The notes beneath the pieces are model-generated. The model had not been told where the DNA came from. It saw only the letters and a list, made by a program, of their open reading frames with translations, and did no database searches. 43,296 nucleotides of DNA. Origin: Flavobacteriales bacterium. Its GTDB lineage: Bacteria; Bacteroidota; Bacteroidia; Flavobacteriales_D; Sanyastnellaceae. Position numbers and translations under genes: made by a program. Location: contig NYSX01000019.1 in NCBI GenBank assembly GCA_002683345.1, positions 1 to 43,296 of the forward strand, read 5' to 3'. Shown in pieces: positions 1 to 43,296 of this stretch (the first letter of the stretch is position 1; the number at the start of each line of letters is the position of its first letter).

Positions 1-508
1 CGCTTCCGTACGCCGTCGTCAACAACCCCAAAAAAGGCGGATACGCCTCTCGGAGACGAACCTCCACCGTACTGTCATTCAATGCGACAATGCCTAGCGG
101 GCGCACCGCATCCAAAATCCACCCGCCCGAAGACACCACTTTGGGGTCGCGAAGCCGCTCCAAGGAATAGACCACGTCGTCGGCTTGAACGGGACGCCCG
201 GTCGTGAAGACCGCATCCTTGCGCAACCGAAACTGGTAAGCCAGCCGTTCTTCGTCAAACGTCCAAGACGCGGCAAGGCAAGGAAGCACCGTCAAGTCTG
301 GCCCCAACTCCACCAACCCATCGTACAACTGATCGACGACCCACATGTGCTCCAAACTGCGTGCAGCCGCGGGATCGAGGCTGGTGATGGCTGCGCTTTC
401 GTTGTAGCGAAACACCCGAGGATCCTCCAGCGGCGTGGACGCAGTGCAACCTGCGAGAAAAATCGCGCACCACGTGGCGAACCTGAGAGATTTGGGATTG
501 TTTTTCAC
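1..508 (-). CDS. ABC transporter substrate-binding lipoprotein, family 5 (peptide/nickel type), C-terminus beyond window
   Basis: Reverse strand reads (V)KNNPKSLRFATWCAIFLAGCTASTPLEDPRVFRYNESAAITSLDPAAARSLEHMWVVDQLYDGLVELGPDLTVLPCLAASWTFDEERLAYQFRLRKDAVFTTGRPVQADDVVYSLERLRDP..., a lipobox followed by typical SBP_bac_5 motifs. GTG at 508 gives the best signal peptide; an in-frame ATG at 556 is an alternative. Open at the window edge. Confidence 0.85.
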   Translation of the reverse strand, partial: MKNNPKSLRFATWCAIFLAGCTASTPLEDPRVFRYNESAAITSLDPAAARSLEHMWVVDQLYDGLVELGPDLTVLPCLAASWTFDEERLAYQFRLRKDAVFTTGRPVQADDVVYSLERLRDPKVVSSGGWILDAVRPLGIVALNDSTVEVRLREAYPPFLGLLTTAYGS

Positions 509-529
509 TCGGCAGCAAGGTACGCGGGG

Positions 530-537
530 TACTTTTG
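530..537 (+). promoter_or_regulatory. Bacteroidota -7 box (TACTTTTG, consensus TAnnTTTG) upstream of TonB receptor gene
   Basis: Exact TAnnTTTG match 17 nt before the ATG at 555; no convincing -33 element. Confidence 0.45.
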
Positions 538-554
538 CGCCCCGTCCCTTCGCC

Positions 555-2948
555 ATGACATCGCATCCACAATTTCAAGTCAGTTTTCATCAAGCATGGG
601 TGCTTTTGGTGTGCGGCTTTCTCAGCATTCAAAGTTGGTCGCAAACCTTCACCATCAGCGGCCGTGTGACTGACGCGAACACCGGCGAGTACATCTTGGG
701 CGCGAACATTTTGGACGCTGCGCAAGGAAAAGGAGTGTCCACCAACGTCTACGGTTTTTACAGCCTGACCTTGCCGAGTCGTCCCACAGAGCTGCAATGC
801 ACGTTCATTGGCTATGCCCCTGTCACGCGCAAAGTGAACGGATTCAAAAACGTGGAATGGAACGTGTCCCTGTCGCCCCAATCGGTCGAGGTGGATGCTG
901 CAGAAGTGGTGGGCACCGCCGGACAAAACACGGAGAGCACTTCCCTCGGCAAGGCCGAAGTGGCCATGGCGACCATCCAACGCCTGCCTGCGTTGATGGG
1001 CGAAGTGGACGTCCTGAAAGCCATCCAAATGCTGCCCGGCATCCAAAGCGCCGGTGAGGGGAACAGCGGCTTTTACGTTCGTGGCGGAGGACCCGACCAA
1101 AACCTGTTGCTCCTTGACAACGCCGCCATTTACAACGCGAGCCATTTGTTTGGGTTTTTCAGCGTCTTCAACGCCGACGCCATCTCTACGGTGGAAGTGT
1201 ACAAAGGCAGCATGCCCGCGCGGTTTGGTGGACGGGTGTCCAGCGTGCTCGACCTTGGCCTGAAGGAAGGCAACCGCAATGAGTTCAAAGGCAGTGGTGG
1301 CATTGGACTCATCAGTTCCAGGCTGACCTTGGAAGGCCCCGTCAAAAAGGGGGTGTCCAGCTTCATTGTGTCGGGCCGTCGGACGTACATCGACGTCTTG
1401 ACTCGCCCCTACGTGGAGACCACGCAAGCCGCGGGATCCGGCTACTTCTTTTACGACCTGAACGCCAAATACAACCACCGCTTCTCCGACCGAGACGAGG
1501 TCTTTGTGTCGGGGTACTTTGGCCGAGACGTCTTCAGCTTCAACAGTGCCGATGCCGGGTTTGGTGCGTCCATCCCTTGGGGCAATGCCATGGTCTCTTC
1601 GCGGTGGAACCACGTGGTGAACGACAAGGTGTTCTTGAACGTCAATGCGTCTTACACGAGCTATGACTTTGCCTTTGAATCGGGGCAGGATGACTTCCAA
1701 TTTGGTTTTGAGTCCGGGGTGCAGGACTGGACACAAAAAGCCCAACTGAGTTGGTTCCCCAACCTGCGCCACGAAGTCCGCGGCGGTGTCGACCACGTGT
1801 ACCACAAGTTTGTCCCCACCTCCTTCTTCTTCAGACAGGGCGACACCGAGTTTGACTTTGGAGAAGCCACCGTCGCCTACAGCCACGAGTCTGGCGCCTA
1901 CCTCGAAGACATCATCGATGTGACGGATGCCTTCAAAGTGAATGCCGGCGTTCGGTACAGTGACTTTCGCCACGTCGGGCCCTTCACCCGCATCGTTCCG
2001 GGGGAAAACGTGCTCAGCCCCGCGGACACCCTCACCTACGGCGGGGGGGAGCTTGTCAAGCAATACGGCGGTTGGGAACCGCGTCTGAGTGCACGTTTGA
2101 AGACCGGTCCACGCAGCAGCGTCAAGGCGGGTTGGTCCATCAACTACCAGTATGTCCACCTCGCTTCGCTCTCAGCCACCACGACGCCCACGGACATTTG
2201 GGTGCCCAGCTCCGACCTCGTGCCGCCTCAACGCGGACGCCAAATCAACGCGGGATATTTCGTGGACCTCGGGGCCAACCGCGAATGGGAATGTTCTGTG
2301 GAGCTTTATCACAAGGACCTCAGCAACCTCGTGGAATACGCAGAAAACACCCGTCCCGACCAAAACATTGGCACCAATCCTGACAACAACCTCGTGTTTG
2401 GGGACGGCTCCTCCTACGGTGCAGAATTTTTCGTGAAGCGAAAGTTTGGCGAACTGAACGGCTGGGTGGGATACACCTGGAGCAAGACCGACCGGGTGTT
2501 TGAAGAGCTCAACAACGGCGACCCCTTCCCTGCCAAGTTTGACCGACGCCACGACCTCAGCGTGGTCGTCGACTGGACCCCGAGCAAGCGTTGGAACTTC
2601 GGCGCCATCTTCGTCTACGCCACGGGCAACAGCCTCACCCTGCCCGTGCAGCGCTACTTCCTTGAAGGATATGTCACCGACGTGTACGGATCGCGCAACG
2701 GCTACCGCATGATTCCCTACCACCGCGCAGACATCAGTGCGACCTTCTTCCCCAAGAAAAACGACACCGACCGCAAGGTGGACCGCCGTTGGGTCTTCAG
2801 CATCTACAACCTCTACAACCGCGCCAACCCGTACTTCCTGTTCTTCGACAACGAAGGCGACTTGCTGGAAGGAACCTTGGAGATTCAGGCCAAACAAGTG
2901 AGCCTTTTCCCGATTTTGCCGTCGGTTTCGTGGAACTTTGCGTTCTGA
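555..2948 (+). CDS. TonB-dependent receptor with N-terminal carboxypeptidase-like regulatory domain
   Basis: MTSHPQFQVSFHQAWVLLVCGFLSIQSWSQTFTISGRVTDANTGEYILGANI... signal peptide, CarboxypepD_reg-like domain, plug motif (LPALMGEVDVLKAIQMLPGIQ...GFYVRGGGPDQNLLLLDNAAIYN), C-terminal Phe. The ORF-track start at 435 is too early. Confidence 0.92.
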   Translation: MTSHPQFQVSFHQAWVLLVCGFLSIQSWSQTFTISGRVTDANTGEYILGANILDAAQGKGVSTNVYGFYSLTLPSRPTELQCTFIGYAPVTRKVNGFKNVEWNVSLSPQSVEVDAAEVVGTAGQNTESTSLGKAEVAMATIQRLPALMGEVDVLKAIQMLPGIQSAGEGNSGFYVRGGGPDQNLLLLDNAAIYNASHLFGFFSVFNADAISTVEVYKGSMPARFGGRVSSVLDLGLKEGNRNEFKGSGGIGLISSRLTLEGPVKKGVSSFIVSGRRTYIDVLTRPYVETTQAAGSGYFFYDLNAKYNHRFSDRDEVFVSGYFGRDVFSFNSADAGFGASIPWGNAMVSSRWNHVVNDKVFLNVNASYTSYDFAFESGQDDFQFGFESGVQDWTQKAQLSWFPNLRHEVRGGVDHVYHKFVPTSFFFRQGDTEFDFGEATVAYSHESGAYLEDIIDVTDAFKVNAGVRYSDFRHVGPFTRIVPGENVLSPADTLTYGGGELVKQYGGWEPRLSARLKTGPRSSVKAGWSINYQYVHLASLSATTTPTDIWVPSSDLVPPQRGRQINAGYFVDLGANREWECSVELYHKDLSNLVEYAENTRPDQNIGTNPDNNLVFGDGSSYGAEFFVKRKFGELNGWVGYTWSKTDRVFEELNNGDPFPAKFDRRHDLSVVVDWTPSKRWNFGAIFVYATGNSLTLPVQRYFLEGYVTDVYGSRNGYRMIPYHRADISATFFPKKNDTDRKVDRRWVFSIYNLYNRANPYFLFFDNEGDLLEGTLEIQAKQVSLFPILPSVSWNFAF

Positions 2949-2966
2949 CGCGAGGCTGCGACGACG

Positions 2967-4859
2967 ATGAAATCCCTCTTCTCTCTCAACCCCATGATTT
3001 GGAACTACCGCGGGCGGTTGTTCCTCGGTGTGGTGTTCATCGCATTCACAAATGTGTTTGCCGTCTGGGCCCCCTCGATGATTGGAGAGGGCGTCAACGC
3101 CTTGAACGAGGCCAACCGCGATTTTTTGGTGCCCCTGAACGACGGGGCAACGTTCGACGAATTGTCCTCCGAAGAGGTTCTCATTCCCGACAACCTCACC
3201 TGGCTCGGCGCGCTTGTGGGCGCGGACATCGCGCCGGACAAAGCCCCTTCAAGCCGTCAGGATGTACTCGATCTGGTGGTTTGGATCGGATTGGCGCAGG
3301 CGGGGCTTTTCCTGCTTGCCTACCTCATCAAAGGCGTGTTTTCCTTCCTCACACGCCAAACCGTGATCGTCATGAGCCGGTTGGTTGAGTACGACTTGAA
3401 AGCCGCGATTTACGACCACTACCAGGTGCTGGACACCACCTTTTACAAGGCCCACGACACCGGCGACTTGATGAATCGAATCAGCGAAGACGTCAACAAC
3501 GTCCGCATGTACCTCGGCCCGGCCATCATGTATTCCCTGAACCTGACGGTCTTGGTGTCTCTCGTGGTGGGCGTCATGCTGTACATCGACCCGGTCTTGA
3601 CGGCCTTCGCCTTGCTTCCTCTCCCCTTGATGTCTGCAGGCATCTACTTCATCTCCGCCAACATTCATCGCAAAAGCGACGCCAAGCAACAAGCCCAGAG
3701 CGCCGTCTCCAGCTTCGTGCAGCAGCACATTGCCGGAATGCGTGTCCTGAAGAGTTTTCACCGCGAAAAGGCCGCTGCTGCCCGGTTTGACGTCGAAACC
3801 GACCTCTACAAAATGCGGGTGTTGGACCTTGTGAAAGTGGAGGCCATGTTCATGCCTCTGATTGTCCTGCTGGTCGGACTCAGCACGATTCTCACCGTGT
3901 ATGTGGGCGGACATCGGGTGGCTGCGGGCCACTTGGACTTGGGGCACATCTTCCAATTCGTGTTCTACGTCAACCTGCTTACCTGGCCGTTTGCGTCGGT
4001 GGGCTGGGTCACTTCTCTGGTCCAAAAAGCCGAAGCCTCCATGGCCCGCATCTTGGACTTTTTGCACGCCCAACCCGCGGTTCAATCGCCCCCCGATGCC
4101 CGAACAACGCCCCTGTCCAACGCCCCGGCATTGACATTTGACAACGTCACGTGGACCTACCCCGAAACCGGCATTCAAGCCTTGAACCAAGTCAGCTTCT
4201 CCGTGAACGCAGGAGAAACCGTGGGCATCACGGGACGGACGGGCAGCGGCAAGTCCACCATCCTGCAGTTGGCCATGAGAATGATGGATCCGTCTGCCGG
4301 CACGATTGCCCTGGATGGCACCCCGCTCCACGAATGGGACTTGAAGGCCATGCGGTCAGGGTATGGCTACGTCCCCCAAGACGTGTTCCTGTTCAGCGAC
4401 ACGATTGCCAACAACATTGCTTTTGGCAGCGAACACGCCCCCCCCTCCTTGACCCAAATTGAACAAGCCGCCACCGACGCAGGAGTTGCCGGTGACATCG
4501 AAGGATTTGAGCATCGGTACGACACCCTGCTTGGGGAACGTGGGGTGAACTTGAGCGGCGGCCAAAAGCAACGCATCAGCATCGCACGGGCACTCATCAA
4601 GGGCCCCAAAATGTTGCTGCTCGACGACTGCTTGTCCGCAGTGGACACCGAGACGGAGGACGCCATTTTGTACGCCATTCAGCGACAAGAAGCCGCATGC
4701 ACCATCATGGTCAGTCACCGCCTGGCTTCTCTGCGAGGCGCAGACCGCATCCTCGTCATGGACGAAGGGAAACTGGTGGAGGAAGGCACACATGCCGAAC
4801 TGCTCCAAGCCGGCGGGCTCTACGCCACCATGCACGAACAGCAACAAGCGGAGCACTGA
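2967..4859 (+). CDS. ABC transporter, fused permease and ATP-binding protein (MsbA-like exporter)
   Basis: Six-TM domain, Walker A (GRTGSGKST), signature (LSGGQKQRISIARAL), Walker B (MLLLDDCLSAVD), H-loop (VSHRLASL). Confidence 0.95.
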   Translation: MKSLFSLNPMIWNYRGRLFLGVVFIAFTNVFAVWAPSMIGEGVNALNEANRDFLVPLNDGATFDELSSEEVLIPDNLTWLGALVGADIAPDKAPSSRQDVLDLVVWIGLAQAGLFLLAYLIKGVFSFLTRQTVIVMSRLVEYDLKAAIYDHYQVLDTTFYKAHDTGDLMNRISEDVNNVRMYLGPAIMYSLNLTVLVSLVVGVMLYIDPVLTAFALLPLPLMSAGIYFISANIHRKSDAKQQAQSAVSSFVQQHIAGMRVLKSFHREKAAAARFDVETDLYKMRVLDLVKVEAMFMPLIVLLVGLSTILTVYVGGHRVAAGHLDLGHIFQFVFYVNLLTWPFASVGWVTSLVQKAEASMARILDFLHAQPAVQSPPDARTTPLSNAPALTFDNVTWTYPETGIQALNQVSFSVNAGETVGITGRTGSGKSTILQLAMRMMDPSAGTIALDGTPLHEWDLKAMRSGYGYVPQDVFLFSDTIANNIAFGSEHAPPSLTQIEQAATDAGVAGDIEGFEHRYDTLLGERGVNLSGGQKQRISIARALIKGPKMLLLDDCLSAVDTETEDAILYAIQRQEAACTIMVSHRLASLRGADRILVMDEGKLVEEGTHAELLQAGGLYATMHEQQQAEH

Positions 4860-4877
4860 GCCGCAAAGCGACGTCGT

Positions 4878-6950
4878 TCAGTCGCAATTCAGTCCGAAGA
4901 CCCCCAACCACAACAGCAAATCCGCCGTGTCGACGGTGTCTTGGTTGTCCATGCTTGACGAACATCCCGACTCACATCCGAAATTGGAGAGGATCTGAAG
5001 CATGTCGTTGATGGTGCGGTTGCCGTCCAAGTCAAAATCGCCGGGACACGGGTTGAGTTCGAGGTCGGCAATGACGCCGTCACAATTGTTGTCCATGCCA
5101 TCTTCCAACGCCGGCGCACCAGGGTACATCGTCGCCTCAGAATCGTTGCAGTCACCAGGTGTCAAGACACGCTCGGTCAGTGGAGTGCAGCTCAACGCCA
5201 CCGGCGCATTGGGATTGCCAAAACCGTCGCCATCGGCATCGGCATACCACACCAATTGGGCCGTTCCTTCATCGACTTCGTCGTCACAATCGTTGTTCCA
5301 ACCGTCACAAAGTTCTGGGGCCTGTGGGTAGGTGTTGGCATTCCAATCCTGACAGTCCAAGGGCAACGTCGAAGTGCCGGGCACGTCCCCACAACCCCAC
5401 ACGGGCATGTTGGGATTGCCAAACCCATCTCCGTCGGCATCTTCGTAGTGGGCAAACCAAAGGGCATCTGGAGTCAGCATGTTCAAGGACCAGGTGGAGC
5501 GCTGAGAAGTCAGATTGACGCTCGGCTGCACCCCCGCCAACCCCCAAGCTTCAAAATAGAGCAGGGTGCTTCCTGGCTCCGTGACCGTCCAACTGTTGTC
5601 TTGCCCCGTGGTCATCACCACCCCTTCCACATGGACGTCGATCGGAAAGGCCCACCCCGCTTCGACTTTCAAGGTCATGCTCCACACATTGGGCGTGGGA
5701 ATGGTCCCTGGTTCACACAGGCTGATGGCCACGTTGTCCAAACGCGCAAACTGAGGACGCACCACCCACAGACCTTCGTTGATGGAGGTGAATGCCAAGA
5801 CCCCCTCTTCCTCGCAGAGGACATGGGACCAAGCACCCTGGAACCCCGGTCCAGAACTCTCTTCCAGCGGATCAAAAAATCCGCGTTCCGTCAGGACATT
5901 GGATTGCGGCCAGGCATCGCTGAGCATGCGCAATCCTGCACGATAGTTGCTTTGAAACAACCACTCCCCATGGGTGTATTGGTTGTGGTCTGACGCCGTG
6001 GTCTCTGCTTCGTATATCTCCACTTCTTGGGGATGGTCCAAATCGGTCAAATCAAACACCATCGTCCGCGTGGCTCCCCCTGCGGACGTCTCATCAAGTT
6101 CATCTCCCAAAAAGGCATGGTCGTGGGTGTCAGACACCCAGACCTGGTGTGAAAAGTGCGGATTGGTGTAGGTCGAAACCCCGATGAATTCGACGTCACT
6201 CGCGTCTGTGATGTCCAAAATCCACAGCTTTTCCCCACCAGCGGCAAACAGGATTTCCTTGCCGACGTGCGCGGCGTCTGGACCATTGTAAATCAGAGCC
6301 TGGGCGTCGTGAAAACCACCATACTCGCTCACCCCCCCAATCAAGGACGGAGACAACGGTTCAGACACGTCGAAGATCGCTGCGCCACCGCCCATGGTGG
6401 ACGTTCCCACCTGAATGACTTTGGATGCTGCCTCGAACGCCACCACGTTATGCGCCGTGCTTGGCGAAGAAACCACTGTGTCGGGTGACCATGTCACAGG
6501 ACCATCCAACGGCGACCAAGCTCGAAGTGCTTCAAGGTCCATCACCTGCATGCCGTGGGCTGGCGCTTCACTGACGATGTAGGCGTGGTCATGGACGACT
6601 TTGATGTCGCGCCACAGACTCGCCACCGTTTGGGAGGGCAACTTGCCCATGAAAATGGGCCGCGCGCCAGGCAACATTCGGAACAGCGCAGTCCCGTTTT
6701 CACACCCCACCAGCAAATACGTGATACCCTCCTCTTCGTCGTACCAGGAGGCGATGTCGTTGACTTTTTCCGTCAACATGTCCGCTTTGGGAATGAAAGC
6801 CACCGATTCCATGTTGTGGGACATCACCCCTTCGTCCAAATCGACATCTCCCTGCGCTTGCATGCCGAGCACCGAAAGCCACAGCCCAAAAGCCGTCAAC
6901 AGGCCGGTGAAGCCGAGTCGCGAGGGTGAATCGAACATGGGGTCAGTCAA
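4878..6950 (-). CDS. Secreted choice-of-anchor B family (LVIVD-repeat) protein with two MopE-like metal-binding motifs and dockerin-like C-terminus
   Basis: Signal peptide; LVIVD-type propeller (AAIFDVSEPLSPSLIGGVSEYGGFHDAQ...); two DADGDGFGNPN...DCND...YPxAPExxDGxDNxCDG units; C-terminal CPGDFDLDGNRTINDMLQILSNFG and NQDTVDTADLLLWLGVFG. Confidence 0.85.
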   Translation of the reverse strand: MTDPMFDSPSRLGFTGLLTAFGLWLSVLGMQAQGDVDLDEGVMSHNMESVAFIPKADMLTEKVNDIASWYDEEEGITYLLVGCENGTALFRMLPGARPIFMGKLPSQTVASLWRDIKVVHDHAYIVSEAPAHGMQVMDLEALRAWSPLDGPVTWSPDTVVSSPSTAHNVVAFEAASKVIQVGTSTMGGGAAIFDVSEPLSPSLIGGVSEYGGFHDAQALIYNGPDAAHVGKEILFAAGGEKLWILDITDASDVEFIGVSTYTNPHFSHQVWVSDTHDHAFLGDELDETSAGGATRTMVFDLTDLDHPQEVEIYEAETTASDHNQYTHGEWLFQSNYRAGLRMLSDAWPQSNVLTERGFFDPLEESSGPGFQGAWSHVLCEEEGVLAFTSINEGLWVVRPQFARLDNVAISLCEPGTIPTPNVWSMTLKVEAGWAFPIDVHVEGVVMTTGQDNSWTVTEPGSTLLYFEAWGLAGVQPSVNLTSQRSTWSLNMLTPDALWFAHYEDADGDGFGNPNMPVWGCGDVPGTSTLPLDCQDWNANTYPQAPELCDGWNNDCDDEVDEGTAQLVWYADADGDGFGNPNAPVALSCTPLTERVLTPGDCNDSEATMYPGAPALEDGMDNNCDGVIADLELNPCPGDFDLDGNRTINDMLQILSNFGCESGCSSSMDNQDTVDTADLLLWLGVFGLNCD

Positions 6951-6994
6951 GTGGTTAGTGTGTCTGGAGAAACTCTCCGAACTAAAAGATACGC

Positions 6995-7894
6995 ATGAAA
7001 CTTCAATCTTGGTTGGTGACAGGTGCCACAGGAATGATTGGGCAGGCCTTGGTCAAAGCCCTCGTCGACGAGGGACACGCGGTTCGAACCCTCGGACGCA
7101 GTGCGCGGTCCGTCCACGGTTCGACCCCGTTTGTGTGGTCACCCTCGCGAGGTGAATTCCCTCTGGAAGCTTTGGAGGGTGTGGATGTGGTCGTCCATTT
7201 GGCCGCGGCCTCTGTCGGCCAACGCTGGACAGGATCGCACCGCAGGGCCATCCTCGAAAGCCGGACGCTGGGCACCCACCTGCTGCGTGAAGCGCTCGTG
7301 CAGGCAGGCTTCTCAGGCACATGGATTCAAGCCTCCGCGATCGGCATCTATGGCCACGCGCCGGAAATTTGCGACGAACAATCCACCAAAGGCCGAGGCT
7401 TCCTCGCGGATGTCGCGGAGGCGTGGGAGCGTGCATCGCAACCGGAAGTCACCGCGCCGTTTCGCTTGGTCCGAATGCGTCTGGGGTTGGTCCTGTCGCC
7501 CGACGGGGGCACGTTGGCCAAGCTGCTCCCGATTTACAAATTTGGCCTTGGCGCTCCCTTGGGCTCAGGTCAACAACACATGGGCTGGATTCACCTCGAA
7601 GACGTCATCCAGTTCATCACATGGGCCGCGGCTACCCCGGAGGCCTCCGACGCCTACAACGTCGTGGCGCCCCGCGCCAACACCAACGAGGAATTCTCCC
7701 AGTCGTTGGCCAAGGCCCTGAATCGACCGCATTGGGCACCCAAGGTCCCTGGCTTTGCCCTCGCTATGGCCATGGGCGAGATGTCGTCGCTGCTGCTCGA
7801 AGGCCAAAACGTGCGCCCCTCTCGCCTCCTCGATGCCGGATTCCAATGGAAACATTCAGACCTTTTGGACGCGCTCAAGCACTGCACCTCCTGA
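6995..7894 (+). CDS. TIGR01777 family (YfcH-like) NAD-dependent epimerase/oxidoreductase
   Basis: MKLQSWLVTGATGMIGQALVKALVDEGHAVRTLGRS Rossmann motif; ...GWIHLEDVIQFITWA...YNVVAP typical of the family. Confidence 0.9.
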   Translation: MKLQSWLVTGATGMIGQALVKALVDEGHAVRTLGRSARSVHGSTPFVWSPSRGEFPLEALEGVDVVVHLAAASVGQRWTGSHRRAILESRTLGTHLLREALVQAGFSGTWIQASAIGIYGHAPEICDEQSTKGRGFLADVAEAWERASQPEVTAPFRLVRMRLGLVLSPDGGTLAKLLPIYKFGLGAPLGSGQQHMGWIHLEDVIQFITWAAATPEASDAYNVVAPRANTNEEFSQSLAKALNRPHWAPKVPGFALAMAMGEMSSLLLEGQNVRPSRLLDAGFQWKHSDLLDALKHCTS

Positions 7895-7928
7895 CCACCC
7901 GCCCTTTTCACAACATTCTAGATACAAA

Positions 7929-7954
7929 AAAAGGCCCCTCGAAAGGGGCCTTTT
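7929..7954. terminator. Bidirectional rho-independent terminator between convergent genes
   Basis: AAAAGGCCCC-TCGAAA-GGGGCCTTTT perfect hairpin flanked by A and T runs. Confidence 0.9.
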
Positions 7955-7974
7955 CCATGGTTTCAATCGGTGCC

Positions 7975-9675
7975 TTACTGCACCATGATCTTTTTCAATT
8001 CGAGGTTGCGGCCGTCGTTGACCGTCAACATGTAAGTGCCTGGGGTCAAGTCACCCACGGTCAAGACCGTCGTGCCTTGTGCGAACTCGCGCACAGTGCG
8101 CCCAGTCATGTCGAGAAGCGCCAACGTTGCAGCAGGGTTCACACCCGTCAACGTCACCACATCCTTCGCAGGGTTGGGCATCACATTCCATGCAGACGTT
8201 GCTTCGTTGATGCTATCTGGCGTTGGTGGCAACAACACGGCGTCGATGACGTGCACCACACCGTTGTCAGCCTCAATGTCAGCCACAGTCACCTGCGCGT
8301 CGTTGATGAACACACCCTCGGCGTTGATCGTCACCGTCACATTGCTTCCGAGCAGAGTCTCGATTTCCTGACCGTCGGTCAAATCGCCGCTCATCGCCGC
8401 ACCAGCGACCACGTGGTACTGGAGGATGTCTCCGAGGTTGGGCAACGCCAACAAGTCTTCAGCGGTGATTTCGAGCGCTTCGATCAAGGCTGTGATTGCC
8501 GCATCAGTGGGCGCAAACACAGTGAAAGGACCTTCTGCACTCAACGCCTCCACAAGGCCGGCTTCAATCACAGCTGCCTCAAGCAACGTGTGATCTTCGC
8601 TGTTCACGATGATGTCCACCACTGTGGTGGTCACAGGGGCAGGTGGCAACAACACGGCGTCGATGACGTGCACCACGCCGTTGCCGGCTTCAATGTCCGC
8701 CACAGTCACCTGCGCGTCGTTGATGAACACGTTCATGTCCATGTCGATGGTCACCGTCACGTTCTCACCGAGCAACGTCTCAATTTCCTGACCGTCGCTC
8801 AAGTCGCCGCTCATCGCAGCACCCGCCACCACGTGGTATTGGAGGATTTCGCCGAGGTTGGGCAATGCCAACAAATCTTCGGCCGTGATTTCGAGGGCCT
8901 CGACCAACGCTGTGATGGCCGCATCGGTGGGGGCGAAAACCGTGAATGGCCCCTCTGCGCTCAATGCGTCGACGAGGTTGGCAGCGCCGACGGCTGCCTC
9001 GAGCAATGTGTGGTCGTCGCTATTGACCACGATGTCAACCACCGTTGCGGGGATGCCTGCGCACATGCAGTCTTCACCCACCATGTCATTGACCGTGGCG
9101 TCGTCTCCGTCGTCACACATGTCTCCTGGTAACACGCAAGAACCGTCGTCCGTGTTGGCCACCAAGCTGTAGTTGCACGCCATCATGTCGGTGCAACCGT
9201 TGATGATGGCTGGAACGAGGACCGCATCAATCACGTGAACGACGCCGTTGGTGGCGTCAATGTTCGCCACAGTCACCGTGGCTGAACCGTTGATCATCAC
9301 AGTGTCGCCCATGATGGAAATGGTGACGTCTTGACCGTTGACCGTGGTGACCATTTGGCCATCCGAAAGGTCTGTGCTCATCGCTTCGACCCCCGCAACG
9401 TGGTAGGTCAAAATGTCTCCCAATTGAGGCAGACCGAGCAAATCTGCTGCCTCCACACCAAGTGCGGTCAAGAGGGCGGTGAACGCGGCGTCGGTGGGTG
9501 CAAACACGGTGAACGGTCCTTCCCCTTGCAGGGTCTCCACCAGGCCGGCCTCCACAACGGCAGCTTCAAGTACAGTGTGGTCCTCGCTGTCGACCACGAT
9601 GTCGACTACGGTTTGGCTCCATCCGGAGACCATGAATGTCATTGCAGCGGCAATGAGTGTAAAGAAATGCTTCAT
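7975..9675 (-). CDS. Secreted protein with three fasciclin (FAS1) domains and T9SS type A sorting domain
   Basis: MKHFFTLIAAAMTFMVSGWSQ signal peptide; three copies of TVVDIVVxSxDHTxLEAAV...GPFTVFAPTDAA...VVHVIDAVL; C-term WNVMPNPAKDVVTL...MTGRTVREF...GTYMLTVNDGRNLELKKIMVQ. ORF-track start at 9789 is too early. Confidence 0.93.
   Translation of the reverse strand: MKHFFTLIAAAMTFMVSGWSQTVVDIVVDSEDHTVLEAAVVEAGLVETLQGEGPFTVFAPTDAAFTALLTALGVEAADLLGLPQLGDILTYHVAGVEAMSTDLSDGQMVTTVNGQDVTISIMGDTVMINGSATVTVANIDATNGVVHVIDAVLVPAIINGCTDMMACNYSLVANTDDGSCVLPGDMCDDGDDATVNDMVGEDCMCAGIPATVVDIVVNSDDHTLLEAAVGAANLVDALSAEGPFTVFAPTDAAITALVEALEITAEDLLALPNLGEILQYHVVAGAAMSGDLSDGQEIETLLGENVTVTIDMDMNVFINDAQVTVADIEAGNGVVHVIDAVLLPPAPVTTTVVDIIVNSEDHTLLEAAVIEAGLVEALSAEGPFTVFAPTDAAITALIEALEITAEDLLALPNLGDILQYHVVAGAAMSGDLTDGQEIETLLGSNVTVTINAEGVFINDAQVTVADIEADNGVVHVIDAVLLPPTPDSINEATSAWNVMPNPAKDVVTLTGVNPAATLALLDMTGRTVREFAQGTTVLTVGDLTPGTYMLTVNDGRNLELKKIMVQ
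8212..9051 (-). repeat. Two near-identical FAS1 domain copies at the DNA level (about 8212-8634 and 8636-9051)
   Basis: Long shared stretches such as GGTGGCAACAACACGGCGTCGATGACGTGCACCAC around 8225 and again around 8643; encoded domains are mostly identical. Confidence 0.8.
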
Positions 9676-9834
9676 AAGACTGAATAATGGTTTTGGGTTT
9701 GGAGGGAGAACAGCACTTAGAAAAAAAAGTTCGCGGCCGTTGAACCTTTCTTCAGATGGCCTGTTGGTGTAGGTGTGAATGCAAAACATTCACGAGATCG
9801 TAAGGTGTTTTGATCCAGTTTTTGGAACAAAGGG

Positions 9835-9857
9835 CGGCCCGCGAAAGCGGGCCGTTT
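9835..9857 (+). other. Terminator-like GC hairpin in the phrB leader
   Basis: CGGCCCGC-GAAA-GCGGGCCG followed by TTT, ~32 nt upstream of the phrB ATG; hairpin is certain, function is not. Confidence 0.5.
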
Positions 9858-9888
9858 CCTTGCCCAACATTTTCTCAACCTCGCCTCC

Positions 9889-11214
9889 ATGTCCATCCCC
9901 TCCTTTGACTCCCCAGTTGTCATCCATTGGTTCCGTCGCGACCTGCGTTGGCAGGACAACCGCGCCCTCCATGCCGCACTAACCTCTGGCTCGCCTGTGG
10001 TGCCCATGTTCGTGTTTGACAAAAACATTCTGGATCGCCTTGACAACACAGCGGACGCGCGAGTGACATTCTTGCATGACCGCATCTCGCAACTCCACGA
10101 GGAAGCAGGCGAACACGGCAGTGGGTTGTTCGTCACCCATGGCGACCCGGTCAAAATTCTGGCGACCCTTGCCGCGTCAGGACAGGTTCGGGCAGTGTAC
10201 ACGAATGAGGATTATGAGCCCTACGCCCAAACACGCGATGCGCAAGTCCAAGCCAACCTCGGGCAACACGGGGTGGCTTTTCACACCTTCACCGACCACG
10301 TGATTCAAGCGCCTGGCGAGGTCATGAAACCCGACGACACGCCCTACACGGTCTTCACGCCCTTCAGCAAGCGCTGGCACTTGAATCTGACCGAGGAGAA
10401 CATGGCTTCCGCTCCTTCCGAAGCGCACCTTGGTTCTTTGCACCGTTGGGCGCCTGCCTCCATTCCTTCGCTCGAATCCATGGGGTTCGAACGGAGTTTC
10501 ATTTCAGCCCCTGAAGCTGTCATTTCGAAGGATGTCCTTGCGAAGTACGCCGACCTGCGCGACGTGCCTTCGGTGCAAGGCACCTCCCGGTTGAGCGTGC
10601 ACCTGAGGTTTGGAACCATGAGCATTCGAAAAGCGGCCAAAGCGGGGTTCAAGCACAGCGAAAAGTGGTTGACCGAGTTGATTTGGCGCGACTTCTACCA
10701 GCACATCATGCACGCCTTTCCGCACAGCATGAAGGATGCGTTTCGCCCACAGTACGACCTCGTGCCGTGGCGTCACGACGACGCGCACTTCGAGCGCTGG
10801 ACCCAAGGCAAAACGGGGTATCCCCTCGTCGATGCCGGCATGCGAGAGTTGCTTGCCACGGGCTTTATGCACAACCGCGTGAGAATGGTGGTGGCCTCGT
10901 TCTTCTGCAAGCACCTGCTCTTGGACTGGCGACTGGGGGAACGGCACTTTGCCGCCCACCTGCTCGACTTTGAACTTGCCAGCAACGTGGGCGGATGGCA
11001 ATGGGCTGCGGGGTCTGGATGCGATGCGGCCCCCTACTTCCGCGTCTTCAACCCCACGTCGCAATTGCAGAAGTTCGACAGGAAATACGAGTACGTGAAA
11101 CAATGGGTCCCCGAGTGGGGAACCGCGGCCTACCCCGACCCCATCGTGGACCACAAAATGGCCCGCCAACGCGCCATCGACACCTACAAAGCGGCGCTGT
11201 CTGCCGCTTCCTGA
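9889..11214 (+). CDS. phrB: Cryptochrome/deoxyribodipyrimidine photolyase
   Basis: VVIHWFRRDLRWQDNRAL...; SRLSVHLRFGTMSIR; LIWRDFYQHI; GYPLVDAGMRELLATGFMHNRVRM; NVGGWQWAAGSGCDAAPYFRVFNP. Confidence 0.96.
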   Translation: MSIPSFDSPVVIHWFRRDLRWQDNRALHAALTSGSPVVPMFVFDKNILDRLDNTADARVTFLHDRISQLHEEAGEHGSGLFVTHGDPVKILATLAASGQVRAVYTNEDYEPYAQTRDAQVQANLGQHGVAFHTFTDHVIQAPGEVMKPDDTPYTVFTPFSKRWHLNLTEENMASAPSEAHLGSLHRWAPASIPSLESMGFERSFISAPEAVISKDVLAKYADLRDVPSVQGTSRLSVHLRFGTMSIRKAAKAGFKHSEKWLTELIWRDFYQHIMHAFPHSMKDAFRPQYDLVPWRHDDAHFERWTQGKTGYPLVDAGMRELLATGFMHNRVRMVVASFFCKHLLLDWRLGERHFAAHLLDFELASNVGGWQWAAGSGCDAAPYFRVFNPTSQLQKFDRKYEYVKQWVPEWGTAAYPDPIVDHKMARQRAIDTYKAALSAAS

Positions 11215-11242
11215 CTCTGCACATTGCACGTACCTTGGAGGC

Positions 11243-12319
11243 ATGAATGGATTGCTGCAAGGACTGAAAGTGCTGGACTTGTCGAGCGTGCTTGCAGGTC
11301 CGTTGACGGGTTCTTTTTTGGCCGAATGTGGTGCCGACGTGCTGAAGGTGGAAGCACCTGGAGGGGATGTCACCCGGACGTGGCGCGCCCAAGGTGAAGC
11401 CACAGACCAAACCTCGGCCTACTTCTCCTCGGCCAACACCGGGAAACGCATCGCCACATGCGACCTGAAGTCAGAACGGGGCCGCGCATGGCTTCGTGAC
11501 CAACTCGCGGACACCGACGTGTTGTTGCAAAACATGAAATGGCGAGACCTCGAGCGCATGGGGCTTCTGCCACACGAACTCCGGACATCCTTCCCTTCCC
11601 TGGTCCACATTCGGCTTGTGGGACATGACATGGACCCCTCGCGGCTGGCCTACGACGTGGTCATTCAAGCAGAAACCGGGTTCATGTCCATGAATGGGCA
11701 TCCGGACAAGCCGCCTGCACGCATGCCCGTGGCCCTCATGGACGTCCTGGCCTCCCACCACATGCGTGCTGCTGTCCTTGGCGGACTCTATCAGCGCGAA
11801 AAAACGGGCCTCGGATGGTATGCCGAGGTCAGCCTTCTTGGCTCAGGTCTGACTGCACTTGCCAACCAAGGCACCAATGCCCTGATCAATGGCAAGACGC
11901 CTCAGCGCCAGGGTTCATCGCACCCCAACATTGCGCCTTACGGGGACCTTCTTGAATGCGCGGACGGGCAGCTTGTGCTGGCGGTGGGAAGCGACGCCCA
12001 ATTCGAGGGGCTTTGTCGCACCCTAGGGATGGAAGAATTGCTGTCTGAGGAGGCATTTCACACCAACGCCGAACGCATCGTGCACCGAGCACCTCTGATG
12101 GATGCCCTCAACGAAGCTTCCAAAGCTTGGGCTTGGAAGGACCTTCATCGCGCCCTCCACGAAGCGCGGGTGCCGGCGGGCGCCGTGCTCGATGTGATGG
12201 AGGCGCTCCGTCAGCCAGGGGTTGAGGCCCGTTACGTGGTTGAAGAAGAAGGACTCAAGCGGCTCAAAACCTCAGCCATCCACGTTGGGGGTTTTCAAGC
12301 AGGCACGGAGACGGCGTAA
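11243..12319 (+). CDS. CaiB/BaiF CoA-transferase family protein
   Basis: LQGLKVLDLSSVLAGPLTGSFLAECGADVLKVEAPGGDVTRTW...NTGKRIATCDLKSERGRAWL, class III CoA-transferase signature. Confidence 0.95.
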   Translation: MNGLLQGLKVLDLSSVLAGPLTGSFLAECGADVLKVEAPGGDVTRTWRAQGEATDQTSAYFSSANTGKRIATCDLKSERGRAWLRDQLADTDVLLQNMKWRDLERMGLLPHELRTSFPSLVHIRLVGHDMDPSRLAYDVVIQAETGFMSMNGHPDKPPARMPVALMDVLASHHMRAAVLGGLYQREKTGLGWYAEVSLLGSGLTALANQGTNALINGKTPQRQGSSHPNIAPYGDLLECADGQLVLAVGSDAQFEGLCRTLGMEELLSEEAFHTNAERIVHRAPLMDALNEASKAWAWKDLHRALHEARVPAGAVLDVMEALRQPGVEARYVVEEEGLKRLKTSAIHVGGFQAGTETA

Positions 12320-13206
12320 GATTTTCCTTCCGGAACGTCGAGGTGGGTGTCTCGAAGCCAAGGGTTCATGGCCTTCAACTCCCGAAGCGTCGTGCCCTGT
12401 GACAGGGCAAATTCGGCGAGATCGTCGATGTTGCTCGACACGTTCACCGTTCGGCAATCCAGGGGCGCGTACACGTCCTGGCGTCCCAAGTGAAATCCAT
12501 ACATCTCTGGAGATTCCATGACTTCCCGAAGGGCCAACATGCGGTACACGTAACGCGCCGTTTCCGAGTTCAAGTGAAGGTCCCAGTACGTGGCGACGTG
12601 TTGCGACTCAAGGGCTTTCGCCACCCCTGTCCGGCCCATGTTGTAGGACGCCGCGGCGAGCACCCAGCTGCCAAATCGCTCGTGGGCCTCCGTGAGGTAC
12701 GCGCATGCTGCACGGGTCGCCTTCTCAACGTGGTACCGCTCGTCCACCGTGGCGGAGACTTCCAACCCGTACTCGGGTGCCGTCCGCTTCATGAATTGCC
12801 AAAAACCAGAGGCACCAGCAGGGCTCACCACCTGACTCAAACCGCTTTCGATGACCGCGAGGTATTTGAAGTCTGCGGGGACCCCTTCTTCTTCCAGAAT
12901 CGGCTCGATGATGGGAAACCAACGTGCGGCACGCTTGAGGTAGAGAATGGTGGAACTGTGCCGGTACGTGTTGACCACCAATTCGCGATCCAACGCCTCC
13001 CGCACACCAAAGGCCTCCAAAGGCACAGGCTCCTCAAACAAGGTCAAGGCACCTGGCATGGCCGGGGCAATGACTGGGGCATGACGCTTTAAGGCATCTA
13101 CAAAGTCAGGGACTTTGCTCGCCACTGAAAAGGAACTGAACCACGCCCCTGCGCCAAGGAACAAGGCAAACGCGGCAATCATTGGGGTTTTGGGAACCAT
13201 GGACAT
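12295..13206 (-). CDS. Lytic transglycosylase (SLT/MltD-like)
   Basis: VPADFKYLAVIESGLSQVVSPAGASGFWQFMKRTAPEYGLEV...ACAYLTEAHERFGSWVLAAASYNMGRTGV; overlaps the 3' end of the convergent CoA-transferase gene by 25 nt. Confidence 0.93.
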   Translation of the reverse strand: MSMVPKTPMIAAFALFLGAGAWFSSFSVASKVPDFVDALKRHAPVIAPAMPGALTLFEEPVPLEAFGVREALDRELVVNTYRHSSTILYLKRAARWFPIIEPILEEEGVPADFKYLAVIESGLSQVVSPAGASGFWQFMKRTAPEYGLEVSATVDERYHVEKATRAACAYLTEAHERFGSWVLAAASYNMGRTGVAKALESQHVATYWDLHLNSETARYVYRMLALREVMESPEMYGFHLGRQDVYAPLDCRTVNVSSNIDDLAEFALSQGTTLRELKAMNPWLRDTHLDVPEGKSYAVSVPA

Positions 13207-13308
13207 GGCTCACAAGTTGCAACGCCATGCACGCCAGATTGGGCCAGAGCACCGCTCCTTTCCAACAAGCTTTCTTCGATAAGTGTAAATTCCAAATGCG
13301 GTGTAGGA

Positions 13309-13860
13309 TCACCGCACAAAGGGCGACTCAAACGTCGCAAAGGCCTCGGCTTGGGCGTCTTTGTCGCTCACCACAGGCGCATCCAGGCCCCAGTCAATGC
13401 CCAGGTCCGGATCGTTCCACAACAAGGCCCCTTCAGACTCAGGGTGATAGAGGTTGGTGCACAGGTAATGAAACACGGTGTCGTCTTCCAGGGTGGCAAA
13501 GCCGTGGGCAAACCCCGGGGGGATGAAAAACTGCCACCTGTTCTCGGCGGTCAACAAGGCTGCGTGGTGTTGTCCAAACGTCGGACTGTCTTTGCGTACA
13601 TCCACCGCCACATCCAAGACCTTCCCCTGCACCACACGCACCAATTTGCCTTGGGCGTGCGGAGGCGCCTGAAAATGCAACCCACGCAACACGCCTGCTT
13701 TCGAACGACTCTCGTTGGCTTGAACAAAACGAACCTCCTCCCCCACAGCTTCGTCGAATGCACGTTGATTCCACGTTTCCGAGAAAGAGCCCCGGGCGTC
13801 TCCGAAAACGCGCGGACGCACGAGCAACAATCCTTCCAAAGGGGTGGTTTGGACTTCCAT
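13309..13860 (-). CDS. rfbC: dTDP-4-dehydrorhamnose 3,5-epimerase
   Basis: MEVQTTPLEGLLLVRPRVFGDARGSFSETWNQ...FVQANESRSKAGVLRGLHFQ...QGKLVRVVQGKVLDVAVDVR...FIPPGFAHGFATLEDD. Confidence 0.95.
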   Translation of the reverse strand: MEVQTTPLEGLLLVRPRVFGDARGSFSETWNQRAFDEAVGEEVRFVQANESRSKAGVLRGLHFQAPPHAQGKLVRVVQGKVLDVAVDVRKDSPTFGQHHAALLTAENRWQFFIPPGFAHGFATLEDDTVFHYLCTNLYHPESEGALLWNDPDLGIDWGLDAPVVSDKDAQAEAFATFESPFVR

Positions 13861-14645
13861 CAATCTTGAGAAAGCAGCACTTGATACGTCAACCACAACG
13901 ACGTGAACGTCGTCACCAATTGGGCCACCGGCGACACATCGGCCAAGACCTCCCTGACCACCTGAGGGTTGGATTCGACATAGATGATGTCGTTGGCTTG
14001 AACAATGGTTCGTGCAGCTTCCAAACCGTCCACGGTGCTCAAATCCATGTGGTACACGAGGTTGTCCTCGCCGCGCTGACGAATGAGTTTGATTTGTTTG
14101 GAGCGTCCACGCTGGCGGATGCCTCCGGCCTGGGCCAACGCTTCGATGACGGTTGTGTTTTGGTTCTGGAGCGTGATGACCGTCGCCTGCCCAGCCTCCC
14201 CGGGAAACACAAGAACACGGTTGTTCACCACCTGAAGCAACGCATAGGGGTCGACGTATTCCGACTCATACGCCGCTTCAATTTTGCGCTCCGCCTCATC
14301 CAGGGTCAAGCCTGCAAGCATGACCGCGCCCACTTCCGGCAGTTCTACCGTGCCGTCGAGTTCCACGCGGTACGTGAACATGGCGCGCTGTTGCTGCTGG
14401 AACAGGTTGTTGGCACCTTGGTTGTCCGCTGCGGAACCTGCAGTCATGGCCATCAAGCGTTGACCGCGGTTGGAAAACAACTGCAATTGCAAACGGTCGT
14501 TGGGCGCAAGCGTGTAGGCTTCGTGTTGGGTGTCGCTCAGCGAGTCAAACACGTGGTCTGCCTCCGTGCGAAACATCAGGTCTTGGTTGACGGTGCACCC
14601 GACAAACAAGACCCCCAATCCAAGGGCTGTTACCAATCTCCACAT
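13860..14645 (-). CDS. Polysaccharide biosynthesis/export (Wza-like) lipoprotein
   Basis: MWRLVTALGLGVLFVGCTVNQDLMF lipobox; YTLAPNDRLQLQLFS...VELDGTVELPEVGAVMLAGLTLDEAERKIEAAY; SLBB-like segment. Stop shares one base with the rfbC ATG (TGATG). Confidence 0.9.
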   Translation of the reverse strand: MWRLVTALGLGVLFVGCTVNQDLMFRTEADHVFDSLSDTQHEAYTLAPNDRLQLQLFSNRGQRLMAMTAGSAADNQGANNLFQQQQRAMFTYRVELDGTVELPEVGAVMLAGLTLDEAERKIEAAYESEYVDPYALLQVVNNRVLVFPGEAGQATVITLQNQNTTVIEALAQAGGIRQRGRSKQIKLIRQRGEDNLVYHMDLSTVDGLEAARTIVQANDIIYVESNPQVVREVLADVSPVAQLVTTFTSLWLTYQVLLSQD

Positions 14646-14674
14646 GAGGCCGAAGGTACGGCTATCTTCGCAGC

Positions 14675-15232
14675 GTGTTGACCTGCGACCACCATCGATT
14701 GCGCGCCATGGAATTGGCCGATGTGCAAGCCTTGCACTCCTGGGAAAATGCCAGTGAGGACTGGTGGATGGGCGCCAGCGTCTTGCCCGTCAGCGTGGAG
14801 GCCATGACCCAATTTGCCACGGGCAACCACGACCTGTACCGCGATCGCCAATTGCGCTGGATGCTCGACACCCGCGACGCACCTGGTTCGCCGTGGCGCA
14901 CTGTGGGGGCGCTCGACTTGTATGACTTCGAACCACGGCAGCTGCGGGCAGGTGTGGCTGTGCACATCGATGTCTCCGAAAGACGTGCGGGCCATGCGAT
15001 CGCGGGCTTGGCGCTTCTGCGTGACCATGCTTCGTCTCATTTGGGCCTGAGGCAATTGTACGCGGAAGTCCCGGCCCACCACGACGCCTCGTTGGGGTTG
15101 TTCCAGCGCGCGGGCTACCGCACGACGGGACGCCGTGAACAGTGGATTCGGACCCCTCAAGGAGGCTGGAGCGATGTGGTCACCTTGCAGCTCTTTTTGG
15201 CCGGTGATTGCAGTGAAAAGGAAGAAACATGA
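14675..15232 (+). CDS. GNAT family N-acetyltransferase
   Basis: HRLRAMELADVQALHSWEN...VAVHIDVSERRAGHAIAGLALLRDHA...LYAEVPAHHDASLGLFQRAGYRTTGRREQWI. GTG start at 14675 (TTG 14678 or ATG 14708 possible). Confidence 0.88.
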   Translation: MLTCDHHRLRAMELADVQALHSWENASEDWWMGASVLPVSVEAMTQFATGNHDLYRDRQLRWMLDTRDAPGSPWRTVGALDLYDFEPRQLRAGVAVHIDVSERRAGHAIAGLALLRDHASSHLGLRQLYAEVPAHHDASLGLFQRAGYRTTGRREQWIRTPQGGWSDVVTLQLFLAGDCSEKEET

Positions 15233-16218
15233 GCAAAAAAGGCGTTCTCACAGGAGGATTGTTGGTCCTCGGTCTTGGTTTGGGGCTCTCGGTGCTGGCG
15301 TGGAACCGCTGGATGGCCGGCACGTGGACCGACCAAGACGTCACGGTGGAACTGTGGCCCGGGGACAATGCCGTGCAACACCTGGCCCGGCTCGAGGCGC
15401 AACTCCCCCCCTCCGGTCAGCGTATCCTTGACCACGTGGAGATGAGGTCATGGGAAGGCCGTTTGAAAGCCGGCCGCTATCGCTTTCCAGCGGGTGAATC
15501 CGTGAGGAACAGCGCCGCACGACTTGTGACGGGCAACCGAGAAGCCGTGAAGGTGGTCGTCCGGGCAGGGCGAGATGTCGGACCCGTTGCGGGGACCGCC
15601 ACCCGGCGCATTCACGCCGACAGCATCGAGGTGGCGAACATGCTTGCGCAAGATTCCATGATGTGGCGGGTGCTTCCCAACACCTATGAGATGTGGTGGG
15701 AAACCGATGCCCAAGCGCTGGGCGAAAGACTTCTACTTGAGCACGCGCGGTGGTGGAATGAAGATCGCGTGGCTGCGGCCAGAGCCCAAGGATTGTCGCC
15801 CAAGGAAGCCACGGTGTTGGCCTCCATCGTGCAGGCAGAGACTGCAGTGATTTCTGAGGCGCCAGCGGTGGCAGGCTTGTACCTCAACCGGTTGAACAAG
15901 GGCATGGCCCTGCAAGCAGACCCCACCCTCATTTTTGCCCTTGGAGACCCGTCCATTCGCCGGGTATTGGATGTGCACAAAGAGGTGGATTCGCCGTACA
16001 ACACTTACAAACACCGCGGACTGCCTCCCGGGCCGATTCGGTATGTGGACCCGCGCTATCTGCAGAGCGTCTTGCATCCCGCCGAACACGCATTTTTGTA
16101 CATGTGCGCCAAACCGGGAGGCGATGGTACCCACGATTTTGCGCGGACCTACAGAGAACATTTGCGCAACGCCCGCGCTTACCAAAGCTGGTTGAACAAG
16201 CAACGCATTTACCGTTGA
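15229..16218 (+). CDS. mltG: Endolytic transglycosylase MltG
   Basis: N-terminal TM; EATVLASIVQAETAVISEAPAVAGLYLNRLNKGMALQADPTLIFALGD...SPYNTYKHRGLPPGPI YceG motifs; ATGA overlap with upstream gene. Confidence 0.95.
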   Translation: MSKKGVLTGGLLVLGLGLGLSVLAWNRWMAGTWTDQDVTVELWPGDNAVQHLARLEAQLPPSGQRILDHVEMRSWEGRLKAGRYRFPAGESVRNSAARLVTGNREAVKVVVRAGRDVGPVAGTATRRIHADSIEVANMLAQDSMMWRVLPNTYEMWWETDAQALGERLLLEHARWWNEDRVAAARAQGLSPKEATVLASIVQAETAVISEAPAVAGLYLNRLNKGMALQADPTLIFALGDPSIRRVLDVHKEVDSPYNTYKHRGLPPGPIRYVDPRYLQSVLHPAEHAFLYMCAKPGGDGTHDFARTYREHLRNARAYQSWLNKQRIYR

Positions 16219-18611
16219 GCAAACACATCCAACACGCCCTGTGGGGCACGTTTTTGGTGGGTTGCTGTTGGGGCATGAATGCCCAAGCGCCCTTCAACCT
16301 GACCGACCAAGTGGCCAACGCGTTTCGCACCGAGACGCCTCCCCAACTCGATGGCTTGCTTCAAGAGGACATTTGGCAAACCTCGCCAAGTGCCACGCAT
16401 TTCACCCAAAGCCGACCGTTTCCGCAAAGTGCCCCCACCCACCGCACCGAGGTGTGGATTGCCTACGACGACCAAAACTTGTACATCGCTGCACAGATGC
16501 ACGACACCGCGCCGGATTCCATCCTGCAGCAGTTGAGTGTGCGAGATCAGGTGGAAAATTCGGACGAGTTTGGCATCTGGTTCAGCCCGTACAACGACGG
16601 CATCAATTCGGTGGGCTTCAGCACCACGCCACGGGGGTCGTTGAACGACTTCATCATGAACGCCCAAGGATCGGACGATGCGTGGAATGGGGTTTGGGAG
16701 GTGCAAAGCCAAATCCACCCCGGAGGCTGGTCCACGGAGATTCGCGTGCCGTGGAGCCAATTCCGCATGCCCACCTTGCCTGAGGGTGTGGGACAAGAAT
16801 GGGGCATGAACATTTGGCGTACCGTGCGCCGTTCGCGGGAAGAAACCGTGTGGAACGCCCTCGACCCCACCATGAACGGCATGGTCAACCAAGGCGGTGT
16901 GCTTCGAGGCATCCAAGGCGTGGACACCCCCCCGAGAATCGCCTTGTTCCCCTACGTCAGCGCCTACGCGACGACCGCCGTGGATGACCAAGGTGACCGA
17001 CAATGGGCTGCGCCCGTCAACGGCGGCCTTGACGCCAAAGTCGGCATCGGCGATGCATTCACTGTGGACATGACCTTGGTCCCCGACTTTGGCCAGGTGG
17101 TCACGGACAACCTCGTGCTCAACCTCAGTCCATACGAGGTGCGCTTTGCCGAAAACCGCCCCTTCTTCTTGGAGGGCACCGACCTGTTCAACAAAGGCGG
17201 CTTGTTCTACAGCCGACGCGTGGGTTCGGAAGGGCAACTTTTCAACGCCACCAAATTCAGTGGCCGAACAGCCTCGAGCACAGGCATCGGCGTCTTCCAA
17301 GCGTTCGCCCGAGACACCACCGACGGGAGCAACGCACTGACCTCCTACAACGTGACCGTGGCAGACCAAAACCTGCCCAACAACGGGTTCATCACCCTGC
17401 TCAGCACGAACACCCTCCGTTCTGAGGACGGGCGCGACGCCTACGTGCAAGGCACGGAATACAGCTTCCGCAACAAGGCCAACAGCTGGTCTCTCACCGG
17501 AAATGCGGCGAGAAACACCATGGCCCAAGGCGACACCTCCGCCCACGATGAGGGGTACCGTTGGGGCATGAATGTGTCCAAAACGTCAGGTCAATTGCGA
17601 GGCAGTTTGGGACACTACCGCGAGTCAGAGAACTACAACCCCAACGACCTCGGCTACTTGGCTGCGCCCAACGAAATTGTCACGTTTGGCAACGTCGAAT
17701 ACGGCATCTACCAACCCTTTGGCGCCTTCAACCGCATGTGGTGGTCTCTGGATGCAGAAATCAACCACCTCTTTGCGCCGCGGGCTTACAGCAACACCAC
17801 GTGGGGCGCGGAATGGGCCGCGGTGTCCAATACGTTTTGGTTCAACAAATTCGAATTGGAAGGGCAGCCGCGAAACGGAAAGGACTGGTTTGCCTCACGC
17901 TTGGATGCCATCCCCTTTGAAACGCCTCAATGGACGTCTGCGGAGTTCTTGACGTCCACAGATTACAGGCGCGCCTTCGCTTTGGATGGATTCATCAAAC
18001 ACAGGTGGCGTCCCGACACCCCGAACTGGGATGAATTTTTCCTTCGCCTCGCGCCCCGCTTCCGCTTCAGCGACCGGTTGAGCGCAGACTACGTGTGGAG
18101 CTGGCAAGTGCGACACAACGAGCGCGGCTGGGCCTCTCTGGAAGAAGATGACTTTGGAGGGCCTGTGAGTTTGTTTGGGCGCCGTGAGAACACGAGTCAC
18201 ACCCACGTGCTCAATGCGAGTTACATCTTCAACCCCACTTCCAGCTTGTCCGCCCGCATCCGGCACTATTGGAGTGTGGTGGACTACCACCAGTTTTATG
18301 AACTGAACGCCGACGGCAGCCTCAATTCAGACACGCCATTCAACGAGCTGCTGATCGACGAGGCCACGGGCACGTCAAGCCGCGACCTGAACTACAACGC
18401 CTGGAGTGTGGATCTCGTCTACCGCTGGATTTTCTCTCCGGGAAGTGAATTACGTGTGGTGTGGAAGAACACCCTCAACGAGGCAGGTACCAACCTCCCG
18501 GAAGGGTATTGGAACAATTGGCAAAGCATGCTGGAGGAAGGGTTCACCAACTCCGTCTCCATCCGCGCCCTCTATTTCCTCGATTACAGCTTGATCCAAA
18601 ACAGGCGCTGA
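16215..18611 (+). CDS. DUF5916 domain protein with CBM9-like N-terminal domain
   Basis: TTG at 16215 gives MSKHIQHALWGTFLVGCCWGMNAQAPF signal peptide; PQLDGLLQEDIWQTSPSATHFTQ...; FFLEGTDLFNKGGLFYSRRVG; outer-membrane barrel-like C-terminus. ORF-track start at 16104 lies inside mltG. Confidence 0.85.
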   Translation: MSKHIQHALWGTFLVGCCWGMNAQAPFNLTDQVANAFRTETPPQLDGLLQEDIWQTSPSATHFTQSRPFPQSAPTHRTEVWIAYDDQNLYIAAQMHDTAPDSILQQLSVRDQVENSDEFGIWFSPYNDGINSVGFSTTPRGSLNDFIMNAQGSDDAWNGVWEVQSQIHPGGWSTEIRVPWSQFRMPTLPEGVGQEWGMNIWRTVRRSREETVWNALDPTMNGMVNQGGVLRGIQGVDTPPRIALFPYVSAYATTAVDDQGDRQWAAPVNGGLDAKVGIGDAFTVDMTLVPDFGQVVTDNLVLNLSPYEVRFAENRPFFLEGTDLFNKGGLFYSRRVGSEGQLFNATKFSGRTASSTGIGVFQAFARDTTDGSNALTSYNVTVADQNLPNNGFITLLSTNTLRSEDGRDAYVQGTEYSFRNKANSWSLTGNAARNTMAQGDTSAHDEGYRWGMNVSKTSGQLRGSLGHYRESENYNPNDLGYLAAPNEIVTFGNVEYGIYQPFGAFNRMWWSLDAEINHLFAPRAYSNTTWGAEWAAVSNTFWFNKFELEGQPRNGKDWFASRLDAIPFETPQWTSAEFLTSTDYRRAFALDGFIKHRWRPDTPNWDEFFLRLAPRFRFSDRLSADYVWSWQVRHNERGWASLEEDDFGGPVSLFGRRENTSHTHVLNASYIFNPTSSLSARIRHYWSVVDYHQFYELNADGSLNSDTPFNELLIDEATGTSSRDLNYNAWSVDLVYRWIFSPGSELRVVWKNTLNEAGTNLPEGYWNNWQSMLEEGFTNSVSIRALYFLDYSLIQNRR

Positions 18612-18621
18612 ACTCGCCCAT

Positions 18622-20445
18622 TTACGGCCAGGTGAGGCTGCGCTCCCAAGTCGTCGTGTTGCCTACCTCGTCCGTGACTGTCAGGGTAACGGGACACGCC
18701 ACACCCCTCGGGTGGATTGCGTCGGAAGCCTCGTACGTGAGCATGTTTCGTTTGGGGTCCCAAACCGCACGAGCCCATTGGCCTTGGATGCGCAACTCCA
18801 CGTCTTCGATTCCAGCCAGCGCGTCCTCGAGGAACCACACCGCGTCGCCTGAAGCCACGAGCGGTGTGCCACTGTGGTACGGAAGCACACGGGGCGCCAC
18901 CGTGTCCCGTTCGAGGGTCCACTCCCCGCCTCGTGGAAGATCGACCTCCCACGCTTCATCCAGCCATGAGGCAACCACGGCGCGCGCCACGTCCCCGCCC
19001 TCCTTGCGCTGAACCGCCAACCATCGGTCGGAGGGCAAGGTATCGCGTGGCAAAATGGACCACGCCCCTTCCCACACGGTCACCGACGACGGCACAGGCC
19101 ATTGGGCTTGGAGGGATTTGCGGTAGGGAACCTCGGTGGGCTCCAGGGCGAGCGTACGGCCATTGTCCCGGACAAACGCGCGCATGGTTTCAGATTCAAA
19201 AAACGTTCCTGCCTTCCAGGCAAATTCAAAACGCCCATGGCGCTCGGTTCCGGCAAGACCTGGTTCAACCTGCCATTCGCCATGGTCTTGCGCGCCCAAA
19301 TCGTCGCACCACGGGTCAGACGGCATCTCTGGCTGTCCACCCACCAACGGCACGTCCATGGAAACGCTGTTGCCTGCCGCATCCGTCGCCTCGATGGAAA
19401 GCACGGCGTGCTGCCCGGCAGCAAGCTCCACCCAACCCGCACTTGCCGGCGTTTCGTAGATGCCCAAGCGGTTGGTTGGAAAGCGATGCAGCCGATGTAC
19501 TTGGTCGCGAGTCGAGGACCACACCGGATAGAATGCATGGGCATTCATGTCCTTGTTCACCCCAAAATCCAACTCTCCCCACGACGCACGATGCGTCAAC
19601 AACACCTCCGACCCCTCTTCCACAATCTCGGCTTCCAACGTCCGCAAGCCGCAAATGTTGGACGCGCCGTCCAGCAAGTCGTACCCCTCGACTGAGAATC
19701 GAACCTTGCTTTTCAGACTCAGTGTGTCTGAAGCGGGCAGGGACACGCGGTACCAATCGGTTGCCGACTCCACCCACAGCGCGGGAAGCACAGGTGGCCT
19801 GGTGTCCACCTTGTCCAACCACCCGTCAAGGGGATTCAAGGGGTGCTGGTTGGCCGTCGACCGGATTTCAAAATGAAGGTGCGGTCCTCCGCTGCCCCCT
19901 GAGTTGCCGCTCCACCCCAACGTGTCGCCCGCTTGGAAATGCAATCCTGCGGAGGCCGGAGGCGACGCATCCAACCCCAACGACCGAACCGCATACGTTC
20001 GCTCCACGGCCCAAGACTGGACTTTGGGCGCGAACCGTTGCAAGTGCGCGTACACGGTGGTCACCCCGTCAGGTCCGTCGAGGTACAAGGCGTTGCCGTA
20101 GCCCCATGGCGACATCTTGACGCGAGACACTTGACCGTCGGTTGCGGCAATCACCACCAAACCCTCGCGCCCTTCCGTTTTGAGGTCCACGCCCGTGTGG
20201 AAGTGGTTGCCCCGCAACTCGCCAAAATTGCCACTCAGCATCGGCTCAATGCGAAGCGGGGCGGACCACGCGTGCTGTGCTTTGAACTGCGCGGCCCGTG
20301 TTGTTTTTTGGGCCAGTGCACTTTTTGTGCCAGTTGAAACAATGAAACACAACACACTGATGCACAATTTTTTCCAAAATCTCAACGAAGAGAACGCCCC
20401 CCAAGTGAGTAAGGCCGCGGAATCAAGACAAATTGCAGTGCGCAT
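18622..20445 (-). CDS. M23 family metallopeptidase
   Basis: NHFHTGVDLKTEGREGLVVIAATDGQVSRV...GYGNALYLDG...TVYAHLQRF...SGGPHLHFEIR, LytM/M23 zinc motifs. Confidence 0.93.
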   Translation of the reverse strand: MRTAICLDSAALLTWGAFSSLRFWKKLCISVLCFIVSTGTKSALAQKTTRAAQFKAQHAWSAPLRIEPMLSGNFGELRGNHFHTGVDLKTEGREGLVVIAATDGQVSRVKMSPWGYGNALYLDGPDGVTTVYAHLQRFAPKVQSWAVERTYAVRSLGLDASPPASAGLHFQAGDTLGWSGNSGGSGGPHLHFEIRSTANQHPLNPLDGWLDKVDTRPPVLPALWVESATDWYRVSLPASDTLSLKSKVRFSVEGYDLLDGASNICGLRTLEAEIVEEGSEVLLTHRASWGELDFGVNKDMNAHAFYPVWSSTRDQVHRLHRFPTNRLGIYETPASAGWVELAAGQHAVLSIEATDAAGNSVSMDVPLVGGQPEMPSDPWCDDLGAQDHGEWQVEPGLAGTERHGRFEFAWKAGTFFESETMRAFVRDNGRTLALEPTEVPYRKSLQAQWPVPSSVTVWEGAWSILPRDTLPSDRWLAVQRKEGGDVARAVVASWLDEAWEVDLPRGGEWTLERDTVAPRVLPYHSGTPLVASGDAVWFLEDALAGIEDVELRIQGQWARAVWDPKRNMLTYEASDAIHPRGVACPVTLTVTDEVGNTTTWERSLTWP

Positions 20446-20493
20446 GGTGTAAAACTACATGTGCCACCCCCGAGCATGTTGCCTTTCGTCACG

Positions 20494-20501
20494 TACTTTT
20501 G
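20494..20501 (+). promoter_or_regulatory. Bacteroidota -7 box (TACTTTTG) upstream of the zap/rny operon
   Basis: Exact TAnnTTTG match 16 nt before the ATG at 20518, same geometry as at 530-537. Confidence 0.45.
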
Positions 20502-20517
20502 TTCACGAGCTGTTCCC

Positions 20518-20781
20518 ATGTCCAACCCTCAACAACAACTCTCCTCATTGACTGACGCCGTGAGCCGTCTGCTCGACGCATACACGGGTCTGAAGGATCG
20601 CAACCGAGAGTTGCAACAGAGACTGGAGGCCACCGAGGAGGCATTGAACAAGGAACGACAGGACAACAGCCACATTCACAATCAATCTTACCCCTCGCCC
20701 CAAGACTCATCCTTGACTGCAAGTGAGCTGGACGCGCTGGTGGAAGAAATCGACAATTGCATCGCCCTTCTCAAATCTTGA
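20518..20781 (+). CDS. Small coiled-coil protein upstream of zapA (ZapB-like position)
   Basis: MSNPQQQLSSLTDAVSRLLDAYTGLKDRNRELQQRLEATEEALNKERQD..., heptad-like coiled coil. Confidence 0.75.
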   Translation: MSNPQQQLSSLTDAVSRLLDAYTGLKDRNRELQQRLEATEEALNKERQDNSHIHNQSYPSPQDSSLTASELDALVEEIDNCIALLKS

Positions 20782-20792
20782 GAATCGACACC

Positions 20793-21086
20793 ATGGAAAC
20801 ACTCGACGTCAAACTTGGAGGACGCTCATATCCCCTGACCCTCTCCCCTGAAGAGGTCGACGTCGTGCGTGCTGCTGCCGAGGCCGTGGAGGCCCAAATC
20901 GCGCAGCTCAAGTCCCAATATGCCATCACCGATCGCATTGACTTGATGGCCATGGCCGCCTTACAAATCGCCGTCCAAGCCCAATCAAATGCCCCGCAAC
21001 CTGCCAAGGGCAGTGCGGATGCTGCGTGGTCTGGCGCCGAAGTCGAAGACCTTCTCCAACGCATTCAGAAGGCACTTGAGGGATGA
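20793..21086 (+). CDS. zapA: Cell division protein ZapA
   Basis: [64 protein letters not shown]. Confidence 0.9.
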
Positions 21087-21111
21087 GCCGCAAGGCCCAA
21101 CTTCACACCCC

Positions 21112-22644
21112 ATGAACCCCATACTCGCCGCAGCCGCCGGACTCCTTCTCGGAGGAGGCGCAGGCTACTTTCTCTTCATGCGCGTGTTGACTGGCAAAGC
21201 CGAAAGCATTGTCCGCGAAGCCGAACTCCGCGGAGAATCCATCAAGGAAAAGAAAATCCTTCAAGCCAAGGAGAAATTCATTGCGCTGAAGGAAAAGCAA
21301 GCCAACCAACGCAAGGATTTGGACCGCAAACTGAACGAACGCGAGGAGCGCATCAAGCGCACCGAATCCAACCTTCAGCGGACCATTGACCAGAACAAAA
21401 ACGCCGACCGCCAACTCAAGAAGGACCAAGAGAAGCTTGACCAACGCCTCAACGCGTTAGAGAAGAAGCAAAAAGACCTCGATGCCGACCACAAAAAGGC
21501 CATTGATGCCTTGGAAAAACTCAGTGGCATGACGGCCGACGATGCCAAGTCGGCCATGGTCGAGCAAATCAAGACGGAAGCCCGTGGCATGGCCGCAAGC
21601 CAAGCCCAGGACATCATCGACGAAGCCAAAGAGCGCGCCAACGCAGAGGCCAAGAAGATTGTCATCCAGACCATTCAACGTGTCGCCACCGAGCACAGCG
21701 TCGAAAACAGCGTCTCGGTCTTCCAAATCAAAAACGACGACGTCAAGGGCCGCATCATTGGCCGAGAAGGACGGAACATCCGCGCCCTCGAGGCCGCTAC
21801 CGGGGTTGAGTTCATTGTGGACGACACGCCAGAGGCCATCATTTTGAGCTGCTTCGATCCTGTGCGTCGTGAGATTGCGCGCCTCTCCCTGCACCAGCTC
21901 GTGACGGACGGCCGCATTCACCCCGCCCGCATCGAGGAGGTTGTGGCGAAGGTCACCAAAAAGATCGAGGAAGAAATTGCCGAGACGGGCAAGCGCACCG
22001 TGATTGACCTGGGCATTCACAACATGAAAGGCGAACTGGTTCGCATGGTGGGACGGATGAAGTACCGCTCGTCTTACGGACAAAACCTGTTGCAGCACAG
22101 CCGCGAAGTGGCCAACCTCTGCGCCACCATGGCAGCAGAACTCGGATTGGACGCCAAAGCAGCGAAGCGTGCGGGCCTCCTGCACGACATCGGCAAAGTC
22201 AGCGACGAAGAGAGCGAATTGCCGCATGCGCTTTTGGGTATGAAAATCGCCGAGAAAGCGGGAGAACGCGCCGACGTGTTGAACGCCATCGGTGCGCACC
22301 ACGACGAAATCGAAATGACCTCGCTCCTCTCCCCCATCATCCAGGTTTGTGACGCCATCAGCGGCGCACGTCCAGGGGCACGACGGGAGATGGTCGAAGC
22401 CTACATCCAGCGCCTGCGTGACCTCGAAAACTTGGCCCTGGAATACCCCGGAGTGACCAAGTCGTACGCCATCCAAGCAGGACGCGAGCTTCGCGTGATG
22501 GTGGAAAGCGATCAGGTCAGCGACGACCAGGCCGACCAGTTGTCCTTCGACATCAGCCAGCGCATCATGAATGAAATGACCTACCCCGGTCAGGTCAAAA
22601 TCACGGTCATCCGTGAGCGCCGCGCGGTAAGCATCGCACGCTGA
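21112..22644 (+). CDS. rny: Ribonuclease Y
   Basis: N-terminal TM, long coiled coil, KH domain ([41 protein letters not shown]), HD domain (LLHDIGKV). Start reassigned from 20989 to 21112. Confidence 0.97.
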
Positions 22645-24122
22645 TGGCGGCCAAGGGCCGCACGCCCTTGTGGGGGGCTTCGCTGAGCTGGCAAAGCCTC
22701 AATGTTTTGCTGCAGGTTATTCTGCAGCTCGTCTACATCCGCATCCTCGCGGAGCTTCTGACCCAGGAGGACTTTGGCATCATGGCCATTGCCCTCATCG
22801 TGGTCGGTGTGGTCGAAATCTTTGCGCAAGTGGGCATCGGGCCCTCGGTGGTGCAGTTCAATGACTTGGAGCCCAAACACATCGCCTCCGCATGGTGGTT
22901 CAGCGCTGGGCTGGGTTTGCTGTTTTTTGGGATGATGTTCGTCCTCGCCCCTGAGGTGGCCCATCACTACGGGGAGCCAACCCTGCGTCCTGTGTTGCGT
23001 TGGATTTCCTTGAGTTTCGTCATTTCGGGTTTCAGCGTGGTGTCCCGCAGCCTGCTCGTGCGAGACATGAACTTCAAGACCTTGACGGGCTGTGCCCTGG
23101 CCGGCATGGTGGTGGGCAACTTGATGGTGGGCCTGACCTTGGCGTACAATGGCGCGGGGGTTTGGGCTTACGTCAGCGCGCTGTTGGTCCAAAACGCAGT
23201 CCTCAGCCTCGGCTACCTCTGGTTCGCCCGCGTCCCGCTGACGCTCGGATTCAAGCTTTCGCGCATCCGACAATTGCTGGGGTATGGCTTCCGCAGCACC
23301 GCCTTCAACCTCTTGACGTACGCCGCCGCGAAAGTTGACCTGTACTTCGTGGGTGAAAAGATGACCACGGGCCAAACTGGCCTGTACGACCGCGCCGTGC
23401 ACCTCATGGGGCAACCCATCACGGTGCTGGGAAAACTTGGCGACAGCGTGCTGTTCAGCGGGCTCTCGAGCATCCAAACAGACGAAGACCAAATGCGTCA
23501 GGTCACCCTGCGCGCCATGCACTTGGTCGCCTTGGTCACCATCCCGCTTGCCTCGGCCTTGGTGGTTCAAGCCGAGGGCGTGACGTGGCTGTTTTTGGGC
23601 GACCCCTTCGCAGAGGCCGCCCCCGTGGTCCAAATCCTCTTTGCCGCGGTGGCCTTCCGTGCGTTGACCAAACTGGGCGACGCCAACCTTCGGGCCCTTG
23701 ACGGATTGCGTGCAGGCATCGGCATCAAACTCGTCTTTTTCATCGCGGTCGGTGCCGGTGTGTTTGCCGCACTCGAACGGGGCTTGGACCTGCAGGGTGC
23801 AGCCTGGGCGGTCGTGGCTGCCTCCTGTCTGCAGTGGGTGCTAACCACGGGTTGGGTCATGCGCAGGCTTGGACTTCACCTTGCCCAGTTGGGCACCGCC
23901 CTTCGCGCGGGCATCGGCCTCTCATTGCTCACCACCGGCACCATGCTTGCGTTGTCCCTGACGTGGTGGCAAGAGGCTGCATTGGCTGCAGCGCTGGGTG
24001 CATTGATGTTGCTTCTTTTGCCTGCTTGGATGGCACCGGCATGGACCGACCCCCAAGGAACGTTGCGCGCCTCGTTGGGCCGACGGATCCCCGCCCCCTT
24101 CCGGTCACGTTGGGGCGCCTGA
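22644..24122 (+). CDS. Oligosaccharide flippase / lipopolysaccharide biosynthesis protein (Wzx-like)
   Basis: GASLSWQSLNVLLQVILQLVYIRILAELLTQEDFGIMAIALIVVGVVEIFAQVGIGPSVVQ, multi-TM polysaccharide transporter family; TGATG overlap with rny. Confidence 0.9.
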   Translation: MAAKGRTPLWGASLSWQSLNVLLQVILQLVYIRILAELLTQEDFGIMAIALIVVGVVEIFAQVGIGPSVVQFNDLEPKHIASAWWFSAGLGLLFFGMMFVLAPEVAHHYGEPTLRPVLRWISLSFVISGFSVVSRSLLVRDMNFKTLTGCALAGMVVGNLMVGLTLAYNGAGVWAYVSALLVQNAVLSLGYLWFARVPLTLGFKLSRIRQLLGYGFRSTAFNLLTYAAAKVDLYFVGEKMTTGQTGLYDRAVHLMGQPITVLGKLGDSVLFSGLSSIQTDEDQMRQVTLRAMHLVALVTIPLASALVVQAEGVTWLFLGDPFAEAAPVVQILFAAVAFRALTKLGDANLRALDGLRAGIGIKLVFFIAVGAGVFAALERGLDLQGAAWAVVAASCLQWVLTTGWVMRRLGLHLAQLGTALRAGIGLSLLTTGTMLALSLTWWQEAALAAALGALMLLLLPAWMAPAWTDPQGTLRASLGRRIPAPFRSRWGA

Positions 24123-24162
24123 CCCATTGAACTTTTGGCCCTCGAACGGCGTTGATGAGGTC

Positions 24163-24756
24163 ATGAACATGACAACTACCTTCGCATCAGCTGCATTCGC
24201 GGTGCTTGGCGCCGCGGGTCTTGTGGCTTGGAATACGTTCAACGCCAACGTTTGGCATCAACCTGCACCCGCTGTGGCTTCATTCTACGACCTCCGCGCC
24301 GAGACTTTGGAAGGCGACGACTTTTCCTTCGCAGACCTCAAAGGCAAGCGCGTCCTCATTGTCAACACCGCATCCCGTTGCGGTTACACGCCTCAATACA
24401 AACCCCTCGAAGAGTTGCACAACCGCTACAAGGACCAGGGCCTTGTGATTCTCGGATTCCCTTGCAACCAATTCGGCATGCAAGAACCCGGTTCCTCTGG
24501 GGACATCCGTGAATTTTGCACGCGCAACTACGGGGTCAGCTTCCAAATGATGGGCAAGGTCAAAGTCAAAGGCGACGACCAACACCCGGTCTATGCATGG
24601 TTGACGCAAAAGGCGCTCAACGGCTCAGGCGACCACAAGGTGCGCTGGAATTTCTCCAAGTTCTTGGTCAATGAAAAGGGCGAATTGGCCGCAGCCTTGG
24701 GCAGCGGTGCCGACCCCCTGGGCGAAGAGATCATTGCCTTTGCCGAAGGCAAGTGA
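24163..24756 (+). CDS. Glutathione peroxidase family protein
   Basis: N-terminal TM/signal; LIVNTASRCGYTPQYKPLEELHNRYKDQGLVILGFPCNQFGMQEPG...WNFSKFLVNEKG. Confidence 0.95.
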   Translation: MNMTTTFASAAFAVLGAAGLVAWNTFNANVWHQPAPAVASFYDLRAETLEGDDFSFADLKGKRVLIVNTASRCGYTPQYKPLEELHNRYKDQGLVILGFPCNQFGMQEPGSSGDIREFCTRNYGVSFQMMGKVKVKGDDQHPVYAWLTQKALNGSGDHKVRWNFSKFLVNEKGELAAALGSGADPLGEEIIAFAEGK

Positions 24757-24774
24757 GGCTGGATTCACTGCATG

Positions 24775-24803
24775 AAAAAGGCGCCCCGCGGGGCGCCTTT
24801 TTT
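24775..24803. terminator. Rho-independent terminator between convergent genes
   Basis: AAAAAGGCGCCCC-GC-GGGGCGCCTTTTTT. Confidence 0.92.
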
Positions 24804-24825
24804 CTTGTCCTGTTTCGCGGGAAAC

Positions 24826-27800
24826 TCACTCTTCGCAGTACGTTCCGTACACGAGCAAGAAATCAAGCAAGTCGTTCAGCTGCACGAGGCCACTTCCGTC
24901 GAGGTCTCCAGGGCATGAGCTGCCTGTGAGGTCAAACTCACACGACCCATCGTCATCCGTGGCCGCCTCGTTGTAGTTGTTGGCCAAGGCGTAGGTGCAG
25001 CCAAGAACTTCACACGAGCCATCGTCGTCCGTCGCCGCAGGGTCGTAGTTCGTGGCGTCGGGGTTGGTGCAACCCAAGACTTCGTTTTCATCACAAACCC
25101 CATCCCCATCGGCGTCGTTGACGCACGTGCCGTCGCAGTTCAGTCCAGGCTCAGGGAATTCACACGATCCGTCGTCCAACGTGGCGTCTTCCTCGTAGTT
25201 GCACGCCGTGGCATCCGTGCAACCGGCCACCCCAAACACGCACGAGCCGTCGTCGTACTCTGCCGCTGGATTGTAGTTGATGGCCTCTGCATCCGTGCAT
25301 CCACATGCGTTTCCGAACCCATCTGCGTCGAACGTGCCGGCACCAGAGAATGTCCAGCTCAACTTGAACTCTTCTTGTCCGTCACCTTCTGGGAAGATTT
25401 GGGCGTTCACGGTGCCAAGCAACGCACCTTCGGTTGTGATTTGCATGACCAACACACGACCCTCCTCTCCGGCGTTCGCATTCGTCGCCGGTCCTGCCAC
25501 GTACCAAATGCCGCCCACGGCATCTGAAATGTCCAAGTCTGCACCTCCAGTCGTGAAGAAATCCGCAATGGTCAACGGTGCCTCCACCGACTCGGCCAAG
25601 TCTGGATTGACAGAGCCCGACGCAGCTTCAGATGCGGGTCCTGTCAAACCGATGGTTGCGTAGGAATCGTCGGCCATTTCGGGGTAGAGGTCCACAAAGG
25701 CTGCGGCCAAACCAGAGGCATTCCAAGACGTGTTCAATTCGCTGTTGTAAATGCCGGCAGGAGCCTGGATGCTCAAGGCCTCTTCATTGTTCCCGTAGAC
25801 CGCACTGAGTTTGTCGGTTGCGTTGACCATGTTCACGTAGAACCGGTACGTCGTGGCACCTGACTGCACCGCCGCGGATGCCTCGACACTCAGCGTGTAA
25901 GCCGGAGCGTCCTCGCCGCCACAATCGCAGTACACACAAGATCCATCGTCCTGGGTGGCAGCCTCGTCGTAGTTGCATGCAAAGGCATCCGTGCAACCGA
26001 GCACGTCAAAGACACAGGAACCATCGTCGTAATCGGCGTTGGGATCAAAGTTCACCGCTGCGTCATCTGTGCAACCGCAGGACACGGTGGGTTCTTCTCC
26101 GCCAAACTCTCCAACCCCATCGAAGGCCACGTTCAACTGTTGTTGATCGGCGCCCACACCGAGGGGGAAGACCTGGTAGCTGATTTGGCCTGACACGTTG
26201 CCTGACGTCGTCACTTGCATGATCAACACGCGGCCATTGGCATCGGCCAACCCATTGGACGCCGTGTTCAAAATGTACCACGAGGCACCCGTCAAGGTGT
26301 TGCTCAACAACGAGGTGGCCCCGTCATTCAAGAAGAAAGGCGTGATCATTTGGTTCGCGTCTTCCACGATGCTGGGGTCTGCGGCACCAGCCTGACCTGA
26401 GGTGGAAGCCGGCCCTTCCAATCCAATGGTGGCATAGGTGTCCGCCGCGAGCTCAGGGAATGCGGGCAAGAACGCGGGGTTGATGCCCGACGCGTTCCAG
26501 CTTGAGTTCAAGGAGCTGTTGAACACTCCTTCGGGGGCACTCACCTCCAAGGTGGACTCGTCGTTGCCAAACACCGCGCTGAAACGGTCGCCCGCATCCG
26601 GAAGGGTCACGTAGAAGCGGTAGGTCGTCATGCCTGAAACCACTGCTGGGGCTCCCTCAACCACCAAGGTGTATGGTGTGGGTGGACGCTGGCAAGAACA
26701 GAAGTCGCACGAGCCATCGTCCTCCGTGGCTTCGGCATTGTAGTTGCACGCCAAAGCATCCGTGCAGCCCGACACCACACAAGAGGTGTACTCGCACGAG
26801 CCGTCGTCCTCTGTGGCTTCGGCGTTGTAATTGCACGCCATGTCATCCGTACAACCCGATACCACACATGAGGTGTACTCACATGTGCCGTCGTCCTCTG
26901 TGGCGTCGGCGCTGTAGTTACAGGCATCGGGGGCCGTGCATCCAAGCACTTCGATTTCGTCACAAACCCCATCCTCATCGTCATCGTTGAGGCAGTTGCC
27001 CTCGCAGTCCAAGTAGTCCTCTTCAGGATAAGTGCAGGTGCCATCTTCCACCGCCGCCGAGGGATCGTAGTTGCATGCGTCAGCGTCGGTGCATCCCTCC
27101 TCCACTTCATCACAGATGCCATCGCCGTCGGCGTCGTTCAAGCAATTGCCCTCGCAGTCCAAGAGCGGTTCCGCAAACTCGCATGATCCGTCGTCCACCG
27201 TGGCGTCTTCCTCGTAGTTGCACGCCTCCGCGTCTGTGCATCCCGCCACATCGAAGAGGCAAGAACCGTCGTCGTAGGTGGCCTCCGGATCGTAATTGCT
27301 CGCGGCATCGTCTGTGCATCCGCATGCCACAGTCGGCTCGTCTCCTCCGAAGATGCCTTCTCCGTCAAACGCCACATTCAACTGCTGCTGATCCGCTCCG
27401 AAGCCGAGTGGGAAAACTTGGTAGCTGATTTGGCCTGAGACGTTGCCTGCCGTCGTCACCTGCATGATCAACACGCGGTTGTCGTCGTTGGCGAGGCCGT
27501 TGGAAGCCGTGTTCAACACGTACCAGGACGCCCCAGTCAAGGTGTTGCTTTCCATCAACGTGGCTCCGTCGGTCAGGAAAAACGGCGTGATCATTTGGTT
27601 CGCGTCTTCCACGATGCTGGGGTCTGCGGCACCCGCCTGTCCTGAGGTGGAAGCCGGCCCTTCCAATCCAACCGTGGCGTAGGTGTCCGCGGCCAATTCT
27701 GGGAATGCGGGCAAGAACGCGGGGTTGACGCCCGACGCGTTCCAGCTCGAATTGAAGGTGCTGTTGTACACCCCGTCAGGTGCGCTCACCTCGAGGTTGG

Positions 27801-28779
27801 ATTCGTTGTTGCCAAACACCGCGCTGAATCGATCGCCTTCGTCAGGAAGGGTCACGTAGAAGCGGTAGGTCGTCATGCCTGCAACCACTGCAGGTGCCCC
27901 TTCCACCACCAAGGTGTAGGGTGTGGCCGCACGCTGGCAAGAACAAAAATCACACGACCCATCCTCTTCCGTGGCCGTCGCATCGTAGTTGCATGCGAGT
28001 TCGTCGGTGCAGCCAGACACGACGCATGACGTGAATTCACACGACCCATCGTCTTCGGTCGCTTCTTCGTTGAAGTTGCACGCCATGGCATCCGTGCACC
28101 CCAAAACGGCCTCGTCACCTCCGCCGAAGGTGCCGGCACCGTCAAACGCCACACTCAACTGCTGTTGGTCCGCGCCAATTCCGAGAGGAAAGACCTGGAA
28201 GTTCATTTGGCCTGACACGTTGCCGGAAGAAGTCACCTGCATCAACAAGACGCGCAAATCTGAATCGGGCAATCCGTTGGAAGCGGTGTTCAAAATGTAC
28301 CACGAGGCGCCGGTCAGGGTGTTGCTCAAAAGCGACGTGGCTCCATCGTTCAAGAAGAACGGTGTGATGGGCTGGTTGCTGTCCTCCACAATGCTGGGAT
28401 CGGCCGCGCCCTCCAGTCCTGAGGATGATGCGGGACCTTCCAAACCAATGGTGGCGTAGGTGTCGTCCACCAATTCCGGGAACACCGGCACAAACGCGGG
28501 GTTGATGCCCGACGCATTCCAGCTCGAATTGAAAGTGCTGTTGAATGCCCCTTCAGGCGCTTCAACAGAGAGCGTGTACTCGTTGTTGCCAAACACGGCA
28601 CTCATTCGGTCGGATGCGTCGTTCATGTTGACGTAAAAACGGTACTGCGTCATCCCCTCCGTGACGGCCGGCGTGGCCTCTACGGTGAGCGAAAAATCTT
28701 GGGCGAATCCAAGCACGGAGACGCCAATCGTCGCCACGAGGGCGCAGCAGGCAGTCTTGACAAAGCGAGAATGAATCAT
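24826..28779 (-). CDS. Large secreted repeat protein: four homologous domains, 14 GCTD...DDGSC cysteine modules, Ca-binding-like DADGDGxCDE segments, dockerin-like C-terminus
   Basis: Start at 28779 gives MIHSRFVKTACCALVATIGVSVLGFAQ signal peptide (ORF-track start 28998 is too early). Repeats are directly visible in the translation. Confidence 0.9.
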   Translation of the reverse strand: MIHSRFVKTACCALVATIGVSVLGFAQDFSLTVEATPAVTEGMTQYRFYVNMNDASDRMSAVFGNNEYTLSVEAPEGAFNSTFNSSWNASGINPAFVPVFPELVDDTYATIGLEGPASSSGLEGAADPSIVEDSNQPITPFFLNDGATSLLSNTLTGASWYILNTASNGLPDSDLRVLLMQVTSSGNVSGQMNFQVFPLGIGADQQQLSVAFDGAGTFGGGDEAVLGCTDAMACNFNEEATEDDGSCEFTSCVVSGCTDELACNYDATATEEDGSCDFCSCQRAATPYTLVVEGAPAVVAGMTTYRFYVTLPDEGDRFSAVFGNNESNLEVSAPDGVYNSTFNSSWNASGVNPAFLPAFPELAADTYATVGLEGPASTSGQAGAADPSIVEDANQMITPFFLTDGATLMESNTLTGASWYVLNTASNGLANDDNRVLIMQVTTAGNVSGQISYQVFPLGFGADQQQLNVAFDGEGIFGGDEPTVACGCTDDAASNYDPEATYDDGSCLFDVAGCTDAEACNYEEDATVDDGSCEFAEPLLDCEGNCLNDADGDGICDEVEEGCTDADACNYDPSAAVEDGTCTYPEEDYLDCEGNCLNDDDEDGVCDEIEVLGCTAPDACNYSADATEDDGTCEYTSCVVSGCTDDMACNYNAEATEDDGSCEYTSCVVSGCTDALACNYNAEATEDDGSCDFCSCQRPPTPYTLVVEGAPAVVSGMTTYRFYVTLPDAGDRFSAVFGNDESTLEVSAPEGVFNSSLNSSWNASGINPAFLPAFPELAADTYATIGLEGPASTSGQAGAADPSIVEDANQMITPFFLNDGATSLLSNTLTGASWYILNTASNGLADANGRVLIMQVTTSGNVSGQISYQVFPLGVGADQQQLNVAFDGVGEFGGEEPTVSCGCTDDAAVNFDPNADYDDGSCVFDVLGCTDAFACNYDEAATQDDGSCVYCDCGGEDAPAYTLSVEASAAVQSGATTYRFYVNMVNATDKLSAVYGNNEEALSIQAPAGIYNSELNTSWNASGLAAAFVDLYPEMADDSYATIGLTGPASEAASGSVNPDLAESVEAPLTIADFFTTGGADLDISDAVGGIWYVAGPATNANAGEEGRVLVMQITTEGALLGTVNAQIFPEGDGQEEFKLSWTFSGAGTFDADGFGNACGCTDAEAINYNPAAEYDDGSCVFGVAGCTDATACNYEEDATLDDGSCEFPEPGLNCDGTCVNDADGDGVCDENEVLGCTNPDATNYDPAATDDDGSCEVLGCTYALANNYNEAATDDDGSCEFDLTGSSCPGDLDGSGLVQLNDLLDFLLVYGTYCEE
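25304..28698 (-). repeat. Four intragenic copies of a ~195-aa domain (about 28112-28698, 27326-27927, 26079-26685, 25304-25908)
   Basis: Each copy has TxYRFYVxxxxxxDxxSAVxGNxE...SWNASGxxxAF...YATxGLxGPAS...; copies 2 and 3 share long identical DNA, e.g. GTGATCATTTGGTTCGCGTCTTCCACGATGCTGGGGTCTGCGGCACC near 26343 and near 27589. Confidence 0.9.
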
Positions 28780-29004
28780 GCGAATGAAGATTAAACCGGT
28801 GTAATGGTCTACCAAAATCGGGATTCTTCCGGTCAAACCCCAAACATTATACAAGTAAATCCGGTTTTGGTCTCTTGAGGTTTCGCACAAATCGTCCTGC
28901 GACATTCTGAAAAATTGTGCCCCCCAAGAAAGGCTGTACGTCGTGACGTTTTGGGAACTTTGACATCCTAAATCACACCGCGCGTTTGCGCCACACATTC
29001 ATCC

Positions 29005-30078
29005 ATGGCTCACATTCACAACTACTCTGCAGGTCCCTGCATCCTTCCCGCCGAAGTGCTCGAACAAGCTTCGCAAGCGGTCAAGTCTTGGGACGACCAC
29101 GGCCTTTCCTTGGTGGAGATGTCTCACCGAAGCAAAGCCTTCGTGGAAACCATGGACGAATGTCGGGCACTGACCAAAGAACTGCTGGACCTGCCCGATC
29201 GTTTTGAAATCCTGTACCTGCAAGGGGGTGCGAGCCTGGGATTCTTGACGGCGGCAATGAATTTCCTACCAGAAGGTGGACAGGCGGCCTACGCCGACAC
29301 GGGCACGTGGTCGGCCAAAGCCATCAAAGAGGCCAAGCACGCAGGCCACGTCAACGTGGTCACCTCGTCCAAAGACAGCAATTACGACCACATCCCCACC
29401 GTCGGCGAGGTTGACGCACAAAACGCGTTCCTGCACATCACCACGAACAACACCATTTTTGGCACACAATACGCGGACATGCCCACCAGCAACGTTCCGT
29501 TGGTGGCAGACATGAGTTCCGACATCTTGAGCCGCACATTCGACGCAGAGCCGTTTGCGTTGATTTACGGGGGCGTTCAGAAAAACATGGGGCCGGCCGG
29601 TGCCGTGATGTACGCCGTGGACACCGAGAAACTCGGCGCCACGGGCCGGGACATTCCCTCCTACTTGGACCTCAACGTGCACCTCGGCAAAGACAGCATG
29701 TTCAACACGCCTCCTGTCTTCTCTGTGTACGCCACCATGCTCACGTTGCGCTGGCTGAAGGCCAAAGGTGGTGTAGCTGCCATCCAGAAAGAGAACGAGG
29801 CCAAGTCCGCCCTGCTCTATGCCGAGATTGACCGAAACGCCCTGTTCTCGGGCCACGCCCAAACCGACAGCCGCTCGCACATGAACGTGACGTTCCGCTT
29901 GAACGACGACAGCCATGCGGCGCACTTCGACGCCGCGTGGAATGCCGCTGACATCAGTGGCCTCAAAGGCCACCGCAGTGTGGGCGGATACCGTGCCTCG
30001 ATGTACAATGCCCTTCCGCTCAGCAGCGTCGAAGTGCTCGTCAATGTGATGCGTGAATTTGAACGCACCCACGGCTAA
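29005..30078 (+). CDS. serC: Phosphoserine aminotransferase
   Basis: MAHIHNYSAGPCILPAEVLEQASQAVKSWDDHGLSLVEMSHRSKAF...LQGGASLGFLTAAMNFL...IYGGVQKNMGPAG. Confidence 0.97.
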   Translation: MAHIHNYSAGPCILPAEVLEQASQAVKSWDDHGLSLVEMSHRSKAFVETMDECRALTKELLDLPDRFEILYLQGGASLGFLTAAMNFLPEGGQAAYADTGTWSAKAIKEAKHAGHVNVVTSSKDSNYDHIPTVGEVDAQNAFLHITTNNTIFGTQYADMPTSNVPLVADMSSDILSRTFDAEPFALIYGGVQKNMGPAGAVMYAVDTEKLGATGRDIPSYLDLNVHLGKDSMFNTPPVFSVYATMLTLRWLKAKGGVAAIQKENEAKSALLYAEIDRNALFSGHAQTDSRSHMNVTFRLNDDSHAAHFDAAWNAADISGLKGHRSVGGYRASMYNALPLSSVEVLVNVMREFERTHG

Positions 30079-30108
30079 CCTTGTTGACCCTACCCATTCC
30101 CCATCCTC

Positions 30109-31059
30109 ATGAACATTCTTGCCAACGACGGCATCAGCCCCTCCGGTGAACAAGCGCTCCGCGACGCCGGCCACACTTTGTACACCGAATTTGTCGACGC
30201 CGACAGCCTCCAAGCGTTCATCCACGAGCACGCCATCGACGGCATCCTCGTACGCTCGGCCACCAAAGTGCGTCAGCCGTTGATCGACGCATGCCCCACC
30301 CTCAAGTTCATTGGACGCGGTGGTGTGGGCATGGACAACATCGATGTGGAATACGCACGAAACCAAGGTCTCACCGTCTTCAACACCCCTGCGGCTTCCT
30401 CCCAAAGCGTGGCCGAATTGGTCATGGGACACCTCTTCAGCTTGGCGCGCTTCCAGCACGACAGCAACCGCCAAATGCCTGCGCGCGGCGCGGACGAGTT
30501 CAAGGCGTTGAAGAAGGCCTACGGCAAAGGCACGGAGTTGCGAGGCAAGACCCTTGGCATCGTCGGTTTCGGACGCATTGGCCGCTCCTTGGCCTCGTAC
30601 GCGCTGGGTTGTGGCATGAATGTCGTCGCGCACGACCCCTTCGTGTCGGACGGCGAGGTGTCGGTGACCGTGGGTGGCCAAACCCTTACCATCGACTGTC
30701 CCCGTCTGCCCCTCAATGAATTGCTCAGCACCTCAGACATGGTAAGTATGCACGTTCCCGCACAAGCGGATGGCAGCGCCGTCATTGGCGAAGCCGAACT
30801 GGCGGCCATGAAGCCCGGTTCGTTCTTGGTGAACGCGGCGCGAGGCGGCTCGGTGGACGAGGACGCCTTGATGGCGGCCCTCAATTCAGGCCACTTGGCC
30901 GGTGCAGGCCTGGACGTGTTTGTGGGGGAGCCTGCCCCCCGTGCGGATGTCCTCGCGCACGACAAGCTCGCCCTGACGCCCCACATCGGCGCGGCCACGT
31001 CCGAAGCGCAAGACCGCATTGGCTTGGAACTCGCAGCCCAAATCGCGGCCCTGGCATGA
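30109..31059 (+). CDS. serA: D-3-phosphoglycerate dehydrogenase family protein
   Basis: FIGRGGVGMDNIDVEYARNQGLTVFNTPAASSQSVAEL...LGIVGFGRIGRSLA...VNAARGGSVDEDAL...LTPHIGAATSEAQ. Confidence 0.92.
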   Translation: MNILANDGISPSGEQALRDAGHTLYTEFVDADSLQAFIHEHAIDGILVRSATKVRQPLIDACPTLKFIGRGGVGMDNIDVEYARNQGLTVFNTPAASSQSVAELVMGHLFSLARFQHDSNRQMPARGADEFKALKKAYGKGTELRGKTLGIVGFGRIGRSLASYALGCGMNVVAHDPFVSDGEVSVTVGGQTLTIDCPRLPLNELLSTSDMVSMHVPAQADGSAVIGEAELAAMKPGSFLVNAARGGSVDEDALMAALNSGHLAGAGLDVFVGEPAPRADVLAHDKLALTPHIGAATSEAQDRIGLELAAQIAALA

Positions 31060-32300
31060 CGAACCAAGGCCACTTGATGCAGCCCCTGGCCGCGGTGACC
31101 CCACCCCGGCACATGGCGCATTTGGTGGCCTCTCGTTCCTACTTGAGCTACGATGACCTCGAGCTTCAGGACAAACTGAAGCACAACCCCTACTCCTACA
31201 TCCAGGTCATCAATCCCGACGCCTCCCGCGATGTGAAAGTTCCGCGTGGCACGGCCGCCTTTTTTGAGGAAGTCCGTCACGGTTACCAACACTTCAAAGC
31301 GCGCGGCTGGCTCGAGGCTGCTTCACAATCCGAGTGGTACGTCTACCGCCAATCGACGGCCGCGCATGCCTGGACTGGGGTGGTGTGCAACCTCGACCTC
31401 TCCTTGTGCGCGAACGGTGGATTGAAAACCCATGAAAAGACCTTGGAATCCCGTGAAACGCTCTTTGCGACGTTTCTCGAAACGGTGGGGTTCCACGCCG
31501 AACCCATCTTGTGTGCCCGTCCCGACGATGCCCCCCTGGCCCCCGAGGCCGACGCCTTGATGAAGGACGTTGTGGCCGGAACGTCCCACACGGATTTCAT
31601 GACCGCGGACGGCATCCGCCACGAGATTTGGCGCATCCCGGCAGAGGGAACGTTGGGAAAGCGCATGGCCCAAACCTGGGGCGCACATTCCACCCTGTAT
31701 CTGGCCGATGGCCACCACCGACTGGCGTCTTCGCAAAGGCTCGCCAAGGCCCGCCCCGATTTGGAAGGTGCGGGGCAGATTTTGGCCTTTGTCGTGCCGG
31801 AGAAGGACTTGAGCATTCTTGGCTTCCACAAGGAAATTCGCCGCGTGGACATGGCCATCGAAGCGTTCGAAGGCGCCTTGAACCGCATCCCCCACTGTCG
31901 TGTGGAATGCGTGGATTCAGGAGCGGTCTCTCCCTCTGAGCCCGGCGAAGTCGTCGTGCATTTCCAAGGACACGCATGGCGCTTGATCCGCGACGCAGAC
32001 AGTCCCGAGGCCACAGATGCCGACTTTGTGGATGTGCACGTGCTCAAAGGCGTGTTGGACATTCAAGACGCCCGCAACAATCCACGGCTCAAGCACCTCC
32101 CGGAACCCTCTCGTCCTGAGCAGGGATGGGTCAGCCGGGCCGCCACGCACCCTGACCGGGTGTTGGTGTTGCTTCACCCCATTCCATTTGGGCACATCCG
32201 ACACGTCGCGGACCAAGGAAACACGCTGCCCCCCAAGAGCACCTGGGTGGAACCCAAAATCCGAAGCGCCCTGTTCATCCACGAATTCCAGTCTGCATGA
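31056..32300 (+). CDS. DUF1015 family protein
   Basis: LVASRSYLSYDDLELQDKLKHNPYSYIQVINPD...LYLADGHHRLASSQRLAKARP...FHKEIRRVD; ATGA overlap with serA. Confidence 0.9.
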   Translation: MTNQGHLMQPLAAVTPPRHMAHLVASRSYLSYDDLELQDKLKHNPYSYIQVINPDASRDVKVPRGTAAFFEEVRHGYQHFKARGWLEAASQSEWYVYRQSTAAHAWTGVVCNLDLSLCANGGLKTHEKTLESRETLFATFLETVGFHAEPILCARPDDAPLAPEADALMKDVVAGTSHTDFMTADGIRHEIWRIPAEGTLGKRMAQTWGAHSTLYLADGHHRLASSQRLAKARPDLEGAGQILAFVVPEKDLSILGFHKEIRRVDMAIEAFEGALNRIPHCRVECVDSGAVSPSEPGEVVVHFQGHAWRLIRDADSPEATDADFVDVHVLKGVLDIQDARNNPRLKHLPEPSRPEQGWVSRAATHPDRVLVLLHPIPFGHIRHVADQGNTLPPKSTWVEPKIRSALFIHEFQSA

Positions 32301-33010
32301 GCAAGGTGGCTCAGCGTTTGGAGGAGATTCGGGGCCAAGTCGACGCGTCCGCCTCGAAGGCCGGTCACGATGTGACCTTGGTGGCCGTGAGCAAGACCAA
32401 GCCCGACGTCGATTTGATGGAGGCCTACGACGCAGGCCAGCGCGACTTTGGCGAAAACCGCGTGCAAGAACTCGCCGGCAAGGCCGAGCGGCTTCCCAAG
32501 GACATTCGGTGGCACATGATTGGCCACGTCCAAACCAACAAGATCAAGGACTTCCTCCCCTTCGTGCACCTCGTCCACGGGGTGGATCGGGTGAAGGTGC
32601 TCGATGTCATGCAGAAAGAGGCAGCCAAATTGGGGCGCCAAGTCAACCTTCTGCTTCAAGTCCACATTGCCGAGGAAGCGACGAAGTTTGGGTTTGACCC
32701 TAACGAACTGAAAGCGTTGGCATCGCCCAAGGCATGGACCGGCTACCCCAACCTCTGTCCTGTGGGCTTGATGGGCATGGCGACCTTCACCGACGACGCT
32801 GAACAGGTGCGTCGCGAATTTGCGTCCCTCGCCTCGCTTCACCAAGACGTCGGGCCCGCCCTCTCCGAGGTGGCACAGTCCCGCGGGGAAGATTGGGGCG
32901 TTCTAAGCATGGGAATGAGCGGCGATTGGCCCCTGGCCGTTGAAGAAGGCAGCACCATGGTGCGTGTGGGCAGTGCGATTTTTGGGCATCGAAATCCGCC
33001 CCAAGGATGA
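32297..33010 (+). CDS. YggS family pyridoxal phosphate-binding protein
   Basis: VTLVAVSKTKPDVDLMEAYDAGQRDFGENRVQELAGKAERLPKDIRWHMIGHVQTNKIK...LSMGMSGDWPLAVEEGSTMVRVGSAIFG. Confidence 0.96.
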   Translation: MSKVAQRLEEIRGQVDASASKAGHDVTLVAVSKTKPDVDLMEAYDAGQRDFGENRVQELAGKAERLPKDIRWHMIGHVQTNKIKDFLPFVHLVHGVDRVKVLDVMQKEAAKLGRQVNLLLQVHIAEEATKFGFDPNELKALASPKAWTGYPNLCPVGLMGMATFTDDAEQVRREFASLASLHQDVGPALSEVAQSRGEDWGVLSMGMSGDWPLAVEEGSTMVRVGSAIFGHRNPPQG

Positions 33011-33315
33011 GCTGGCCGGACCTGCGCAAGCGCTACGAACGCTGGTTTCAAGGATGGCTCGTGTTGGCGCCCGTGGTGGGGTTTGGCAGCACCACCTTGG
33101 TCAAAAATCAACTTTACCGGGTGTGGAAAATCACCCATGGCTTGACCGACGGGGTGTCCGCACAAGAAGCCCGCGAGATGGGCCTCACCCCACCCGATTG
33201 GTCGGGTGCCATGTGGTACGGCGTTGCAACCATGGTGGTCTTCACCCTGTTCTACGTCATGGCGGCCCGAACGTGGTCGCGCTACACCACCGACGACCTG
33301 ACCACCAATGAGTGA
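33007..33315 (+). CDS. Small uncharacterised protein with two predicted TM segments
   Basis: 102 aa, ATGA overlap with yggS; MSWPDLRKRYERWFQGWLVLAPVVGFGSTTLV...MWYGVATMVVFTLFYVMAARTW. Confidence 0.75.
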   Translation: MSWPDLRKRYERWFQGWLVLAPVVGFGSTTLVKNQLYRVWKITHGLTDGVSAQEAREMGLTPPDWSGAMWYGVATMVVFTLFYVMAARTWSRYTTDDLTTNE

Positions 33316-33712
33316 ATGTTCATCTTGGCTTGTCGCCTTGCTCGCGTGCCTCTTGCTGGTCTCGTGTGAAGGAGCGACCTATCTCAACCACCACCTGACC
33401 AACCACACCGCCGACACGCTTCAAGTCGGCTACCGAAGCGACGAATCCGCGTCGGGTTGGCAAGTGGATACGGTGTGGACACTGGCACCTGGCGAAACCC
33501 ATGTGCATTACGCAGTGGACTTTTGGGGGAAGTGCCACGACTGCACGCCGTATGAAGTCCTGCCTTATGGTCTGGATTCTCTGTGGGCGGCCAACCGCAC
33601 GCTCACGGTGGAACTCCTCGATTCTGCCCTTTGGGAAGTGCATGTGGACGAAGGGCTTTCGTGGATTCGCTTTGACCAGCAGCTCGACCTCGTACCTTCC
33701 CACTTTGAGTGA
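33308..33712 (+). CDS. Small uncharacterised lipoprotein
   Basis: LVALLACLLLVSCEGATYLNHHLTNHTADTLQVGYRSDES..., lipobox LVSC; overlaps the upstream gene by 8 nt. Confidence 0.75.
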   Translation: MSECSSWLVALLACLLLVSCEGATYLNHHLTNHTADTLQVGYRSDESASGWQVDTVWTLAPGETHVHYAVDFWGKCHDCTPYEVLPYGLDSLWAANRTLTVELLDSALWEVHVDEGLSWIRFDQQLDLVPSHFE

Positions 33713-33736
33713 CCCCATTCTTCTGAATTCCATTTC

Positions 33737-34849
33737 ATGACACACTTTCGCTTGTCCCTCCTGACACTCGCGGCCTTGGGCGCGAGTACCCTTTGGGCCC
33801 AAACGCCTTCATCCGTCGAAGCGGCAGAGTACGAACCCAACAGCGACCGCTGGCTTGTCAGCAACGGCAGCAGCATCTTGGTCACGGCCGACGAGGGCGC
33901 CTCGTGGAGCACCTTTGGCAGCGGCGGCGCCAACTACGGCATGGAAGTCCTCGGCTCCACCTTGTTTGCCATTCAATCCAACGTCATCCGCGCCTACGAC
34001 GTGGTGACCGGCGAAGAGTTGGGGTCTGTGGCCCCTGCGGGCGCAGGCTTCTTGAACGGCATGGGAAGCGAAAGCACCGCCGAGGGAGACGTGCTCGTGG
34101 TCAGCGACTTTTCTGCGGGCCAACTGCTCAAAATCGACGTCTCGGACCCCACCAACATGGTGGCCACGACCTTGGTCTCCAACACGGGAACAACGCCCAA
34201 TGGCGTCACCGTGAAAGACGGGGTGGCCACAGTTGTGAACTGGTACGGGAATGCCGATATCTTTCAAGTGGACCTCGCCACCGGAGAACTGACCACATTG
34301 ATTGACGGAACCGGACTTGGCAACTGTGATGGCGTCGACTGGGCCAATGGCTCCCTTATCGTGAGCTCGTGGAATCCCCAGCGCATCACGCGGTTCTCGC
34401 CCGACCCCGACATGCCCGGCGAATGGACGGCCGAAACCGTAGTGCAGGGCAGCCCTCTCAGCAACCCTGCAGACTTGAGCGTGAACACCACCGGCGACCG
34501 CTTTGCCGTGGCTTGCAGCGGCAACAACACGGTCTACTTTGGCGAACTCGAATCTCCTTCAAACCTTCGCCCCATTGCACTTCCCGAGGCAGGCGCCTCC
34601 CTTCAAGCCGAGGGCGTCGTGCTCGAAGCCGGACAGGCCGGGACCTGGACGGTTCGTGGGTTGGACATGACCGGGCGATTGTTGGGCACCACCTCTGAAT
34701 TGCCTCACGCTGCAGGCGTTGCCACTTGGACATGGGACCAACTCGGAGCTTGGGCTGCCGGCGCGGCCCTGTTGGACATTCGATTCATTCCTGTCCAAGA
34801 CGGTGCCTCCTCTTGGCAAACCACGCTGAAGCGGGCTCCCTTGCGCTGA
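33737..34849 (+). CDS. Secreted beta-propeller protein (SMP-30/NHL-like) with a divergent C-terminal sorting-like domain
   Basis: MTHFRLSLLTLAALGASTLWAQ signal peptide; repeated blade-like segments (GVTVKDGVATVVNWYGNADIFQVDLATGEL...); C-term VRGLDMTGRLLGTTSELP. Confidence 0.75.
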   Translation: MTHFRLSLLTLAALGASTLWAQTPSSVEAAEYEPNSDRWLVSNGSSILVTADEGASWSTFGSGGANYGMEVLGSTLFAIQSNVIRAYDVVTGEELGSVAPAGAGFLNGMGSESTAEGDVLVVSDFSAGQLLKIDVSDPTNMVATTLVSNTGTTPNGVTVKDGVATVVNWYGNADIFQVDLATGELTTLIDGTGLGNCDGVDWANGSLIVSSWNPQRITRFSPDPDMPGEWTAETVVQGSPLSNPADLSVNTTGDRFAVACSGNNTVYFGELESPSNLRPIALPEAGASLQAEGVVLEAGQAGTWTVRGLDMTGRLLGTTSELPHAAGVATWTWDQLGAWAAGAALLDIRFIPVQDGASSWQTTLKRAPLR

Positions 34850-34874
34850 GGCGGTTGCGCGGGGTTGGAAGCCT

Positions 34875-37334
34875 TTACGCGGGGTCGACGTCGACCTTGA
34901 CGCGCAATCGTTTCCACCGCGCATCGGCACTGAACTCGTCGAGGTCGGCCTGCAAAAGCGGGCGGTATTGCGAGGGTGCCAAGCTGCGCTCAAACTTCAA
35001 GGTGATCTGACGAATGTGTTGGTCGTTGATGCGGGACAGCGCCGGGGTGTCCGGCCCCAAGACGCGCTCCCCAAACCGCTGTTGCAGGCGCGCGGCGAGC
35101 ACCCCTGCCCCGGCATCCACGCGTTGGGCATCCCCGTGACGCAGGGTCAAGCGCACCATCCGCACGAAGGGCGGGTAGCTGTAGGTTTGGCGTTCCACGA
35201 GCTCCCGCCGCACTAAGGCTTCATGGTCGTGGTCCACCACGTGATGGAGCAGCCAATGGTCGGCACTGAAGGTCTGGATGATGACTTTGCCCCTGGCGCC
35301 TTCTCCTGACCGGCCTGCGCGTCCTGCGACTTGCGTGAGCATTTGGTAGGCGCGCTCAAACGACCGGAAATCCGGGAACGTGAGCATGCGGTCGGCCGAC
35401 ATGACGCCCACGAGTCCAACGTGCGCGAAGTCGAGGCCTTTGCTGACCATTTGGGTTCCCACAAGGATGTCGTATTCCAAATTGGCAAAGGCTTCCAACA
35501 GCTTGGCGTGGGCCGTTTTCTTGCGCGTGGTGTCCAAATCCATGCGGGCCACCCGTGCCGTCGGGAACAATTCTGCGAGTTCCTCTTCAATCCGCTCCGT
35601 CCCGAGCCCTTGAGGCTTCAACGCCGTGCTCCCGCAGGAGATGCACTGACTTGGTGCGGGACGCTCGTGGTATCCGCAATGGTGGCAATGCAGTCCGCCC
35701 AAGGTCTTGTGGACCACGAGCGGAATGTCGCAGCGTTCGCAGGACGAGGCGTGTCCACATTGGGTGCACTGGTACGCGGGTGCGTAGCCACGCCGGTTTT
35801 GGAACAGGATGACCTGCCTTCCCTCCTTCATGGTGGCCTCCATCTCGTCGCGCAGCATCTTGCTGAACCCACCGCGCATGCTCCGCTGCTTGTGTTCCTT
35901 GCGCAGGTCCGCCACGAAGATCTCAGGAAGCATGGCGCCCCCAAACCGTTCGGTCAGACGGACGACTTCGATTTGGCCTTGTTGACCCAGCCACTGGGTT
36001 TCCACCGCGGGTGTGGCGGAACCCAACACCAGGGGAATGCGCTGACGCACGGCCATCCACAGGGCCACGTCCCGGGCGTGGTATCGCGGCGCCGGGTCGT
36101 GCTGCTTGAAACTGGGCTCGTGCTCTTCGTCCACGACGACCAGGCCCAATTTGGGCAGCGGCAGCAACACGGCAGACCGCGCCCCCACAATGAGCTGACC
36201 GCCCTTGGGATTCAGCACCGTCATCCACGTTTCTGTGCGCTCCCGGTCCGAGAAGCGGCTGTGGTAGACGTGAACGACATCGCCGAAGAAGCGGCGCAAA
36301 CGCTCGATCAATTGGGTTGTCAGGGCAATCTCAGGAACCAAGAACAAGACCTGCTGTCCTGCCGCAAGCACCTCGGCAACGAGGTGCGTGTAAATCTCGG
36401 TTTTGCCGGACCCCGTGACGCCGTGCAACAGCACCGGCTTCCGTTCGACGAGGCCCGCGTGAATTTTATTGTAGGCTTTTGCCTGGGCGTCAGACAGCAC
36501 TGGCATCCGCGCGGTGCCCGGCTTGCTCGGACGGGCGGGTTCGCGCTCCTCCACCACCAAGATGCCCCGATCTACCCACTTCTGGACCGTGGAGGCGTCG
36601 GTGCGGCTGCGCTTTTGGGCTTGCACCTTGGGAAGCTCCTCTTCTTCAATGACGGTGAGCAACAGGCGCTCCATGGCCACCGCCTTGACCCCGGCCCACG
36701 CCAGTGCGGCAGACAGCTCCTCCTCGGCGACGTCGTCGGCCACGCGAACCCAACTCACCATCTTGGGCTTGACGCGCTCGTTCAGCTCTTCCTTGGCCAA
36801 CGCCAAACCCCGTTGCAACAAGGTGCGGATGGCGCGTTGCGGGTGCTTGATGCCGAGCAACTCTGCACAATCTCGGATGCCCATGTCGTCGCGGACGTGC
36901 AAGGCATCGAGCAGCATCATGGACTGTTCATCCAGCCCCGCCTCCGACACGTTCTCGGCATCGGGGTGAAGGACGATGCGCGTGGTGCTTTCAAGTTTCA
37001 TGCCTGAGGGCAATGCCGCCCCCACCATCTCCCCCAACGAACACATGTAGTGTGTGGCCATCCAGGAGAACATGTCCCGCTGCGAGGTCGTCAACACCGG
37101 CGCATCGTCGACCACGGCCTCCACTTCTTTGGCCACATAGCCTTCCGGCGGCGTCTGATGCACTTCCCAAATGACCCCTGTCCATTTCTTGTGGCCGAGG
37201 GGCACCACCACACGCGCCCCCACCATGGGCACCTCGTCGTGAGACGAAAACCACTTGTACGTCAAGGTCTTAGGCAGTGCGAGCGGCACCACCACCTCGA
37301 CAAACGTGGGCGATATGTGGGAAGTTGTGGACAC
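34875..37334 (-). CDS. priA: Primosomal protein N' (replication restart helicase)
   Basis: LLHGVTGSGKTEIYTHL; VVVDEEHEPSFKQHDPAPRYHARDVA; zinc-binding cysteines (CTQCGHASSCERCD...CHHCGYHERPAPSQCISCGS); QVAGRAGR. GTG start. Confidence 0.96.
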   Translation of the reverse strand: MSTTSHISPTFVEVVVPLALPKTLTYKWFSSHDEVPMVGARVVVPLGHKKWTGVIWEVHQTPPEGYVAKEVEAVVDDAPVLTTSQRDMFSWMATHYMCSLGEMVGAALPSGMKLESTTRIVLHPDAENVSEAGLDEQSMMLLDALHVRDDMGIRDCAELLGIKHPQRAIRTLLQRGLALAKEELNERVKPKMVSWVRVADDVAEEELSAALAWAGVKAVAMERLLLTVIEEEELPKVQAQKRSRTDASTVQKWVDRGILVVEEREPARPSKPGTARMPVLSDAQAKAYNKIHAGLVERKPVLLHGVTGSGKTEIYTHLVAEVLAAGQQVLFLVPEIALTTQLIERLRRFFGDVVHVYHSRFSDRERTETWMTVLNPKGGQLIVGARSAVLLPLPKLGLVVVDEEHEPSFKQHDPAPRYHARDVALWMAVRQRIPLVLGSATPAVETQWLGQQGQIEVVRLTERFGGAMLPEIFVADLRKEHKQRSMRGGFSKMLRDEMEATMKEGRQVILFQNRRGYAPAYQCTQCGHASSCERCDIPLVVHKTLGGLHCHHCGYHERPAPSQCISCGSTALKPQGLGTERIEEELAELFPTARVARMDLDTTRKKTAHAKLLEAFANLEYDILVGTQMVSKGLDFAHVGLVGVMSADRMLTFPDFRSFERAYQMLTQVAGRAGRSGEGARGKVIIQTFSADHWLLHHVVDHDHEALVRRELVERQTYSYPPFVRMVRLTLRHGDAQRVDAGAGVLAARLQQRFGERVLGPDTPALSRINDQHIRQITLKFERSLAPSQYRPLLQADLDEFSADARWKRLRVKVDVDPA

Positions 37335-37396
37335 GGAGGGGAAAATTAGGACGCAGCGCCCGCAAACCTCACAGGCATTCGCGTGTTCTTTGAATC

Positions 37397-37870
37397 ATGG
37401 CAACGACGATTTCCCCCCTCAAGGTTGGAGACCAAGCTCCTTCCTTCTCCGCTCCGGACCAGAAAGGCAACACACGCACCCTCGAAGAATTCAAGGGATC
37501 CAAGCTGGTGTTGTACTTCTATCCCAAGGACAACACCCCGGGCTGCACGGCCCAGGCGTGCAACTTGAACGAAAACCTCGCCACGCTCACCAAGGCGGGC
37601 TACAAGGTGTTGGGCGTGAGCAAGGATCCCGCCAAATCTCACCTCAAGTTCATCGACAAGTTTGGGCTTCAGTTCGACTTGTTGTGCGACGAAGAATTGC
37701 ATGTCCACAACGCCTATGGCGTGTGGGGGCTGAAAAAATTCATGGGGCGCGAATACGATGGTACGCACCGCACCACGTTTGTCATCGATGAGAACGGGGT
37801 TCTTGAACAGGTGATTGCCAAGCCCAAAACCAAGGCGCACGCAGAAGAAATCCTCCAGCCCGAAGGCTGA
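37397..37870 (+). CDS. bcp: Thioredoxin-dependent thiol peroxidase (Bcp)
   Basis: [54 protein letters not shown]. Confidence 0.96.
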
Positions 37871-37892
37871 TTCACGTTCGTCGTTCATTGTT

Positions 37893-37943
37893 TTTTGTCC
37901 AACGTGGACAAAACGCCCCTGCCTCCGTAAGTCCTTTACGGAG
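37893..37943 (+). promoter_or_regulatory. Two inverted repeats in the recA upstream region
   Basis: TTTTGTCC-AACGT-GGACAAAA (37893-37913) and CTCCGTAA-GTCCT-TTACGGAG (37923-37943), both perfect 8-bp arms; followed by a -7-like TACCTTCG at 37953-37960. Confidence 0.5.
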
Positions 37944-37976
37944 TCCCTCAAATACCTTCGCTCAAAACCAATAGAC

Positions 37977-39008
37977 ATGGCTGTAAACGCAGACAAAATG
38001 AAAGCCCTCCAGTTGACGATGGACCGACTGGACAAGACCTACGGCAAGGGCACCGTGATGAAGCTTGGTGATGAAGCTGTGGAGAAGATCGACGCCATCC
38101 CCAGCGGAAGCTTGAACCTCGACCTCGCGCTCGGCATAGGCGGCTACCCCAAAGGACGCATCGTGGAAATCTACGGTCCTGAATCTTCGGGAAAGACCAC
38201 CCTCGCCATTCACGCCATTGCGGAATGCCAAAAGCAAGGGGGCATCTGCGCCATCGTCGATGCGGAACACGCGTTCGACAAATTCTACGCAGAGAACCTC
38301 GGCGTCGACACCGAAAACTTGCTCATCTCTCAACCCGACAACGGCGAACAGGCCCTCGAAATCGCGGACAACCTCATCCGCTCGGGCGCCATTGACTTGC
38401 TCGTCATTGACTCGGTTGCAGCCTTGACGCCCCGCGCGGAGATTGAAGGCGAAATGTCCGACAGCTCCGTGGGCTTGCAAGCGCGCCTGATGTCCAAAGC
38501 CCTTCGCAAGCTGACGGGGACCATCAGCAAGACGGGATGCTGCTGCATCTTCATCAACCAGCTTCGCGAGAAGATTGGCGTGATGTTCGGCAACCCCGAA
38601 ACCACGACGGGTGGAAATGCGCTGAAGTTCTACTCTTCGGTGCGTCTCGACATCCGCCGCTCCACCCAAATCAAGGACGGTGATGCCGTTCAAGGAAACC
38701 GCACCAAGGTCAAGGTGGTCAAGAACAAGGTCGCTCCTCCCTTCCGCCGAGCCGAATTCGACATCATGTACGGCGCCGGCGTGTCCAAGACAGGCGAAGT
38801 CATCGACCTCGGAGTGGATCAGGGCATCATCAAAAAGAGCGGTTCCTGGTTCTCGTACGGTGACACCAAGCTCGGTCAAGGTCGCGATGCGGTCAAGACA
38901 CTCCTTGCGGACAACCCCGAGTTGATGGAAGAACTCGAAAACAAAATCAAGGAAGCCATCCGGCCCACCCAAGTTGAAGAGGTGATGCCAGAGGAAGCAC
39001 TTGCATGA
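37977..39008 (+). CDS. recA: Recombinase RecA
   Basis: [32 protein letters not shown]...[22 protein letters not shown]...[27 protein letters not shown]. Start reassigned from 37815. Confidence 0.98.
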
Positions 39009-40048
39009 CCTTCCGCATGTGGAAACAACACATCCAAAGCGGGGTGGCCTTCGGCTGCCTCGCTTTGGCATTTGTGGGCTGCAACGATTCGCAGCCCCCT
39101 GCCGAGGACGTCCAAGTCGCTGCACTGGACAGCGCCCAATTCTGGAGTGACCACATCGTCGTCGACCCCACCGATCCAGCACGGTATGTCGACCGTGCTG
39201 CCTGGCACTTGCGCCATGGTCGCGTCACGGAAGGATTGTTGGACCTCAACCTTGCGCTTGAGGCAGACTCCACCCACGCTCCAGCGTGGTCAGCCAAAGC
39301 CGATGCGCTCTACTTGACGCAGGCATTTGAGCCTTGCATCGAACACTTGGATGCTTGCCTTGAAACGGCGCCAGATCACATCCCATGCCTGCTCCGACGG
39401 GCGGAGATGCACATTCACTTGCGGCAATACCCCGAAGCCTTTGATCGCCTGAACACCGTGCTTCGCAATGCCCCCCTCAACCACGAGGCCTATTGGATGA
39501 AGGGCATGATTTACCGGGACCAAGGCAACGCAGAAAATGCCCGGAGTTCCTTTCAGACGGCCGTCGAGGTCAACCCCAACTTCTTTGATGGATACATCGC
39601 GTTGGGTCTGGCGTACGCCGCCGACATGGACACACTTGCCTTGGGCTTCTTCGAAACGGCCAAGGAATTGCGTCCCCAAAGCGTGGAGGCACGATACAAC
39701 CTCGCCTACTGCCTTCAGGAACACAAGCCGACCAACCGCCGGTTCTTGGATCGGGCGCGCCAGGAATACCGCGAGATCCTGCAGATTGACCCGTCCAATG
39801 CGGCATCTGCCTTCAACCAAGGCTACATTTTCTTGGAGTACCTGCAGGCCTACGACAGCGCTGCACACCACTTCTCCAAAGCCATTGAAGCGCTCCCCTA
39901 CTACCACCAAGCCTTTTTCAACCGCGGCTTGGCCTACGAGAGCCTGGGCGAAGTGGAGCAGGCTGAGTTGGATTACCGGGAGGCTCTGCGCTTCAAACCG
40001 GACTACACTGCAGCGGCGATCGCGCTGGAGCGCGTCTTGAATCGCTGA
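39005..40048 (+). CDS. Tetratricopeptide repeat lipoprotein
   Basis: [17 protein letters not shown] lipobox; several TPR units ([62 protein letters not shown]). Confidence 0.92.
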
Positions 40049-40068
40049 GGCCACAAATTCATGGCATG

Positions 40069-40099
40069 AAAAAGGGCGGTCCGATTGGACCGCCCTTCT
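40069..40099. terminator. Rho-independent terminator between convergent TPR gene and rplT
   Basis: AAGGGCGGTCC-GATT-GGACCGCCCTT, flanked by AAAA on the left (serves the minus strand well). Confidence 0.88.
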
Positions 40100-40126
40100 C
40101 GTTCACCCACCACAGGTGATGAAGTC

Positions 40127-40474
40127 TTATTTTTTGATTTGATCCACCACGGCCTTGAAGGCTTCGGGGTGGTTCATTGCTAGGTCAGCGAGGACCTTGC
40201 GGTTGAGTTCGATGCCCGACTTGGACAACTGACCCATGAATGCGCTGTAGGACATGCCGTGCTGGCGTGCACCTGCGTTGATGCGCTGAATCCACAAGCT
40301 GCGGAATTGACGCTTGCGGAGCTTGCGTCCGACATATGCGTACTGGAGGCCTTTTTCGACGGCGTTCTTGGCGACCGTCCAAACGTTCTTCCGGGCACCG
40401 TAGTACCCTTTGGCCATTTTGAGGACCTTCTTGCGACGTGCGCGTGAGGCCACTGCGTTTTTTGATCTTGGCAT
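40127..40474 (-). CDS. rplT: 50S ribosomal protein L20
   Basis: [70 protein letters not shown]. Confidence 0.98.
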
Positions 40475-40569
40475 TTCTGTGTTCTTTTTTGGTGGTTGGC
40501 GGAGAACAAACGTTCACACTTGCAAAGCCAAACACCGGGTGAAACAAACCAGTGTCTTTTGTCGGTCGA

Positions 40570-40764
40570 TCAGACCAACAACTGACGCTTGATGTTGGGC
40601 ACGTCCGCCTTGTCGACGGTGGTTGCGTGCGTGAGGTTGCGCTTCTGCTTGGTGCCCTTCTTGGTCAAGATGTGGCTCTTGAAAGCGTGCTTGCGCTTGA
40701 TTTTGCCAGTTCCCGTCAGCTTGAAACGCTTCTTGGCGCTGGATTTGGTTTTCATCTTCGGCAT
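40570..40764 (-). CDS. rpmI: 50S ribosomal protein L35
   Basis: [44 protein letters not shown]. Confidence 0.97.
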
Positions 40765-40789
40765 GGCCTCGGATTTTTAGGGTGGTGGG

Positions 40790-41344
40790 TTATTTCTTCT
40801 TCGGATTGAACATCACAGTCATCCGCTTGCCTTCGAGCTTGGGCATCTGTTCCAAAGCGCCCAAGTCTTCCAATTCCTGGGCAAACTTTAGAAGGAGGAT
40901 TTCTCCGCGCTCCTTGAAGACAATCGTACGGCCTCGGAAAAACACGTAGGCTTTCACCTTCGCACCTTCCTCCAAGAATTTCCGAGCGTGCTTCAGTTTG
41001 AACTGGAAGTCGTGCTCGTCGGTGTTGGGACCAAAACGGATTTCCTTCACCTGAACCTTGGCTTGGTTGGCCTTGATTTCTTTCTGCTTCTTCTTTTGTG
41101 CGTAGAGGAACTTGCGGTAATCGATGATGCGGCACACCGGAGGGTCAGCTTTGGGGCTGATTTCCACCAAATCGAGCTCCAACTCACGAGCCTTGGCCAA
41201 TGCGGCCTTGGTCTTCATGATGGCCGGTTCGACATTGTCGCCTACGAGGCGCACGGAGTCGACCGTGATTTTCTCGTTGATCCGATGGGGATCCTCCTTG
41301 ATGACCCTGCCACGAAAGCCGGTCCTTCTTCTACGTATTGCGAT
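40790..41344 (-). CDS. infC: Translation initiation factor IF-3, probable AUC start
   Basis: From ATC at 41344: (M)[85 protein letters not shown]... There is no in-frame ATG before 41218, which lies inside conserved sequence; the ORF-track start at 41254 truncates the conserved N-terminus. Confidence 0.93.
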
Positions 41345-41365
41345 GACTGTGGTGTTTAAATAGAC

Positions 41366-43296
41366 TCAAATGTTGTTCGCCAGCATCTCCGCCACTTCCC
41401 GCTGAATGCGTTCCGCAAAGGCTTCAATGCTGACACTCCCCAAGTCCCCTTCTCCCTGCTTGCGCACAGAGACGGTTCCTTCAGAAGCCTCGTTTTCCCC
41501 GACAATCAGCATGTAAGGCACTTTGTCAAGCTCCGCTTCGCGGATTTTCTTGCCGACCTTTTCTGACCGCGCGTCAACGAGGGCGCGAATATCGCCATTT
41601 TCCAGCACTTTTGAAAGATTCTCCGCGTATTCGTTGAATCTGTCGCTGATTGGGAGGATGCGTGCCTGCTCTGGCGTGAGCCAAAGCGGGAACTTTCCGG
41701 CGCAGTGTTCAATGAGAATGGCGACAAAACGCTCCATCGATCCGAAGGGCGCACGGTGAATCATCACGGGGCGGTGTTTGCCGTTGTCGGCGCCCACGTA
41801 TTCCAGCTCAAATCGCTCCGGAAGGTTGTAATCAATCTGCACGGTTCCCAGCTGCCAACGGCGTCCGATGGCGTCGCGCACCATGAAGTCGAGCTTGGGC
41901 CCGTAGAATGCAGCTTCGCCCAATTCCACCACCGTTTCGAGGCCTTTTTCTTCGGCCACTTCCTGGATGGCTTTCTCCGCCTTGTCCCAATTTTCTTGGG
42001 CGCCGATGTACTTGCCTGGGTTCTCAGGGTCGCGTAAACTCACCTGGGCGACGAAGTTTTGGAAATCCAACGTCTTGAAGATGTACAGCACGAGGTCAAT
42101 GACGTTGCCGACCTCTTCCTTCACCTGGTCTTGGGTGCAGAAGATGTGCGCATCGTCCTGGGTGAATCCACGAACGCGCGTCAGACCGTGGAGTTCGCCG
42201 CTTTGCTCGTAACGATAGACGGTGCCGAACTCCGCCAAGCGCACCGGCAAATCGCGATATGACCTCGGACGCGCCTTGAAAATCTCGCAGTGGTGCGGAC
42301 AGTTCATGGGCTTGAGCAGGTACTCCTCTCCTTCTGCAGGCGTGTGGATGGGCTGGAAGCTGTCCTCGCCATACTTCGCGTAGTGCCCAGACGTCACGTA
42401 CAATTCCTTGTTGCCAATGTGAGGCGTGATGACAGGCTCGTAGCCCGACTTGCGCTGGGCTTCCTTGAGGAAGTTTTCCAAACGCATGCGGAGGTCGGCA
42501 CCTTTGGGCAACCACAGGGGAAGCCCCTGCCCCACTTTCTCTGAGAAGTGGAACAAGTCAAGCTCTTTGCCCAGCTTGCGGTGGTCGCGCGCCTTCGCCT
42601 GCTCCAAGCGCTCAAGATGCTCCTTGAGGTCGCTTTTCTTGGTGAACGTCACGCCATAGACGCGGGTGAGTTGCTTTTGGGTCTCGTCCCCTTTCCAATA
42701 CGCCCCGGCAATGGCCATGATCTTGGCCGCCTTGACATGCCCCGTGTGGGGAATGTGTGGGCCGCGACAGAGGTCGGTGAAGTCTCCTTGCGTGTAAAAG
42801 GTGATGGTGCCGTCATCAAGGCCTTCGAGCAGATCGAGCTTGTACTCGTCTCCTTTCTCCTCAAAGTACTTGACCGCATCTGCCTTGGACATCTCCTTGC
42901 GGATGAAGGGATTTTTGGCCTTCGCCAACTCCATCATCTTCTTCTCCACCGCAGGAATGTCGGCGTCGGTGAAGTTGTGCTCCCCAAAATCCACATCGTA
43001 GTAAAACCCGTTCTCAACAGGAGGCCCCACCCAAAACTTGATGCCCGGGTACAGCGACTCAAGAGCCTCGGCCATCAGGTGGGCTGAGCTGTGCCACAGC
43101 GTGGACATGCCCTCGTCGTCGCGCGACGTGAGAAGCTTCAGGGTTGAATCCCCTGTGAAAGGTCTTGTGGGGTCCCACACCTCGCCGTTGACCTCCGCGG
43201 CAAGCACGTTGCGCGCAAGCCCCTCGCTGATGGAGGTAGCCACATCCAAGGAGGTGGTTCCTTCAGAAACTTCTTTGACGGTGCCGTCGGGCAAGG
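41366..43296 (-). CDS. thrS: Threonyl-tRNA synthetase, N-terminus runs off window
   Basis: [38 protein letters not shown] (TGS domain), [49 protein letters not shown]. The track's TTG 'Met' is probably an internal Leu. Confidence 0.97.

Follow-up and report, generated by a model that had tools for sequence, protein, structure and literature searches.

The DNA analysed here, a stretch of 43,296 nucleotides from a Flavobacteriales metagenome-assembled genome (MAG) and referred to as the window, carries on its minus strand a gene for a large repetitive protein (Table 1). The reading frame is open over 24826–28998 (1390 aa), and translation from the methionine at 28779 gives 1317 aa. A secreted mosaic of exactly this length had been predicted at 24826–28779 from the sequence alone, with four copies of a globular domain (the A domain) and 14 GCTD cysteine modules; the gene, its signal peptide, the numbers of copies and modules and their order were all borne out, as was the proposal that acidic cysteine modules link the globular domains. 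The strand was absent from this original prediction, as were the genome-wide multiplication of A domain and tail and the conserved Bacteroidia gene cluster described below. Behind the signal peptide, A1 is followed by two GCTD modules and A2 by six, among which lie two thrombospondin-3-like modules. The second half consists of A3, two GCTD modules, A4, four GCTD modules with one thrombospondin-3-like module among them, and the tail.

Table 1. Features of the mosaic protein encoded in the window, in order from its N terminus
Feature	Position	Strand	Remark
Secreted mosaic protein, 1317 aa from M at 28779	24826–28779	-	ORF open to 28998
Predicted Sec signal peptide, MIHSRFVKTACCALVATIGVSVLGFA/Q (ends FA/Q), cleavage before Gln	28708–28779	-	Sequence reading
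A domain 1	28102–28707	-	
Two GCTD cysteine modules (28039–28101, 27952–28014)	27952–28101	-	
A domain 2	27322–27936	-	AlphaFold model, pLDDT 95.4
GCTD modules 1 and 2 of six-module block (27259–27321, 27181–27243)	Block 26707–27321	-	
Thrombospondin-3-like acidic module CEGNCLNDADGDGICDE	27106–27156	-	
GCTD module 3 of six-module block (27034–27096)	Block 26707–27321	-	
Thrombospondin-3-like acidic module CEGNCLNDDDEDGVCDE	26956–27006	-	
GCTD modules 4–6 of six-module block (26881–26943, 26794–26856, 26707–26769)	Block 26707–27321	-	
A domain 3	26077–26691	-	
Two GCTD modules (26014–26076, 25936–25998)	25936–26076	-	
A domain 4, most divergent copy	25303–25920	-	Part of second AlphaFold model
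Four GCTD modules (25240–25302, 25162–25224, 25012–25074, 24940–25002)	24940–25302	-	
Thrombospondin-3-like acidic module CDGTCVNDADGDGVCDE	25087–25137	-	
C-terminal dockerin-like tail CPGDLDGSGLVQLNDLLDFLLVYGTYC, stop 2 residues further on	24835–24915	-	

The mature protein, with its 14 GCTD...DGSC modules and three thrombospondin-3-like modules (C-x-G-x-C-x-N-D-x-D-x-D-G-x-C-D-E), contains 60 cysteines, of which none falls inside the four A domains of about 202–206 aa each. Identity to A1 is 71% for A2, 75% for A3 and 46% for A4. Acidic residues number 220 in the mature protein, against 15 basic ones, and both composition and repeat layout are far above chance. The cysteine modules are predicted to be small and structured in a second AlphaFold model, which covers A4, modules and tail (pTM 0.62, last 30 residues at low confidence). 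Whole-protein searches against Pfam, NCBIfam, PHROGs and PDB sequences gave no significant match. Scans of Pfam and NCBIfam found no T9SS C-terminal sorting domain (CTD; PF18962/TIGR04183) in the protein, and recognised cohesins and cellulose-binding modules were likewise absent from the Pfam scan. The MAG is in 100 contigs and the repeats are up to about 85% identical at the DNA level, as might be expected were the array a mis-assembly of several genes. Such an artefact is extremely unlikely because other MAGs hold matching versions: the C-terminal section recurs at 94% identity in Bacter6, 79% in UBA1112 and 78% in casp15-mb.151, in related multi-A architectures that vary in A-copy number. 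The uninterrupted ORF and the divergence of the repeats from each other also speak against it.

As a single sequence or as a profile, the A domain was found to have no relative in Pfam, NCBIfam, PHROGs or PDB sequences, in agreement with the original prediction that it belongs to no named family, and none of 77 A domains or of a further set of 35 gave a Pfam match. When A-domain alignments were used as profiles against PDB, matches were at chance level only. The AlphaFold2 model built from the alignment of 77 sequences (pLDDT 95.4, pTM 0.91) comprises 11 strands and short helices, which fits the earlier description of a beta-rich secreted domain. No match to this model was found in a viral structure library. 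Foldseek searches of the A-domain models against PDB gave nothing at E ≤ 1e-3 and assigned no characterised family. Type II cohesins formed the largest group among the weak matches of both models (E > 0.04, TM ≤ 0.40); by hand count, cohesins, mostly type II, made up 11 of the best 50 rows for the first model and 17 of the best 50 for the second. The fungal adhesin Als3 was also seen among the weak matches. Profile–profile comparison with ten cohesins of related genomes gave probabilities below 1%, with a narrow and a broad A profile alike. A cohesin-like fold is taken as a lead only, and the A domain, as modelled, is an undescribed family of mainly beta secreted domains.

The tail of the window protein, CPGDLDGSGLVQLNDLLDFLLVYGTYC, contains one dockerin-type calcium loop with serine at loop position 5, in agreement with the earlier label "dockerin-like". 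A profile built from 16 tails gave 86 matches in the genome, and at least 48 of its proteins end in the tail, 0–6 residues short of the stop. The loop reads D-x-[D/N]-x-D-G-x5-D followed by a hydrophobic helix, as in type I dockerins; aspartate occupies positions 1 and 12 in all 48 tails and position 5 in 45. The helix is predicted at residues 348–358 of the second AlphaFold model, at low confidence. Classical dockerins have two calcium loops. About half of the tail proteins of the genome have two loop repeats, whereas the window tail has one. The latter falls below detection by Pfam Dockerin_1 (PF00404), the cut-off of which is passed by two tail carriers: another protein encoded in this genome, and the tail-ending protein of gene cluster L227 (see below). 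Among 43 tail carriers, Pfam identified reprolysins, fasciclin, CotH, chloroperoxidase-type domains, subtilase, arylsulfotransferase, CBM48 (amylase-type), esterase and others, so by their domain matches many tail-bearing proteins are enzymes. The same genome has 47 matches to T9SS sorting domains. It has no Pfam cohesin, which leaves the tails without a recognised partner.

In the genome containing the window (1.85 Mb, 73% complete), A-domain matches number 33 and GCTD matches 130, scored match counts being lower bounds. Across 199 genomes of the order, the A domain is present in 65 of the 66 belonging to the same family as the window and in 10 others; with a broader profile, the domain family was found in 40 of 345 Bacteroidia genomes, reaching families far outside the order. 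Where an A-domain ORF is bounded by an upstream stop (74 cases), its first A domain usually lies no more than about 60 residues from the ORF start. The C terminus of A-domain proteins related to the window protein is either a T9SS sorting domain or the tail; overall, 15 A-domain proteins end in the tail and 37 otherwise. A domain and tail occur together in 64 of the 199 genomes, with 11 having the A domain only, 2 the tail only and 122 neither (Fisher p = 8e-38; p = 2e-7 outside the family of the window), a co-variation that is confounded by phylogeny, the genomes not being independent. Some of the tail absences are partly a threshold effect, since one genome (G104) scored none yet holds a tail protein in its cluster. 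Over the 19 genera of the family, A domains per Mb correlate with tails per Mb (Spearman 0.79) and not significantly with T9SS CTDs per Mb (−0.36), both values resting on first-look candidate counts. In this family, A domain and tail have been multiplied genome-wide, in proportion to each other.

In distant genomes the A domains are gathered in one gene cluster, in which 3–5 A-domain genes stand beside one for a TonB-dependent receptor and, in most cases, one for a FISUMP lipoprotein. The usual order is an A protein (about 270 aa), an A protein with T9SS CTD (about 365 aa), the TonB-dependent receptor (about 1020 aa), a further A protein with CTD (about 445 aa), the Fib_succ_major (FISUMP) lipoprotein, often a small outer-membrane beta-barrel, a beta-helix protein (a label taken from reading the sequence, the protein having no Pfam name) and a large A-protein. 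The minimal cluster proteins of about 365 aa consist of one A domain and a T9SS CTD, and by virtue of this CTD their A domains are presumably surface-anchored. Of the 25 clusters examined, 23 include one gene whose product ends in the tail. In 22 of these, from 12 GTDB families, it is the beta-helix protein, and the loop of its tail is complete (D-x-[D/N/T]-x-D-[G/D]-x5-D). In the 23rd, L227, the tail is carried by an unrelated SprB-repeat protein encoded between two A-genes, so it is the tail itself, and not the beta-helix, that goes with the A domain. The remaining two clusters (L228 and L229) contain no tail protein. Outside the cluster core, two paralogues of the beta-helix protein have a T9SS-CTD-like end, confirmed as a T9SS domain by NCBIfam for one of them. 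Within the family of the window, two A-proteins of one cluster (L231, genome G009) themselves end in tails and are plausible intermediates towards the window protein.

Taken together, the linkage of tails to A-genes, the joint amplification of the two, the dockerin loop and the weak cohesin neighbours suggest that A domain and tail are a receptor–tag pair. These lines of evidence are partly independent, since the gene linkage owed nothing to the fold comparison. From sequence, gene order and structure prediction, there is about an even chance that the two are partners in a cohesin–dockerin-like surface assembly to which the window protein belongs as a scaffold-like component, the A domain serving, as the data suggest, as receptor for the tail through a calcium-dependent contact. 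A-proteins held at the surface by their T9SS CTD would then capture secreted tail-ending proteins, enzymes among them, and the window protein would act as an adaptor, docking by its own tail and presenting up to four sites on A domains separated by disulfide-stapled GCTD spacers. Support for receptor–tag pairing also comes from the surface-anchored cluster proteins with one A domain, from the number of tail-ending proteins in the genome and from the beta-helix paralogues outside the core, which end in CTD-like sequence and not in the tail. Counting against it are the weakness of the cohesin fold matches and the negative profile comparison, the single calcium loop of many tails, the excess of A-proteins over the single tail protein in ancestral-type clusters, the two clusters without a tail protein, and the phylogenetic confounding and lower-bound counts behind the co-variation; it also gives tail proteins that have no T9SS CTD no route across the outer membrane.

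Several known systems share parts of this arrangement. Like cohesin–dockerin scaffoldins (PF00963/PF00404), the window protein combines several copies of a beta-rich domain with a dockerin-like end of its own, and, as in cellulosomes, many secreted enzymes carry a dockerin-like calcium loop C-terminally. The A domain differs from cohesins in lacking any sequence or profile likeness, with fold similarity below the usual TM of 0.5; the tail often has one calcium loop and not two; and the hosts are marine Bacteroidia instead of cellulolytic anaerobes. With dockerin type I sequences outside cellulosomes, the tail shares the loop and helix, and two carriers pass Dockerin_1, but the window tail is Dockerin_1-negative, is flanked by cysteines on both sides and sits at the extreme C terminus, in a genome without Pfam cohesin. 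Many A-domain proteins, those of the conserved cluster included, are similar to T9SS cargo in ending in a sorting domain and in their multi-domain surface architecture with SprB repeats, whereas the window protein has the dockerin-like tail in its place. It is quite possible, though we hold it with less confidence than the pairing itself, that this is a second cohesin–dockerin-like system in Bacteroidia, of independent evolutionary origin or extremely diverged, in which T9SS-anchored A domains receive a C-terminal calcium-loop tag. A small ancestral cluster with a TonB-dependent receptor would have been expanded in one marine family into a general means of surface display that serves at least 48 secreted proteins and uses multi-A scaffolds, the window protein among them.

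The main rival, doubtful but of real weight, casts the tail as a functional parallel to the T9SS CTD: an alternative C-terminal tag for sorting or anchoring, recognised by the secretion machinery or by some other receptor. On this view the A domain would work separately, binding an external ligand from the N-terminal tip, and its co-occurrence with the tail would reflect a common secretome, not mutual binding. A sorting tag would fit the 48 proteins in which 0–6 aa separate the tail from the stop, and also the usual place of the first A domain close to the N terminus, at the far end from a C-terminal anchor. One beta-helix family ends in either tail or T9SS CTD, and the A-domain proteins do likewise; this interchange fits a sorting tag just as well as a tag bound by the A domain. 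Tail density is also negatively related to T9SS CTD density across genomes, although not significantly between genera. A sorting tag alone, however, leaves unaccounted for both the tail beside A-genes in 23 of 25 clusters and the joint rise of A and tail numbers, and the dockerin calcium loop is unlike known sorting domains in the libraries scanned. The original prediction had instead suggested an extended, possibly calcium-stiffened molecule, be it a surface fibre, adhesin or matrix protein. In such a molecule the A domains would bind an external ligand, the GCTD modules would form a stalk and the tail would be a mere cap. The acidic, cysteine-rich repeat architecture with small, structured modules between cysteine-free A domains is compatible with such a fibre, as are the weak match to Als3 and the SprB repeats of T9SS-exported relatives. 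A fibre nevertheless takes no account of the conserved cluster or of a tail that the protein shares with 47 or more others in its genome, and is unlikely; the genome-wide multiplication of A domain and tail and the conserved tail-bearing cluster point to a receptor–tag surface assembly and away from a free-standing fibre or adhesin.

In the titles and abstracts of the open literature, no relevant paper was found on GCTD...DDGSC modules, and nothing listed there on dockerins together with T9SS, Flavobacteriales or TonB describes the arrangement reported here. Relative to Pfam, NCBIfam and this literature, the A-domain family, the Bacteroidia cluster and the genome-wide C-terminal tag are new, and all three stand as defined even if the A domain does not bind the tail. 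If the A domain does capture the tail, the pairing would account for the retention at the cell surface of dozens of secreted proteins without a T9SS sorting domain, in a marine lineage represented here by metagenome-assembled genomes alone, and would add to biology a non-cellulosomal receptor–tag pair that may also serve as a display tool.

The GCTD...DDGSC module of the window protein, the Cys-rich repeat of the secreted mosaic, was not matched by any Pfam or NCBIfam model. A genome-wide module search returned 130 matches over ~35 ORFs of the same genome, many of which are large secreted proteins. Other genes with tail (the C-terminal, dockerin-like single calcium loop) or module matches are listed in the table below. 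Both beta-helix proteins on L166, a stretch of the same genome, carry GCTD modules and the tail, and no intact cluster of A-domain and TonB-dependent receptor genes lies alongside this pair.

Further genes with tail or GCTD module matches
Feature	Location	Strand	Basis
Second, weaker tail-bearing protein	window, 4881-6950	-	MopE-type copper-binding motifs and C-terminal tail-like matches (E 0.002-0.009)
Fasciclin-repeat protein with T9SS sorting domain	window, 7978-9789	-	domain matches
GCTD-like module match inside fasciclin-repeat protein	window, 9136-9213	- (gene)	GCTD module search
Two adjoining beta-helix proteins	own genome C9, L166:450-2468 and L166:2774-4873		homologous to the cluster tail protein

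Similar sequences were also found under other organism labels. A GCTD-like tandem (~40% identity) is present in the marine cyanophage Synechococcus phage S-CAM3 (NC_031906.1:36820-36954), where the protein containing it bears the annotation "virion structural protein". A domains, the mainly beta domains of the mosaic, are encoded together with GCTD modules on L079 (PBNL01000044.1), which is labeled Euryarchaeota archaeon SP189 and is probably a mis-binned Flavobacteriales contig.

True Pfam cohesins occur in 17 of the 199 genomes surveyed in the order (e.g. L134 and L139) and are sporadic in Flavobacteriales. Within the GTDB family of the window genome, genera g1, g5, g7, g12, and g13 have small, tail-rich genomes, in which the density of T9SS sorting domains is approximately one-half to two-thirds that of most other genera. 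This trend in the family, although not significant across genera, is significant across genomes.
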